From assembly GCF_003664585.1 (NCBI RefSeq), contig NZ_RCHI01000002.1, positions 248,001-312,000 of the forward strand: a DNA stretch of 64,000 nt. Reading direction: 5' to 3'. Shown here piece after piece: positions 1-64,000 of this stretch. Every line of letters begins with the position of its first letter. Positions within the stretch are counted from its first letter, which is position 1. Origin of the DNA: Paenirhodobacter hankyongi. Lineage in GTDB: Bacteria > Pseudomonadota > Alphaproteobacteria > Rhodobacterales > Rhodobacteraceae. The translations under genes were made by a program, and so were the position numbers. The notes beneath the pieces were generated by a model. The model ran no database searches. It had not been told where the DNA came from and saw only the letters and a list, made by a program, of their open reading frames with translations.

Positions 1-1
1 C

Positions 2-1309
2 TATGACGTGATCGAGCGGTTGCTGAACCGTCACGGCGCGCGCGAACGGCTGATCGCGCGGCTTGGCGTCGAGGCGGAGGATGGCATCGACGAGCTGATC
101 TCGCAGGCGCTGGCCTATGAGAGCACGGAAATCCCCAGCCTCACCGGCTTTCTCGGCTGGCTTGGCGCCGAGGAGATCGAGGTCAAGCGGCAGCTCGAGA
201 ACGAGGGCCGCACCGTCCGCGTGATGACCGTGCACGGCGCCAAGGGGCTCGAGGCGCCGATCGTGATCCTGCCCGACACCGCGAAACCGCGCCCGCCGAA
301 CGGCTCCGATGTCTACACCACGACCGAGGGCACCGCCTATTGGAAGGGCCCGACGGCCGAGATGCCGCCGGTGCTGCGCGGCTTGCACGAGGCAGCGATT
401 GCGCGGGCGCGCGAGGAGCGGATGCGGCTTCTGTATGTGGCGCTGACGCGGGCCGAGAAATGGCTGATCGTGGCGGCTGCAGGCGATGTCGGCGAGGACG
501 AGGACAGCTGGTACACGCTGGTACAGGCGGGGCTCGAACGGGCCGGAACAGAGCCTGTTTTGGCGCAATCGGTGCAGGCGCAGGCGCTTGGGCCCGTCGC
601 GCGCCTTGCGCATGGCGACTGGCCCGCCTCTGCCGCGCCTGCGGCCGCAGCACGCTCCGATGCCACCGCCCTGCCCGACTGGATCCGCAGCCGGGCGCCG
701 CGGGGCGAGCGGCCGGCGGCGGCGCTCTCGCCCTCGGACCTTGGCGGGGCGAAGGCGCTGCCGGGCGAGACCGACTTCGCCACCGAGGAGGAAAGCAAGC
801 GCCGCGGCCGACAGCTGCACCTGCTCCTTGAACACCTGCCCGAGCGGCCGCGCGAGGACTGGCCCGAGGTCGCGCGCGACCTGCTGGCCACCGGACCGGA
901 CCGCACCGACGCGACCGAGGCCGAGGCACTTCTGACCCTCGTCACCCCGGTGCTCGACCGGCTGGACGAGATGGGCTTTCTCGGCCCCGACACGCTCGCC
1001 GAAGTGGAGATCACCGCGACCCTGCCCGAGCTGGAGAACCAGCGCATCCACGGCACCATCGACCGGCTGCGGGTGACGCCCGATCTGGTCAGCGTGCTCG
1101 ATTACAAGTCGAACGCGGTGCTGCCGGGCAGCGCCGAGGAGGTGCCGCCTGGCCTTGTCCGCCAGCTCGCCGCCTATCGCGCGGCGCTGCGGCAGATCTA
1201 TCCCGGGCGGCGCATCGAATGCCTGCTGGTCTGGACCCGCAGCGCCACGCTGACACGGCTTGACGACGCACAGATGGATGCGGCATTGCGCACAGCCCCC
1301 GCGTCTTGA
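2..1309 (+). CDS. addA: AddA, double-strand-break repair helicase-nuclease subunit (C-terminal part, 5' end outside window)
   Basis: Partial gene: the frame is open from the first bases and ends at a TGA, giving about 435 C-terminal residues. Visible are the UvrD-type helicase motif V region (VMTVHGAKGLEAP), motif VI (LLYVALTRAEKW) and a C-terminal RecB-like nuclease domain with GTIDRL, a VLDYKSN segment (the D...DYK nuclease signature) and RQLAAYRAAL. AddA works with AddB to unwind and resect DNA ends before RecA loading. In alphaproteobacteria addB normally lies just upstream, which would be outside this window. trxA follows after about 55 bases with its own likely promoter overlapping the addA stop. 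Family assignment is firm; the N-terminus cannot be seen. Confidence 0.93.
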   Translation, partial: YDVIERLLNRHGARERLIARLGVEAEDGIDELISQALAYESTEIPSLTGFLGWLGAEEIEVKRQLENEGRTVRVMTVHGAKGLEAPIVILPDTAKPRPPNGSDVYTTTEGTAYWKGPTAEMPPVLRGLHEAAIARAREERMRLLYVALTRAEKWLIVAAAGDVGEDEDSWYTLVQAGLERAGTEPVLAQSVQAQALGPVARLAHGDWPASAAPAAAARSDATALPDWIRSRAPRGERPAAALSPSDLGGAKALPGETDFATEEESKRRGRQLHLLLEHLPERPREDWPEVARDLLATGPDRTDATEAEALLTLVTPVLDRLDEMGFLGPDTLAEVEITATLPELENQRIHGTIDRLRVTPDLVSVLDYKSNAVLPGSAEEVPPGLVRQLAAYRAALRQIYPGRRIECLLVWTRSATLTRLDDAQMDAALRTAPAS

Positions 1310-1334
1310 CGCTTCGGGGGGCGGGGCCTACCTT
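1306..1334 (+). promoter_or_regulatory. Sigma-70-type promoter for trxA
   Basis: TTGACG (1306-1311) and TACCTT (1329-1334) are separated by exactly 17 bases, and the trxA ATG lies 30 bases further on. The -35 box overlaps the addA stop codon. This is a match by eye; no transcription start is known. Confidence 0.55.
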
Positions 1335-1363
1335 CCCCGCAACCAGACCCTCAGGAGAACCCC

Positions 1364-1684
1364 ATGACCACTGTTGCCGTCACCGACGCCACTTTCGATC
1401 AGGAAGTGCGCAATTCCGACATCCCCGTCGTCGTCGACTTCTGGGCTGAATGGTGCGGCCCGTGCCGCATGATCGGCCCGTCGCTCGAGGAGATCGCGGC
1501 CGAGTTCGAAGGCAAGGTGAAGATCGCCAAGGTCAACGTCGACGAGAACCCCGACAGCCCGGCCGTTCTGGGCGTGCGCGGCATCCCGGCGCTGTTCCTG
1601 TTCAAGAACGGCCAGGTCGTCTCGAACAAGGTCGGCGCCGCGCCGAAGGCCGCGCTGAAGTCGTGGATCGAATCGGCGCTCTGA
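1364..1684 (+). CDS. trxA: Thioredoxin 1
   Basis: A 106-residue cytosolic thioredoxin. The active site WCGPC is at residues 30-34, and the conserved cis-proline segment GIPAL comes later in the fold, as expected for the family. It reduces disulfides in ribonucleotide reductase, PAPS reductase and other targets, with electrons from thioredoxin reductase. The start is set by an AGGAGA ribosome site about 8 bases upstream of the ATG. It sits downstream of addA, a common alphaproteobacterial neighbourhood, but has its own candidate promoter and a strong terminator, so it can be a single-gene unit. Confidence 0.97.
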
Positions 1685-1707
1685 TCGCCGCCAGACCGGA
1701 TTGACAG

Positions 1708-1733
1708 AAAGGGCGCCGTCGGGCGCCCTTTTT
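1708..1733 (+). terminator. Rho-independent terminator after trxA (bidirectional)
   Basis: A perfect 10-bp stem (1708-1717 with 1722-1731), loop GTCG, with A's on the left and a T run on the right. It can stop trxA transcription and also transcription of the convergent gene that ends at 1733. Confidence 0.8.
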
Positions 1734-2638
1734 CAGATCGGCCAGCCGTTGCGGCGCAAGGCGGTCAGGATGCGGTCGCCACTGTCGCCCCGCCCGGCGT
1801 TGATCGCGCGCTGCTGCAGGAACCAGTAGAGATAGCGGCGCACATCGGGCGCTGGCCGCGGCGCAAGGGCCGCCTCGATCCCGTCGCGCGGCACGCTCGC
1901 CGCGATGTGATGAAAGTCGATCTGCGCGAAAAGCAGCGCGGGCTTTTCCAGGAAATACCCCTCGAAGGCCATCGCGCTGTTCTCGCAGGCGACCATGGTG
2001 CAGCCTGCCAGCACCTCGGCCGAACCGCCCTTCTGCACGGTGAGCCGCGGATGGCGTGCGGCCAGCGCCGCGAGCGCCGCGGTCTCGTCGTCGAGATAGA
2101 TCTCGTTCGGGTGCAGCGTAGCGATGATCGGCCGGTAGGTCCGCGCGAGCAGCGTCTCGAGCATCGCAAGCGGGCTCATCGACTGGAAGCTGCGATGATC
2201 GAGCAGCCGCCCCTGCAGCGGCACGAAGATGTGGCCGCGGTCGGTGGTGTCGCACCCGCCGGGCCAGAGCCTGTTTCTCCAGTTCCGGAAGAAGATTTCG
2301 GCCTGCCGCGCATCGACCGTTTCGGGGTCGAAAGCCGCCCGCGCCACCGGCCAGTGCCAGCGCTCCGCCACCGCCTCGATCTGCCAGAAGGCGCCGACAT
2401 AGCTGCGCCGGCAGGTCAGCGCGCGCTCATGCGTCGGCTCTTCCATGTGGAAAAGCGCATGACCCGGCCGCGCCGGCGCGGCAAGGCGGCTTGCCAGCGT
2501 GCTTTCCTCAAGCGCCACCTGCCAGCCCGCGCCCGTCACCGCCGCAATCACCTTGCCGAAGAAGTTGTGCGTGCCGGCCTCGACCCGCCGCAGCGCGGGG
2601 GCGTCAAGATACAGGGTCAGGGTCTCGCGGGAACTCAT
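1733..2638 (-). CDS. Uncharacterised protein, distantly capsule-synthesis/glycosyltransferase-like
   Basis: A 301-residue protein that I do not recognise with certainty. The open frame extends further upstream, but the ATG at 2638 begins [12 protein letters not shown], a normal protein start, whereas the upstream part lies antisense to hslV. No signal peptide or membrane segment is seen. The second half has [10 protein letters not shown], then a segment where a glycine-rich loop is followed by [17 protein letters not shown]. The pattern of an HP motif followed by a serine/glutamate segment and a KPALLF strand recalls KpsS/Capsule_synth-type proteins, so a role in surface polysaccharide is possible but unproven. 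It is convergent with trxA and divergent from hslV. Confidence 0.6.
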
Positions 2639-2729
2639 GGTGCGCAGGCTACGCGGGCGGCACGCGCCCGGCAAGGGTTGCAGCGCGACCGAAGCGCCCT
2701 CATATCTGGCAGCGCAAACGGAGGGTGAC

Positions 2730-3287
2730 ATGGCGGAAGACAAATTCCCCGGCTGGCACGGCACGACGATCATCGGCGTGCGCAAGGGTGGCCGCGTTGT
2801 GGTGGCGGGCGACGGGCAGGTCAGCCTTGGCCAGACGGTGATCAAGGGCACGGCGCGCAAGGTGCGTCGTCTCTCGCCCGGCGGGCGCGACGTGGTGGCG
2901 GGCTTTGCCGGCTCGACCGCCGATGCCTTCACCCTGCTCGAGCGGCTGGAGAAGAAGCTCGAGGCCGCGCCCGGGCAGCTGGCCCGCGCCTGCGTCGAGC
3001 TGGCGAAGGACTGGCGCATGGACAAGTATCTGCGCAACCTCGAGGCGATGCTGATCGTCACCGATGGTGCCGACCTTTACGTCATCACCGGCGCGGGCGA
3101 CGTGCTGGAACCCGAGCATGACATCGCCGCGATCGGCTCGGGCGGCAATTACGCGCTCGCCGCGGCACGGGCGCTGATCGACAGCGATCTCGACGCCGAA
3201 ACGATCGCCCGCAAGGCGATGGCGATCGCGGCCGAGATCTGCGTCTACACGAACGGCAACCTGACGGTGGAGAGCATCGCGAAATGA
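2730..3287 (+). CDS. hslV: ATP-dependent protease subunit HslV
   Basis: A 185-residue proteasome-like peptidase. The predicted mature N-terminus is one of the two threonines at residues 12-13 in [10 protein letters not shown], exposed by removing a short propeptide; [12 protein letters not shown] is the typical C-terminal core. HslV forms a double hexamer capped by the HslU ATPase and degrades unfolded or regulatory proteins in the cytosol. The ATG at 2730, preceded by GGAGGG, fixes the start, although the frame is open much further upstream. The stop overlaps the hslU start by 4 nt, so the two subunits are translationally coupled. Confidence 0.97.
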
Positions 3288-4588
3288 CCGACCTGACCCC
3301 GCGCGAGATCGTCTCGGAACTTGATCGTTTCATCATCGGCCAGGGCGACGCCAAGCGCGCCGTCGCCGTCGCCCTGCGCAACCGCTGGCGGCGCAGCCAC
3401 CTTGCGCCCGAGCTGCGCGAGGAGGTCTATCCGAAGAACATCCTGATGATCGGGCCGACCGGCGTCGGCAAGACCGAGATCTCGCGCCGCCTGGCCAAGC
3501 TTGCGAAGGCGCCCTTCCTCAAGGTCGAGGCGACGAAATTCACCGAGGTCGGCTATGTCGGCCGCGATGTCGAGCAGATCATCCGCGACCTGACCGATGT
3601 CGCCGTGACCGAGACCCGCGAGCGGATGCGCGAGGAGGTCAAGGCGCGCGCCCACAAGGCCGCAGAGGACCGGGTGATCGAGGCGCTCGCGGGTTCCGAC
3701 GCACGCGAAGGCACGCGCGATCTGTTCCGCCAGAAGCTGAAGAAGGGCGAGCTCGACGACAAGGTGATCGAGCTCGAGGTCGCCGATGCCGCCCCGGCGA
3801 TGCCGATGATGGGCATGGGCGGTCCGGGCATGGAAACGCAGATGCAGGGTCTGCAGGACCTGTTCAAGGCCTTCGGCGGCGCGCGGCGCACCCGGCGCAA
3901 GATGACCGTCGCGGAAAGCTATGAGGTGCTGATCCAGGAAGAGGCGGACAAGCTTCTCGATGACGAGGCGGTGAAGACCGCGGCGCTCGAGGCGGTGCAG
4001 CAATCGGGCATCGTCTTCATCGACGAGATCGACAAGGTTGCCGCCCGCGCCGAGACCCGCGGCGCCGATGTCTCGCGCGAAGGCGTGCAGCGCGACCTGC
4101 TGCCGCTGATCGAGGGCACCACCGTCTCGACGAAATACGGCCCGGTGAAGACCGACCACATCCTGTTCATCGCCTCGGGCGCCTTCCACATCGCCAAGCC
4201 CTCGGACCTGCTGCCCGAATTGCAGGGCCGCCTGCCGATCCGGGTCGAGCTTCGGGCGCTGACCGAGGACGATTTCACCCGGATCCTGACCGAGACCGAC
4301 AACGCCCTGACCCGGCAATACACCGCGCTGATGGCCACCGAGGAGGTCACCGTCAGCTTCACCCCCGAGGGCATCGCGGCGCTCGCCCGCATCGCCGCCG
4401 AGGTCAACCGCACGATCGAGAACATCGGCGCGCGGCGTCTCTACACGGTGATGGAGCGGGTGTTCGAGGAGCTGTCCTTCTCGGCCCCCGACCGCGGCGG
4501 CGAAAGCGTCGTGGTGGATGCGGCCTTCGTCGAGAAGCATCTGGGCGATCTGTCCCGCTCGACCGATCTGAGCCGCTACGTGTTGTGA
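3284..4588 (+). CDS. hslU: HslU, ATPase subunit of the HslVU protease
   Basis: A 434-residue AAA+ unfoldase. Walker A GPTGVGKT is at residues 57-64, Walker B is VFIDEIDK near residue 250, the inserted I-domain lies between them, and the C-terminus is RYVL, the tail that docks into HslV. It unfolds substrates using ATP and feeds them to HslV. Length and domain order are normal for the family. The start codon lies inside the hslV stop (ATGA), so the pair forms one operon. Confidence 0.98.
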
Positions 4589-4645
4589 CGCGCGTCTGGT
4601 GAAGCGGGCGGCATCTGCTATCTTGCGCGCAGCCAAGGAGGCCCC

Positions 4646-5737
4646 GTGCGCAAGATCGTCCTCGCCCTGCTGATCGCCCTTGCCGGCTGCGCCCCGCGCG
4701 CCGAGATCGCCTATGCGCCCGATCCCGCCGCGCCGGCGCGGCCGATCTTCGTCGGCTCGACCCGGGGCGCGAACCTGCAAAGCGGGCAGGACTTCAGTTT
4801 TGCCCGCAGCCCGGCGCTGGCACTGGCGCGCTTCGACGTGGCGGTGCCGCCCGAGCACAAGACGGGCGAGCTGCAGGTGCCCGAGGAAGGGCACAGGCCC
4901 GACCCGAAGCGCGACTTCCTCGTCGCCCGCTCCGAGATCTACCCGACCCCCGCCGCCTTCCGCACCGACCTGCACCGTGCGCTCGCCCAAAACGGCAACG
5001 AGGCGATCGTCTTCGTGCACGGCTACAACACCAATTTCGCCGAGGGGCTCTACCGCTTTGCCCAGCTTGGCGCCGATTTCGATCTGCCCGGGGTGCTGGT
5101 GCATTACTCCTGGCCCTCGCGCGGGCAGGTGATGGGCTATGCCTATGACCACGACTCGGCGCTGTTCGCGCGTGACGGGTTCGAGACGCTGCTGCGCGAC
5201 CTGCGCCTTGCGGGCGCGCGCCACATCCTGATCGTCGCCCATTCGATGGGCGCGGCGCTGAGCATGGAAACCCTGCGGCAGGTGTCAATTTCAGCTGATA
5301 CAGAGACGATGTCGCGGATCTCGGGCGTGGTGCTGATCTCGCCCGACATCGACGTCGACGTGTTCCGCGCGCAGGCAAAACGCATCGGCCGGCTGCCGCA
5401 GCCCTTCATCATCTTCACCTCGCAAAAGGACAAGGCGCTGCTGCTGTCCTCGCGGCTGAGCGGCGAGCGCGCCCGGCTCGGCAACATGACAAGCGTCGAC
5501 CGGCTGGCCGACCTGAAGGTGACGGTGGTGGAAACCGGCGCCTTCAACACCCGCGAGGGGCATTTCAACATCGGCAATTCGCCGGCGCTGATCCAGCTTC
5601 TGCGCAGCTCCAGCCGTCTCGCGAAGATCCTCGAGGGCGCGCAATCGGCGAATTCCACCTTCATCGCCGGGGTGGTGATGACGGTGCAGGACGCCAAGCA
5701 GGTGATCCTGACCCCGGTGCAGGCGATCGGCGGCTAG
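4646..5737 (+). CDS. Lipoprotein with alpha/beta-hydrolase domain (DUF900 type)
   Basis: A 363-residue protein. It starts with GTG at 4646 behind an AAGGAG site and has a lipoprotein signal peptide ending in LAGC (Cys15), so it is probably anchored in the envelope. The hydrolase part has VFVHGYNTNF near residue 122 and the nucleophile elbow AHSMG with Ser200, matching the COG4782/DUF900 esterase-like family. The substrate is unknown. It follows hslU by 57 bases. Its stop shares a CTAG with the stop of the convergent smr gene, so the two genes meet without a gap. Confidence 0.85.
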   Translation: MRKIVLALLIALAGCAPRAEIAYAPDPAAPARPIFVGSTRGANLQSGQDFSFARSPALALARFDVAVPPEHKTGELQVPEEGHRPDPKRDFLVARSEIYPTPAAFRTDLHRALAQNGNEAIVFVHGYNTNFAEGLYRFAQLGADFDLPGVLVHYSWPSRGQVMGYAYDHDSALFARDGFETLLRDLRLAGARHILIVAHSMGAALSMETLRQVSISADTETMSRISGVVLISPDIDVDVFRAQAKRIGRLPQPFIIFTSQKDKALLLSSRLSGERARLGNMTSVDRLADLKVTVVETGAFNTREGHFNIGNSPALIQLLRSSSRLAKILEGAQSANSTFIAGVVMTVQDAKQVILTPVQAIGG

Positions 5738-6333
5738 CGGCGGCGCAGGTAGATGTAATAGGCGCCCGAGCCGCCGTGCTTCAGATGCGCCTCGCTCACC
5801 TGCATCACCACCGCGCCCAAGGGCGGCAGCCGCAGCCAGTGCGGCACCTGATGGCGCAGCACGCCCATGCGCTGCGGGATCGGTCCGTCGTCAAGGCCGC
5901 GCTTGCCCTTGCCGGTGATGACCAGGATCAGCCGGCAGCCGCGATCGGCTGCGCTGAGCACGAAGTGAATGAGTTCCGGATGCGCCTCGGACAGCGTCAT
6001 CCCGTGCAGGTCAAGCCGCGCCTCGGGCTCGAGCTTGCCGCGGGTCATGGCGCGATGCGCCTTGCGGTCCATCACCACCGGCTGCCGTGCCAGATGCTCG
6101 CCGATGCTGGGGGCCAGGTCATGGCCGTGCCGCGGCGGCGCGGCGGTCTGGCCAAGACGGAAGGCCTTCGCCTCGAACCGCGGCGGCTTTTCCGGCGGCA
6201 AGACGGGGTCTGGCGGCAAAACAGGCTCTGTTTCGGCCGGTTTCGGGTGTTTCGGGTGCATCGCCCGGGCCGAGGCCGCGACCTTGTCCCACAGCTCCCG
6301 CTCTTCCGAACTCAGCTTGCGGCGCCGTTTCAT
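5734..6333 (-). CDS. Smr-domain protein
   Basis: A 199-residue protein with a basic, proline-rich N-terminal half and a C-terminal Smr (MutS2-type) domain. Motifs are LDLHGMT (residues 107-113), VITGKG (138-143) and KHGGSGAYY (185-193), which together define the Smr fold. Smr domains are nucleases or nucleic-acid-binding modules; a role in RNA or ribosome quality control is known for some members, but the target of this stand-alone form is not. The start codon overlaps the stop of mltA (ATGA), so both are translated from one message with the tim44-like gene. Confidence 0.88.
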   Translation of the reverse strand: MKRRRKLSSEERELWDKVAASARAMHPKHPKPAETEPVLPPDPVLPPEKPPRFEAKAFRLGQTAAPPRHGHDLAPSIGEHLARQPVVMDRKAHRAMTRGKLEPEARLDLHGMTLSEAHPELIHFVLSAADRGCRLILVITGKGKRGLDDGPIPQRMGVLRHQVPHWLRLPPLGAVVMQVSEAHLKHGGSGAYYIYLRRR

Positions 6334-7202
6334 CCCCGCCTCCGCAGCCAGATCATCCGCCCGCGGGCGTTGATCGCCCCAGCCTGCCGCCCGGCCTCAG
6401 CCCCGGATCCCAAGAACAGATCGCCGCGCCCCGCGCCGCGGATCGCCGAGCCGGTGTCCTGCGCCACCATCAGCCGCCGGCCGAAGCCCGGGCAATCGAC
6501 CCAGACCGGGCTGCCAAGCGGGATGACCTCCGGATCGACCGCAAGGCTGCGCCCGGCGGTCACCGGCTGGCCCATGGCGCCGATCGGGCCGGTGCCCTCG
6601 GGCAGGTCGAGCAGGCGGAAGAACACGAAGGACGGGTTGGTGTTCAGCAGATCCTGCACCGCCGCCGGGTTCTGCGCGCACCAGCGGCGGATGCGGTCGG
6701 GCGTCATCTCGGCCACCGGTGCAACACCCCGCGCCACCAGCTCGGCCCCGATCGAGCGATAGGGCTGGCCGTTCTTGCCGGCAAAGCCGAGGCGCAGCGT
6801 GCCGCCTTCGGCAAGCCGCAACCGCACCGAGCCCTGGACCTGCGCCAGGAACGCCTCGATCGCGCTTTCGACGAAGGCGATCTCATGGCCCGCCAGCAGA
6901 TCGCCCGCGACGATCTCGGCCCGGCTGGCCCAGGGGCGGGAGAAATCGACCCCGGCGGGCAGCGCGTAAAGCGGCGCCGGAAAGCGGACCGAGCGCGACC
7001 GCGAGGCCGGAAGTTCGGGCTCGTAATAGCCGGTGAAATGCGCGCTTCCCGGATCGGTCACCTCGACCGGCTCGAAAACCGTCTCGAACCAGGTGCGGGC
7101 ATCGCCCTCGGGCGCCACGCCCGTCACGCAAAACGCCGCCCGTGCGGCGGCGTGATCGTCTGCGTCCCAGCCGGGAATCTCTGCCCAGTCGAGCGGGCGC
7201 AT
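6330..7202 (-). CDS. mltA: MltA-type membrane-bound lytic murein transglycosylase
   Basis: A 290-residue protein with the MltA domain (FTGYYEP at residues 56-62, then a long beta domain) followed by a 3D-type domain (VAQDTGSAIRG then GRGDLFLG near the C-terminus, with the conserved aspartate). The family cleaves glycan strands of peptidoglycan to 1,6-anhydro products. The only start after the upstream stop, the ATG at 7202, gives no signal peptide, which is odd for a periplasmic enzyme. It is flanked at 4-nt or shorter distances by the tim44-like gene upstream and smr downstream, so it is an operon member. Confidence 0.9.
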   Translation of the reverse strand: MRPLDWAEIPGWDADDHAAARAAFCVTGVAPEGDARTWFETVFEPVEVTDPGSAHFTGYYEPELPASRSRSVRFPAPLYALPAGVDFSRPWASRAEIVAGDLLAGHEIAFVESAIEAFLAQVQGSVRLRLAEGGTLRLGFAGKNGQPYRSIGAELVARGVAPVAEMTPDRIRRWCAQNPAAVQDLLNTNPSFVFFRLLDLPEGTGPIGAMGQPVTAGRSLAVDPEVIPLGSPVWVDCPGFGRRLMVAQDTGSAIRGAGRGDLFLGSGAEAGRQAGAINARGRMIWLRRRG

Positions 7203-7205
7203 GGC

Positions 7206-7868
7206 TCAGCCGCCCGTCGCCACAAGCTGCCAGTTCGGGTCGGCGCTGCCCATCTTGCGCGCGAAGGTCCACAGATCGCGCTGCTTGCGCGGCGCGCGGG
7301 CATCGCCCTCGACCACCGTGCCCGCGGCATCGCGCGCCACCGAGATCAGCTCGCCACCGAAGCGCACGGTGATTTCGGCCTCCTGCGTGGCGGGGTCGAA
7401 GCTCGCCTCGCTCAGCACAAGCTCGCGCAGGCCGACGAATTCCGCCTGCACCTCGAGCCCGCGGGCGGCGCGGTCCTGCACCGCCGCGTTGAAGGCATCG
7501 AAAACGTCGGGCGACAGGAAGGGACGCACCTTCTCCAGATCGCCGGTCTCGAAGGCCATCACGATCATCTCGTAGGCGCCGCGCGCCCCTTTCAGGAACT
7601 CGGCCACGCTGAAGGCGGGCTCGAGCCGCTTCATCTGCGCCAGCGCCACGGCGGCGTCCGAGCCCTCGGGCACATGGTCGATGATGTCGCGATCGGGGCC
7701 GCCCTCGATCACCTCGAAGGCGCGGCGTTCGGCCGGTTCGGGCGCCTCGAGCGGCGGCACGACCGGCTTTTCGAACCCGTCGCGGGTGCCAAGCACGTTC
7801 TTCAGCCGCAGGATCAGGAAAATGGCGATCCCGGCGAGGACGATGAGCTGAATGACGGCGTTCGACAT
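7206..7868 (-). CDS. Tim44-like membrane protein (TimA family)
   Basis: A 220-residue protein with one N-terminal membrane segment (residues 5-22, VIQLIVLAGIAIFLILRL), an acidic linker, and a C-terminal Tim44-like domain (AYEMIVMAFETGDLEKVRPFLS...). The family is related to the mitochondrial import factor Tim44 and is thought to act at the inner membrane in protein transport or assembly. The start at 7868 was chosen because the longer open frame runs antisense over fxsA. It is first in a unit with mltA and smr and divergent from fxsA; this order next to fxsA-secB is typical of Rhodobacteraceae. Confidence 0.88.
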   Translation of the reverse strand: MSNAVIQLIVLAGIAIFLILRLKNVLGTRDGFEKPVVPPLEAPEPAERRAFEVIEGGPDRDIIDHVPEGSDAAVALAQMKRLEPAFSVAEFLKGARGAYEMIVMAFETGDLEKVRPFLSPDVFDAFNAAVQDRAARGLEVQAEFVGLRELVLSEASFDPATQEAEITVRFGGELISVARDAAGTVVEGDARAPRKQRDLWTFARKMGSADPNWQLVATGG

Positions 7869-7962
7869 GAGGTTCCGTTTCGAGGCAGGTTTGTAAATTC
7901 GCACTCCCCACTTATGTAGGCTACGGGCGCGATCAAGTCCACCGGCGCCCAAGGAGTGATGT

Positions 7963-8457
7963 ATGTGGATCTTTCTGGCCTTCCTGGCCGTACCCGTGAT
8001 CGAGATTGCCCTGTTCATCCGCGTCGGCGGCTTGATCGGGCTGTGGCCGACACTGGCTCTGGTCGTGCTGGGGACGCTGGCCGGGGCGCTGGTGGTCCGG
8101 AGCCAGGGAACGCGAACGCAGACCGAGCTGCGTCGCGCCATGGCCGGGCTCGGCGACCCGGCCGAGCCGCTTGCCCATGGCGCGATGATCCTGCTTGCAG
8201 GGCTTTTGCTGATGCTGCCGGGCTTCTTCTCCGATGCCTGCGGTCTTGTGCTGCTGATCCCGCAGGTGCGCTCGGCGGTGTTGCGCTGGCTGTCTGGGCG
8301 GGTTCGGGTGAGCGGGTTCACGACCCGTAGCGGCGCCTTTGCCGACAGCAGCTTCGTCCGGCGCGATACCGGCCCCGGCGTGATCGACGGCGATTTCCAC
8401 GAGATCGACCCCACGAACCTGCCGCCGCGTGGTCCCTCGGGCTGGACGCGCCATTGA
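7963..8457 (+). CDS. fxsA: FxsA-family membrane protein
   Basis: A 164-residue protein with three hydrophobic segments in the first ~105 residues (IFLAFLAVPVIEIALFI; WPTLALVVLGTLAGALVV; GAMILLAGLLLMLPGFFSD) and a hydrophilic tail. The E in the first segment and the LPGF(F/L)SD motif are hallmarks of FxsA/YtzA proteins. In E. coli FxsA relieves exclusion of phage T7 in F-plasmid cells; the cellular role is not known. An AAGGAG site precedes the ATG. secB follows closely in the same direction. Confidence 0.93.
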   Translation: MWIFLAFLAVPVIEIALFIRVGGLIGLWPTLALVVLGTLAGALVVRSQGTRTQTELRRAMAGLGDPAEPLAHGAMILLAGLLLMLPGFFSDACGLVLLIPQVRSAVLRWLSGRVRVSGFTTRSGAFADSSFVRRDTGPGVIDGDFHEIDPTNLPPRGPSGWTRH

Positions 8458-8509
8458 GACGCGCGGGCCGGGATGCTACACCCGGCGCAGACAGAGTGTG
8501 GAGGGACAC

Positions 8510-9013
8510 ATGACCCAGCAGACGAACGGCGCCGCGCCCGAAGCGCCGCAGATGAAAATGAGCATCCTCGCGCAGTTCGTGCGCGACATGTCCTTCGAGA
8601 ACGCGGTGGCGCTGAAGGGGCTGCAAAGCAACGACGTGCAGCCCGAGATGCAGGTGCAGGTCAGCCTCGACGCGCGCAAGCGCTCGGTCGAGCACCAGTT
8701 CGAGGTGATGGTGAAGCTGAAGATCACCGCCACCAACAAGGCGAACAACACGCCGCTCTACCTGCTCGAAGTCGATTACGGCGGGATCTTCCACATCGAG
8801 GGCGTGCCGGAAGAGCAGATGCACCCCTTCCTGCTGATCGAATGCCCGCGGCAGCTGTTCCCCTATGTGCGGCGCATCGTCTCGGACGTGACGCGCGACG
8901 GCGGCTTCCCGCCCTTCAACCTCGAGCCGATCGATTTCGTCGCGCTCTACCGCGCCGAGCTTGCCCGCCGGGCCGAACTGCAGGCCGCCGAGGCGCCCGC
9001 CCACGTGTCCTGA
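8510..9013 (+). CDS. secB: SecB, preprotein export chaperone
   Basis: A 167-residue tetrameric cytosolic chaperone. The family core is visible: ILAQFVRDMSFENA near the N-terminus, LEVDYGG(I)F in the middle, and FPYVRRIVSDVTRDGGFPP in the C-terminal half. SecB holds preproteins unfolded and hands them to SecA. The ATG at 8510 with GAGGG upstream is the true start; the in-frame extension upstream lies in the intergenic region. A strong hairpin with a short T run follows the gene. Confidence 0.97.
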   Translation: MTQQTNGAAPEAPQMKMSILAQFVRDMSFENAVALKGLQSNDVQPEMQVQVSLDARKRSVEHQFEVMVKLKITATNKANNTPLYLLEVDYGGIFHIEGVPEEQMHPFLLIECPRQLFPYVRRIVSDVTRDGGFPPFNLEPIDFVALYRAELARRAELQAAEAPAHVS

Positions 9014-9070
9014 GCCCGTCCGGGGCCGCGGCACGCTGCCTCAGGGGCGCCATGACCCGATGACATCGAC

Positions 9071-9100
9071 CGCCGCCGCGAGCATTCTGCGGCGGCGTTT
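9071..9100 (+). terminator. Probable terminator after secB
   Basis: A perfect 9-bp GC stem (9071-9079 with 9089-9097), loop of 9, then TTT. It separates secB from idi. Confidence 0.6.
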
Positions 9101-9119
9101 CCATTCCCGCAGGACAGCG

Positions 9120-9650
9120 ATGAACGACCAGATCCCCGCCTGGGTCGGCGACCGGCTGACCCCCATGGACAAGATGGAGGTGCACCGTCAGGGCTTGCGC
9201 CATCCGGCGGTGTCGATCTTCGTGCTCGACGGCAACAAGGTGCTGATCCAGCGCCGCGCCGAGACGAAATATCACTCGCCCGGGCTTTGGGCGAACACCT
9301 GCTGCACCCATCCGAAATGGAACGAGCGGCCCGAGCACTGCGCCCTGCGCCGGCTGAACGAGGAGCTGGGCATCACCGGCCTCTATCCGGCCCATGCCGA
9401 CCGGCTCGAATACCGCGCCGAGGTCGGCAACGGGCTGATCGAGCATGAGGTGGTGGACATCTACCTCGCCTATGCCCGCCCCGGCATGACGATCACCCCG
9501 AACCCCGAGGAAGTCGCCGAGATCCGCTGGGTCGGGCTTTACGACCTTGCCGCCGAGGTCCGCCGCCACCCCGAGCGCTTCTCGAAATGGCTGGCGATCT
9601 ATCTGGCCGAGCACATGGACCGGATCTTCGGCGCGCTGATCCGCGGCTGA
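9120..9650 (+). CDS. idi: Isopentenyl-diphosphate delta-isomerase, type I
   Basis: A 176-residue Nudix-fold enzyme. Catalytic cysteine segment NTCCTHP (Cys61/62), Nudix-like RRLNEELGI (78-86) and the metal/catalytic acid segment LIEHEVVD (106-113) are all present. It interconverts IPP and DMAPP, the five-carbon precursors of carotenoids, quinone side chains and, in phototrophic relatives, the bacteriochlorophyll phytyl tail. In Rhodobacter capsulatus an idi lies in the photosynthesis cluster; here no photosynthesis gene is nearby. The start ATG at 9120 is preceded by a weak AGGACAG site. Confidence 0.95.
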   Translation: MNDQIPAWVGDRLTPMDKMEVHRQGLRHPAVSIFVLDGNKVLIQRRAETKYHSPGLWANTCCTHPKWNERPEHCALRRLNEELGITGLYPAHADRLEYRAEVGNGLIEHEVVDIYLAYARPGMTITPNPEEVAEIRWVGLYDLAAEVRRHPERFSKWLAIYLAEHMDRIFGALIRG

Positions 9651-9738
9651 GCGCGCGGTCAATTTTCCGCCGATGGCCGGAAAAACCCCGCAGGGCGGGG
9701 CCTCGGCTCTGGGCATTCGGCACCCGATCCTGCATCTT

Positions 9739-9764
9739 GGAAACACTGTGATGGGAGTGTTTCC
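9739..9764 (+). promoter_or_regulatory. Hairpin abutting the tamA start codon
   Basis: A perfect 9-bp inverted repeat (GGAAACACT 9739-9747, AGTGTTTCC 9756-9764) with an 8-nt loop ends immediately before the GTG start at 9765. The GGGAG ribosome site (9753-9757) is partly in the loop and partly in the stem, so folding of the message should limit initiation. Confidence 0.5.
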
Positions 9765-11561
9765 GTGCGTCGTCCGCAATTCGTGTTTTCCGCCCTTCTC
9801 GCGGCCTCGGTTCTGGCCGGGCCGGCCCATGCCGCGGATCTTGTCAGTTTCATCACTCCGGGCGCCGACGAGGCGTTGCGCACGACGTTGCAGAACGCCT
9901 CGCTCTCGCGCGAGGCGGGGGCCGCCAAAACCCCGAACGCACAGGATCTTTTCGCCTCTGCGCGGGCCGATTACGCCCGGCTTCTGGGCGTGCTCTACGA
10001 TCAGGGCTATTACTCGGGCACGATCTCGATCCGCATCGACGGGAACGAGGCGGCGGCGATCGCGCCGATGGATGCGCCGGCCCGGATCGGCAAGATCGAG
10101 CTGACGATCGAACCGGGCCCGCGCTTCGTCTTCTCGCAGGCGGCGATCGCCCCGGTCGCCCCCGGCACCCAGCTGCCGAAGGACTACAGGATCGGCGCCA
10201 CCGCCCGATCGGGCCTGATCGTCGAGGCGGCGACCGCGGGTGTCAGCGGCTGGCGCGAGGCCGGCCACGCCAAGGCCGCCGTCGCCGGCCAGAAGATCAT
10301 CGCCGATCACCGCGAGAACACCCTTGCCGCCGATGTCACCCTGGCCCCCGGCCCGGTCGTGCATTTCGGCGATCTGCACACCTCGGGCAACGAGCGGCTG
10401 CGCACCAAGCGTCTGGTCGAGATCGCGGGCTTTCCGACCGGCGCGACATACGCGCCCGAGAAGATGGACGAGGTCCGCACCCGGCTGCGCCGCACCGGCA
10501 TCTTCAGCTCGGTCACCCTGACCGAGGCCGACAAGCTCGGCCCCGGCAACAGCCTTGATGTCGAGCTGGCCGTGGTCGAGGAAAAGCTGCGCCGGATGGG
10601 TGTCGGCGCCGAGATCGCCAGTTCCGACGGGTTGACGCTGAACGGCTACTGGCTGCACCGCAACCTTTTCGGCGGCGGCGAGAAGCTGCGCATCGACGCC
10701 GAAGTCGCAGGGGTCGGCGGCGCGACCGGCGGCACCGATTACACGCTCGGCGCCCGGCTCGACCGGCCCGCCACCTTCACCCCAGACACCTCGGCCTTCG
10801 TCGTCTCGGAAATCGCCAAGACCTATGAGGAGGATTACGACGAGCGCACCTTCACCCTCGGCTTCGGCCTGTCGCATATCTTCAGCGACCGGCTGACCGG
10901 CGAAAGCGCGGTCGAATACCAGTGGTCGGAGGTGAACGACGCCGCCGGCAAGACCATCTTCCGCCAGGTCGCCTTCCCGAACACCCTCACCTGGGACAAC
11001 CGCGACGTCGCCGCCAATGCCACGAAGGGCTATTACGGGATGGTCGCGCTGACGCCCTTCGTCGGACTTGGCGACACCGGATCGGGGGCGCAGCTGAAGG
11101 GCGATTTCCGCGCCTACAAGGGCTTTGGCACCGGCAACCGCTTTGTGCTGGCCGGGCGCGCGCAGATCGGTGGCGTCTTCGGGCCAAGCCTTGCCGCGAC
11201 ACCGCGCGACTATCTCTTCTATTCGGGCGGCGGCGGCACGGTGCGCGGCCAGCCCTATGAATCGCTTGGCGTCAACGTGCTCGAGGGCGGCACGCTGCGC
11301 ACCGGCGGCACCCGCTTCCTCGGCGTCTCGGGCGAGTTGCGCGCCGGCATCACCGATGCGATCGGCATCGTCGCCTTCTATGACGCGGGCTTCATCAGCG
11401 CCGACGCGTATTTCAGCGGCGGCGAATGGCAATCGGGCGCGGGCCTCGGGCTGCGCTACAACACCCCGATCGGGCCGATCCGGCTTGATGTCGCGGCGCC
11501 GGTCAGCGGCAGCACCGGCGACGGGGCACAGATCTATCTCGGGATCGGGCAGGCCTTCTGA
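9765..11561 (+). CDS. tamA: TamA, outer-membrane Omp85-family translocation factor
   Basis: A 598-residue precursor with a Sec signal peptide (cleavage after AHA, residue 23), POTRA domains in the first half (for example HFGDLHTSGNERL...RLRRTGIFSSV) and a C-terminal Omp85 beta-barrel with GGGGTVRGQPYESLG (the VRGY-type L6 loop) and the terminal aromatic GIGQAF. With TamB it assembles or supports envelope proteins and lipid transport at the outer membrane. The start is GTG, inferred from the signal peptide directly behind it. The stop overlaps the tamB start by one base. Confidence 0.95.
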   Translation: MRRPQFVFSALLAASVLAGPAHAADLVSFITPGADEALRTTLQNASLSREAGAAKTPNAQDLFASARADYARLLGVLYDQGYYSGTISIRIDGNEAAAIAPMDAPARIGKIELTIEPGPRFVFSQAAIAPVAPGTQLPKDYRIGATARSGLIVEAATAGVSGWREAGHAKAAVAGQKIIADHRENTLAADVTLAPGPVVHFGDLHTSGNERLRTKRLVEIAGFPTGATYAPEKMDEVRTRLRRTGIFSSVTLTEADKLGPGNSLDVELAVVEEKLRRMGVGAEIASSDGLTLNGYWLHRNLFGGGEKLRIDAEVAGVGGATGGTDYTLGARLDRPATFTPDTSAFVVSEIAKTYEEDYDERTFTLGFGLSHIFSDRLTGESAVEYQWSEVNDAAGKTIFRQVAFPNTLTWDNRDVAANATKGYYGMVALTPFVGLGDTGSGAQLKGDFRAYKGFGTGNRFVLAGRAQIGGVFGPSLAATPRDYLFYSGGGGTVRGQPYESLGVNVLEGGTLRTGGTRFLGVSGELRAGITDAIGIVAFYDAGFISADAYFSGGEWQSGAGLGLRYNTPIGPIRLDVAAPVSGSTGDGAQIYLGIGQAF

Positions 11562-14500
11562 TGCGCATTCTGGCTCTTCTCCTCCTGCTTCTGACCCCGA
11601 TCGCCGCCGCCGCACAGGACGCGACGCTTCCCGACGCGCCCGCCACGGTCGAGGCCCCGGCCGAACCCACCGCCGAGCAGACCGAGCGCGACCGCTCCTA
11701 TCTGACCGGGCTGATCGAGGACAATCTCTCGGGCGCGGGCCGCACGATCCGGCTCGAGGGGTTCAAGGGCGCGCTGTCGTCGCGCGCCACCTTCGACACG
11801 CTGACCATCGCCGATGACGAGGGGGTCTGGCTGACCATCCGCAACGGCGCGCTCGCCTGGGACCGCACCGCGATCCTGACCGGGCGGATCAAGATCGGCG
11901 AGCTGTCGGCCGACGAGATCGACCTGCCCCGCCTGCCGGTCGCCGCCGCGAGCAGCGCCCCAGGCCCCGAGGCCAAGCCCTTCTCGCTGCCCGAGCTGCC
12001 GGTCTCGGTCGAGATCGGCGCGCTCAAGGCGCAAAAGGTCGTGCTCGGCGCCCCGGTTCTGGGCGAGGAGGTCACGCTGGCGGTGAACGGCGCGATGTCG
12101 CTTGCGGGCGGCGAGGGCAGCGCGAAGCTCGACGTCACCCGCAGCGGCGGGCCGAAGGGCAAGGTCTCGTTCAACGGCAGCTATGCCAATGCCAGCCGGG
12201 CGCTCTCTCTCGACCTGCTGGTCGACGAGGGCAAGGACGGGATCGTGTCGAAACTGGCGGGCCTGCCCGGCACGCCGGCGCTGACGCTCGCCGTTGCCGG
12301 CTCGGGCACGCTCGACGCGTTCAGCGCAGATACCGTGCTCAGCACCGAGGGTGCGCCGCGGCTGACCGGCAAGGTGACGCTGACCTCTGCCGTGCCGAAG
12401 GGCGCGCCCGCGGGCAGCACCCCGGTGCAGGGCTTCCGCGCGCTTCTGGGCGGCGACATCACGCCGCTGCTGCCGCCCGACTACCATGACTTCTTCGGCA
12501 CCCAGAGCGCGATCTCGGTCGCGGGCGAGCGGGCTCCCAGCGGTGCTCTCAGCCTGACGAGCCTGAGCGTCAAGAGCGACGCACTTGACCTCTCGGGGCA
12601 GCTTGACCTGCTGCCCTCGGGTCTGCCCTCGCGCTTCGACCTGACGGCGAAGCTGGGCCTTGCCTCGGGCGCGCCGGTGCTGCTGCCGGTGTCGGGCGGG
12701 CAGACGATGGTTCAGAAGGGCACCGTCTCGCTCGCCTATGACAGCGCCACCGCGGATGGCTGGACACTCGACGCCCGGCTCGACGCGCTGGAACAGCCGA
12801 CGGCCAGGGTGCAAAGCCTGCGCCTTGCCGGATCGGGCCGGATCGGCACGGCGAGCGGCACCCCGACCGCCGGCGGCACGCTGACCTTCACCGCGAACGG
12901 CATCGAGATGACGGACCCGGCGCTCGCCTCGGCGATCGGCCCCTTCGTCACCGGCCGCACCGTGTTCTTCTGGCAGCAGGGCAAGCCGCTGCGCCTGCCG
13001 GCACTGAAGCTGATCGGCCGCGACCTGTCGCTCTCGGGCCTTCTCACCCTCGACAACCTGTCGGGCGGTGTGGACGTGACCGCCGATCTCGACGCCCGCG
13101 CCGCGGCGCTGTCGAACTTTGCCGCACTTGCCGGCCAGCCGCTCTCGGGCGCGGCCGAGGGCAAGGTGAAGGGCAGCATGACCCTGCTCACCGGCGCCTT
13201 CGACCTCGAGACGACCCTGACCGGGCAGGACATCAAGACCGGCGTCGCCGAGGCGGATGCGCTGCTCGCCGGCACCTCGGTGATCGAGGCCTCGGCCAAG
13301 CGCGACGAGACCGGGCTCTTGCTGCGCAGCTTCCACGCCAGTGCCGGCAGCCTTGATGCCACCGCCTCGGGCAGGCTCTCGACCGGCAAGAACGACCTGA
13401 CCGCGAAGATCACCCTGCCCGATCTCTCGGTGCTGGGCCGCGGCTATCGCGGCGCGCTGAACGCCACGGCACGGGTCTCGGACGTCGAGGGCGCGCGCGA
13501 GATCAGCGCCGAGGCGGTGGCGAAGAACCTGGCCTCGGGCCGGGCCGAAATCGACCGGATTCTGGCGGGCGAGAGCCGCATCTCGCTGCTGATCGACCAG
13601 AAGGACGGACGCACGCTGCTGAAAAGCCTCGACCTCGCCGCGCCGCAGCTGACGGCAAAGGCGAGCGGCACGGCCGAGGGCGCGGGGCAACGCATCGCAC
13701 TTTCGGCGCGGCTCGCGAATGCGGCGCTGCTGGCGCCGGGCTTTGCCGGGCCGGTCACCCTTGCGGGCACCGTCACCGACACCGGCAAGGGCTATGGCGT
13801 CGACCTCAAGGGCACCGGCCCGGGCGGCACCCAGGCCGCCGTCACCGGCTCGGTCGCGGCCGATTTCGCCAGCACCGACCTGAAGATCACCGGCACCACC
13901 GAGACCGCGCTGGCGAACACCTTCCTCTCGCCGCGCTCGGTGCAGGGGCCGCTGCGCTTCGATCTGCAGATGAAGGGGGCGCCCGGGCTGCCGGCGCTGT
14001 CGGGCCGGATCACCGGCACCGATCTGCGGCTGACCGCGCCCACCTTCGGTCTGGTACTGCAAAACATCGGGCTGCGTGCCGATCTGTCGGGCGGGCGGGT
14101 GCAGCTCGCACTCGACGGCGCGCTGAAGGGCGGCGGCACCGTCGCGCTGAAGGGGCCGGTGACGCTGTCGGCGCCCTATGCGACCGACCTTGCGCTGACG
14201 CTGAACGGCGCGCATCTGCGCGACCCCGAGCTGTATGACACCCGCGTTTCAGGAGCGCTGCGCATCGCCGGACCGATGGCGGGCGGCGCAAAGATCTCGG
14301 GCGCGCTGACGCTGGCCGAGACCGAGTTGCGCGTGCCCTCGACCGGGCTTGGCGGCGCGGCCGCGATCCCCGACATCACCCACCTGCACGAATCCGCCGC
14401 CACCCGCACCACCCGCGCCCGCGCGGGCCTGTTGCAGCAGGATAATGGGGGCGGTTCGGGCAGCAGCAGACCCTATGCGCTCGACATCACCATCTCGGCG

Positions 14501-15166
14501 CCGAAGCAGATCTTCGTGCGCGGCCGCGGCCTTGACGCCGAGCTGGGCGGGGCGCTGCGGCTGACCGGCACCACGGCGAACATCGTGCCGGTGGGTCAGT
14601 TCAGCCTGATCCGCGGCCGGCTCGACGTGCTGGCCAAGCGCTTCACGCTGAGCGAGGGGCAGGTCGCGATGCAGGGGGCGCTGGTGCCCTGGATCCTGTT
14701 CAGCGCAGTGACCGAGCAGGACGGCTACACCATCACCCTGACGCTTGAAGGCGAAGCCTCGGCGCCCGAGCTGAAGATCTCCTCCTCGCCGGAACTGCCC
14801 GAGGAAGAGGTGCTGGCGCGGCTGCTGTTCAACCGCGGCCTGACCAACCTGTCGCCGCTTCAGGCGGCGCAGCTCGCCTCGGCCGTCGCCTCGCTCGCCG
14901 GCAAGGGCGGCGAGGGGATTGTGGCCAAGCTGCGTCAGGGCTTCGGCCTCGATGACCTCGACATCGGCACGGATGCCTCGGGCAATGCCACGCTGCGCGC
15001 CGGCAAATACCTGTCCGAGAACATCTATACCGACGTCGAGGTGGAAAGTTCGGGCTCGACCGCGATCAACCTGAACCTCGACCTGACCTCGCATCTGACG
15101 GCGCGCGGCAGCGTCGATTCGACCGGCGATAGCGCGCTCGGCCTCTACTTCGAAAAGGACTACTGA
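11561..15166 (+). CDS. tamB: TamB, inner-membrane-anchored AsmA-like envelope protein
   Basis: A 1201-residue protein with an N-terminal signal/anchor (ILALLLLLLTPIAAAAQ) and a very long repetitive beta-rich body typical of AsmA/TamB bridge proteins. The C-terminal TamB domain (DUF490) is clear: GQFSLIRGRLDVLAKRF, PELPEEEVLARLLF, and a final LYFEKDY. It spans the periplasm and partners TamA; bridge proteins of this group are implicated in phospholipid transport to the outer membrane. The reading frames TGATG join tamA and tamB. The 3' end overlaps the convergent LysR gene by 7 nt. Confidence 0.95.
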   Translation: MRILALLLLLLTPIAAAAQDATLPDAPATVEAPAEPTAEQTERDRSYLTGLIEDNLSGAGRTIRLEGFKGALSSRATFDTLTIADDEGVWLTIRNGALAWDRTAILTGRIKIGELSADEIDLPRLPVAAASSAPGPEAKPFSLPELPVSVEIGALKAQKVVLGAPVLGEEVTLAVNGAMSLAGGEGSAKLDVTRSGGPKGKVSFNGSYANASRALSLDLLVDEGKDGIVSKLAGLPGTPALTLAVAGSGTLDAFSADTVLSTEGAPRLTGKVTLTSAVPKGAPAGSTPVQGFRALLGGDITPLLPPDYHDFFGTQSAISVAGERAPSGALSLTSLSVKSDALDLSGQLDLLPSGLPSRFDLTAKLGLASGAPVLLPVSGGQTMVQKGTVSLAYDSATADGWTLDARLDALEQPTARVQSLRLAGSGRIGTASGTPTAGGTLTFTANGIEMTDPALASAIGPFVTGRTVFFWQQGKPLRLPALKLIGRDLSLSGLLTLDNLSGGVDVTADLDARAAALSNFAALAGQPLSGAAEGKVKGSMTLLTGAFDLETTLTGQDIKTGVAEADALLAGTSVIEASAKRDETGLLLRSFHASAGSLDATASGRLSTGKNDLTAKITLPDLSVLGRGYRGALNATARVSDVEGAREISAEAVAKNLASGRAEIDRILAGESRISLLIDQKDGRTLLKSLDLAAPQLTAKASGTAEGAGQRIALSARLANAALLAPGFAGPVTLAGTVTDTGKGYGVDLKGTGPGGTQAAVTGSVAADFASTDLKITGTTETALANTFLSPRSVQGPLRFDLQMKGAPGLPALSGRITGTDLRLTAPTFGLVLQNIGLRADLSGGRVQLALDGALKGGGTVALKGPVTLSAPYATDLALTLNGAHLRDPELYDTRVSGALRIAGPMAGGAKISGALTLAETELRVPSTGLGGAAAIPDITHLHESAATRTTRARAGLLQQDNGGGSGSSRPYALDITISAPKQIFVRGRGLDAELGGALRLTGTTANIVPVGQFSLIRGRLDVLAKRFTLSEGQVAMQGALVPWILFSAVTEQDGYTITLTLEGEASAPELKISSSPELPEEEVLARLLFNRGLTNLSPLQAAQLASAVASLAGKGGEGIVAKLRQGFGLDDLDIGTDASGNATLRAGKYLSENIYTDVEVESSGSTAINLNLDLTSHLTARGSVDSTGDSALGLYFEKDY

Positions 15167-16050
15167 GCCGCGACCGAGGCGATCCAGTCGCGAAAGGCGA
15201 TCAGCGGCGGCGAGGGCGCGACATCGGCCGGCCAGACCAGCGAATAGGTGCCCACCCCCGCGACCACGTCGCCGGGGGTGCGCACCAGCCGCCCCTCGTC
15301 GATCTCGGTGCGGGCCAGGAACTCGGGCAAGAGCGCGATGCCGACGCCATGCACCGCGGCCTGGGTCATCGGCGCGAACTGGTCGAACATGATGCCCTGC
15401 GTGTGCGGCGCCTCGAGCCCGTGATGCGCGAACCAGGCGTTCCAGGCATTCGGCCGCGATTCCAGCTGCAACAGGGACTGTTTTTCCAGATCCGCCGGCA
15501 CCGTCATCGGGTGCTGGCGGGCAAACTCGGGCGAGCAGGCGGCGACGATCCGCTCCTCGAAGAGCGTCAGATGCTCGGCCCCGGGCCAGGGCCGCACGCC
15601 GAAATGAATGGCCGCATCGAAGGTTTCCGAGGCGAAATCGAAGGGCCGCATCCGGGTGCCGAGATTGAGCGTGATCCCCGGATTGGCGGCCAGAAAGGCG
15701 CCAAGCCGCGGCGCCAGCCAGCGCGTGCCGAAGGTGGGCAGGATGGCGAGGTTCAGCACCCCGCCCCCCGGGTTCGCCCGCAGCCCGAGCGAGGCCCGCG
15801 CGATCAGCTCGAGCGCCTTGCGTACGTCGCGCGCATAGGAGAGCGCCGGTTCCGTCGGCTGCAACCGCCGCCCCTCGCGGCGAAACAGCGTGACGCCGAG
15901 CTGCCCCTCGAGGTTTTGCACCAGCCGACTGACCGCGCCTTGCGTCAGGTTCAGCTCGCGCGCCGCGGCGGCGGTCGAGCCAAGCCGGCACACCGCCTCG
16001 AAGGCAGACAGCAGCGAGACCGAGGGGATATAGCGGCGCGGCAGGCTCAT
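15160..16050 (-). CDS. LysR-family transcriptional regulator, probably of the adjacent glutaryl-CoA dehydrogenase gene
   Basis: A 296-residue regulator. The N-terminal winged helix-turn-helix (LSAFEAVCRLGSTAAAARELNLTQGAVSRLVQNLE) is followed by a substrate-binding-like effector domain. The ATG at 16050 gives the canonical start; a longer frame runs 26 codons upstream but adds sequence without family resemblance. It is divergent from the glutaryl-CoA dehydrogenase gene with 92 bases between starts, the usual LysR arrangement, so it probably senses a catabolite of lysine/tryptophan or aromatic breakdown. The effector is inferred only from context. Confidence 0.9.
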   Translation of the reverse strand: MSLPRRYIPSVSLLSAFEAVCRLGSTAAAARELNLTQGAVSRLVQNLEGQLGVTLFRREGRRLQPTEPALSYARDVRKALELIARASLGLRANPGGGVLNLAILPTFGTRWLAPRLGAFLAANPGITLNLGTRMRPFDFASETFDAAIHFGVRPWPGAEHLTLFEERIVAACSPEFARQHPMTVPADLEKQSLLQLESRPNAWNAWFAHHGLEAPHTQGIMFDQFAPMTQAAVHGVGIALLPEFLARTEIDEGRLVRTPGDVVAGVGTYSLVWPADVAPSPPLIAFRDWIASVAAQ

Positions 16051-16142
16051 GTATGTGCTCCGTGCATGATCTGCCGCCAGAATAGCGGTAGAAACACGCG
16101 GGAAACAGGCCCATAAAGCATGAAACACATGGAGGACCCCCG

Positions 16143-17351
16143 ATGGCCCTGAAGCCGAAAGACGCCCCTGACCTCTCCAGCTTCAACTGGGAAGACCCTT
16201 TCCGCCTGGATCTGCAGCTCACCGAAGAAGAACGGATGCTGCGCGACGCGGCCCGCGCCTATGCGCAGGAAAAGCTGCAGCCGCGCGCCATCGAGGCCTT
16301 CGAGAATGAGAAGACCGATCCGGCGATCTTCCGCGAGATGGGCGAGATGGGCCTGCTGGGCGTGACCGTGCCCGAGGAATACGGCGGCATCGGCGCCTCC
16401 TATGTGGCCTATGGCCTTGTGGCGCGCGAGATCGAGCGGGTCGATTCGGGCTATCGCTCGATGATGTCGGTGCAAAGCTCGCTGGTGATGTACCCGATCT
16501 ATGCCTACGGCTCGGAAGAGCAGCGGATGAAATACCTGCCAAAGCTCGCCTCGGGCGAATACATCGGCTGCTTCGGCCTGACCGAGCCGGACGCGGGCTC
16601 GGACCCGTCCTCGATGAAGACCGTGGCGAAGAAGACCGCCGGCGGCTATGTGCTGAACGGCTCGAAGATGTGGATCTCGAACAGCCCGATCGCCGATGTC
16701 TTCGTCGTCTGGGCGAAGTCCGAGGCGCATGGCGGCAAGATCCGCGGCTTCGTCCTCGAGAAGGGGATGAAGGGTCTGAGCGCGCCGAAGATCGGCAAGA
16801 AGCTCAGCCTGCGCGCCTCGATCACCGGCGAGATCGTGATGGACAATGTCGAGGTCGGCGAAGACGCGCTGCTGCCCGGCGTCGAGGGGCTGAAGGGCCC
16901 GTTCGGCTGCCTCAACCGCGCCCGCTATGGCATCGCCTGGGGCGTGATGGGCGCCGCCGAGTTCTGCCTGCATGCCGCGCGGCAATACGGGCTTGATCGC
17001 AAGCAGTTCAACAAGCCGCTGGCACAGACCCAGCTGTATCAGCTCAAGCTCGCCAACATGCTGACCGAGATCAGCCTCGGCCTGCAGGGCTGCCTGCGCG
17101 TCGGCCGGCTGATGGACGAGGCGAATGCCGCGCCCGAGATGATCTCGATCATCAAGCGCAACAACTGCGGCAAGGCGCTGGATGCGGCGCGGCTGGCGCG
17201 TGACATGCACGGCGGCAACGGCATCTCGGGCGAGTTCCAGGTGATCCGCCACATGGTGAACCTTGAGACGGTGAACACCTACGAGGGCACGCATGACGTG
17301 CATGCGCTGATCCTCGGCCGCGCGATCACCGGGCTTCAGGCGTTCTTCTGA
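16143..17351 (+). CDS. gcdH: Glutaryl-CoA dehydrogenase
   Basis: A 402-residue acyl-CoA dehydrogenase. The segment [16 protein letters not shown] (Arg105) matches the substrate-carboxylate-binding site that distinguishes glutaryl-CoA dehydrogenases; [13 protein letters not shown] is the FAD-binding signature; the catalytic base is Glu381 in TYEGTHDVH. It oxidises and decarboxylates glutaryl-CoA to crotonyl-CoA in lysine, tryptophan and some aromatic catabolism. A GGAGG site precedes the ATG. A LysR gene is divergent. The 3' end overlaps the convergent yihY gene by 16 nt. Confidence 0.95.
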
Positions 17352-18256
17352 AGGGCACGGCGCGCCCTGCACGCGGCCAGTTCCGCGTTCAGGGCCGCCC
17401 CCAGAAGAACCGAAAACACGCTGAGATAGAGCCACATCATCAGCGCGATCACCGCGCCGATCGAGCCGTAGATCTTGTTGTAGCTGCCGAAGTTCGCAAG
17501 ATAATAGGTCAGCGCCAGTGAGGCCCCGGCCCAGACCAGCGCGGCGAGGATCGCGCCGAAGGTCAGGATCGGGTCACGCCCGCCGCGGGTGTTCGGCCCG
17601 TAGCGGTAGAGGATGCCAAGCGCGGTCAGCATCAGAAGCAGCATCCCGCCCCAGGGCAGCCCCGACAGCAGCCAGCCCGTGAGCGCGTGAAACGGCAGGA
17701 AGTTCACCGCGATCGGCACCACGACGATCGTCGCCAGCGCGGCAAGCATCACCCCCACCAGCGCCAGCGTCATCACATAGCCGAAGAGATAGCTGAGCAG
17801 CGTGGTGCGTGAATGCGTGCCGTGGATCACGTTCAGCCCCTCGATCAGCGCGCCGACGCCCGCCCGCGCCGACCACAGCGCGACGGCGACCGAGATCAGC
17901 GTCGACAGCCCGATGCTGTCGCGCGGCCCGTTCAGCAGCGCCAGAATCTGCGTGTTCAGGATCTCGTAGGCCTCGGGCGGAATGAAATCATCGGCCACCT
18001 GCAGATAGGATTCGATCACCATCGGATCGGAAAAGGCGCTCCAGACCGCGATCGTCGCCGAGATGCCGGGAAACACCGCCAGCATCGCGTAGAAGGCGAC
18101 GCCCGCCGCGATCAGCGTGATCTTGGTGTCGGCCAGCCGACCGGCCAGCGCCAGAAGAAATGTCCAGATGCCGCGCACGCGAAAACCCTTTTTCGCCACC
18201 TTCCCCCAAGGCGACGACCGGCGCAACCATGCCGGCACACGCAACTGCGACTGCAA
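17336..18256 (-). CDS. YihY/virulence factor BrkB-family inner-membrane protein
   Basis: A 306-residue protein with about six membrane segments (for example [41 protein letters not shown] and [28 protein letters not shown]). It belongs to the YihY/BrkB family, once misnamed RNase BN; the molecular role is unsettled. Family members are found in alphaproteobacterial general-stress regulons. A near-match to the EcfG promoter lies just upstream, so stress control is plausible but weakly supported. Its 3' end overlaps gcdH by 16 nt. Confidence 0.9.
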
Positions 18257-18279
18257 GGCCCTTTCCGTCCGGCTTCGAA

Positions 18280-18304
18280 AAGGCTAGCGATATCGAAAGG
18301 TTCC
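18280..18304 (-). promoter_or_regulatory. Weak EcfG-like promoter upstream of yihY
   Basis: On the minus strand GGAAC (18304-18300), 16-base spacer, then CCTT in place of CGTT (18283-18280), about 24 bases before the start codon. One mismatch in the -10 box makes this uncertain. Confidence 0.25.
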
Positions 18305-18324
18305 TCTGGCTCTTCGAGGTTGTC

Positions 18325-19164
18325 ATGAGCAAACGGATCATCGCCTTCGTCGACGGCTCGATCTATTCGGCCAGCGTGTGCGATCACGCGGCCTGGGTGG
18401 CCAAACGCATGGGCACCTCGGTCGAGCTTTTGCACGTTCTGGGTCGGCGCGGCTCCACTGCCCCCTCGGAGGGGCTGGGCACGCGTTCGGCGCTGCAGGC
18501 CGAGCTTGCCGCGGTCGATGAACAGCGCGCCCGCCTTGTCACCCATCGCGGCATCGCCATCCTCGAGGATGCGCGCCACATGCTGACCAGGGGCGGCGTG
18601 CAGGCGGTTTCGAGCGAGCTTGTGCATGGCGATCTGCTCGACACGCTCGCGCGGCACGAGATGGGCGCCGAGATGGTGCTGATCGGCAAGCGCGGCGAGG
18701 CGGCCGATTTCGCCATCGAACACCTCGGCTCGAATCTCGAACGGATCGTGCGCTCGGCACAGCATCCGGTTCTGGTCGCCTCGCGTGCCTTCCGGCCGAT
18801 CAAGAAGGTGCTGGTGGCGCATGACGGCGGCGCCTCGTCACTGAAGGCAATCGACTATATCGCGCGCTCACCGCTGTTCCCCGATCTGCAGATCACCGTC
18901 GTCGCGGTCGGCGTGAAGACCGCCGAGACCGAGCGCCGGCTGGCCGATGCGGCGGCGCTGCTGCGGGCCGGCGGCATCGCGACCGAGACGCTGACGGTGG
19001 GCGGCGTGCCCGATGTGGCACTTGGCAATCTGGTCGACAGCGCCGGCTTCGACATGCTGGTGATGGGCGCCTATGGCCATTCGCGCATCCGCTCGCTGAT
19101 CATCGGTTCGACCACCACGGCGATGATCCGCTCGTGCAAGGTGCCGGTGCTTCTGGTGCGCTGA
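18325..19164 (+). CDS. Tandem universal stress protein
   Basis: A 279-residue cytosolic protein made of two Usp domains. The second half ends in the typical DMLVMGAYGHSRIRSLIIGSTT...SCKVPVLLV nucleotide-binding signature; the first half has IIAFVDGSIYSASVCDHAAW and GAEMVLIGKRGEAADFAIEHLGSNLERIVRSAQHPVLV. The ATG at 18325 is the Usp-type start (MSKRIIAFVDG); the upstream extension overlaps the yihY leader. Exact ligand and role are unknown. It lies next to the general stress locus, but I found no EcfG box for it. Confidence 0.92.
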   Translation: MSKRIIAFVDGSIYSASVCDHAAWVAKRMGTSVELLHVLGRRGSTAPSEGLGTRSALQAELAAVDEQRARLVTHRGIAILEDARHMLTRGGVQAVSSELVHGDLLDTLARHEMGAEMVLIGKRGEAADFAIEHLGSNLERIVRSAQHPVLVASRAFRPIKKVLVAHDGGASSLKAIDYIARSPLFPDLQITVVAVGVKTAETERRLADAAALLRAGGIATETLTVGGVPDVALGNLVDSAGFDMLVMGAYGHSRIRSLIIGSTTTAMIRSCKVPVLLVR

Positions 19165-19226
19165 GCCGGGCAGGACAGCGCCCCGAGACCAGCGGCCCCG
19201 GGGCGTGAAAAAGGCTCTGTGCCGGC

Positions 19227-19718
19227 TTATTTCAGCGATTTCACCACATGGTCGGCAAAGGCGTTGACCATCGCCTGGTAATAGACCGGGCTGTCCTTCG
19301 TCAGGCTGGTCACGTCCGCCCCCTCGGGCAGGAAGGCGATCACGTCCGGATAGGCGACGGTCAGCGTGTAATTGTCGAAGTTCGAGTTGTCGACGTCGGA
19401 GGTCACGCTCACCGTGCCGGTCAGCTTCGACTGCGACAGGTCGTTCAGCGCGGCCCAGCTGCTGGCCAGCGCCAGCGCGTCGATGTCGACGGTGATCTTC
19501 GAGCCGCCTTCGGTCACCAGCCGGTCAGGCGCGAGATCGGCGGCGATGCGCGCCTGAAGATCGTCGGGCAGCTTGGCGAAATAGGCCGCGGCGGCGGGGT
19601 TCTTGATCGCGGTCAGATCGGCGTTCACGTCGATCTCCTGCACCGGGGTCGGCTGGGCGAACGCCCCACCAGCCAGAAGCAGCGTCGCGGTCGTGGTCAT
19701 CAGGATCTTGCGGATCAT
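19227..19718 (-). CDS. Small secreted protein of unknown function, EcfG-promoter associated
   Basis: A 163-residue protein with a clear Sec signal peptide (MIRKILMTTTATLLLAGGAFA, cleavage around residue 21), then a soluble alpha/beta domain without recognised motifs or cysteines. It should be periplasmic or secreted. A GGAGAGA ribosome site precedes the ATG. A full EcfG-type promoter lies 47-72 bases upstream, so it is probably induced in the general stress response. It is in the same direction as phyR and downstream of the phyR terminator. Function unknown. Confidence 0.8.
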   Translation of the reverse strand: MIRKILMTTTATLLLAGGAFAQPTPVQEIDVNADLTAIKNPAAAAYFAKLPDDLQARIAADLAPDRLVTEGGSKITVDIDALALASSWAALNDLSQSKLTGTVSVTSDVDNSNFDNYTLTVAYPDVIAFLPEGADVTSLTKDSPVYYQAMVNAFADHVVKSLK

Positions 19719-19764
19719 GGGTCTCTCTCCTTCATGGGCGGACGTCGTCCGCTGATGGAAGGGA

Positions 19765-19790
19765 AACGAGCGAGCGACGGCCCCGGTTCC
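19765..19790 (-). promoter_or_regulatory. EcfG-type promoter for the small secreted protein
   Basis: Minus-strand GGAAC (19790-19786), 17-base spacer, CGTT (19768-19765). It sits 47 bases from the start codon of the gene ending at 19227. Confidence 0.65.
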
Positions 19791-19837
19791 GGCACGATCG
19801 CGTCAACAGACCCTGTTCCGGCGGAAATCCGCATGAG

Positions 19838-19863
19838 AAAGGCCCCGACATGATGCCGGGGCC
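19838..19863 (-). terminator. Rho-independent terminator after phyR
   Basis: On the minus strand a 7-bp stem GGCCCCG/CGGGGCC (19863-19857 with 19847-19841) is followed by TTT, 22 bases beyond the phyR stop. Confidence 0.6.
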
Positions 19864-19884
19864 CTGCGTCATTCCAACCGGTCC

Positions 19885-20682
19885 TCAGGCGACGAGGGTC
19901 TCGGTCGAGGAGAAGAACATCGCCTGGCTGACCGCCGAGCGCACCTGCGTCTCGGTATAGGGCTTGGTGATCAGGAAGGCGGGTTCGGGGCGTTCGCCGG
20001 TCAGCAGCCGCTCGGGGAAGGCGGTGATGAAGACGACGGGCAGCTCGTCGAACTGCTCGAGGATGTCGTTCACCGCGTCGATCCCCGAGGAATTGTCGGC
20101 CAGCTGGATGTCGGCAAGGATCAGATCGGGCTTTTCGCGCGCGGCCAGCGCCACGGCGGTGCTGCGGGTGGCGGCGATGCCGGTGACGCGGTGGCCCATC
20201 TCCTCGACGATGCTCTGGATATCCATCGCGATGATCGCCTCGTCCTCGATGATCATCACCTTGCCGGCGACCGAGGCCTCCATCTCGCGCAGCGCGATCT
20301 CGATCAGCTCGGCCGCCTCCTCGGCGCCGACCTGCATGATCGCGCCGATCTCCTCGACGCGGAACCCCTCGATCGTGTTCAAGAGCAGCGCCTCGCGGGT
20401 GTTCGGCGTCAGCGTCGCCATGTGGTCCTGCGCCCGCGCCGAGAGCCGCGTGTCGGGCTCGCCCAAGGGCGCCCCGGCCGAGGCCCAGACCAGGTGGAAG
20501 GCGTGGAACAGCGCCACCTTGGGATCGCCCGCGCCGTCGAAGGGCGTCGGATCGGCCAGAATCGCCTCGAGCGTCGCGGCGGCGAAGCGGTCGCCCGAGT
20601 CCTGACTGCCCGTCAGGGCCCGCGCATAGCGGCGCAGGTAGGGCAGGTTCGCGCCAATGGACCCTGCGAGATCGGTGGACAT
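19885..20682 (-). CDS. phyR: PhyR, general stress response regulator with sigma-like domain
   Basis: A 265-residue protein in the PhyR arrangement: an N-terminal ECF-sigma-like domain (residues 1-130, LPYLRRYARALTGSQDSGDRF, with a degenerate region 4) and a C-terminal receiver (141-265) with acidic pair Glu146/Asp147, phosphoacceptor Asp191 (LADIQL), Thr220 and Lys240. When phosphorylated it binds the anti-sigma factor NepR and frees EcfG. It is divergent from nepR-ecfG and has its own EcfG-type promoter about 35 bases upstream of the ATG, implying positive feedback. AGGGAGC is its ribosome site. Confidence 0.96.
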   Translation of the reverse strand: MSTDLAGSIGANLPYLRRYARALTGSQDSGDRFAAATLEAILADPTPFDGAGDPKVALFHAFHLVWASAGAPLGEPDTRLSARAQDHMATLTPNTREALLLNTIEGFRVEEIGAIMQVGAEEAAELIEIALREMEASVAGKVMIIEDEAIIAMDIQSIVEEMGHRVTGIAATRSTAVALAAREKPDLILADIQLADNSSGIDAVNDILEQFDELPVVFITAFPERLLTGERPEPAFLITKPYTETQVRSAVSQAMFFSSTETLVA

Positions 20683-20709
20683 GAAAAGCTCCCTCTTTTC
20701 GTTTTTTCG

Positions 20710-20734
20710 GGAACCAAACGTCTGGCCCCGCGTT
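20710..20734 (+). promoter_or_regulatory. EcfG-type promoter for nepR-ecfG
   Basis: GGAAC (20710-20714), 16-base spacer, CGTT (20731-20734). A start site about 7 bases downstream would fall near 20741, so translation cannot begin at the ATG at 20742; this supports a downstream nepR start. Confidence 0.75.
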
Positions 20735-20741
20735 CGGTTCC
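20717..20741 (-). promoter_or_regulatory. EcfG-type promoter for phyR, overlapping the nepR promoter
   Basis: Minus-strand GGAAC (20741-20737), 16-base spacer, CGTT (20720-20717). It overlaps the plus-strand promoter almost completely: each -35 box lies beside the other promoter's -10 box. Confidence 0.75.
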
Positions 20742-20768
20742 ATGAGAAGTTACGGGGATCCGAGGAAA

Positions 20769-20927
20769 ATGTACAAAGACATGGCTGACGATACGTCGAA
20801 AGCCAGCATCCGGGAACAGATCAACGAAAACCTGAAGCGGGTCTACGAGGACACGCTGAAGGAAGAGGTTCCCGATCGGTTCAAGATCCTGCTGGCACAA
20901 CTCAAGGAAAAGGAGGGCGGCAAATGA
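20769..20927 (+). CDS. nepR: NepR anti-sigma factor
   Basis: A 52-residue protein from the chosen ATG. It contains the NepR core IREQINENLKRVYEDTLKEEVPDRFKILL (core within residues 14-42), two helices that bind EcfG or phospho-PhyR. Three in-frame ATGs exist (20742, 20769, 20781). The first is at the predicted transcription start and is unlikely; GAGGA lies just before 20769, close for a ribosome site, so 20781 remains possible. The stop overlaps the ecfG start (ATGA), coupling anti-sigma to sigma synthesis. Confidence 0.9.
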   Translation: MYKDMADDTSKASIREQINENLKRVYEDTLKEEVPDRFKILLAQLKEKEGGK

Positions 20928-21499
20928 CGGCGCCCTCCGACACCTTGACCGATCCGCGCGACGAGCTGCCCGAGCATCTGCCGGCGCTGCGCGCCTTCGC
21001 GATGTCGCTGACCCGCAATTCCGCCAGTGCCGACGACCTCGTGCAGGACACGATCGTCAAGGCCTGGAGCAACATCGGCAAGTTCCAGGCCGGCACGAAC
21101 CTGCGCGCCTGGCTCTTCACCATCCTGCGCAACACCTTCTATTCCGACCAGCGCAAGCGCAAGCGCGAGCTGCCCGACCCCGACGGCATCCACGCCGCCA
21201 GCCTGTGCGAGAAACCCGCCCATGACGGGCGGCTTGCGATGAACGACTTCCTGCAAGCCTTCGACCAGCTGTCGCCCGAACACCGCGAGGTTCTGGTGCT
21301 CGTCGGCGCCTCGGGCTTCGCCTATGAGGAGGCGGCGCAGATGATGGGCGTCGCGGTCGGCACGGTCAAAAGCCGCGCAAACCGCGCCCGCGCGCGTCTG
21401 GCCGAGCTGTTGCAGCTCGAGGATGGCGAGGATCTGCTGGTCGAGGCCGACAAGGCCGCACTTGGCGTTCTCGGTCAATCGGGGATCGCGGCTGCATGA
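20924..21499 (+). CDS. ecfG: EcfG, ECF sigma factor of the general stress response
   Basis: A 191-residue group-15 type ECF sigma factor. Region 2 is visible (LRAFAMSLTRNSASADDLVQDTIVKAWSNI, residues 22-51), as is region 4 (LSPEHREVLVLVGASGFAYEEAAQMMGVAVGTVKSRANRARARL). It directs RNA polymerase to GGAAC-N16/17-CGTT promoters. It is co-translated with nepR through an ATGA overlap and overlaps the downstream kinase gene in the same way. Promoters of the matching type precede nepR, phyR and four nearby genes, consistent with an autoregulated local regulon. Confidence 0.95.
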   Translation: MTAPSDTLTDPRDELPEHLPALRAFAMSLTRNSASADDLVQDTIVKAWSNIGKFQAGTNLRAWLFTILRNTFYSDQRKRKRELPDPDGIHAASLCEKPAHDGRLAMNDFLQAFDQLSPEHREVLVLVGASGFAYEEAAQMMGVAVGTVKSRANRARARLAELLQLEDGEDLLVEADKAALGVLGQSGIAAA

Positions 21500-23271
21500 G
21501 CACCGAAGCCGGCGACACGGCGCGCAGCCATCCCTTCGGCCGGCTGGGGGTGCGGCTGGCCTTCCTGCTGGCGGTTGCGCTGTTCCCGCTGCTGCTGATC
21601 GCGATCGTGCAATCCCTGTCGACGATGCGCGAGACCCGCGCCCGCTCGGAGGCGGCGCTGATGGGCGAGACGCTGCGCGCGGTCTCGGGTGAGACCCGGC
21701 TGATCCAGCAGGCGCAGGCCGAGGCGCGGCTGCTGAGCGACGCGGTGCGGCCGCTGATCGGCGACCCCGCCGCCTGCTCGGCGCTGATGCGCCGGGTGGC
21801 GGCCTCCGACGGGCATATCTCGCTTGCCGCCTTCATCCCGCGCGACGGCCAGATGACCTGCGCCTCGACCGGGCGGGGTTATGACTTTTCCGGCAACCCG
21901 CTGTTCGAGCGGATGCTCGAGGCCGAAGGGCCCTCCTTTGCGGTGAATCCGGCAGGGCCGATCTCGAAAGCCTCGATCCTCGGCATTGCCCACCCGGTCA
22001 CCGACGACGCCGGCAACCGGCTTGGCGTGATCTCGCTGTCGCTGCCGCATTCGGAACTCGCCCGGGCCGAAGACGCGCAGGCGCCGTCCGACGAGCGGCC
22101 GCTGGTGATCATGACCTTCGATGCCGATGGCAATATCCTGACCTCCTCGGGCGGGGTCGAGGATGCGCCAAGCCGCCTGCCCGTCGATCATTCGCTGCAG
22201 CAACTGGCCCGCGACCGCGCGACCACCTTCACCGCCGAGTCGCGGCGCGGCAACACCCGGGTCTATTCCGTGGTCGAGCTGGTGCCGAACCTGCTCTATG
22301 CGCTTGGCTCCTGGCCCGCGGACGAGGCCTTCGGCTTCGGCCCCGTCACCCGTTTCCCGCCGGTGCTGTTTCCGGCGCTGATGTGGGCGGCCTCGCTTTT
22401 CGTCGCCTATTTCGCGATGCAGAAACTGGTGATCGGGCATGTGCAGAGACTGTCACGGGCGTTGGCCAGCTTTGCCTCGGGCAACCGCATCGTCGGCGAC
22501 CTGGAGGTCGAGGGCGCGCCGCAGGAGATCCGTGATCTCGCCGAGAATTACGAGAAGATGACCGAGACGATCCTGCATGACGAGGCCGAGCTCGAGGACA
22601 TGATCCACCACAAGGAGGTGCTGCTGCGCGAGGTGCACCACCGGGTGAAGAACAACCTGCAGCTCATCGCCTCGATCATCAACATGCAGATGCGCAAGGC
22701 CCGCTCGCCCGAGGCGAAGGGGATGATGCGCTCGCTGCAGGAACGGGTGATCAGCCTCGCCACCATCCACCGCGGGCTTTACCAGACCTCGGGCCTGTCG
22801 GACATCAGCGCGAACGAGCTGATCCCCGACATCGTGCGCCAGATCACCCGCCTGGCCACCGGGCCGGGCCGCCGCATCGAGGTGACGACCGAGATCGCGC
22901 CGATCCGCCTGACCCCCGATCAGGCGGTGCCGCTGTCGCTGCTGGTGACCGAGGCGATGACGAATGCGATGAAATACGCCTCGGCCGATGCCGGCACGCC
23001 GCAGCTGAGCGTGACGCTGGGCACGCCCGAAGCGGGACGCGCCCTGCTCGTCGTGCGCAACACCGTGGCGACCGAGGCCGCGCATCAGGCGCCGCCCGAA
23101 GCGGCCGAGGGCACGGGGCTTGGCTCGCAGCTGGTCGGCGCCTTCGTGCAGCAGCTGGGCGGGCAGATGGAGATCGACGCGCCGCCCGGAAGCTATGCGC
23201 TGACGGTGCGCTTCGAGATTCGGCCCCTCGACGAGGCCGAGCTGCGACACGAGGAGGGGGCGCGGGGCTGA
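21496..23271 (+). CDS. Membrane sensor histidine kinase, HisKA_2 family (probable PhyR kinase)
   Basis: A 591-residue kinase. It has a membrane segment at about residues 20-40, a periplasmic sensor of about 245 residues with two conserved-looking cysteines (Cys94, Cys122), a second membrane segment at about 290-310, a HAMP-like linker and a HisKA_2 dimerisation domain with phospho-accepting His382 (EVHHRVKNNLQLI). The ATPase domain has LLVTEAMTNAMKYAS and GTGLGSQLV. Kinases of this type feed phosphate to PhyR. Its gene starts inside the ecfG stop, so it is in the nepR-ecfG operon. The signal sensed is unknown. Confidence 0.92.
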   Translation: MSTEAGDTARSHPFGRLGVRLAFLLAVALFPLLLIAIVQSLSTMRETRARSEAALMGETLRAVSGETRLIQQAQAEARLLSDAVRPLIGDPAACSALMRRVAASDGHISLAAFIPRDGQMTCASTGRGYDFSGNPLFERMLEAEGPSFAVNPAGPISKASILGIAHPVTDDAGNRLGVISLSLPHSELARAEDAQAPSDERPLVIMTFDADGNILTSSGGVEDAPSRLPVDHSLQQLARDRATTFTAESRRGNTRVYSVVELVPNLLYALGSWPADEAFGFGPVTRFPPVLFPALMWAASLFVAYFAMQKLVIGHVQRLSRALASFASGNRIVGDLEVEGAPQEIRDLAENYEKMTETILHDEAELEDMIHHKEVLLREVHHRVKNNLQLIASIINMQMRKARSPEAKGMMRSLQERVISLATIHRGLYQTSGLSDISANELIPDIVRQITRLATGPGRRIEVTTEIAPIRLTPDQAVPLSLLVTEAMTNAMKYASADAGTPQLSVTLGTPEAGRALLVVRNTVATEAAHQAPPEAAEGTGLGSQLVGAFVQQLGGQMEIDAPPGSYALTVRFEIRPLDEAELRHEEGARG

Positions 23272-23278
23272 TTTTCCG

Positions 23279-23303
23279 GGAACCGGACGGGGCGATCCCC
23301 GTT
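23279..23303 (+). promoter_or_regulatory. EcfG-type promoter for the phospholipase-D-like gene
   Basis: GGAAC (23279-23283), 16-base spacer, CGTT (23300-23303), 40 bases before the ATG at 23344 and just after the kinase stop. Confidence 0.7.
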
Positions 23304-23343
23304 CATCCGGAAAGACGGCCGGGGAGGCGCAGCAGGAAGGACC

Positions 23344-24558
23344 ATGGAACGGCTCAGACAGGCAGGCATCAACGCCCGCGGGCGGATCGGTTGGGAGCTT
23401 GACGGCTCGAAGGCGCGCATCGCCTTCGAGGCCGCGGTGCTGGATGCCCGCCACAGCCTTGACGCAAGCTTTCAGCGCTTCGATCCGACCCGGCCGCTGA
23501 TCTCGGCCCGGGCGCGGCGCTTCGGCCCCTCCTGGGCGGATCTGCTGCATCACCTGCTGCGCCGGGGCGTCACCGTGTCGATCGCGCTCGACGCGACCGA
23601 GGGCGCGGCAGACGCCGACGCCCTGGCCGCGATCGCGCAGGCGGCCGAGGCAAGCGGCATGGCCGGCCGGCTGACGGTGACGCGCGTCGCACATCCCGCC
23701 GCGCGCCGGTCGCCCCTGCTGCCCTTCGCGCTGTTCCCGCGCGGCCATCGGCAATCCCTCGCGCTGATCGACGACCGGCGGCTGTTCCTGTCGGGCACCC
23801 CCGCAGGCACGGCCACCACCGGGCGCAGCCTGTTCCTGCAGGCCGAGGGCCCGGTGGTGGCCGAGGCCCGCCGCCATCTCGACGGTTTTGCCGCCTTCAC
23901 CGCGGGCACGCGCCCGCCGCCGCCTGCGCAACGGCTGCTGCGCACGCTCTCCTGCCCGCGGCCCGGGCTTGCGGGGCTTTTCGCGCCGCGCCACCTCGCG
24001 ATCGAATTCGAGACCGCGCATCACATGCTGCTGCGCCGGGCGCAGCGGCTGGTCTATGTCGAGACCCAGAACTTCGACTGCCTCGGCCTGGCCCGCCATT
24101 TCGCGCAGCGCGCGGCGGCGGCACCACAGCTGGGCCTGATCCTGATCCTGCCCGCGACCGAACCCGCGGACCGCAACTGGTTCGACCGGCTGCGCCAGCG
24201 ACAGGCGCTCTCACTCGTGACGCGGGCCTTCGGCGCCCGGCTGTTTCTGGGCCTTGCGCCCGGGGGCTGCGCCAATGTCACCCTGTTTGACGAGGAGGCG
24301 GCGATCGCCGGCTCGGCCGATCTGAGCCGCCGCGCGCTGCGCGCCGAAACCCATGCCGGGCTCTATCTGCGCCGTGGCGACGACATCGCCGGGCTGCGCT
24401 GCGCGCTGATGCGGCAGTGGCTGCCCGAGGCGGCCGGCGACAGCTTTTTCGACCCTGTACGGGCGGTTTCTGCCTGGCGCGAACTCGCACAGGAGAATGC
24501 CCGCAGCGGCGTGAGCGGTGCCCGCGTGCTGCTGCCCTGCAACCGTCTGCCCGGCTGA
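23344..24558 (+). CDS. Phospholipase-D-superfamily protein with degenerate HKD motifs
   Basis: A 404-residue protein with two PLD-like halves and no membrane segment. The second half has LLRRAQRLVYVETQNF (230-244), typical of cardiolipin-synthase-like proteins. However, both catalytic HxKxxxxD motifs are altered: in the first (136-143) the His and Lys positions are Arg and Ser before Asp143; in the second (309-316) they are Cys and Asn before Asp316, although GSADLSRR follows. Phosphodiesterase activity is therefore doubtful; it may bind phospholipid or nucleic acid. AGGAAGG precedes the ATG and an EcfG promoter lies upstream. Confidence 0.8.
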   Translation: MERLRQAGINARGRIGWELDGSKARIAFEAAVLDARHSLDASFQRFDPTRPLISARARRFGPSWADLLHHLLRRGVTVSIALDATEGAADADALAAIAQAAEASGMAGRLTVTRVAHPAARRSPLLPFALFPRGHRQSLALIDDRRLFLSGTPAGTATTGRSLFLQAEGPVVAEARRHLDGFAAFTAGTRPPPPAQRLLRTLSCPRPGLAGLFAPRHLAIEFETAHHMLLRRAQRLVYVETQNFDCLGLARHFAQRAAAAPQLGLILILPATEPADRNWFDRLRQRQALSLVTRAFGARLFLGLAPGGCANVTLFDEEAAIAGSADLSRRALRAETHAGLYLRRGDDIAGLRCALMRQWLPEAAGDSFFDPVRAVSAWRELAQENARSGVSGARVLLPCNRLPG

Positions 24559-24565
24559 GCGCACA

Positions 24566-24597
24566 GAAAAAGGCCCCGCATCCGAAGAGGCGGGGCC
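24566..24597 (-). terminator. Rho-independent terminator for the PLDc_N gene
   Basis: Minus-strand 8-bp stem GGCCCCGC/GCGGGGCC (24597-24590 with 24579-24572), 10-base loop, then TTTTT. Confidence 0.7.
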
Positions 24598-24624
24598 AGG
24601 TGAGGGAAGGGAAAACGCGGCGGA

Positions 24625-24828
24625 TCAGCCGTTGCGCGAGGAGGCGCGCGGCCCCGCCAGGAGCCAGACGAGAAAACCCAGGACAGGCAGCAGGATCACC
24701 AGAAGCGCCCAGAGAACCTTGGACCCGGTGCTGCGACCCGAGGTGACGATCGAGACCAGCGCCCAGAGATCGAGCGCCAGGATCACCAGCCCCCAGACCC
24801 CGTTCAGATGCATGATGTTGCCGCCCAT
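24625..24828 (-). CDS. Small PLDc_N-domain membrane protein
   Basis: A 67-residue protein consisting of two membrane segments ([18 protein letters not shown] and [20 protein letters not shown]) separated by a short SGRSTGSK loop. This matches PLDc_N, the membrane anchor found at the N-terminus of cardiolipin synthases, but no catalytic domain follows. The start at 24828 was chosen because AGGA lies 8 bases upstream; an ATG six codons in is possible. It has its own terminator and EcfG promoter and converges on the phospholipase-D-like gene. Confidence 0.82.
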
Positions 24829-24860
24829 CGCCGATATCCTCGCCTGCAATCCGCGGGGGA

Positions 24861-24886
24861 AACGCAGGCTTTGCCGTTCGGGTTCC
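24861..24886 (-). promoter_or_regulatory. EcfG-type promoter for the PLDc_N gene
   Basis: Minus-strand GGAAC (24886-24882), 17-base spacer, CGTT (24864-24861), 33 bases before the start codon. Confidence 0.68.
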
Positions 24887-24920
24887 CGCCGGGACGAAAA
24901 ATTTCTGCGCGCGCCAAACC

Positions 24921-24945
24921 GGAACCCCGCCGGGCGCCGGACGTT
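24921..24945 (+). promoter_or_regulatory. EcfG-type promoter for the DUF1328 gene
   Basis: GGAAC (24921-24925), 16-base spacer, CGTT (24942-24945), 56 bases before the ATG at 25002. It is back-to-back with the PLDc_N promoter. Confidence 0.7.
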
Positions 24946-25001
24946 GGAATGGCATGAGATGCAGGGACAGCCCGCATCCCCCATTCACAAGGAGAGACAC
25001 C

Positions 25002-25175
25002 ATGCTTGGCTGGGCACTGACCTTCCTGATCATCGCGCTGATTGCCGCGGCGCTCGGTTTCGGCGGCATCGCCGGCGCCTCCGCCGGGATCGCGCAGATC
25101 CTGTTCGTGATCTTCCTGATCCTCTTCGTCGTCGCCATGCTGGCGCGCGCGCTGCGCGGTCAGCCGCCGGTCTGA
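25002..25175 (+). CDS. DUF1328/YtjA-family small membrane protein
   Basis: A 57-residue peptide with two membrane segments: [20 protein letters not shown], then [18 protein letters not shown] after a GIAGASAG turn. It matches the DUF1328 (YtjA) family, whose members are common in stress regulons but have no known function. An AAGGAG site lies 10 bases before the ATG, and a full EcfG-type promoter is upstream. A bidirectional terminator follows. Confidence 0.88.
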
Positions 25176-25196
25176 CCGGACGGCAAACGCACATGG

Positions 25197-25222
25197 AAGG
25201 GCCGCCCCGGGGCGGCCCTTTT
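25197..25222. terminator. Bidirectional terminator between the DUF1328 gene and atpG
   Basis: A perfect 24-base inverted repeat (25197-25208 with 25209-25220), flanked by A's on the left arm and TT on the right. It serves both converging transcripts. Confidence 0.8.
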
Positions 25223-25226
25223 CAGG

Positions 25227-26060
25227 TCAGGCCTCGCCCACGGCGGCCGCAGCCGTGGCCAGTTCGACGATCTCCGTCGTCATCTGCTCCTGCCGCACGC
25301 GCTGGAAGCCCTGCCGCAGGTCACCCGAGATCCGCTTCACCGCGCTCTGCGCGCGCCCCATCGCCTCGGCCCGCGCAGCATTCTCGGCGGCAAAGCCCAG
25401 CATCAACCCCTCGCAGATCTCCGTGAAGACATATTCCTCGATCAGCGACGCAATCAGGCTCTGCGCCGGCAGGTTCAGCATCGGCGCGGGCCGGGCGTCG
25501 GGCAGGAAGCGGCTGGTGTCGAAGGGAAACAGGCTGCGGTGCTGCGGTCCCGCCCCAATGTCGTCCGGATCGGCATGGATCATCCGCACCGAGGCCTCGG
25601 GCGCCTCTGCCAGCCGCTCGAACAGCGCGTCGGTCATGCGGATCGCCAGCGGCGGCACCTCGGGCGCATGCGGCGCCATCTCGGCGCTCCAGTCGGGCAC
25701 GATGCCCTGATCGGCGAGCGCCCCAAGCGTGCGGCTGCCCACCACCATCAGCCGGTCCCCCGCCTGCACGGCGGCCTGCGCGGCTTCGGCCATGCGCTCG
25801 CCATAGGTGCCCGAAAACCCCTGCGCCGCACCGATGACAATCGTGATGCCCGGCGCCGGAGCGCCTGCACCATTCGGCCCGCCAAGTGCCAGCGCCACCG
25901 ACAGCGCCTCGGCCACGGCCGCCTCCTGCGCGCGGATCGCCTGCAGATGCGCCTTCGCCTCGGCCTGATGCGCGGCGGCAATCGCCCGCAGCGTGGAGAT
26001 GATCGAGCCGATCTGGTGAACATTCGCCAGCCGGTCGCGGATCTCCTCGGGCCGGCTCAC
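25227..26060 (-). CDS. atpG: N-type ATPase gamma subunit
   Basis: A 277-residue gamma subunit. The N-terminal helix ([24 protein letters not shown]) and C-terminal helix ([36 protein letters not shown]) that form the rotor shaft are visible, but the middle diverges from ordinary gamma, as in N-ATPases. It is the last gene of the operon; its start overlaps the atpA stop by 4 nt. No delta subunit gene is present, which is normal for this ATPase type. Confidence 0.9.
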
Positions 26061-27562
26061 GTCGCCCCCCCGGTGATCCGCCCGACCGCCGATTTCACGC
26101 AGGCGACCAGCACCGCGCGCAACTCGTCGCTCAGCTTCGCCGGGCTTTCGCGGAAGGCGGCCAGCTTCGGCTCGGCCGCGATCAGCGGCTCGAGCGCCTG
26201 TTTCACCGCGGCGATCTGGCCGGGCTCGATCGTGTCGAGCAATCCGGCATCCAGCGCCGCAAGCAACGCCACCTGCGCGGGCGTCGACAGCGGCTCGAAC
26301 CGGGGCTGGGTCAGCAGCGCGCCGATCCGCTCACCCCGCGCCAGCCGCGCCTTCATCGCCGCGTCACCGAACCCGCCAAAGCGCGAGAACATCTTCATTT
26401 CCAGATATTGCGCGTAATCGAGCCGAACCCGGCCCGAAACGGCCTTCAGCGCCCCCCATTGCGCCTTGCCGCCGACCCGGCTGACCGACAGGCCGATATC
26501 GACCGCCGGCCGCTGGTTGCCGGCAAACAGCGCCGCCGAGGTGACGATCTGCCCGTCGGCGATCGAGATCAGGTTGGTCGGGATATAGGCGGACAGGTTC
26601 CCGGCCTCGATCTCGGCGATCGGCAGCGCGGTGAGCGAGCCCGATCCCTTCTCCTTCGACAGCTTCGCCGACCGTTCGAGGAGCCGCGAATGCAGGTAGA
26701 AGATGTCACCCGGATAGGCCTCGCGCCCCGGCGGCTGGCGCGACAGCAGCGCCAGCTCGCGGTGCACGGCGGCGTGTTTCGTCAGGTCGTCATAGACGAT
26801 CAGCGCATGCCCGCCGCTGTCGCGCACCCATTCCGCCATCGTCGTCGCGGCAAAGGGCGCAAGCCAGCGCAGCCCGGGCTCGGCCGTGGCGGGGGCGACG
26901 ACGAAGATCGTGCGCTCGAAGGCGCCCTTCTCGCGCACCGCCTCGATCACCCGGCGCACCGCGGTGCTGCGCTGCCCGATCGCGACATAGACCGAGATGA
27001 TGTCGGAGCGTTTCTGGTTCACGATGGCGTCGATGGCGATCGAGGTCTTGCCGGTCTGCCGCTCGCCGATGATGAGTTCGCGCTGGCCGCGCCCCACCGC
27101 GAAGAGCGCGTCGACGACCAGGATCCCGGTCTCGACCGGCTCGGCGACGAAATCGCGCTCGATGATCTCGGGGGCGGGGCGTTCGGTCTCCATCATCGCC
27201 TCGGCCACGATCGGTCCGAGCCCGTCGAGCGGCCGGCCGAGCGGGTCGACGACCCGGCCGAGCAACCCCTTGCCCACCGGCACCGACAGAAGCTGTCCGG
27301 TGCGGCGCACCACCGATCCCGCCTCGACCCCGGTCATCGGGTCGAGAAAGGCGGCCTTGACGCTGTCGGTGTCGAGCATCTGCACGAAGCCGCGCGCGCC
27401 GGTGTCGAAGACCAGGATCTCGCCGAATTGCGCGTCGGGCAGGCCCGAGATATCGGCCAGACCGTCGGCGAGATGGGTGACGGTGCCGATCTCCTCTGCC
27501 TCGGGGCCAAGCGCGGCCGTGGCCACCTTCGCCTTCAGCCCGTCGAGGGGGGCGTCGCTCAT
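26057..27562 (-). CDS. atpA: N-type ATPase alpha subunit
   Basis: A 501-residue F1 alpha subunit with Walker [11 protein letters not shown], a [15 protein letters not shown] segment and the alpha-type [23 protein letters not shown] region. It is a nucleotide-binding, mainly structural partner of beta in the catalytic hexamer. It overlaps atpF upstream and atpG downstream by 4 nt each. The sequence is divergent from the housekeeping alpha subunit expected elsewhere in the genome. Confidence 0.95.
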
Positions 27563-28275
27563 GCCGCCGCCTCCGCCGTCAGGGCCTGCGCGATCCGGTC
27601 GAGATCATGCGCCAGCGAGTTGTGCACAAGGCCGGTGTCCGAGCGCAGCTCGAGCCCGGCAATCAGGCTCTGATCCTGCTCGAAACCGATGTTTTCAAGG
27701 CCGAGTGCCGCCAGTGCCACGGCCTGATCGGCCGCGCTCAGTGGTGCCGGGGCCGCGAGCCGCAGGTTCGCCCCCGACAGGATCGCCGCGCGCTGGTCAT
27801 CAGGCAGAGCCGTCAGCGCCTGCGCCAGCCGCGCCGCATAGCCCGCGCCGTCAGGCTGCGCGGAAAGCGCGCGCCGCGCGATCACCTCGGCCAGATCACG
27901 CGCGCGGGTCAGCGTCTCGGCCGCCGCGCCGGTGACCGTCGCCTGCGCCTGCGCCGTTGCCTTTTGCACCAGTGACGCCGCCTCGGCCCGCGCCGCGTCG
28001 AGGATCGCCTTGCGCTGTGCCTCGGCTTCGTCCTGGGCCGCGGTCAGCACGTCGTGGCGGGCGGCCTCGGTCTGATGCCGGGCCTCTTCGGCGGCGCGCT
28101 CGGCCGCCCCCGCATCCTGTTCGGCCGCCTCGGCACGGCGCAGCGCCTCCTGCGTTTCCGCCTGACGCTTGGCGATGATCTCGGCCACCGGGCGGAACAG
28201 GAAATGCTGCAAGATCGCCAGCAGAACCAGAACGTTCACCAGCTGGAAGCCGAATGTGACCCAGTCGAAGCTCAT
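27559..28275 (-). CDS. atpF: N-type ATPase b subunit
   Basis: A 238-residue protein with a single N-terminal membrane segment ([23 protein letters not shown]) and a long alanine/glutamate-rich helix (residues ~35-115) that would form the peripheral stalk. It is longer than the usual b subunit (about 160); the extra C-terminal domain may replace the missing delta subunit, which is an inference. It starts one base after the atpE stop and overlaps atpA by 4 nt. Confidence 0.9.
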
Positions 28276-28276
28276 G

Positions 28277-28522
28277 TCAGTGAACGAAGGGGTTGGCGAA
28301 GAGCAGAAGCAGCGCGATGACGAGGCAATAGATCGCCATCGTCTCGATCATCGCGAGGCCGACGAAGAGCGTGCGCGAGATCGTGCCCGCCGCCTCGGGC
28401 TGACGCGCGATCGCCTCCATCGCGGCGGCGACGGCGCGGCCCTCGCCCAGTGCCGGCCCGATCGCGCCGAAGGACACGGCAAGCGCAGCGCCAAGAATGC
28501 TGACGATTTCGACCCAGTTCAT
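28277..28522 (-). CDS. atpE: N-type ATPase c subunit with two membrane carboxylates
   Basis: An 81-residue two-helix hairpin. Helix 1 contains GPALGEGRA with Glu27, the loop ARQPEA joins the helices, and helix 2 contains MIETMAIY with Glu60, Thr61 and Tyr65. Compared with the Na+-binding c subunit of Ilyobacter, Glu27 replaces Gln32, Thr61 and Tyr65 match Ser66 and Tyr70, and Met62 replaces Thr67. Two membrane acids per subunit are characteristic of N-ATPases. Ion specificity (H+ or Na+) cannot be decided here. Confidence 0.95.
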
Positions 28523-29220
28523 GCGTCTTTCTCCTGTTTCGGGGGAGGATTCCTGCTGCCTTCGCCCTCGACGGCAGAGCCGATGAAGACGAGGGCGAGG
28601 ATGGCGAAGATGTAGGCCTGCACGGCGCCGGTCAGCAGATCGAGCGCCATCAGCGGGATCGGCACCAGAAGGCCCGCCAGCGTCAGCACGATGCCGATAA
28701 CGAAGACGCCGCTCATCACATTGCCGAAGAGGCGCACCATCAGCGAGAAGTTGCGGGTCACCTGTTCGACCAGATTGAGCGGGACCATCACCCAGCTTGG
28801 CCGCGCGAAACTGGCCAGATAGCCGCCAAGGCCCTGCGCGCGGATGCCATAAGCGATGGTCGCGACGAAGACGATCACGGCGAGCGCGGCGTCGGTTTCC
28901 AGCCGCGCCGTCGGCGGCTCGACCCCGGGGATCAGCGAGGACCAGTTCGCGGTCAGGATGTAGAGCAGAAGCGTGCCGATCAGCGGGCGGAAGCGCGCGG
29001 GCTCGCCCGCGATGGTGGCGCGGATCTGCGCATCAAGCGTGGTGACCACCAGCTCGACCACCGCCTGGACCTTGCCCGGGCGCAGGGTCAGCCGCCGCGT
29101 CACCGCCCAGGAGCCGAAGCCGAGCGCGCCGATCAGCACCCAGGTGGTGACCACCGCCTTGTCGATGCCGAGCGGGCCGATCGAGAACAGGATGTCGCCG
29201 GACAGCGGAGACTGGATCAT
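28519..29220 (-). CDS. atpB: N-type ATPase a subunit
   Basis: A 233-residue polytopic membrane protein. The essential arginine facing the c-ring is Arg163 in SLMVRLFGN, and the following helix ([23 protein letters not shown]) is the usual last segment. The open frame runs 102 codons upstream over atpR and atpQ, but ATG 29220, overlapping the atpR stop, is the coupled start. The a subunit provides the two ion half-channels. Confidence 0.93.
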
Positions 29221-29489
29221 GCCGCGGCCTCCATCCGTTTCAGCGCGATGCGCCGCCCGATCAGCACCCCCGCCGCGCCAGTGACCAGCGGCGCCGCGCC
29301 CGCCCTGGCGCACAGGAAGAGGAAGAGGCCGAGCACCGCAAAGCGGCCGACCTGCAGCGCGACGGCGGTCAGATCGCCCGACAGAAGCCGGTCCGACACC
29401 GCGCGCAGCGTGCGAAAATGCAGCCAGCCCGCGCCGGTGCCAAGCCCCAGCGCCGCAAGCGAAAGAAGGATCTGTGCGCTCTGGCTCAT
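29217..29489 (-). CDS. atpR: AtpR, N-ATPase-specific membrane subunit
   Basis: A 90-residue membrane protein with about three hydrophobic segments (QILLSLAALGLGTGAGWL, VGRFAVLGLFLFLCARAG and LVTGAAGVLIGR). It occupies the position of the N-ATPase-specific gene atpR between atpQ and atpB; AtpR proteins carry conserved arginines thought to interact with the second carboxylate of the c subunit. Arg49 in the second segment is a candidate. The start codon overlaps the atpQ stop (ATGA). Confidence 0.85.
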   Translation of the reverse strand: MSQSAQILLSLAALGLGTGAGWLHFRTLRAVSDRLLSGDLTAVALQVGRFAVLGLFLFLCARAGAAPLVTGAAGVLIGRRIALKRMEAAA

Positions 29490-29760
29490 TGCTGATGCAT
29501 CCATCTGAAGGCGAGATAGAGACCAAGCCCGGCGCCCAGCATGGTCAGCGCCGCACTCACCGTGATGCCGGAGTTCAGGGCCCCGTCGATCCAATGGCCG
29601 AGCGCCAGCCCCGCCAGCGTCGGCCCGACGATCACCCAGCCCAGCACGCCGATCTGGCCGAAACGGCGGGCCAGCGGCGGTTCTGGATCCTTCTGGCCGG
29701 CCTCGACCCGGCCACGCGCCTCGTTGACGGCGCGGCGCAGTTTCGGGTCTGCATCGTCGA

Positions 29761-29764
<4 letters not shown>
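29486..29764 (-). CDS. atpQ: AtpQ (AtpI-like) N-ATPase assembly protein
   Basis: A 92-residue protein with a charged N-terminus and two membrane segments (QIGVLGWVIVGPTLAGLALGHWI and GITVSAALTMLGAGLGLYLAF). The GHWID...GAGLGLY pattern matches the AtpI/AtpQ family, membrane proteins helping c-ring assembly or Mg2+ uptake. It overlaps atpC and atpR by 4 nt each and so is part of the nine-gene operon. Confidence 0.86.
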
Positions 29765-31745
<1,981 letters not shown>

Positions 31746-31857
31746 TTACGACGAAATTCTGCAGATGCACATCACGATGCCGGTGACGTCGCATCCCGGG
31801 CAAAGGCACAGCCTTCCGGCGCAGGGACGGCAGATCGAGCACAGAGATTCAGAAAAG

Positions 31858-31888
31858 AAAAAAACCACCATCCCGGGAAGGATGGTGG
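31858..31888 (-). terminator. Terminator for tRNA-Thr
   Basis: Minus-strand 9-bp stem CCACCATCC/GGATGGTGG (31888-31880 with 31873-31865), then seven T's. The 5' arm begins with the encoded CCA end of the tRNA, so terminator and tRNA share bases. Confidence 0.85.
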
Positions 31889-31961
31889 TGCCGGTGAAGG
31901 GACTCGAACCCCCGACCCCATCATTACGAATGACGTGCTCTACCAGCTGAGCTACACCGGC
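31886..31961 (-). tRNA. tRNA-Thr (anticodon CGT)
   Basis: 76 nt on the minus strand, read by eye as a full cloverleaf. The acceptor stem GCCGGTG pairs with CACCGGC, the D arm contains AGCTCAGCTGGTAGAGC, the anticodon loop TTCGTAA carries CGT, the T arm is GGGGGTTCGAGTCCC, and CCA is encoded. It decodes the ACG threonine codon. Confidence 0.95.
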
Positions 31962-32008
31962 ACGGTGGGTGGCGCGCACCTAGCATGCCCGCGCGCCGAT
32001 GTGTAGCC

Positions 32009-33463
32009 CTAATTTTCGTCTTTCGCGTCAGAACCCTGCGCCGCATCGATCAGATCGGCTTCGGGGATGTCGCCGGGCTTCGCCTGCGGCTTGCCGACGA
32101 TCACCGGCAGCATCTCGGCCCCATGCGGCAGCGGCATCTCGGCCTGCACCGGCTCGCGCCAGCTCAGCGTGTCGAAACCACCGCAATTGTCGCAGATCGG
32201 CGTCCATTCGGCCTGGATGTTCTGACATTTGTCGCAGCACCATTGCGGCCCGCGCGGCGCGGTCAGCGCCCGGGTCAGCCAGCCGCGCACGACCGCATCC
32301 TCGGCGCCCTCGCCGCGCTCGACCGCCGCCATGATGGTCAGCACGCGCGCCGTCGGATGGGTTTCGACCAGATCGCCCAGCGCGCGCCGCGCCGCCGGGA
32401 AATCCTCGGCCGCGATCAGCAGCTCGGCGCGCAGAAGCCGCGTTTCCTCGTGGTCGGGACGCAAGGACAGCAGCTTCTCGAACCGCCGCAGCCGGTCGGC
32501 CGGGGCCTCGTCGGGGGCGATCTCGGCATAGGCCGCGGCAAGGTCGGGATGCGGCTGCGCCTCCCAGGCCTTTTGCAGCACCCGCGCCGCGTTCTTCGGG
32601 CTGCCGGCCTCGATATAGGCGCGCGCGGCCATCACCGCGGCGGGGATCAGATCGGGCGATTCCTTGTTCGCCGCAATCGCCGCCTCGCGTGCCTCGACGG
32701 TCGCACCTTCCTCGAGCACGCCCTTCGCCTCCTGCAGCGCCATCACCGCATCGCGGCGACGATGCACATCCTTCGGCAGCTGGCCCTGCGCGCGTTTCGT
32801 GCTCAGCACCTCGCGCGCGCCCTTCCAGTCGCCCTTTTCCGCCTGCAGCTTCAGCAGCGTATCCTGCACCTCTTCATGCGCAGGCTTCAGCGCATAGGCC
32901 TTCTGCGCGAGCTTCAGCGCCGTCTCGGTGTCGCCCTCGGCCAGCTTCTGCCGCATCAGCCCGCGAATGCCGACGAAACGGGTGCGGTCATCCTCGAGCA
33001 GCTTCTTGTAGGCGCGGGTGGCCTTCACCCGGTCGCCCGCAACCTCGGCCGCCTGCGCCGCCAGAAGATTCGTCAGTTCGGGCCGCTGCAACAGCCGCTG
33101 CGCCTTCGTCGCCTTGGCCAGCGCCAGACGCCCCTCGCCCGAGGCGACGGCCAGCATGCCCTCGGCCAGCGCGCGATAGCCCTTGCGCTCGCGGTTGCGG
33201 TCGAAATAGCGGCTGACCGCGGTCTCGTCGCCGTTCAGGAAGCGCAGGAAGGCGATCAGAAGCCCCACCAGCTTCATCACCAGCCACAGCACCGCCAGCA
33301 CCACGACAAGCCCGATCGCCGCCTGCAGCGGGCCGAAGCTGTACTCGGTGCCCAGCACGATCACCCGCACGCCCTCGCCGCTGTCGGAGAGATGCGCAGC
33401 GCCAAGGGCGACGGCCGCCACCAGGACGAGGAAGAGCGCGACTTTCACAAAGGATCTGATCAT
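32009..33463 (-). CDS. hemY: HemY-like TPR membrane protein with rubredoxin-like metal-binding tail
   Basis: A 484-residue protein. Two membrane segments (residues ~6-22 and ~45-72) are followed by tetratricopeptide-like helices to about 400. This matches the HemY_N/TPR family, encoded beside haem genes, rather than the protoporphyrinogen oxidase also called HemY. Near the C-terminus are CxxC pairs at Cys410/413 and Cys424/427 (CDKC...CDNC), closely resembling the rubredoxin-type domain of LapB/YciM, the TPR adaptor that controls LpxC turnover. It follows mic60 by 10 bases in a hemD-mic60-hemY unit. Function remains uncertain. Confidence 0.88.
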   Translation of the reverse strand: MIRSFVKVALFLVLVAAVALGAAHLSDSGEGVRVIVLGTEYSFGPLQAAIGLVVVLAVLWLVMKLVGLLIAFLRFLNGDETAVSRYFDRNRERKGYRALAEGMLAVASGEGRLALAKATKAQRLLQRPELTNLLAAQAAEVAGDRVKATRAYKKLLEDDRTRFVGIRGLMRQKLAEGDTETALKLAQKAYALKPAHEEVQDTLLKLQAEKGDWKGAREVLSTKRAQGQLPKDVHRRRDAVMALQEAKGVLEEGATVEAREAAIAANKESPDLIPAAVMAARAYIEAGSPKNAARVLQKAWEAQPHPDLAAAYAEIAPDEAPADRLRRFEKLLSLRPDHEETRLLRAELLIAAEDFPAARRALGDLVETHPTARVLTIMAAVERGEGAEDAVVRGWLTRALTAPRGPQWCCDKCQNIQAEWTPICDNCGGFDTLSWREPVQAEMPLPHGAEMLPVIVGKPQAKPGDIPEADLIDAAQGSDAKDEN

Positions 33464-33473
33464 CGCCCCCTCC

Positions 33474-34667
33474 TCACTTCACCGACTGCGCGAGATCACT
33501 CACCGCCCGGGCGGCATCGAGCCGCTTTTGCGCCTGCGTGAGCCAGCCGGTCATCACCGCCTGCCCCGCCTGCGGCAGCGCCGAAATCTCGGTCATGGCG
33601 GTGACCAGATCGCCGGCATCCACCGCCGCCTGCGCCCGCGACAGCACCGCATCGGCATCCTCGCCCGTCTTCGGTTCCAGCGACCGCGCCCCGGTCTGCG
33701 CCATGAAGAAGGATTTGAACCGCGCGCCCAGCGTCTGCCCCGGCGCCGCCTTGCGCGAGGCGGCAAGCCCCGCCCGCGCCGCCTCGGGGAAGGCGGTCTG
33801 CAGCGCCGAAAGCGTCGGCACATCGCCCGACAGCACGGCCGGAACGGTCAGGCCCGCGGCCTGCGCATCGGCAAGCGCCGGCGCCATCGGCGCACCGCTT
33901 TCGAAGGCGGCGGCAACACGGGCGACGGCGGCCTGCGCCACCGCACGCTGCGCCGCAGCCTCGGCCCCGGCGCTGAGCTTGCCGGCCTCGTCACGCACCG
34001 CGCCGATCTGCGCCTGCGCCTCGGCCACCGCCGCCGCGATCTGCGCGCGCGCGGCCGCTTCGGCCGGCCCCCCGGTCGCCATCTCGGCGCGCAGCGTGTC
34101 GATCTGCGCCTGGATCCCGCTCAGATCGACCGGCGCGGCACCGCCCGCAACCGGGGCCGCCGGACGGTTTTCCAGCGCCGTCACCCGCGCCTCGAGTGCG
34201 GCCAGCGTCTCCTGCACCGCGCGCGTGGCCGAGCCCGCCTCGTCCAGCGCGGCCTGCACGCCCGACAGGTCCGGCGGCGTCGGCGCGGCGGATTTCAGCG
34301 TCTTCAGCTCGGCCGTCAGGCTGTCGATCTTGGCGTTCGAGGCGGCGATCTCGGTCTCGAGCGCGGCGGTGCGGTCGGTCCCCATCGGGATCATCGCGGC
34401 AAGCTGCGGCGGCAGGTTCGGAAGCGCCCAGACCGTCGCGCCGGCCCCCAGCGCCGCCGCGATCACGCCCCCCAGGAACAGCGGCACGAAGCCCTCCCGG
34501 CGGGGTGCAGCGGGGTCGGCTTTCGCCTCCACCGCGGGGGTGGAGGCCGGTGCGGCCACCGTGGGCTCGACGACCTCGGCCTCGTCGATCGGCGCCTTCG
34601 TCTCGGGGGTGTCCTGTGCCGCGCTGACCTCGGCCGCTTCGGATTTCTCGTGTTCGGTATGTGCCAC
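33474..34667 (-). CDS. Mic60/mitofilin homologue, inner-membrane-shaping protein
   Basis: A 397-residue protein. It has an acidic, alanine-rich cytosolic N-terminus, one membrane segment (residues 61-82, VPLFLGGVIAAALGAGATVWAL), a long coiled-coil region (about 95-260) and a C-terminal domain of the mitofilin type (LGARFKSFFMAQTGARSLEPKTGEDADAVLSRA; core FKSFFMAQTGAR). Bacterial Mic60 of this type lies next to hemD/hemY in alphaproteobacteria and shapes intracytoplasmic membranes. The GTG at 34667, behind GGAGGAG, was chosen over an upstream ATG that has no ribosome site. Confidence 0.87.
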   Translation of the reverse strand: MAHTEHEKSEAAEVSAAQDTPETKAPIDEAEVVEPTVAAPASTPAVEAKADPAAPRREGFVPLFLGGVIAAALGAGATVWALPNLPPQLAAMIPMGTDRTAALETEIAASNAKIDSLTAELKTLKSAAPTPPDLSGVQAALDEAGSATRAVQETLAALEARVTALENRPAAPVAGGAAPVDLSGIQAQIDTLRAEMATGGPAEAAARAQIAAAVAEAQAQIGAVRDEAGKLSAGAEAAAQRAVAQAAVARVAAAFESGAPMAPALADAQAAGLTVPAVLSGDVPTLSALQTAFPEAARAGLAASRKAAPGQTLGARFKSFFMAQTGARSLEPKTGEDADAVLSRAQAAVDAGDLVTAMTEISALPQAGQAVMTGWLTQAQKRLDAARAVSDLAQSVK

Positions 34668-34745
34668 GGCAGCTCCTCCAGTCCCGGCGCGACGATGCGC
34701 AGCCAACGTTTGTCAGCGGCAGTCTAGTGGCCCGGTCGACATGGC

Positions 34746-35483
34746 TCAACCCGCCTTGTCCGCCCCGGGGGCCTCCGCGCCAAGAAGCCGCGCAAGCGCG
34801 CTCAGCACGCCCGCGGCATCCGGGGTCGGCGCAACCTCGATCCGCGCGGCGATCCCGGCACAGCCCTCGGCCGCCGCGGCAGAGATCGGCGCCAGCCACA
34901 ACGCCGCCCGTGCCCCCGAAACCGCCTGTGCCAGAAGGCGCCCGCTGCGCGGCGAGAACACCGGGGCCAGAACCACCGGCGCCCGGGCCAGAAGATCGCA
35001 CGCGGCCGTGGACAGGGGCAGCGCCTCCTGGGCGTAGACCACCGCCTCGATCGTCTCTGTTCCGGCGGAATTCAGCCAGTCGGCCAGCGGCGCCACCACC
35101 TCGCGGCCGCGCGCATGCAGCAGGCGACCGCCGCGGTGCTGCGCCGCGATCAGCGCGGCAAGGCCCCGCGCCTCGCCCGGCCCCTCGACCACGTCGAAGC
35201 CTGCCGCCCGCGCCACCTCGGCCGTGCGCGCGCCGACGCAATAGGCACGCTGCCCCGCCGCGGGGCCGACCGCAATGACCGGCGCCACCGCCTGTTCCGA
35301 GGTGAAGATCAGCGCCTCGGCCGCGGGCAGCTCGGCCCCGGTCGGGCGGGTCTCGGTCAAGGGCGAGATCAGCACCGGCCAGTCCGCCCCGAAACGGGCA
35401 CGGAACTGCGCAGCGAACCGCTCCGATCCCGCGCGGGGGCGGGTCAGCAGCAGCGGCGGACGGGGGGAATTGGCCTCGGTCAC
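34746..35483 (-). CDS. hemD: Uroporphyrinogen-III synthase
   Basis: A 245-residue protein of the poorly conserved HemD family: [17 protein letters not shown] at the start, [10 protein letters not shown] in the first domain, [21 protein letters not shown] near residue 80-100, and [13 protein letters not shown] with ISAAAAEG in the second domain. It closes hydroxymethylbilane to uroporphyrinogen III with D-ring inversion, the branch point to haem, bacteriochlorophyll and cobalamin. It heads the hemD-mic60-hemY unit and is divergent from tsaD. Confidence 0.88.
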
Positions 35484-35555
35484 GGCACGTCCCGGGATTG
35501 CAGGGTCTGTGCCCCGGTGTTACCTGCGAAGAAAGCACCGTGCAACCGAGGCGCC

Positions 35556-36650
35556 ATGACCCGCACCCTCACCTTCCTCGGACTTGAGTCGAGCTGCGAC
35601 GACACCGCCGCCGCCGTGGTGCGGATGGAGGCGACCGGGCCGCGCATCCTGGCCTCGGTCGTCGCCGGGCAGACCGCGCTGCACGCCCCCTATGGCGGCG
35701 TCGTGCCCGAGATCGCCGCCCGCGCCCATGCCGAGAAGCTCGACCTTTGTGTCGAGGAGGCGCTGGCCGAGGCCGGCGTGACGCTTGCCGACCTCGACGG
35801 GGTGGCGGTGACCGCCGGGCCCGGGCTCATTGGCGGGGTGATGTCGGGGGTGATGTGCGCGAAGGGCATCGCCGCGGGGGCGGGTCTGCCGCTCGTTGGC
35901 GTGAACCACCTTGCGGGCCATGCCCTGACGCCGCAGCTGACCGAGGGGCTGGCCTTCCCCTATCTGCTGCTCCTCGTCTCGGGCGGGCATTGCCAGTTCC
36001 TGATCGCGCATGGGCCCGAAGACTTCACCCGCCTTGGCGGCACGATCGACGACGCCCCGGGCGAGGCCTTCGACAAGACGGCGAAGCTTCTGGGCCTGCC
36101 ACAGCCGGGCGGGCCGGCGGTCGAGGCCGAGGCGATGAGCGGCGATCCGAAGGCCGTCCACTTCCCGCGCCCGCTGCTGGACCGGCCGGGTTGCGACATG
36201 TCGTTTTCCGGGCTGAAGACCGCCCTTCTGCGCGCCCGCGACGCCGAGGTGGCCGAACATGGCGGTCTGCGCCGGCAGGCACGGCGCGACCTGTGCGCCG
36301 GGTTCCAGGCGGCGGTGACCGACGTTCTGGCGGAAAAATCGCGCCGCGCTCTGCGCGAGTATCTGGCGCATGCCCCCGAACACCCGGCCTTTGCCGTGGC
36401 GGGCGGCGTGGCGGCGAATGCGACCATCCGGACGCGGCTCGAGCAGGTGGCGGCCGAATTCGGCGCGACCTTCGCTGCGCCGCCGCTGAAACTCTGCACC
36501 GACAATGCGGCGATGATCGCCTATGCCGGGATCGCGCGGTTCGAGGCCGGCGCGCAAGACGGGATGGACCTGTCGGCCCGGCCGCGCTGGCCGCTTGACC
36601 GTTCCGCGCCGGCGATGCTCGGCTCGGGCAAGAAGGGGGCGAAGGCATGA
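35556..36650 (+). CDS. tsaD: tRNA N6-threonylcarbamoyladenosine transferase TsaD
   Basis: A 364-residue Kae1/TsaD protein. It has [15 protein letters not shown] at the N-terminus (ASKHA nucleotide-binding), [13 protein letters not shown], the metal-binding [10 protein letters not shown] with His118 and His122, and SGGHCQFL. It transfers the threonylcarbamoyl group to A37 of ANN-decoding tRNAs with TsaB and TsaE. The ATG at 35556 is the family start; upstream in-frame sequence is antisense to hemD. Its stop overlaps the gpsA start by 4 nt. Confidence 0.97.
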
Positions 36651-37603
36651 CGGTTGCGGTGCTGGGCGCAGGGGCTTTCGGCACGGCGCTGGCGGTGACG
36701 CTGGCGCAGAACGGGCCCGTCACGCTCTGGGCCCGCGACGCTGCCCACGTCGCCGAGATGCAGGCCAGCCGGCGCAATGACCGCCGCCTGCCGATGACCG
36801 TTCTGCCCGAAAACGTCTCTGTGACGGCGGAAATCGAGGTGGCGACGCAGGCGCCGGTGCTGCTTCTGGCGATGCCGATGCAGCAGATGGGCGGCTTTCT
36901 GACGGCCCATGCCGCGCGCCTTGCCGGCAAGACCCTCGTCGCCTGCTCGAAGGGCATCGACCTGACGACGGGCCGGGGCCCGACCGAGCTGATCGCTGCC
37001 GCCTGCCCCGATGCGACGGCCGCGATCCTGACCGGGCCGAGCTTTGCCGCCGACATCGCCCGCGGCCTGCCCACGGCCCTCACCCTTGCCTGTGCGTCGG
37101 AGTGCGAGGCGCTGCAGGCCCGGCTGTCGACCCCGACGCTGCGGCTTTACCGCAGCACCGACCCGCTCGGCGCGGAACTCGGCGGGGCGCTGAAGAACGT
37201 GATCGCCATTGCCGCCGGCGTGGTGATCGGCGCGGGGCTTGGCGATTCCGCCCGCGCCGCGCTGATGACCCGCGGCTTTGCCGAGATGAGCCGGCTGGCG
37301 CTGCGCCTTGGCGCTCGTGCCGAGACGCTGGCGGGCCTCTCGGGCTTTGGCGATCTGGTGCTCACCTGCACCTCGGCGCAGTCGCGCAACTTCCGCTTCG
37401 GTCAGGCGCTTGGCGCCGGCGAGGCGTTCGACCCGACCACCACGGTCGAGGGCGTGGCCACCGCCAAGGCCGTCTCTGTTCTGGCCCAAAAGCGCGGTGT
37501 CGAGATGCCGATCGCGACCATGGTCGCGGCGCTGAGCGAGCACCGCATCACCGTTTCCGACGCCGCGCAGGCGTTGCTGTCCCGCCCCCTGAAGGAGGAA
37601 TGA
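36647..37603 (+). CDS. gpsA: NAD(P)-dependent glycerol-3-phosphate dehydrogenase
   Basis: A 318-residue enzyme with an N-terminal Rossmann motif ([18 protein letters not shown]), the lysine segment [27 protein letters not shown] (GALKNV holds the catalytic Lys) and [14 protein letters not shown]. It reduces dihydroxyacetone phosphate to sn-glycerol-3-phosphate for phospholipid synthesis. It is translationally coupled to tsaD (ATGA) and followed at one base by the YciI gene. Confidence 0.97.
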
Positions 37604-37604
37604 A

Positions 37605-37874
37605 ATGCCCTATGCCGTGATCTGCCGCGACAAGCCCGGTGCCCTGCAGACCCGCCTCGACAACCGCGCCGCCCACCTCGCCTATATCGAGGAAACCGGC
37701 ATCGTCTTCGTCGCCGGCCCCTTCCTCGAGGACGGCCAGATGGTCGGCTCGCTGGTGATCCTGAACGCCGACAGCATGGCTGCGGCGCAGGACTGGGCGG
37801 CGAACGACCCCTATGCGAAGGCGGGGCTCTTCGACAGCGTCTCGGTCACCGAATGGAAGAAGGTCGTCGGCTGA
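37605..37874 (+). CDS. YciI-family protein
   Basis: An 89-residue YciI-like (dimeric alpha+beta barrel) protein. It has the conserved His/Asp pattern (His24 in RAAHLAYIE; DPYAKAGLF near the C-terminus) and the VFVAGPFLEDGQMVGSLVIL core. Members are proposed enzymes or accessory proteins; no firm reaction is known for this type. An AGGAGG site precedes the ATG. The last base of its stop is the first base of the EVE-domain start, so both are coupled to gpsA. Confidence 0.9.
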   Translation: MPYAVICRDKPGALQTRLDNRAAHLAYIEETGIVFVAGPFLEDGQMVGSLVILNADSMAAAQDWAANDPYAKAGLFDSVSVTEWKKVVG

Positions 37875-38293
37875 TGGCATACTGGCTGTTCAAGTCCGAG
37901 CCGAACAAGTTCTCCTGGGAGATGCTGGTGGCGAAGGGCGCAGCCGGCGAGGAATGGGACGGGGTGCGCAACTACCTTGCCCGCAACAACATGCGGGAGA
38001 TGAAGGTCGGTGACCGCGGCTTCTTCTACCATTCCAACATCGGCAAGGAGATCGTCGGCATCGCCGAGGTCTGCGCCGAGTCGCATCACGACAGCACCAC
38101 CGAGGACCCGCGGTGGGATTGCGTCGACATCCGCGCGGTGAAGCCCTTCGTCCGGCCGGTGACGCTGGCCGAGGTGAAGGCCGACCCGCGGTTGACCGAG
38201 ATGTCGCTCGTCACCTCGATGCGGCTCTCGGTGCAGCCGGTGACCGAGGAGGAATGGCGGATTCTCTGCGCGCTTGGCGGCGTCGAGCCCTGA
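37874..38293 (+). CDS. EVE-domain protein (probable modified-base reader)
   Basis: A 139-residue EVE/PUA-like protein: YWLFKSEPNKFSW at the start, WDGVRNYLARNNMREMKVGDRGFFYHSN in the middle, and the YTH/EVE-like EIVGIAEV strand. EVE domains bind modified nucleotides in DNA or RNA; in housekeeping contexts like this one the ligand is not known. Last gene of the tsaD-gpsA-yciI-EVE run, overlapping yciI by one base. Confidence 0.92.
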   Translation: MAYWLFKSEPNKFSWEMLVAKGAAGEEWDGVRNYLARNNMREMKVGDRGFFYHSNIGKEIVGIAEVCAESHHDSTTEDPRWDCVDIRAVKPFVRPVTLAEVKADPRLTEMSLVTSMRLSVQPVTEEEWRILCALGGVEP

Positions 38294-38360
38294 GCGCGGC
38301 CGCGAAGTGAAGGCCGGGGCTGCCGGCCCTTCCTTCACCCCGCATGTGCCCGCGAAAGAC

Positions 38361-38391
38361 CCGGGCCGGAGGTCTGCTCCTGCCGGCCCGG
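38361..38391. other. GC-rich hairpin between the EVE and CbiX-like genes
   Basis: A 9-bp perfect stem (38361-38369 with 38383-38391) with a further AGG/TCC pairing inside. There is no T run, so it may be a Rho-dependent or processing structure. The rest of 38294-38553 holds no gene and no recognised regulator. Confidence 0.4.
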
Positions 38392-38553
38392 TCCGGACCA
38401 CCGGCCCTGTCAGCCGATTGCCTTCCGGGTATGCCAGCGGGCGATTCGCCTCAACGACGTAACAGTTTCAATTTTACTCAATCTTGCCGAATCGAGCCCC
38501 GGTCAGGCGCCCCGCCCGTTGCCGTTTCGCTGCCGGCCCCTAACTTGCCTCCC

Positions 38554-39237
38554 ATGCGTCAGATCGTCCTCGTCTCCCATGGCTCGCCCTCCGACCCGGC
38601 CCCGCTTGATGCCGGGCTGAAGTCGATCGCCGCACGGGTGCAGGCGCTGTGCCCGGAGCATCAGATCCGCGGCGCGACGCTGGCGCTGCCGGGCGCGCTC
38701 GAGGCGGCGCTCAGTGGGTTCGACGCGCCCGAGATCTATCCGTTCTTCATGGCCGAGGGCTGGTTCACCCGGCGCGAGCTGCCGCGCCGGCTGGCACTCG
38801 CCGGGGTGACGGCACGGGTCCTGCCGCCCTTCGGCACCGAACCGGACCTGCCGGGTCTGATTGCGAAAACTGTCACGGAAGCGACAAAAAGTGCTGGCAT
38901 CGAGCCTGAAAGTTCCGATCTGATCCTGGTGGCGCATGGCTCGCAGGTGGCGCGGCGCTCGAAGGATACGGCGCAGGCGATGGCGCGCCGCTTGCGCCCG
39001 CTCACCCGCTTCTGGCGCATCCGGACCGCCTTCATCGAGGAGGCCCCCTTTCTGGCCGATGTCGCGGCCGAAAGCCTTTCCGGCTTGTGCCTGCCCTTCT
39101 TCGCCCAGCGTGCCGGCCATGTCGCCGAGGACATTCCCGAGGCTCTGGCCGCCGCGGGCTTCACCGGCCCGCTTCTGCCCGCGATCGGCGAACACCCCGA
39201 GGCAGCGGCGCTGATCGCCCGTTCCCTGACACGATGA
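38554..39237 (+). CDS. CbiX-like sirohydrochlorin chelatase-family protein
   Basis: A 227-residue protein with two CbiX-type repeats. Each has a strand followed by a metal/substrate histidine: LVSHGSPSD (His9) and LVAHGSQVARRSKD in the second half. GWFTRRELPRRL and PFFAQRAGHVAEDIPEAL also fit the family, which inserts cobalt or iron into sirohydrochlorin-type rings. The metal and the pathway here are not determined. The start ATG at 38554 fits the family N-terminus. It lies just before the pst operon but is probably a separate unit. Confidence 0.85.
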   Translation: MRQIVLVSHGSPSDPAPLDAGLKSIAARVQALCPEHQIRGATLALPGALEAALSGFDAPEIYPFFMAEGWFTRRELPRRLALAGVTARVLPPFGTEPDLPGLIAKTVTEATKSAGIEPESSDLILVAHGSQVARRSKDTAQAMARRLRPLTRFWRIRTAFIEEAPFLADVAAESLSGLCLPFFAQRAGHVAEDIPEALAAAGFTGPLLPAIGEHPEAAALIARSLTR

Positions 39238-39254
39238 GACTTGCCCGAAAGGGT

Positions 39255-39272
39255 TTGTCACGCAACTGTCAC
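39255..39272 (+). promoter_or_regulatory. Pho box upstream of pstS
   Basis: Two 7-bp direct repeats, TTGTCAC (39255-39261) and CTGTCAC (39266-39272), with 4 bases between them, match the PhoB-binding consensus with 11-bp periodicity. The site lies 86 bases before the pstS ATG. Confidence 0.8.
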
Positions 39273-39357
39273 ATATGTTTTGCATAAGCGTCACGGGCAG
39301 ATCCTAGGAGAAGCCCGAGGCCGCGACCGGCCCCGCAAGTGAACTCAGGAGTGTTCC

Positions 39358-40410
39358 ATGAAGTCCGTGAAACTCACCGTCTCGGCCGTGGCCATCGTGG
39401 CTGCCTCGGCCTCGGGTGCCCTCGCCCGTGACCAGATCCAGTCGGCCGGTTCCTCGACCGTGCTGCCCTACGCGACGATCGTTGCCGAAGCCTTCGGCGA
39501 GAACTTCAGCTTCCCGACCCCGGTCGTGGAATCGGGTGGTTCGGGCGCCGGCCGCAAGAAGCTGTGCGAAGGCGTGGGCGAAAACACCATCGACATCGCC
39601 AACTCGTCGAGCCGCATCAAGCAGTCGGACATCGACACCTGCAAGGCGAACGGCGTCAACGAGATCATGGAAGTCCGCTTCGGCTATGACGGCATCGTCT
39701 TCGCCAGCGACATCAACGGCAAGGAATTCGCCTTCACCCCGGCCGACATCTATGGCGCGATCGGTGCGAACGTGGCGAAGGACGGCAAGGTCGTCGCCAA
39801 CACCGCCAAGACCTGGGCCGACGTCAAGGCCGACTTCCCGGCGCAGGACATCCTGATGTTCATCCCGGGCACCAAGCACGGCACCCGCGAAGTCTTCGAC
39901 ACCAAGGTGATCGAGGCCGGCTGCAAGGCCACCGGCGCCTATGACCTGTTCCTCGCCGCCGCCGAAGGCGACGACAAGGCGAAGGAAAAGGCCGCTGTCG
40001 CCCAGTGCAACACGCTGCGCACCGACGGCACCTCGGTCGACATCGACGGCGACTACACCGAGACCCTGTCGCGCATCGACGCGAACAAGAACGCCATCGG
40101 CGTCTTCGGCCTGTCGTTCTACCAGAACAACACCGACAAGCTGCGCGTCGCCACGATGGACGGCGTGATGCCGTCGGTCGAGACCATCGCCAAGGGCGAA
40201 TACCCGGTCTCGCGTCCGCTCTACTTCTACGTGAAGAAGGCGCATATCGGCGTGGTCCCGGGCCTGCAGGAATACATCGACTTCTTCGTCTCGGACGACA
40301 TGGCCGGCCCGAACGGCCCGCTGGCGGCCTACGGCCTGGTTCCCGATCCGGAACTGGCCAAGACCCAGGAGATGGTGAAGAACGACGTCGCGATGGGTCC
40401 GCTGAACTGA
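39358..40410 (+). CDS. pstS: Phosphate ABC transporter substrate-binding protein PstS
   Basis: A 350-residue periplasmic binding protein with a Sec signal peptide (MKSVKLTVSAVAIVAASASGALA, cleavage about residue 23, no lipobox). Phosphate-binding elements are visible: SAGSSTVLPY near residue 30, SGGSGAGRKKLCEG and a KHGTREVFD segment. It captures phosphate for PstCAB. First gene of pstSCAB-phoUB, behind a Pho box; a hairpin with UUCG loop follows, allowing more PstS than membrane subunits. Confidence 0.97.
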   Translation: MKSVKLTVSAVAIVAASASGALARDQIQSAGSSTVLPYATIVAEAFGENFSFPTPVVESGGSGAGRKKLCEGVGENTIDIANSSSRIKQSDIDTCKANGVNEIMEVRFGYDGIVFASDINGKEFAFTPADIYGAIGANVAKDGKVVANTAKTWADVKADFPAQDILMFIPGTKHGTREVFDTKVIEAGCKATGAYDLFLAAAEGDDKAKEKAAVAQCNTLRTDGTSVDIDGDYTETLSRIDANKNAIGVFGLSFYQNNTDKLRVATMDGVMPSVETIAKGEYPVSRPLYFYVKKAHIGVVPGLQEYIDFFVSDDMAGPNGPLAAYGLVPDPELAKTQEMVKNDVAMGPLN

Positions 40411-40427
40411 TCCTCGCAAGGAACTCC

Positions 40428-40452
40428 GGTGGCGCCTTCGGGCGCCACCTTT
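40428..40452 (+). terminator. Intercistronic hairpin after pstS (attenuator or mRNA stabiliser)
   Basis: A 9-bp perfect stem (40428-40436 with 40441-40449), stable TTCG tetraloop, then TTT. It is positioned to reduce read-through into pstC or to protect the pstS message from 3' decay. Confidence 0.6.
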
Positions 40453-40474
40453 CCCTTCTCAGCTGGAATTTCCC

Positions 40475-41935
40475 ATGAGCATCGGCCTTCTTTCCCTGAT
40501 CGTGATCGCCCTTGCCGCCGCCGGCTTTCTCATCGGTCGGCAGCTTGCACTGTCGAAGGCCGGGGGTGACATCCGGCGCCTGCATTCCCTTCCCGGCTAT
40601 TACGGCCAGACCGTCTTTCTTTTCACTGCCGTTCCCGCCCTTCTGCTGATGCTGCTGTGGCTCCTGGTGCAGCCGCTGCTGATCGAGACCCGCGTGACCT
40701 CGATGATCTCGGCTGCCGACATTCCCGATGGCAGCTCGGCCAACCTGGTGATGACCGACGTGCGCCGCGTCGCCGAGGGCATCGACCTGATCCTTGCCCG
40801 GGGCCAACTGGGCGAAACCGACATCGCCGCGATGCGCGCCGATCTGGCCGACGTGCGCAGCCGTCTGGCCGAGGTGGGCGTCGCCGTCGGCACCAATGTG
40901 AAACCCGGCGTGTTCGAGGCCGCCAAGGCCTATCGCGATCTGTCGCACGGCGGCCATCTGGCGCTGACCGTCGCGGTGCTGGCGCTCGCGCTCGCGGGCT
41001 TTGGCTATGCGCTCTCGCGCATTCGCCCCGAGTTCCGCGCCCGCAACGTCTCCGAAGGCTTCGTGCGTGTGCTGCTGATCGCCGCCTCGCTCGTCGCGAT
41101 CCTGACCACCGTCGGCATCGTGCTGTCGCTGGTGTTCGAGACGATCCACTTCTTCCGGCTCTATCCTGCCAGCAAGTTCTTCCTGAGCACCACCTGGAAC
41201 CCGAAATTCGGTGGTGGCTCCGATCTCGGCATCTGGCCGCTGATCTGGGGCACGCTCTACATCTCGGTGATCGCGCTGGTCGTCGCGGTGCCGGTGGGCA
41301 TCTTCGCCGCGATCTTCCTGGCCGAATATGCCAGCAAGAAGGTGCGCGCGATGACGAAGCCGCTGCTCGAGGTGCTCGCCGGCATCCCGACCATCGTCTA
41401 CGGCCTCTTCGCCCTGATCACCGTCGGCCCGGTGCTGCGCGACTGGTTCGCCCAGCCGCTCGGCCTTGGCACCTCATCGAGCTCGGTGATGACCGCGGGC
41501 CTCGTCATGGGCATCATGCTGATCCCCTTCGTCTCGTCGCTGTCCGACGACATCATCAACGCCGTGCCGCAGTCGCTGCGTGACGGCTCCTATGGTCTTG
41601 GCGCGACGCAGTCGGAGACCGTGCGACAGGTGATCCTGCCTGCCGCGCTTCCCGGCATCGTCGGCGCGATCCTTCTGGCCGCCTCGCGCGCGATCGGCGA
41701 GACGATGATCGTGGTCCTCGGCGCCGGCGCCGCGGCGAAGATGTCGCTCAACCCGTTCGAGGCGATGACCACCGTTACCGTGAAGATCGTCAGCCAGCTG
41801 ACCGGCGACACCGAATTCGCCAGCCCCGAGACCCTCGTCTCCTTCGCGCTCGGCCTGACGCTGTTCGTCTTCACGCTCGGGCTCAACATCCTGGCGCTCG
41901 TCATCGTGCGCAAATACCGGGAGCAATACGAATGA
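40475..41935 (+). CDS. pstC: Phosphate ABC transporter permease PstC
   Basis: A 486-residue membrane protein, longer than the ~320-residue E. coli PstC because of an N-terminal extension: two extra membrane segments around residues 3-20 and 45-65 enclosing a periplasmic or linker region. The permease core has the EAA-type loop (SLRDGSYGLGATQSETVRQVILPAALPGIVGAIL; core GLGATQSETVRQV) that contacts PstB. It forms the channel with PstA. Its stop overlaps the pstA start by 4 nt. Confidence 0.95.
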   Translation: MSIGLLSLIVIALAAAGFLIGRQLALSKAGGDIRRLHSLPGYYGQTVFLFTAVPALLLMLLWLLVQPLLIETRVTSMISAADIPDGSSANLVMTDVRRVAEGIDLILARGQLGETDIAAMRADLADVRSRLAEVGVAVGTNVKPGVFEAAKAYRDLSHGGHLALTVAVLALALAGFGYALSRIRPEFRARNVSEGFVRVLLIAASLVAILTTVGIVLSLVFETIHFFRLYPASKFFLSTTWNPKFGGGSDLGIWPLIWGTLYISVIALVVAVPVGIFAAIFLAEYASKKVRAMTKPLLEVLAGIPTIVYGLFALITVGPVLRDWFAQPLGLGTSSSSVMTAGLVMGIMLIPFVSSLSDDIINAVPQSLRDGSYGLGATQSETVRQVILPAALPGIVGAILLAASRAIGETMIVVLGAGAAAKMSLNPFEAMTTVTVKIVSQLTGDTEFASPETLVSFALGLTLFVFTLGLNILALVIVRKYREQYE

Positions 41936-43278
41936 CCGCCGAGGCCACGAACATGCCCGCGAAGGCCCGCCCCTCGCTTTACGCCATCGATCCCCGCACC
42001 AAGCGCCGCAACGCCGCCGAGAAGCGCTTCCGCCTGTATGGCGTCGCCGCGGTCGGCTTCGGCCTGCTCGCGCTCGTCGTGCTGCTCAGCTCGGTGCTCG
42101 GCTCGGGCCTTGGCGCCTTCCGCCAGAGCGTGCTGACGATGCAGGTGCCGCTCGATGCCGCCGTGCTCGACAAGGAGGGCACCCGCGACCCCGCCGCGAT
42201 CGCCAAGGTGACGACCATCGCCTATGGCAAGCTGCTGCAGGACGCGCTGACCGCCGAGCTGACCGAAAAGGCGCTGCTTCCCGCCGGGATGAAACCGAAG
42301 GACGTCGGCGGCATGATCTCGAAGGAAGCGCCGGCGCAGCTGCGCAATCTGGTGCTGGCCAATCCTGATCTGATCGGCACCACCGTCAGCTTCGACGCGC
42401 TGGCGAACGGCCGCATCGACGGCTTCTTCAAGGGCCGGGTGACGATGGAGAGCGCCAAGCTCGACAGCAACGTCTCGCCCGAACAGCTTGAACTCGCCCA
42501 GGCGATGCGCGACGCCGGCCTGCTGGCGCTGAAGTTCAACCCGGGCTTCATCTTTGCGCCCGACGCCTCGGAACTGCGCCCCGAGGCCGCGGGCCTTGGC
42601 GTCGCGATCCTCGGCTCGGCCTACATGATGCTGATCGTGCTGGTGCTGTCGCTGCCGATCGGCGTCGCCGCCTCGATCTACCTCGAGGAATTCGCGCCGA
42701 AGAACCGCTTCACCGACCTGATCGAGGTGAACATCGCCAACCTCGCCGCCGTGCCCTCGATCGTCTTCGGCATCCTCGGCCTCGCCGCCTTCATCAACTT
42801 CGGCGGGCTGCCGCAGTCCTCCTCGGTGGTCGGCGGTCTGGTGCTGACGCTGATGACGCTGCCGCGGATCATCATCCCGGCCCGCGCCGCGCTGAAATCG
42901 GTGCCGCCCTCGATCAAGGATGCCGCCCTTGGCGTCGGCGCCTCGAAGACGCAGACGATCTTCCACCACGTGCTGCCGCTTGCCATGCCGGGCATCCTGA
43001 CCGGCGCGATCATCGGCCTGGCCCAGGCGCTCGGCGAGACCGCGCCGCTTCTGCTGATCGGCATGGTGGCCTTCGTGCGCGACTATCCCGCCGCCCCGCC
43101 CGAGGGCTTTTTCGACCCTGCCTCGGCCATTCCGGTGCAGATCTACAGCTGGACGCAGCGGGCCGATCCCGCCTTTACCGAGCGCGCCTCGGGGGCGATC
43201 ATCGTGCTGCTCGTCTTCCTTCTCGTGATGAACTCGCTCGCGGTCGTCCTGCGCCGCAAGTTCGAGCGGCGCTGGTGA
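41932..43278 (+). CDS. pstA: Phosphate ABC transporter permease PstA
   Basis: A 448-residue permease with a long N-terminal part: one membrane segment (VGFGLLALVVLLSSVLGSGL) and a large, probably periplasmic insertion of about 150 residues before the transporter core. The core EAA loop is GVGASKTQTIFHHVLPLAMPGILTGAI (core GVGASKTQTIF). This enlarged form is common in alphaproteobacterial PstA. It overlaps pstC by 4 nt and precedes pstB by 12 nt. Confidence 0.95.
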   Translation: MTAEATNMPAKARPSLYAIDPRTKRRNAAEKRFRLYGVAAVGFGLLALVVLLSSVLGSGLGAFRQSVLTMQVPLDAAVLDKEGTRDPAAIAKVTTIAYGKLLQDALTAELTEKALLPAGMKPKDVGGMISKEAPAQLRNLVLANPDLIGTTVSFDALANGRIDGFFKGRVTMESAKLDSNVSPEQLELAQAMRDAGLLALKFNPGFIFAPDASELRPEAAGLGVAILGSAYMMLIVLVLSLPIGVAASIYLEEFAPKNRFTDLIEVNIANLAAVPSIVFGILGLAAFINFGGLPQSSSVVGGLVLTLMTLPRIIIPARAALKSVPPSIKDAALGVGASKTQTIFHHVLPLAMPGILTGAIIGLAQALGETAPLLLIGMVAFVRDYPAAPPEGFFDPASAIPVQIYSWTQRADPAFTERASGAIIVLLVFLLVMNSLAVVLRRKFERRW

Positions 43279-43290
43279 GGAGTGACCACC

Positions 43291-44088
43291 ATGAACGACA
43301 TGCGACTGACGGAGAGAGCCGTGGAGACCAAGGACATCAAGATCGCCGCACATGACGTGCAGGTCTATTATGGCGCCTCGCACGCGATCAAGGATGTGCA
43401 CATCGACATCCTCGACAAGACGGTGACCGCCTTCATCGGCCCGTCGGGCTGCGGCAAGTCGACCTTCCTGCGCTGCCTGAACCGGATGAACGACACCATC
43501 GACATCTGCCGGGTCGAGGGCGAGATCCTGCTCGACGGCGAGGATATCTATGACAAGAAGGTCGACCCGGTGCAGCTGCGCGCCCGGGTGGGGATGGTGT
43601 TCCAGAAGCCGAACCCCTTCCCGAAATCGATCTATGACAACGTCGCCTACGGGCCGAAGATCCACGGCCTGGTGAAGAACAAGGCCGAACTCGACGCGGT
43701 CGTCGAAAGCTCGCTGCGCAAGGCGGCGCTGTGGAACGAGGTCAAGGACCGTCTCGACGCGCCGGGCACCGGCCTCTCGGGGGGCCAGCAACAGCGCCTG
43801 TGCATCGCCCGCGCCGTCGCCACCTCGCCCGAGGTTCTGCTGATGGACGAGCCCTGCTCGGCCCTCGACCCGATCGCCACGGCACAGGTCGAGGAACTGA
43901 TCGACGAGCTGCGCGAGAACTTCTCGGTGGTGATCGTCACCCACTCGATGCAGCAGGCCGCGCGCGTCAGCCAGCGCACCGCCTTCTTCCACCTCGGCAA
44001 TCTCGTCGAATACGGCGAGACCGGGCAGATCTTCACCAACCCGAAGGATCCCCGCACCGAGAGCTACATCACCGGCCGGATCGGCTGA
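43291..44088 (+). CDS. pstB: Phosphate ABC transporter ATP-binding protein PstB
   Basis: A 265-residue ATPase with Walker [10 protein letters not shown], signature [14 protein letters not shown], Walker [14 protein letters not shown] and the H-loop VTHSM. It powers phosphate uptake through PstCA and signals phosphate status with PhoU. An in-frame GTG lies at 43282, but ATG 43291 has GAGGAG 8 bases upstream and is preferred; GTG would add three residues. Confidence 0.96.
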
Positions 44089-44099
44089 CGGAGAGACAC

Positions 44100-44807
44100 A
44101 TGAGCCAGCATATCGTTTCCTCTTTCGACCGCGACCTCGAGGCGGTTCAGGCGATGGTCGTGAAGATGGGCGGCCTCGTCGAAGCCCAGCTTCTCGACGC
44201 CGCCCAGGCCCTTGAAACCCGCGACGACGAACTTGCCGAGACCGTGCGCCGCCGCGACAAGGCGGTGGACAAGCTCGAGGAGCAGATCAACGGCGAGGCC
44301 GCACGGCTGATCGCGCTGCGTTCGCCCGCCGCCTCGGACCTGCGCGTCGCGCTCTCGGTGATCAAGATCGCGGGCAGCCTCGAGCGCGTCGGCGACTATT
44401 CGAAGAACATCGCCAAGCGCACCCAGGTGCTGTCGCAGATGCCGACGATCAGCGGCTCGGCCGGCGCGATCCGGCGCATGGCGCAGGCGGTCGAGGGCAT
44501 GCTGAAGGATGCCATCGACAGCTACATCCAGCGCGACGAGAAACTGGCCGCCGATGTCCGCTCGCGCGACATCGAGGTGGACCAGATGTACAACGCGCTG
44601 TTCCGCGAATTCCTGACCTACATGCTGGAAGATCCGCGCAACATCACCGCCTGCATGCACCTGCATTTCATCGCGAAGAACATCGAGCGGATGGGCGACC
44701 TGGCCACCGGCATCGCCGAGCAGGTGATCTATCTCGTCACCGGCGAAATGCCCGACGAGGACCGGCCGAAGTCGGACAGCGTGAGCCTGGACAAGGTGGA
44801 GGACTGA
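44100..44807 (+). CDS. phoU: PhoU, phosphate signalling protein
   Basis: A 235-residue two-repeat helical-bundle protein. Each three-helix repeat has the metal-binding-type signature: RRDKAVDKLEEQINGEAARLIALRSP (core DKAVDKLEEQIN) and RDIEVDQMYNALFREFLTYM (core DIEVDQMYNALF). PhoU couples PstB activity to the PhoR kinase and represses the Pho response in phosphate-rich cells. It follows pstB by 11 bases and precedes phoB by 3; the phoB ribosome site lies in its last codons. Confidence 0.96.
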   Translation: MSQHIVSSFDRDLEAVQAMVVKMGGLVEAQLLDAAQALETRDDELAETVRRRDKAVDKLEEQINGEAARLIALRSPAASDLRVALSVIKIAGSLERVGDYSKNIAKRTQVLSQMPTISGSAGAIRRMAQAVEGMLKDAIDSYIQRDEKLAADVRSRDIEVDQMYNALFREFLTYMLEDPRNITACMHLHFIAKNIERMGDLATGIAEQVIYLVTGEMPDEDRPKSDSVSLDKVED

Positions 44808-44810
44808 CGC

Positions 44811-45503
44811 ATGAGCCCCGCCCAACAGCCCTGCGTGCTGGTGGTCGAGGATGAATCGGCCCAGCGTGAGGTTCTGCAATACAACCTCGAGGCCGAGGGA
44901 TTCCGCGTCGCCATGGCAGTGAATGGCGACGAGGCGCTGCTGATGGTCCGGGAGGAAAAACCCGACCTGATCGTGCTCGACTGGATGCTGCCCAATGTCT
45001 CGGGAATCGAGATCTGCCGGCGCGTGAAAGCCAGCCCCGAGACCCGTTCGATCCCGATCATCATGCTCTCGGCCCGCTCGGAAGAGGCCGACCGCGTGCG
45101 CGGCCTCGAGACCGGCGCCGACGACTATGTGGTGAAGCCCTATTCGGTCGTCGAGCTGATGGCGCGACTGCGCACCCAGCTGCGCCGCACCCGCCCGGCG
45201 ACGATGGGCGAGCGGCTGCAGTTCGAGGACATCATCCTCGACGCCGCCGAGCACCGCGTCTTCCGTGACGGCGCACCGCTGAAACTCGGCCCGACCGAAT
45301 TCCGGCTGCTCTCGACCCTGATGGAGAAACCCGGACGGGTCTGGACCCGCGACCAGCTGCTCGACCGGGTCTGGGGGCGCGACATCTACGTCGACACCCG
45401 CACCATCGACGTCCACGTCGGGCGGCTGCGCAAGGCGCTGATGGCGAATGGCGGGGATGATCCGGTGCGCACCGTGCGCGGCACCGGCTATTCGCTCGGC
45501 TGA
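44811..45503 (+). CDS. phoB: PhoB, phosphate-regulon response regulator
   Basis: A 230-residue OmpR-type regulator: receiver with phosphoacceptor Asp57 (LIVLDWMLP) and a C-terminal winged helix with the recognition segment DTRTIDVHVGRLRKAL. It activates promoters with Pho boxes, including the one before pstS. No phoR kinase gene lies in this operon; it must be elsewhere. The 3' end overlaps the convergent ribokinase gene by 16 nt. Confidence 0.95.
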   Translation: MSPAQQPCVLVVEDESAQREVLQYNLEAEGFRVAMAVNGDEALLMVREEKPDLIVLDWMLPNVSGIEICRRVKASPETRSIPIIMLSARSEEADRVRGLETGADDYVVKPYSVVELMARLRTQLRRTRPATMGERLQFEDIILDAAEHRVFRDGAPLKLGPTEFRLLSTLMEKPGRVWTRDQLLDRVWGRDIYVDTRTIDVHVGRLRKALMANGGDDPVRTVRGTGYSLG

Positions 45504-46375
45504 GCCGCCAGAAAGCGCGTGACCTCATCGCGGGCGGGGATGGCATCGGCCGTTCCCGCCCGTGTCACCTTCAGCGCCGCGGCAGCCGAGGCCAACCGCA
45601 TCGCGGCCTCGGGGCAAAGCCCCTCGGCCAGCCCGGCGACCAGATAGCCCGCAAAGGTGTCGCCCGCCGCGGTGGTGTCGACCGGCGTCACCGCAAAGGC
45701 CGGGGTGCGGTGCACCCCGGCGCCGGCGCGGTCATGCCATTCGGCGCCGCGCGCCCCCCGGGTGACCACCACATGCGGCACCGCCAGCGCCTCGAAGGTC
45801 AGAGACAGCGCCGAGCACAGCTGCGCCGCCTCGACCTCGTTCATGATCAGAAGCGACAGATAGGGCAGCACCGCCTCGACCGCCTCGGCCTCGAAGGGCG
45901 CGGCGGAATAGACGACGAAAAGACCCTGTTCCTGCCCGATCCGCGCCGCCTCGACCTGGGCCGAGGTCTCGTTCTGCAGCATCAGCATGTCGCCCGGACG
46001 GGCGCCTTCCAGCGCCGTGCGGACCATCGCGGCATCGATCTGCCGGTTCGCGCCGGGATGGAGCAGGATCGCATTCTCGCCCGCCGCGTCGACCGCGATG
46101 ATCGCGTGGCCCGAGGCCCCCTCGACCTCGGACACTGCCGCGCAATCGACGCCCGCCTCGGTCAGCCGCGCCACCATCCACAGCCCGTCGGCCCCGACCG
46201 CGCCGATGTGGCGCACCGTGGCCCCGGCGCGGGCCAGCGCCACCGACTGGTTCGCGCCCTTGCCGCCAAGCCCGACGGAATAGGACTGCGCCGCCAGCGT
46301 CTCGCCCGGCGCCGGCAGATGCGGCAGCCGGTAGAGATGATCGGCATTGATCGAGCCCAAGGTGTAGACGGTCAT
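45488..46375 (-). CDS. rbsK: Ribokinase (PfkB-family sugar kinase)
   Basis: A 295-residue PfkB-family kinase. The N-terminal substrate signature SINADHLYRLP, the GGKGANQSVALARAGA segment and the C-terminal DTTAAGDTFAGY (catalytic Asp, anion hole) fit ribokinases. It phosphorylates D-ribose to ribose-5-phosphate; a related sugar is possible because no transporter or regulator gene accompanies it. ATG 46375 has AAAGG 7 bases upstream and gives the family start; an ATG five codons upstream is less likely. Confidence 0.85.
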   Translation of the reverse strand: MTVYTLGSINADHLYRLPHLPAPGETLAAQSYSVGLGGKGANQSVALARAGATVRHIGAVGADGLWMVARLTEAGVDCAAVSEVEGASGHAIIAVDAAGENAILLHPGANRQIDAAMVRTALEGARPGDMLMLQNETSAQVEAARIGQEQGLFVVYSAAPFEAEAVEAVLPYLSLLIMNEVEAAQLCSALSLTFEALAVPHVVVTRGARGAEWHDRAGAGVHRTPAFAVTPVDTTAAGDTFAGYLVAGLAEGLCPEAAMRLASAAAALKVTRAGTADAIPARDEVTRFLAAQPSE

Positions 46376-46391
46376 GCGGCTGCCTTTCATC

Positions 46392-46436
46392 TTGCCCGAA
46401 ATACCTCGCGGGGGTCCGGGGGCGCGAGGCCCCCGG
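46392..46436. repeat. Intergenic repeat-type element with hairpin, upstream of rbsK/after maeB
   Basis: The sequence beginning TTGCCCGAAATACCTCG is followed by an 8-bp hairpin CCGGGGGC/GCCCCCGG (46416-46423 with 46429-46436). A similar unit, TTGCCGGAAATATCCCGGGG, occurs after mutS at 51472. Elements of this look are common between Rhodobacteraceae genes; here it can end maeB transcription. Confidence 0.5.
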
Positions 46437-46444
46437 GGCCGGGG

Positions 46445-48712
46445 TCAGCGCCGCTGGCCGAGCTTGCAGGCGGCGATCGAGGCCATGTTCAGGATGTCGT
46501 TCACCGTCGACACCGTCGAACAGATCTGGATCGGCGCCGAGACGCCGGTCAGGATCGGGCCGATCACCGTCGCCCCGGCCATCTCCTGCATCAGCTTGAC
46601 CGAGATCGAGGCCGAATGCCGCGCCGGCACCACCAGCACGTTCGCCGGCCCGGTCAGACGGCAGAACGGATAGTTCTTCATCTGCTCCATGTTCAGCGCG
46701 ACATCGACGGTCATTTCGCCATCATATTCGAAATCGACCCCGCGCTCGTCCAGGACCTGCGGCGCGATATGCATCTTCGTCGCCCGTTCCGACACCGGAT
46801 AGCCGAAGGTCGAGAAGGAGCAGAAGGCCACCCGCGGCTCGAGCCCGAGCGCCCGCGCCACCTGCGCCCCCGAGGTGGCGATATCGGCGAGGTCATGCTC
46901 GTCGGGCCATTCGTGCACCAGCGTGTCGCCGATCAGCACCACGCGCCCCTTGTGCAGAAGCGCGGTGATCCCCACCGCCCCATCCGAGGGGCGCGCGTCG
47001 AAGACCTTGTTGATCAGCTCCATCACATGGCCCGACTTGCGGGTGGCGCCGGTGACCATGCCGTCGCCATGCCCATGCGCCAGCATCAGCGCGGCAAAGA
47101 CATGGCGGTCGCGGGTGGCCAGCTTGTGCGCATCCTCGCGGTCCACGCCCTGACGCTGCAACCGGGTATAGAGGAAGTCCTTGTAGGCCTCGATGTGCTT
47201 CGAATTGACCGAGTTCACCACGGTCAGCTCGCGATAGGCATCGCCCAGCCCCGCCGTTTCCAGCTTTTCGCGCACGTCGCTCTCGCGGCCGACGACCATC
47301 GCCCGGCCCATGCCGTTGCGCTGATAGGCCACCGCGGCGCGCAGCACGCGCGGATCGTCGCCCTCGGCGAAGATCATCGTCGCCTGCGCCTGCCGCGCCC
47401 GCGCCTGGATCCCCTGCAGGATCGACGCCGTCGGGTCCATCCGCGTCTTCAGGCCCAGCACATAGGCGTCCATGTCGATGATCGGCCGGCGTGCGACGCC
47501 GGTGTCCATCCCGGCCCGGGCGACCGCCGGCGGGATCACGTGGATCAGCCGCGGGTCGAAGGGCGTCGGGATGATGTAGTCGCGCCCGAAGGTCAGCTTG
47601 CGGCCATAGGCGATCGCCACCTCGTCGGGCACGTCCTCGCGGGCCAGCTCGGCCAGCGCCTTGGCACAGGCGATTTTCATCTCGTCATTGATCGCGCGGG
47701 CATGGATGTCGAGCGCGCCGCGGAAGAGATAGGGGAAGCCGAGGACGTTGTTCACCTGGTTCGGATAATCCGACCGGCCCGTCGCCACGATCGCGTCGGG
47801 GCGCACGCCATGCGCCTCTTCCGGGGTGATTTCCGGATCGGGGTTCGCCATCGCGAAGATCACCGGATTGTCGGCCATCTTCGCCACCATCTCGGGCGTC
47901 ACCGCACCCTTGGCCGAGACGCCGAGGAAGACATCCGCACCCACCATCGCCTCTTCCAGCGTGCGCGCGTCGGTCTTCGCCGCATGGGCCGATTTCCACT
48001 GGTTCATGCCCTCGGTGCGGCCCTGCCAGATCACGCCCTTGGTGTCGCACATGATGCAGTTGTCATGCTGCGCGCCCATGGCCTTGATCAGCTCGAGGCA
48101 GGCGATGCCGGCGGCGCCGGCGCCGTTCAGCACGATCCGGCAATCCTCGATCTTCTTGCCGCTCAGCTCGAGCGCGTTGATCAGGCCGGCCGCGCAGATC
48201 ACCGCCGTGCCGTGCTGGTCGTCATGGAACACCGGAATGTCCATGATCTCCTTCAGCCGCTGCTCGATGATGAAGCACTCGGGCGCCTTGATGTCCTCGA
48301 GGTTGATACCGCCGAAGGTCGGGCCCATCAGGCTCACCGCCTTGATGATCTCGTCCGGGTCCTCGGTGTCGAGCTCGATGTCGATCGCGTTGACGTCGGC
48401 AAAGCGCTTGAACAGCACCGCCTTGCCTTCCATCACCGGCTTCGAGGCGAGCGCGCCAAGGTTGCCCATGCCAAGGATCGCCGTGCCGTTCGAGATCACC
48501 GCAACCATGTTGCCCTTGACCGTGTAGTCATAGGCGGTCTCGGGCCGGTCGGCGATCGCCTCGACCGGAACCGCGACGCCGGGGCTGTAGGCAAGGCTCA
48601 GATCGCGCTGCGTCGTCATCGGCTTCGACGCCGTGATCTCGTATTTCCCGGGCGTCGGGTCGAGATGGTAAGCCAGCGCCTCTTCAGGCGTGATGCGGTT
48701 CTTGCTTGACAT
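46445..48712 (-). CDS. maeB: NADP-dependent malic enzyme with phosphotransacetylase-like domain
   Basis: A 755-residue two-domain protein. The N-terminal malic enzyme (residues ~1-430) has [15 protein letters not shown], the [17 protein letters not shown] segment and the [14 protein letters not shown] nucleotide-binding loop; the C-terminal ~320 residues are a phosphotransacetylase-like domain ([27 protein letters not shown]). It decarboxylates malate to pyruvate with NADP; the PTA-like domain is regulatory in known members. ATG 48712 is the family start, although the frame stays open for 870 more codons antisense to mutS. Confidence 0.96.
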
Positions 48713-48768
48713 GGTGCTCCTCCGGTCGCGCCTTCTCATAACGCCACCTCTGGCACGTCTCAATGGAT

Positions 48769-48797
48769 TTGCACCCGGATTCCGCCTTTTGTAGGGT
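48769..48797 (+). promoter_or_regulatory. Candidate sigma-70 promoter for mutS
   Basis: TTGCAC (48769-48774) and TAGGGT (48792-48797) with a 17-base spacer, 20 bases before the mutS ATG. A by-eye match only. Confidence 0.4.
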
Positions 48798-48817
48798 CGC
48801 GCCAAACGGGGGAACGC

Positions 48818-51463
48818 ATGGCCGAGCCGACAGTCACGCCGATGATGGCGCAATATCTCGCAATCAAGGAGGCGAATCCGGGGGCGCTGCTGTTCTACCG
48901 GATGGGCGATTTCTACGAGATGTTCTTCGACGATGCCGTCGCGGCCTCGGCCGCGCTCGACATCGCGCTGACGAAACGCGGGCTGCATCTGGGCGAGGAA
49001 ATCCCGATGTGCGGCGTGCCGATCCATGCCGCCGAGGGCTATCTGCTGACGCTGATCCGCAAGGGGTTCCGCGTCGCCATCGCCGAACAGCTGGAAGACC
49101 CGGCCGAGGCGAAGAAGCGCGGCGCGAAATCGGTGGTGAAGCGCGACGTGGTGCGCCTTGTCACCCCCGGCACGCTGACCGAGGAAAGCCTGCTCGAGGC
49201 GCGGCGCCACAACTTCCTGGCCGCCTGGAGCGAGATGCACGGCGAGGGCGCGCTGGCCTGGGTCGACATCTCGACCGGCGAGTTCCGGGTGATGCCCTGC
49301 CCGTTGACCCGGCTTGCGCCCGAACTGGCCCGCCTTGCCCCGCGCGAGGTGCTGGTGAGCGAGCTGCGCGAGGCCGATTGCGCCGAGATCGTCACTGATC
49401 TGAAGGCGGCGCTGACCCCGCTCGCGCGCGCAAGCTTCGACAGCGAGGGGGCGGAACGGCGGCTTCTGGGCCTGTTCTCGGTCGGTTCGCTCGATGCCTT
49501 CGGCAGCTTCTCGCGGGTCGAGATCTCGGCCATGGGGGCGATCGTCGACTATCTCGAGCTGACGCAGCGCGGCAAGCTGCCGCTGCTGCGCCGGCCGCTG
49601 CGCGAAGAGGCCGGCAGCCTGATGCAGATCGACGCCGCCACCCGGCGCAACCTCGAACTGACGCAGGCGCTGTCGGGCGGGCGCGAGGGCTCGCTGCTGA
49701 CCACCATCGACCGCACCGTGACCGCCGCCGGCGCGCGGCTGCTGGAACGGCGCATCTCGGCCCCCTCGCGCGATCTGAACCAGATCCATGCCCGCCATGA
49801 TGCCGTGCGTTTTCTGCTGGAACAGGGTCGATTTTCGGAGGATCTGCGCGCCGATCTGCGGCGCTGCCCCGACATGGACCGCGCGCTGAGCCGGCTTTCG
49901 CTCGACCGTGGCGGCCCGCGCGACATGGCGGCGATCCGCAACGGGCTCGACCAGGCCGGACGCATCGCCGAAAGCCTTGCCCCGGTGGAGCCGCCCGCGC
50001 TTCTGGCCGAGGCGGCCGCGGTGCTCGTGGGCCACGATGCCCTCGCAGCGCTTCTGGATGCGGCGCTCGTCGCCGAGCCGCCGCTTCTGGCGCGCGATGG
50101 CGGCTTCATCGCGACGGGCTATGACGCCGAGCTCGACCAGACCCGCCAGCTGCGTGACGAGGGCCGCGGCGTCATCGCCCGGATGCAGGCGCAATACATC
50201 GAGGAAAGCGGCATCACCTCGCTGAAGATCAAGCACAACAACGTGCTGGGCTATTTCATCGAGACGACCGCCACCCATGCCGAGAAGATGCTCTCGGCGC
50301 CCTTGAACGAGCGCTTCATCCACCGTCAGACCACGGCGAACCAGGTGCGCTTCACCACGCTCGAGCTGAGCGAGCTGGAAACCCGGATCCTGAACGCCGG
50401 CAACCATGCACTCGAGATCGAGAAACGGCTCTATGACAGCCTGAAACAGGCCATTCTCGCCCATGCCGGACCGATCGGCGAGGCCTCGCGGGCGCTTGCC
50501 GAGATCGACCTGGCCACCGCCTTCGCCGATCTGGCCGCGGGCGAGGACTGGGTCGAACCCACGGTGGACGCAAGCCGCGCCTTCGAGATCGAGGGCGGCC
50601 GCCACCCGGTGGTCGAGGCCTCGCTGAAGCGCTCGGGCGAGCCCTTCATCGCCAATGACTGCGCCCTGACCTCGGGCGAGACGCCGGCGATCTGGCTGCT
50701 GACCGGCCCGAACATGGCCGGCAAATCGACCTTCCTGCGGCAAAACGCGCTGATCGCGCTGCTGGCCCAGGCCGGCAGCTTCGTGCCCGCGCGCCGCGCC
50801 CATATCGGGCTGGTGAGCCAGCTCTTCTCGCGCGTGGGTGCCGCCGATGACCTTGCCCGCGGCCGCTCGACCTTCATGGTCGAGATGGTCGAGACCGCGG
50901 CAATCCTCAATCAGGCCGACGATCGGGCGCTTGTGATCCTGGACGAGATCGGGCGCGGCACGGCGACCTATGACGGGCTGTCGATCGCCTGGGCGGTTCT
51001 GGAACATCTGCACGGGGTGAACCGCTGCCGCGCGCTCTTCGCCACCCATTACCACGAGATGACGGCGCTTTCGGCGAAGCTCGACGGCGTCGAGAACGCC
51101 ACCGTCTCGGTCAAGGAATGGCAGGGCGAGGTGATCTTCCTGCACGAGGTGAAGAAGGGCGCGGCCGATCGCAGCTATGGCGTGCAGGTGGCGCGGCTCG
51201 CAGGCCTGCCCGAAAGTGTGGTGGCGCGGGCCCGTGTCGTGCTCGAAGCGCTGGAACAGGGCGACCGCGAGGGCGGCGGCAAGAAGCAGATGGTCATCGA
51301 CGACCTGCCGTTGTTCTCGGCCGCCGCGCATCCGGCGCCCGCACCCGCAGCCCCCGAAAGCACGGCCATCGCGGCGGCGCTGCGCGACATCAACCCCGAC
51401 GAGATGACGCCGAAACAGGCGATGGAGGCTCTTTATGGCCTCCGGGCCCTGCTCAAGCCCTGA
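48818..51463 (+). CDS. mutS: DNA mismatch repair protein MutS
   Basis: An 881-residue MutS1. The mismatch-reading [15 protein letters not shown] (about residues 27-41, with the Phe-x-Glu pair) is at the N-terminus. Walker A GPNMAGKS is at residues 630-637, followed by [27 protein letters not shown] (core [12 protein letters not shown]). The C-terminal tail with [19 protein letters not shown] is the tetramerisation region. It recognises replication errors and recruits MutL. A bidirectional terminator follows. Confidence 0.98.
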
Positions 51464-51503
51464 TCTTCCAATTGCCGGAAATATCCCGGGGTGAGGCGTA
51501 AAA

Positions 51504-51530
51504 AAACGGCCTTCCGGAGGAAGGCCGTTT
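51504..51530. terminator. Bidirectional terminator between mutS and grpE
   Basis: A perfect 12-bp stem (51504-51515 with 51519-51530), GGA loop, A-rich on the left and T-rich on the right, serving both converging genes. A copy of the TTGCC-GAAATA intergenic motif lies just before it (51472-51492). Confidence 0.85.
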
Positions 51531-51566
51531 CACAGACCGGGCAAGGCGCCCGGGCTTTCGGAGGAC

Positions 51567-52115
51567 TCAGCCCTTCGGCATCGAGCTGACACCGACCTTG
51601 GCCGGACGCAGCAGCCGGTCATGCAGCAGGAAGCCTTCGGTCATCACCTGGATGATGTCGCCCGCGGTGGTGCCGGGCACCGGCGCCTCGAACATCGCCT
51701 CGTGCTGCTGCGGATCGAACTTGTCGCCGACCTGCGGCATGATCGCCTGGATGCCGTGACGCTTGAAGACGTTCAGCAGCTCGCGCTGCGTCAGTTCCAC
51801 GCCCTCGATCAGCGCCGGCGCCGCGGCCCGCACCTCGTCGCCCGCCGCATCGAGCGCACGCTTCAGCGCGTCGAACACCGGCAGCATGTCGCGGGCCAGT
51901 TTCGAGCCGCCATAGTTCTCGGCCTCGCGACGGTCGCGATCGGCGCGCTTGCGGGCGTTCTCGGCATCGGCCAGCGCGCGCATGAAGCGGTCCTTGAACT
52001 CGTCGCGCTCGGCACGCAGGGCCTCGATCTCGTCGAAGCCTTCCGCCATCGCCGCGCCCAGCGGGTCGTTCAGCTGCTCCTGATCCTCGAGGATCTCGTC
52101 TTTCTTCTCGGTCAT
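51567..52115 (-). CDS. grpE: GrpE, nucleotide exchange factor of DnaK
   Basis: A 182-residue GrpE. It has a long N-terminal coiled coil (RAERDEFKDRFMRALADAENARKRADRDR, residues ~38-66), the family segment LARDMLPVFDALKRAL, and the C-terminal beta-wing with FDPQQHEAMFEAPVPG. It releases ADP from DnaK. The ATG lies 4 bases after the hrcA stop, forming an hrcA-grpE unit; dnaKJ are not in the window. Confidence 0.96.
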   Translation of the reverse strand: MTEKKDEILEDQEQLNDPLGAAMAEGFDEIEALRAERDEFKDRFMRALADAENARKRADRDRREAENYGGSKLARDMLPVFDALKRALDAAGDEVRAAAPALIEGVELTQRELLNVFKRHGIQAIMPQVGDKFDPQQHEAMFEAPVPGTTAGDIIQVMTEGFLLHDRLLRPAKVGVSSMPKG

Positions 52116-52119
52116 GGTC

Positions 52120-53193
52120 CTACCCCTTGCCGCGGCCGGACAGAACCCGCCCGACCAGCTGCGCCGTATAATCGACAATCGGCACGATCCGGCCGTAATT
52201 CAGCCGCGTGGGCCCGATCACGCCGACCGCACCGATGATCTTCCGATCCGCGTTCATATAGGGAGAGACGACCAGAGAGGAACCCGAAAGTGAGAAAAGC
52301 TTGTTCTCCGAGCCGATAAAAATGCGCACACCATCGCCTTCCTCGGTCAGGTCGAGGAACTCGGCGATATCGCGCTTGCGTTCCAGATCGTCGAACAGAG
52401 ACCGAATCCGGTCGAGATCCTCCTCGCCGTCGAGCAGGTTCGAACGCCCGCGCACGATCAGCCGCTCGTAGGGCGCGCCCTGATCGGCCCATTGCGCGAG
52501 CCCGCTTTCGACCAGTTCCGCGGCGAGCGTATCAAGCTCCTGCCGGCGCGCGACGATCTCTTCGCGGATATCGGCGCGCAGCTCGCTCAGCGTGCGACCC
52601 TCGGCCAGCGCATTGAGGAAATTCGCGGCTTCGCGCATCGACGAGGGGGTCTGCCCCGGCGGCGGGGTGAAGACGCGGTTCTCCACCTGCCCGTCAGCAA
52701 AGACCAGCACCACCAGCGCCCGATCGGGCCCGAGCGAGACGAATTCGATGTGGCGGATCGGCGCTTCGTGCTTCGGCGCCAGGACCAGGCTTGCGCCATG
52801 GGTGATGCCCGACAGCGCCGCGCCGACGCGGTCGAGAAGCGAGCCCACCCCGGGCTCGTTCGCGCCCAGCGTCGCATCCAGCGCCTGCCGGTCAGTCACG
52901 TGAACCTCGCCGACCTCCATGAAGCCGTCGACGAACATCCGCAGCCCGAGCTGCGTCGGCACCCGCCCGGCCGAGACATGCGGGCTGCCCAGGAGCCCCA
53001 TGTATTCGAGATCCTGCATCACGTTGCGGATCGTCGCGGCGGAGAGCTTCTCGCTCATCTGCCGGGTCAGGGTGCGTGACCCCACCGGGTCGCCGGTTTC
53101 GAGATAGCCCTCGACCACCCGCCGGAAAACCTCGCGCGAGCGGTCGTTGAGTTCCGTCAGAAGTTGTGTCTGGTCGTGCATGGCGTGGCTCAT
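52120..53193 (-). CDS. hrcA: HrcA, heat-shock transcriptional repressor
   Basis: A 357-residue repressor with an N-terminal winged helix ([28 protein letters not shown]; core [13 protein letters not shown]), the [16 protein letters not shown] recognition helix and a GAF-like/dimerisation body. It represses chaperone genes through CIRCE elements. No CIRCE repeat (TTAGCACTC-N9-GAGTGCTAA) is visible upstream of hrcA itself here, so it may control groESL elsewhere. ATG 53193 is chosen; a second ATG four codons downstream is possible. Confidence 0.95.
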
Positions 53194-53305
53194 CCCCGCA
53201 TTAAAGCCGCCCTGCCGCGCCCGTCAATCAGGCGTCGCCCTGCTTCGGGGTTGCATCATGGCGCGGGCGGCCTCAAATGAGGCAAACTCTTCGAAAGGAC
53301 TGATC

Positions 53306-54019
53306 ATGCGCCCCTCCGGCAGAAATCTAAGTGAATGCCGCCCGATTTCAATCGAAACCGGGATCACGAAGCACGCCGAAGGCTCGTGCCTGATCAAGGT
53401 CGGTGACACCCATGTGCTGTGCACCGCGACGATCGAGGATCGCGCGCCGTCCTTCCTGAAGGGCACCGGGCTGGGCTGGGTGACAGCGGAATACGGCATG
53501 CTGCCGCGCGCCACCAATTCGCGCACCCGGCGCGAGGCGGCGGCCGGCAAGCAGTCGGGCCGCACGCAGGAGATCCAGCGCCTGATCGGCCGCGCGCTGC
53601 GCGCCGGCGTCGACCGCTCGGCCCTTGGCGAGCGGCAGATCGTCGTCGACTGCGACGTGATCCAGGCCGATGGCGGCACCCGCTGCGCCTCGATCACCGG
53701 GGGCTGGGTGGCGCTGCGTCTTGCGGTGAACAAGCTGCTGAAATCGGGTCTGATCACCTCGGATCCGCTGGTCGACCATGTCGCGGCGATTTCCTGCGGC
53801 ATCTATGCCGGCCAGCCGGTGTGCGACCTCGACTATGCCGAGGACAGCGAGGCGGGCACCGACGGCAACTTCATCATGACCGGCGCCGGCAAGCTGATCG
53901 AGGTGCAGATGTCGGCCGAGGGCGCGACCTTCTCGCGCGACGAGATGACGAAGCTTCTCGACCTGGCCGAGGCGGGCGTGGCGCAGCTGGTCGCAGCGCA
54001 GAAGGCGGCGCTGGCATGA
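53306..54019 (+). CDS. rph: RNase PH
   Basis: A 237-residue tRNA 3'-processing phosphorolytic exoribonuclease. Family segments are [32 protein letters not shown], and the phosphate-binding region [40 protein letters not shown] follows. ATG 53306, with AAAGGA upstream, is the start; an in-frame extension reaches into the intergenic DNA. Its stop overlaps the start of the rdgB-ridA gene, a frequent rph-rdgB pairing. Confidence 0.97.
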
Positions 54020-55005
54020 GGAAGTTCACCGGCGACAGGCTGCTGTTCGCCACCCACAACAAGGGCAAGCTGGAGGAGATGCGGGCGCTGCTCGCGCCCT
54101 TCGGCATCACCGTGCTGTCGAACGACGATTTCGGCCTGCCCGAGCCCGAGGAAACCGAGACGACCTTCGTCGGCAATGCCCGGATCAAGGCACATGCGGC
54201 GGCGAAGGCCACCGGCCTGCCGGCGCTGTCCGACGACAGCGGCATCGAGGTGGACGCGCTCGACGGTGCCCCCGGCGTCTATACCGCCGATTGGGCCGAA
54301 ACCCCGACCGGGCGCGACTTCACGCTTGCGATGACCCGCACCTGGGACGCCTGCGAGAAGATCGCCGCGCCGATGCCGCGCACCGCGCGCTTCCGCTCGA
54401 CCCTCGTGCTCGCCTGGCCCGATGGCCATGACGAGGTCTTCGAGGGCAAGGCCGAGGGCCAGCTTGTCTGGCCGATGCGCGGTGCGCATGGCCATGGCTA
54501 TGACCCGATGTTCCAGCCCGAGGGCCATGACATCACCTTCGCCGAGATGGACCCGGCGAAGAAGAACCAGATCAGCCACCGCGCGGATGCTTTCCGCAAG
54601 CTGGTGCAATGTTTCGAGGCGAAGATGGCACGACAGAACATCTCGGGCGGCTCGCCCTATGAACCGAAGCTTGGCTATTCGCGCGCCGTGGTGCAGGGCG
54701 ACTGGTGCTTCGTCGCCGGCACGACCGGCGCCGATCCGGTCAGCAAGACCTTCCCGGACAGCGTTCTCGATCAGGCGCGCAACGCGCTCGCCACGATCCG
54801 GGGCGTTCTGGAAGGCGCGGGCTTCTCGATGGCCGATGTGGTGCGGGCGAATTACGTCATCACCGATGCGGCCTATGTCGAAGAGATCATCCCGGCGCTG
54901 TCGGAAACCTTCGGCGAGATCCGCCCGGCTGCGATGATGATCGTCGCGGGGCTGGTGAACCCGGCGATGAAGATCGAGATCGAAGTGACGGCGTTCAAGG
55001 GATGA
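54016..55005 (+). CDS. rdgB: Fusion of RdgB (non-canonical purine NTP pyrophosphatase) and a RidA-like domain
   Basis: One uninterrupted 329-residue frame. Residues 1-200 are a complete RdgB/Ham1 protein: [37 protein letters not shown] (with catalytic Asp), [10 protein letters not shown] and [11 protein letters not shown]; it hydrolyses dITP/XTP. Residues 204-329 are a whole RidA/YjgF domain (VAGTTGADP, ending [13 protein letters not shown]). There is no stop between them. Where deaminating RidA has the catalytic Arg105, this domain appears to have Ala, so imine deaminase activity is doubtful. An internal ATG at 54625 with GAGG upstream could also give a separate RidA. Confidence 0.9.
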
Positions 55006-56159
55006 GCGACGATTGGCGGCACGGCGGGTTCGGCCTTTACCTGCACTGGCCCTTCTGTGCCGCCAAATGCCCCTATTGCGATTTCAACAGCCATGTGGCG
55101 GCGGAGATCGACCAGGCACGCTGGCAGCGCGCCTATCTTGCCGAGATCGACCGTCTGGGCGCCGAAACGCAGGACCGGGTGCTGAACTCGGTCTTCTTCG
55201 GTGGCGGCACCCCCTCGCTGATGGACCCCGACCTTGTCGCCGCGATCCTCGAGCGGGTGCGGCGCACCTGGCGGCAGGCGAATGACATCGAGATCACCCT
55301 CGAGGCGAACCCCACCAGCATCGAATCCGGCCGGTTCAGAGCCTATTCCGCGGGCGGCGTGAACCGCGTCTCGATGGGGATGCAGGCGCTAAACGACGCC
55401 GATCTGACGCGGCTTGGCCGGATGCACAGTGCCGCCGAGGGACGCGCCGCCTTCGATATCGCCCGCAGCCATTTCGCCCGCGTCAGCTTCGATCTCATCT
55501 ATGCGCGTCAGGATCAGGACCTGACCGCCTGGGAGGCCGAACTGCGCGAGGCGCTGGCGATGGCGGTGGATCACTTCTCGCTTTACCAGCTGACGATCGA
55601 GGAAGGCACCGCCTTTGGCCGCCGTGCCGCGGCCGGCAAGCTGACCGGCCTGCCAGACGAGGAACTGGCCGCCGACATGTATCTGCGCACGCAGGAAATC
55701 TGCGAGGCGGCGGGGCTTCCGGCCTATGAAGTGTCGAACCACGCCCGCGAGGGGGCGGAAAGCCGGCACAACCTGATCTATTGGCGCTATGGCGATTACG
55801 CCGGCATCGGCCCTGGCGCGCATGGCCGGCTGACCCTTGGCGACACGCGGCAGGCGACGGTCACGCCCAAGGCCCCTGCCCTGTGGCTGCAATCCGTGGA
55901 GCAGCGCGGCTCGGGCGAACTCCCGCGCGATGCGTTGCCGCTCGAGGATCAGGCGGTCGAATTCCTGCTCTTCGGGCTGCGGCTGAGCGAGGGGATCGAT
56001 CCGGCGCGCTATCGCGCGCTCTCGGGCACCGACCTGCCCGCCGAAAAGCTCGCCGATCTGGGCGAGCTTGGTCTGGTGGAAACCGTCGATGGCCGGATCC
56101 GCGCCACCCGAGAGGGCCGCGCGGTGCTGAATGGCGTGATCCGGGAGTTGATGCCCTGA
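55002..56159 (+). CDS. hemW: HemW, radical-SAM haem chaperone (HemN-like)
   Basis: A 385-residue radical-SAM protein with the CxxxCxxC cluster motif at Cys19/Cys23/Cys26 (FCAAKCPYCDFN), the GGGTPSLM segment, and HNLIYWRYGDYAGIGPGAHG in the C-terminal half. It lacks the N-terminal extension of true HemN coproporphyrinogen dehydrogenases, which favours HemW, a haem trafficking protein. The start overlaps the upstream rdgB-ridA stop by 4 nt. It ends 3 bases from the convergent parB. Confidence 0.93.
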   Translation: MSDDWRHGGFGLYLHWPFCAAKCPYCDFNSHVAAEIDQARWQRAYLAEIDRLGAETQDRVLNSVFFGGGTPSLMDPDLVAAILERVRRTWRQANDIEITLEANPTSIESGRFRAYSAGGVNRVSMGMQALNDADLTRLGRMHSAAEGRAAFDIARSHFARVSFDLIYARQDQDLTAWEAELREALAMAVDHFSLYQLTIEEGTAFGRRAAAGKLTGLPDEELAADMYLRTQEICEAAGLPAYEVSNHAREGAESRHNLIYWRYGDYAGIGPGAHGRLTLGDTRQATVTPKAPALWLQSVEQRGSGELPRDALPLEDQAVEFLLFGLRLSEGIDPARYRALSGTDLPAEKLADLGELGLVETVDGRIRATREGRAVLNGVIRELMP

Positions 56160-56162
56160 GCC

Positions 56163-57062
56163 TCAGCGCCCGGCGCTGAGGAGCGAGCAGATCCGGTCCA
56201 GCTCGTCGAGGTCGCGATAGGCGATGGTGACGAGACCCCCCTCCGACCCCTTGTGGTCGATCGACACCTTCATACCAACGCTAGCGCTCAGATCGCCTTC
56301 CAGCGCCCGGGTATCGGCATCCTTCTCGGACGGGCGGCGCGGCTTCGGCGCGCCCCCGCCCGGCGGCGTCACCGACTTTTTCGCCAGCCGCTCGACATCG
56401 CGCACCGAGAGGCCCTTCAAAACGGTATCTCGCGCCAGCTTGACGGGATCGGGCGCGGTGATCATCGCCCGCGCGTGCCCCGCGCTCAGCTGCCCCGCGC
56501 GCAGCATCCCCTGCACCTCGTCGGGCAGGTTCAGCAGACGCAGCAGGTTCGCGATATGGCTGCGGCTTTTCGACAGCGCCTCGGCCACCTTTTCCTGGGT
56601 ATGGCCGAAACGATCCATCAGCGCGCGATAGCTGAGCGCCTCTTCCAGAGGGTTCAGATCGGCGCGCTGGATGTTTTCGATGATCGCGACCTCGAGCACC
56701 TCGTTATCTGTGAACTCGCGCAGGATCACCGGCAGCTCGTGCAGCTGCGCCAGCTGCGAGGCACGCCAGCGCCGTTCGCCGGCGACGATCTCGTATTGCC
56801 CTTCCTTGCGCGGATGGCGGCGCACGATCAGCGGCTGGATGACGCCCTTCTCGCGGATCGAGGCCGCAAGCTCATCCAGCGCCTCGGGCTCGAAATCGCG
56901 GCGCGGCTGGTCGGGATTGGGCTCGATATTCTCGATCGGGACGAACATTTCCGCCCGACGCGGTGCCGCCGCGGGTTCGGCCGTGGGCGCCAGATGGACA
57001 TCCGCCATCAGCGCCGACAGACCACGCCCCAGACCACGCCGTTCGGGTTTCTTCTCCGCCAT
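56163..57062 (-). CDS. parB: ParB, chromosome partitioning protein
   Basis: A 299-residue ParB. The CTP-binding region has NPDQPRRDF and the GERRWRASQLA motif; the helix-turn-helix includes RFGHTQEKVAEALSKSRSHIANLLRLLNLP (core TQEKVAEALSKSRSHIANLL), and the C-terminal dimerisation domain follows a basic linker. It loads at parS, of which two perfect copies lie 1.4-3.3 kb upstream, and spreads along DNA using CTP. It follows parA by 3 bases. Confidence 0.97.
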   Translation of the reverse strand: MAEKKPERRGLGRGLSALMADVHLAPTAEPAAAPRRAEMFVPIENIEPNPDQPRRDFEPEALDELAASIREKGVIQPLIVRRHPRKEGQYEIVAGERRWRASQLAQLHELPVILREFTDNEVLEVAIIENIQRADLNPLEEALSYRALMDRFGHTQEKVAEALSKSRSHIANLLRLLNLPDEVQGMLRAGQLSAGHARAMITAPDPVKLARDTVLKGLSVRDVERLAKKSVTPPGGGAPKPRRPSEKDADTRALEGDLSASVGMKVSIDHKGSEGGLVTIAYRDLDELDRICSLLSAGR

Positions 57063-57065
57063 CCC

Positions 57066-57881
57066 TTATCCCCTGGTAGTCGCCGCGGCATGCCGGGCAA
57101 GAAGTTCACTCGCCAGCGCGCGATAGGCCGTCGCCCCACGCGAGCCGGAATCATAGCTGGTGACCGGCATCGCATAGGACGGCGCCTCGGACACCCGCAC
57201 ATTGCGCGGGATCATCGTGCGGAACACGAGCTCGCCCAGTGTGTTGCGCGCATCCGCCTCGACCAGCTGCGAGAGGTTGTTGCGCACGTCATACATGGTC
57301 AGAACCACGCCTTCGATGCGCAGGTCGCGATTGGCGCTCTGCCGCACCTCGCGGATCGTCAGCATCAGCTGCGACAGGCCTTCGAGCGCGAAGAATTCCG
57401 CCTGCAGCGGCACCAGAACCGAATGCGCCGCGACCATCGCGTTCACCGTCAACTGGTTCAGCGACGGCGGGCAGTCGATCAGCACATAATCAAGCGCGAA
57501 GGCGTCGATGTCGGGCTGGCGCAGCGCGTCATGCAGCAGGAAGCTGCGCTTTTCGTTCGACACCAGCTCCATGTCGGCCGACGAGAGATCGGTGGTCGCC
57601 GGGCAGATCCACAACCCCTCGATGCCGGTTTCCTGCACGACCGAGGAGATCGGTGCGTCTTCGAGGATCAGCTCGTAGGTGCTCGACTTCCGATCCTCGG
57701 TCTCGAGGCCGAGCCCGGTCGAGGCATTGCCCTGCGGGTCGAGATCGACAAGCAGCACGCGCTGCCCGGCCTCGACAAGGGCAGCGGCAAGGTTGATTGC
57801 GGTGGTGGTCTTGCCCACCCCGCCCTTCTGGTTGGCGACGGCGATGATTCTGGGCCCGGGCGGCCGAGTCGGATCAGACAC
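57066..57881 (-). CDS. parA: ParA, chromosome partitioning ATPase
   Basis: A 271-residue deviant-Walker ATPase: IIAVANQKGGVGKTTTAIN (residues 12-30, with the signature lysine in KGGVGKT), LLVDLDPQGNAS and the VLIDCPPSL switch. It moves ParB-parS complexes along the nucleoid. The start is GTG at 57881, overlapping the rsmG 3' end by 8 nt. It forms one unit with rsmG upstream and parB downstream. Confidence 0.97.
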   Translation of the reverse strand: MSDPTRPPGPRIIAVANQKGGVGKTTTAINLAAALVEAGQRVLLVDLDPQGNASTGLGLETEDRKSSTYELILEDAPISSVVQETGIEGLWICPATTDLSSADMELVSNEKRSFLLHDALRQPDIDAFALDYVLIDCPPSLNQLTVNAMVAAHSVLVPLQAEFFALEGLSQLMLTIREVRQSANRDLRIEGVVLTMYDVRNNLSQLVEADARNTLGELVFRTMIPRNVRVSEAPSYAMPVTSYDSGSRGATAYRALASELLARHAAATTRG

Positions 57882-58494
57882 GTTTCACTCCATCGATCTG
57901 CAGGATAACGGCTTCGGACTCGGTCTCGCTGGGATGCGGGTTGAGGTGAAAGGACCACCTTTCTTGCGCCGGCGCAAGCTCTTCGCGCCAGCGCGCCCCT
58001 TTCGGGAAAAGACAGGTTCCGCCGGGGGCAAGGTGGCGCTCGGCAAAGCCCAGAAGATCGCTCAGCGGCGCCAGCGCGCGCGCGCTGAGGATATCGGCCT
58101 GAAGCGGCGCAAGTGCCTCGATCCGGTCGCTTTTCACCGCAACGGAAAGGCCGAGTTCACGCGCCGCGGTCATCAGGAAGGCCGACTTGCGCCGGTCACT
58201 TTCAACCAGCGTCACCACCAGATCGGGGCGTTTTTCGGCCGCGAGCACCGCGATCACCAGTCCGGGAAAGCCGCCGCCACTGCCCAGATCGGCCCAGATC
58301 CGCGCCGTCTCCGGGCCAAGCGCGAAGATCTGCGCCGAATCGAGGAAGTGCCGCGTCCAGACCTGCGACAGCGTCTGCGGCGAGACCAGGTTGATCGCCG
58401 CATTCCACTTGCGCAGAAGCGCCTCGTAGGCGGTCAGCCGGTCGAGTGTTTCACGTGAAACATCGACGGCCGCGGAGAAGACCTCGACGCTCAT
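57874..58494 (-). CDS. rsmG: 16S rRNA m7G527 methyltransferase RsmG
   Basis: A 206-residue SAM-dependent methyltransferase. SAM-binding [17 protein letters not shown] is near residue 67, with [13 protein letters not shown] upstream and [11 protein letters not shown] after it. It methylates G527 in the 530 loop of 16S rRNA. Codons 11-17 (DVSRETL) coincide with a perfect parS site, so sequence here is doubly constrained. The start overlaps the mnmG stop by 4 nt. Confidence 0.96.
58447..58462. other. parS site inside rsmG
   Basis: TGTTTCACGTGAAACA, a perfect 16-bp palindrome identical to the conserved chromosomal parS, within early rsmG codons. Confidence 0.95.
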
Positions 58495-60362
58495 GCCGAG
58501 GCCACCCGGCTGGCCTGGCGCAGGCTGGCGAGGATCAGCGCCAGCGCCGCCGGCGTCACCCCATCGACCCGGCTGGCCTGGGCGAGCGTCTGCGGCCGCG
58601 CCCGACCGAGCTTCAGTTTCAGCTCATTCGACAGGCCGGACAGCGCCGCATACTCGAAATCGGCAGGAATTTCCCAATGCTCGTCGCGCTTCATTGCGGC
58701 CACGTCGCGCTCCTGCCGCTCGATATAGCTGGCATAGAGCGCGTCCTTGGCCAGCTGATCGGCGATTTCGGTGGGAAGCTCCGTCATCTGCGGGAACACG
58801 GCCGACAATTCGGCCAGGCCGATGTCCGGGAAGGACAGAAGCTCGAAGGCCGAGCGCTTGCTGCCGTCCTGGTTCACCTTCAGCCCGGCGGAAATCGCCT
58901 GCTTCGGCGTCAGAATCAGCGAATCGAGCAGCGCACGGCCGACGTCCAGCGCCTCCATCTTCTGCGCAAAGGCCTGCTGCCGCTCCGCCCCAACGCAGCC
59001 AAGCGCGATCCCCATCGGGGTCAGCCGCTGGTCGGCATTGTCGGCGCGCAGCGACAGGCGGAATTCGGCGCGCGAGGTGAACATGCGATAGGGCTCGGCC
59101 ACACCGCGCGTCACCAGATCGTCGATCATTACCCCGATATAGCTGTTCGTGCGGCTGAAGACGGCAGGCCCCTGCCCCTGCGCCGCCCGCGCCGCGTTCA
59201 GCCCGGCGACCAGCCCCTGCGCCGCGGCCTCTTCATAGCCGGTGGTGCCGTTGATCTGCCCGGCAAGATAAAGCCCCGGCTGCTCGCGCAGTTCGAGCGT
59301 CGGCGTCAGCGCACGCGGGTCGACGAAATCATATTCGATCGCATAGCCCGGCTGCAGGATCCGCACATCCTCGAGACCGCGGATCGAGCGGACATAGACC
59401 TCCTGCACATCGACGGGCAGCGAGGTGGAAATGCCATTCGGATAGATCGTGTCGTCGTCCAGCCCCTCGGGCTCCAGGAACACCTGATGCGAGGTCTTGT
59501 CGGCAAAGCGCACGACCTTGTCCTCGATCGAGGGGCAATAGCGTGGCCCGACCCCCTCGATATGGCCGCCATACATCGCCGACCGGCCGAGGTTTTCGCG
59601 GATCACCTCATGCGTGCGCTCGTTCGTATGGGTGATCCCGCAGGAGATCTGCCGCACGAAGGGCGCCTTGTGCAGGAAGCTGAACATCGCCGGATCGTCG
59701 TCGCCCGGCTGGCTGTCGAGAACCGACCAGTCGATTGTCCGCCCATCGAGCCGCGGCGGCGTGCCGGTCTTCAGCCGGCCAAGCGGCAAGGCCAGATCGC
59801 GCAGCCGGTCGGCCAGCGCGATCGACGGCTTGTCGCCGATGCGGCCGCCGGGCTGACGCTGATCGCCGATATGGATGACGCCGTGCAGGAAGGTGCCGGT
59901 GGTCAGCACCACCGCCGCCGCGCCGATCTCGCTGCCGTCGGCCAGACGCACGCCGGCGACGCGGCCTTCGGTCACGATCAGATCGGCGGCTTCGCCCTCG
60001 ATCACCTCGAGGTTTTCCTGCGCCTCGGTCAGCCGCGCCATCGCCTGGCGATAGAGCTTGCGGTCGGCCTGCGCGCGCGGACCCTGCACCGCCGGCCCCT
60101 TGCGCCGGTTCAGCAGGCGGAACTGGATGCCGGCAAAGTCGGCCGCCCGCCCCATCACGCCATCGAGCGCGTCGATCTCGCGCACCAGATGGCCCTTGCC
60201 CAGCCCGCCAATCGCCGGATTGCACGACATCACGCCGATCGCCTCGCGCCGCAGCGTGACCAGCGCCGTGCGCGCCCCTGCCCGGGCCGCCGCATGGGCT
60301 GCCTCGGTGCCGGCATGACCGCCGCCGACGACGATGACGTCAAGATGTTTCACGTGAAACAC
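58491..60362 (-). CDS. mnmG: MnmG (GidA), tRNA uridine-34 modification FAD enzyme
   Basis: A 623-residue FAD protein: [22 protein letters not shown] at the N-terminus, [22 protein letters not shown]-type [12 protein letters not shown] and the C-terminal [16 protein letters not shown]. With MnmE it installs carboxymethylaminomethyl groups on wobble uridines. The start is GTG at 60362, only 3 bases after the mnmE stop; the first codons (MFHVKH) are written in the parS palindrome at 60346-60361. Confidence 0.97.
60346..60361. other. parS site over the mnmG start codon
   Basis: A second perfect TGTTTCACGTGAAACA. It covers the last two bases of the GTG start and the next codons, so ParB bound here would sit on the mnmG initiation region in DNA. 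Confidence 0.95.
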
Positions 60363-60365
60363 TCC

Positions 60366-61649
60366 TCACTTGCCGATGCAGAAGCTCGCGAAAATCTCGT
60401 CGAGAAGATGCTCCACATCCACCCGCCCGACCATGGATTCAAGCGCCCGGGCCGCCTGACGCACCCCTTCGGAGGCCAGCTCGACCCGATCGGACCCGCG
60501 CAATACCTCATTTCGCGCCGATTCCAAAGCCTGAAATGCGCGCTCCATTGCCACCCGGTGTCGCTCGCGGGTCATCACGCCGGCCGCTGCGGCCCGATCC
60601 TGCAACCGCGCGGTGACCTCGGCGACCAGCCGGTCAAGGCCCGCCCCGGTCTTGCCCGAGACAGTGAGCCCCTCACCCGGGTGAAGATCGGCCTTGCCCT
60701 GCACGACCAGATCGCCCGGCTCGGGCAGCAGCAGCGGCACTTCCGCCCCGTCGAGCAGGAAGATCCGCAGATCGGCCTGCTCCGCGCGGGCAAGCGCGCG
60801 CTCGACGCCGATCGCCTCGACCACATCGCCGGTCTCGCGCAGCCCGGCGGTGTCCAGCAGGGTGACCGCCAGTCCGCCAAGGTCCATCCGCACCTCGATC
60901 ACGTCGCGTGTCGTGCCGGCGATTTCCGAGGTGATCGCCGCCTCGCGCCCCGCCAGCGCATTCAGCAAGGTCGACTTGCCGGCATTCGGCCGACCGACGA
61001 TTGCCACCTCGAAGCCCTCGCGCACCCGCTCGGCCGCGCCGACCCGTGCGATCTGATCGCGTAGCGCGGCGATGACCCCGTCGATCAATGTGGTCACCTC
61101 GGGGCTGACATCGACCGGCACCTCTTCATCGGCAAAGTCGATCGTCGCCTCGAGCAGCGCCGCCGCCCGGATCAGCCGCGCGCGCCAGTCCTCGACCACC
61201 TGACCGACCGAGCCCGACAGAACCGCCAGCGCCTGCTTTCGCTGCGCCTCGGTCTCCGCCTCGATCAGGTCCGACAGGCCTTCGACCTGGGCGAGGTCCA
61301 GCCGGCCATTTTCCAGCGCGCGGCGGGTGAATTCGCCGGGCTCGGCCAGCCGCAGCCCCTCGATGCCCCCAAGCGCCCGCAGCACCGCGGCGACCGTCGC
61401 CACCGCGCCATGCACATGCAGCTCGGCCACCTCTTCGCCGGTGAAACTCGCGCCGGCGGCAAAGCACAGCACCACCGCCTCGTCGAGCTCGTCCCCCGCC
61501 AGCCGCAGCCGGCGCAGCCCGGCCTGGCGTGGCACGGGCAAGGACCCGGCCAGCATCTCGGCCGCCGCCCAGGCCCGCGGGCCGGAAATGCGGACGACCG
61601 CGACGCCCGCCTTTCCGCGGGCCGTCGCCAGGGCGAAGATGGTGTCCAT
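60366..61649 (-). CDS. mnmE: MnmE (TrmE), tRNA modification GTPase
   Basis: A 427-residue GTPase. The N-terminal tetrahydrofolate-binding domain begins [23 protein letters not shown] (core [16 protein letters not shown]). The G domain has P-loop [12 protein letters not shown] and the SEIAGTTRD switch I, and the protein ends with the catalytic CIGK. It partners MnmG in wobble-uridine modification. It lies 13 bases downstream of rho and 3 bases upstream of mnmG. Confidence 0.97.
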
Positions 61650-61662
61650 CGGTCGAAAGACC

Positions 61663-62946
<1,284 letters not shown>

Positions 62947-63077
62947 TCCATCCGCAAAGGGCGCCGGCCGGCGTCCCGGCAGCGCGTGTCCATCGTCGTC
63001 TTCAGAAGAACCTGTCGGCCGGACGGCCGGGGCTGATTTCGCAGATAAGCCCTGAGGGGCCGCGAGTCAACGAATGC

Positions 63078-63542
63078 TCAGAACTTCACGATCACCGCGA
63101 GCACGATGACGATCATCAGAAGCGTCGGAACTTCGTTCATCATCCGCCATTGCCGGCCGGTCATCCGGTTCTCGCCAGCGATGAAGCGTTTGCGCGCGAC
63201 CTCGAGGAAGAAATGATAGCCAGTCATCGCGATCACCGCGGCGCCCTTCGCCCAGGGCCAGGCGGCAGACCAGTCGATCACCGCCGGGGTGACGACCAGC
63301 AGCAGCCCGAAGAACCAGCTCGAGAGCATCGCGGGCGCCATGATCGCCTTCATCAACAGACGTTCCTGATGCCGGAACAGCAGCTCCATGTCCGAACCGC
63401 GGGTCACGCCCTGCTTTTTGAGGCCCTCGACATGATAGACGTAAAGCCGTGGCAGGTAGAACAGCCCCGCCATCCAGGCGAGCACCGACATGACATGCAG
63501 GCTTTTGACCCAAGGGTAGGTGGTCAGCAGAAAGTCGGTCAT
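63078..63542 (-). CDS. hemJ: HemJ, protoporphyrinogen IX oxidase
   Basis: A 154-residue membrane protein of the HemJ/UPF0093 family with four membrane segments. It has SLHVMSVLAWMAGLFYLPRLYVYH (conserved histidines and YLPRLYVYH core) and, at the C-terminus, NEVPTLLMIVIVLAV. It oxidises protoporphyrinogen to protoporphyrin using haem-based electron transfer and serves in many alphaproteobacteria that lack HemG/HemY oxidases. ATG 63542 with AGGGA upstream is the start. It lies next to the putative origin and upstream of rho. Confidence 0.93.
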   Translation of the reverse strand: MTDFLLTTYPWVKSLHVMSVLAWMAGLFYLPRLYVYHVEGLKKQGVTRGSDMELLFRHQERLLMKAIMAPAMLSSWFFGLLLVVTPAVIDWSAAWPWAKGAAVIAMTGYHFFLEVARKRFIAGENRMTGRQWRMMNEVPTLLMIVIVLAVIVKF

Positions 63543-63560
63543 CGGTCCCTCCGTTCGCAT

Positions 63561-63938
63561 CACTTCATAAAGATAAAAAGAAATAAAAGAAAAGATGATG
63601 ATGATGTTTGCCCTGTGGATAATGGGGATTACGCAGTTTCAGCACAGTTTTCCCCAGGGTGGACAAGAGTCCCCATCTGTTTGTCCCGGACTCGGGATGT
63701 TGCGGAATTATCTTTCAGCTTCAATGAGATTCACGAAATCATCGGGCGGGACGAATCTGTGGAAAAGCCGGACGACTCACTGGCGACTCATGAGTCGCTC
63801 ACATTTGCCCCCAGAGCGGAGTCACAGGTGCAGAGTCCGCTTTCGTTCCAGGCCGAAACGCGCCAGAACAGGGGAGGAAATTCCATACCCCGGCGGCTCC
63901 ACAGCTTTGCCCCGGCAGTTCTCCCGGATGTTGTCCAC
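63561..63938. other. Putative chromosome replication origin (oriC)
   Basis: A gene-free region between hemJ and maf. It contains an AT-rich purine tract (63561-63607) and DnaA-box-like 9-mers. These are TTATCCACA on the minus strand (63614-63622, perfect), TTTTCCACA on the minus strand (63758-63766), TTGTCCACA (63931-63939, one mismatch) and poorer ones at 63648-63656 and 63658-63666. Nine GANTC sites lie between 63667 and 63837, two of them in a 16-bp palindrome (63783-63798). Position beside parS-parAB and maf fits a Rhodobacteraceae oriC. Confidence 0.72.
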
Positions 63939-64000
63939 ATGACCTTCGCCCTCACCCTCGCCTCTTCCTCCGAAATCCGGGCGCGTCTGCTGCGCGCCGC
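63939..64000 (+). CDS. maf: Maf-like nucleotide pyrophosphatase (5' fragment)
   Basis: Only the first 20 codons are in the window: MTFALTLASSSEIRARLLRA. The LASSSEIRARLL segment matches the Maf/YhdE start (LASxSxxRxxLL), enzymes that hydrolyse non-canonical nucleoside triphosphates. The ATG overlaps the last base of a DnaA-box-like 9-mer. The rest lies beyond the end. Confidence 0.8.
   Translation, partial: MTFALTLASSSEIRARLLRA

Follow-up and report, generated by a model that had tools for sequence, protein, structure and literature searches.

In the 64,000-nucleotide stretch of Paenirhodobacter hankyongi DNA analyzed here (the window), a single plus-strand open reading frame (ORF) joins rdgB, which encodes an RdgB/HAM1 (XTP/dITP/ITP pyrophosphatase) domain, to rid, which encodes a Rid-fold domain of a subgroup that lacks the catalytic arginine. 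The ORF (54016-55005) comprises 329 codons with no internal stop and is predicted to be expressed as one polypeptide. It is quite probable that it encodes a two-domain housekeeping protein that arose when rdgB and an arginine-less rid were joined in frame, with each domain keeping its own work. The RdgB domain would continue to hydrolyze deaminated purine (d)NTPs, and the Rid domain would retain its fold, the residues of its subgroup, and a separate task other than the deamination of 2-aminoacrylate that RidA carries out with its arginine. The join would chiefly set a 1:1 ratio and hold both domains together. Expression, domain activities, oligomeric state, and any benefit of joining are what we infer from the results that follow.

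The RdgB/HAM1 domain was assigned to residues 1-200 (54016-54615) by Pfam and TIGR profiles and by alignment, and the Rid (YjgF/YER057c/UK114) fold domain occupies residues 204-329 (54625-55002). Pfam Ham1p_like (PF01725) matched residues 9-198 with 203.1 bits (cut-off, 22.5), and Ribonuc_L-PSP (PF01042) matched residues 218-326 with 72 bits (cut-off, 27.3). RdgB ends at about F200 and is followed by the linker codons E201-A202-K203 (54616-54624) and then by an internal in-frame ATG (Met204, 54625-54627) that coincides with the rid start of unfused relatives. A GAGG that resembles a ribosome site and belonged to the former rid start lies inside the linker codons (54616-54619). The stop codon of the fusion (55003-55005) overlaps the hemW start (ATGA). 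An unbroken frame, a complete RdgB/Ham1 at residues 1-200, a three-residue linker, and an internal ATG with a GAGG site had all been reported in a preliminary description of this DNA, and each was recovered at these positions. The AlphaFold2 model of the fusion, computed as a monomer, had a mean pLDDT of 91.2 with both folds intact; its pTM was 0.63, and the mutual orientation of the domains was not fixed by the model. The modeled joint is short, about seven residues, since the final RdgB helix ends at residue 199 and the first Rid strand starts at residue 207. RNA folding across the joint (54575-54675) was no better than that of shuffled sequences (z = 0.13). Among the matches listed for the window's own genome (G000), there was no second RdgB, and two further Rid-like matches reached only 33-35% identity.

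The RdgB part passed the RdgB/HAM1 model TIGR00042 (158.1 bits; cut-off, 145.35), and its scores fell under the cut-offs of the narrower PRK equivalogs. Alignment to 3tqu and to E. coli RdgB (1k7k) indicated that the THNxGK, EET, DDSG, GYDPxF, and SHR stretches, which we take to be the nucleotide-binding and catalytic motifs, are kept whole or nearly so. In Foldseek comparisons with HAM1 enzymes, the three best TM scores by target were 0.86-0.92. The fusion thus shares the whole domain, the motifs, and the fold with RdgB/HAM1/ITPA enzymes (1k7k and 3tqu) but differs in length, the compared HAM1-type chains having 181-221 residues and the window protein 329, with the Rid domain added at its C terminus.

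The second domain is a member of the Rid superfamily and, judged by profile scores and alignment, not RidA proper. The preliminary description had placed a complete RidA-family domain at residues 204-329; the complete Rid fold stood, and the assignment to RidA did not, with 44.8 bits against the RidA-type model TIGR00004 (cut-off, 106.25). The score against the RutC model TIGR03610 was likewise low (41.4 bits; cut-off, 169.1). Alignment to arginine-bearing Rid chains put Ala306 of the fusion (54931-54933) where E. coli RidA has Arg105. Across the Rid rows of 59 adjacent rdgB-rid loci, this residue was Ala in 58 and Ser in one, the fused locus L037, so the Ala suggested earlier from alignment by eye holds across the subgroup. 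Tyr221 and Glu321 were invariant and aligned to a Tyr and a Glu of the arginine-bearing chains. Beside the Arg105 position, residue 307 (54934-54936) was Met in the four fused same-genus species only; the remaining 55 of 59 rows, with the fused L037 and L064 among them, had Thr.

The closest solved relative of the window Rid domain in sequence and fold was Mycobacterium tuberculosis Rv2704 (3i7t), the best Foldseek match among Rid structures (TM by target, 0.95; rmsd, 1.0; 38% identity). Rv2704 is a separate small protein (149-residue chain) with Thr at the Arg position, where the fusion has Ala; it is likewise described as having no Arg105 equivalent in excerpts of PMC5038272. The Rid fold is also common to RidA proteins (E. 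coli YjgF, 1qu9; TdcF, 2uyj), but the window protein has Ala in place of their catalytic Arg. RutC (3v4d) shares the GLVxP stretch with the window Rid domain (TM by target, 0.84-0.88 among the matches listed) and has Arg at the Arg105 position, where the window protein has Ala. According to excerpts of Niehaus et al. (PMC4433059), RidA and Rid1-3 carry the Arg, and Rid4-7 lack it and have no known function; the replacement is Trp in Rid4 and Rid7 and variable in Rid5 and Rid6. In this single-residue comparison, Ala306 is at odds with the Trp of Rid4/Rid7 and would be consistent with the variable Rid5/Rid6. Tandem Rid fusions are described in the same excerpts (3x-RidA, for example EF_0115), but these join Rid to Rid, whereas the window protein joins Rid to a HAM1 enzyme.

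Both domains are kept, with dN/dS well below 1. Twelve pairs were computed by a simple count method without statistical test. Within the genus, four pairs of fused loci gave 0.04-0.20 for Rid and 0.02-0.20 for RdgB, and four pairs of unfused loci gave 0.04-0.15 and 0.04-0.12; the other four pairs gave 0.06-0.20 and 0.08-0.19. Decay of the Rid part into a nonfunctional remnant after loss of a stop is highly improbable: Rid evolved faster than RdgB in the pairs L008/L009 (0.200 versus 0.088) and L006/L009 (0.180 versus 0.118), as decay would have it, but Rid dN/dS did not exceed 0.20 in the computed pairs, and 26 Rid columns did not vary across the 59 rows, which include the six fused loci.

Distribution of the fusion was analyzed in genus, family, order, class, and phylum genome samples, which overlap. 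Among 18 same-genus genomes, four encoded the fusion, 13 had separate adjacent rdgB and rid genes, and one (G012, 81% complete) had no RdgB match. The four fused genomes, the window's own and G006, G010, and G005, gave end-to-end matches free of stops, with identities of 99% for G006 and 85% for G010 and G005. In two of the unfused genomes, the rdgB DNA was identical to records of R. capsulatus and R. viridis. A search of relatives for single-frame fusions, as had been proposed, yielded three further same-genus genomes as well as L037 and L064, two fused loci elsewhere in the family; a stop or frameshift between the domains in all close relatives, which had been named as grounds for rejecting the fusion, was not the pattern found, as four of the 17 genomes with an RdgB match were fused and 13 separate. 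Three of 394 genomes in the family sample (G000, G006, and G041) and two of 390 in the order sample (G000 and G006) were fused. In the class (289 genomes) and phylum (299 genomes) samples, for which the best few candidates per genome were scored, G000 gave the sole stop-free end-to-end match among the matches listed. In a scan of named genomes, the 80 best loci were retained out of more than 594 pattern matches, and one of these 80 was fused: L064, from the metagenome-assembled Rhodobacteraceae genome KA09. G029 and G445 also gave end-to-end matches, each interrupted by one TGA, and were set aside as separate genes. The rarity of the fusion in these samples implies that neither function requires joining.

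The four same-genus fusions formed a single clade (SH-aLRT, 97) in a tree of the 59 rdgB-rid loci, a quick tree without bootstrap that contains four long rows, and L037 and L064 were placed outside that clade. Constraining all six fusions together was rejected (p-AU = 1.55e-64), and constraining L037 and L064 as one clade was not (0.293), which indicates that the join arose two or three times. Sister to the window's group is a clade of seven loci, including R. capsulatus, in which rdgB and rid overlap by ATGA and lie in different frames. From its sequence, the window joint (GAG GCG AAG ATG) looks like the result of one inserted base relative to R. capsulatus. A single apparent extra base is also what might be expected of a sequencing or assembly error at 54600-54640, but G006 has the identical joint and the separate genomes of G005 and G010 carry other in-frame joints, three residues shorter than that of the window and lacking the internal ATG; with in-frame joints in three other same-genus genomes, error as the cause of the fusion is refuted for practical purposes. 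In L036, the sister of L064, rdgB and rid share a frame with a TGA immediately before the ATG, so stop loss alone would suffice for joining in that lineage. In unfused relatives, the start of rid overlaps or almost touches the stop of rdgB, and the two genes that were joined were probably translationally coupled operon neighbors. A small insertion or deletion would have brought rid into the rdgB frame; in one other lineage, the in-frame stop would have been lost instead. A neutral origin of the fusion is compatible with these data.

The gene neighborhood of the fusion is ordinary. Upstream lies rph, encoding RNase PH (53306-54019, plus strand; TIGR01966, 355.3 bits), which overlaps the rdgB start by 4 nt, and downstream lies hemW (55002-56159, plus strand; TIGR00539, 275 bits; cut-off, 205.4). 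Further neighbors that passed their own profile models were hrcA, mutS, mnmG, and a gene for a ParB-type protein; a GrpE match fell below its cut-off, and two neighboring frames had no profile match at 1e-40. Between 52900 and 56300, no terminator-like sites were found, and the one promoter-like match was on the minus strand. Very long antisense open frames cross ordinary genes such as mutS; that at 46445-51331 (minus strand) is one of many in the window, and they most likely arise mechanically from GC-rich codon usage.

Close packing of rdgB and rid extends to unfused relatives. The rid gene adjoined rdgB in 59 of 117 distinct loci, a set chosen by similarity to the fused query and biased to its relatives. 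In 52 of 53 unfused pairs, rid started between -38 and +3 nt from the rdgB stop, with offsets of -4 (20 pairs), +1 (12), and -13 (10) the commonest; these start codons were assigned by rule, and in some loci the choice is ambiguous. The rdgB-rid joint was fused in six of the 59 loci, which represent two or three events and not a population rate. No fusion was found at the rph-rdgB (117 loci), rid-hemW (59 loci), or rdgB-hemW (57 loci) joint. Loci without rid had hemW directly after rdgB, at an identical offset in 47 of 58, and this adjacency in rid-less lineages implies that rid was either inserted between the two genes or lost.

The Rid domain has relatives at 52-63% identity outside this family, both elsewhere in the class and in a different class, and one further relative within the family. 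Seven of the eight loci examined lay away from rdgB; six of these seven genomes had a listed RdgB elsewhere, and for G961 no RdgB position was listed. Neighbors varied, and no common partner gene was found around the seven unlinked relatives. Six neighbor proteins were scanned, of which one had no match and five were recognized as ClpX and as saccharopine-dehydrogenase-like, ornithine-decarboxylase-like, cytidylyltransferase-like, and glyoxalase-like proteins. In G226, of the same family, the Rid relative (54% identity) is immediately downstream of clpX (L161, 2796-4623). In G1042 it adjoins genes for the saccharopine-dehydrogenase-like protein and an ornithine-decarboxylase-like PLP protein (L162, 2851-6745), perhaps a polyamine context. 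The occurrence of related rid genes apart from rdgB makes an obligatory link to RdgB less likely.

A functional coupling of the two domains is suggested by several sequence comparisons and is, on balance, unlikely. In this reading, the target of Rid would be a compound connected with RdgB as its substrate, product, or inhibitor, such as a reactive or deaminated derivative of a purine, and the join would have been favored by selection. Two or three independent joins at the rdgB-rid joint, against none at the three other joints of the operon, would fit such coupling, but this joint may simply tolerate fusing better than the others. The adjacency of the two genes in half of a set biased to the query's relatives points the same way and is to be set against the varied surroundings of the seven unlinked loci and the presence of RdgB elsewhere in six of those genomes. 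Restriction of Met307 to the fused genus clade would also fit coupling, but Thr307 is unaltered in the fused L037 and L064. Coupling also draws on published observations: subunits of heteromeric complexes are reported to be overrepresented among overlapping gene pairs (PMC10666635, excerpts), and B. subtilis yabJ is tied to the control of purine metabolism, with rdgB named in the network (PMC3814617, excerpts). The human ITPase is stated to be a homodimer in the available part of PMC5075207, and Rid proteins are typically trimers (PMC4433059, excerpts). Homodimers and trimers joined through about seven residues could be forced into a closed higher-order particle. In such a particle, three RdgB dimers could bridge two Rid trimers, or the assembly could be a larger cage. 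A closed particle in which the arginine-less Rid pocket, located between subunits in Rid homotrimers, handles a by-product of purine nucleotide cleaning is less probable than coupling as such, a long shot at present. As for the B. subtilis observation, yabJ encodes a RidA-type protein, outside the Rid subgroup considered here.

The preferred reading, an in-frame join with each domain keeping its own work, leaves room for some free Rid, which the surviving rid start in this species could yield. That P. hankyongi and G006 produce free Rid from Met204 in addition to the 329-residue fusion is a tentative proposal that we regard as somewhat doubtful. Both retain the ATG with a GAGG 5 nt upstream, and the predicted strength of the site (-5.9 kcal/mol) is near the mean of 53 unfused rid starts (-5.88 kcal/mol) but weaker than their median (-6.8 kcal/mol); of 340 ATGs that lie in frame within rdgB, 10% equaled or beat it. 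Termination-reinitiation coupling is lost, because the fusion has no upstream stop. Candidate starts exist in other fused loci too: an ATG in L064 (-5.3 kcal/mol), an ATG seven codons upstream in L037 (-6.2 kcal/mol), and, in G010, which lacks the ATG of the window, a GTG shortly after the Rid part begins (-5.3 kcal/mol). Free Rid may thus be possible in most of the six fused loci. It is apparently not made in G005, which within 15 codons has no start-like codon in frame other than a GTG located seven codons upstream, with a predicted site strength of 0 kcal/mol; one or more of the fused relatives thus seem to do without free Rid.

Both protein families were already known, and their combination was not found in print; searches of open-access literature returned no description of an RdgB-Rid fusion. 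The available parts of PMC3814617 do not mention the fusion, and those of PMC4921024, a paper on gene fusion, do not name HAM1 or RdgB.

The arginine-less Rid subfamilies are described as having no known function (PMC4433059, excerpts), and a join that occurred twice or more links one of them to purine nucleotide sanitation. It gives this subgroup a concrete candidate partner. If the closed-particle proposal is true, it would provide a first functional foothold for the subgroup, and should the symmetries typical of each domain be retained, the protein would amount to a natural fusion of dimer and trimer with a bearing on the evolution of cages. If there is no coupling, the locus would instead be a clean case of neutral fusion between close operon genes. 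For the few Rhodobacter relatives in which these housekeeping neighbors have merged, the sequences hint at a shared task, without proving it.
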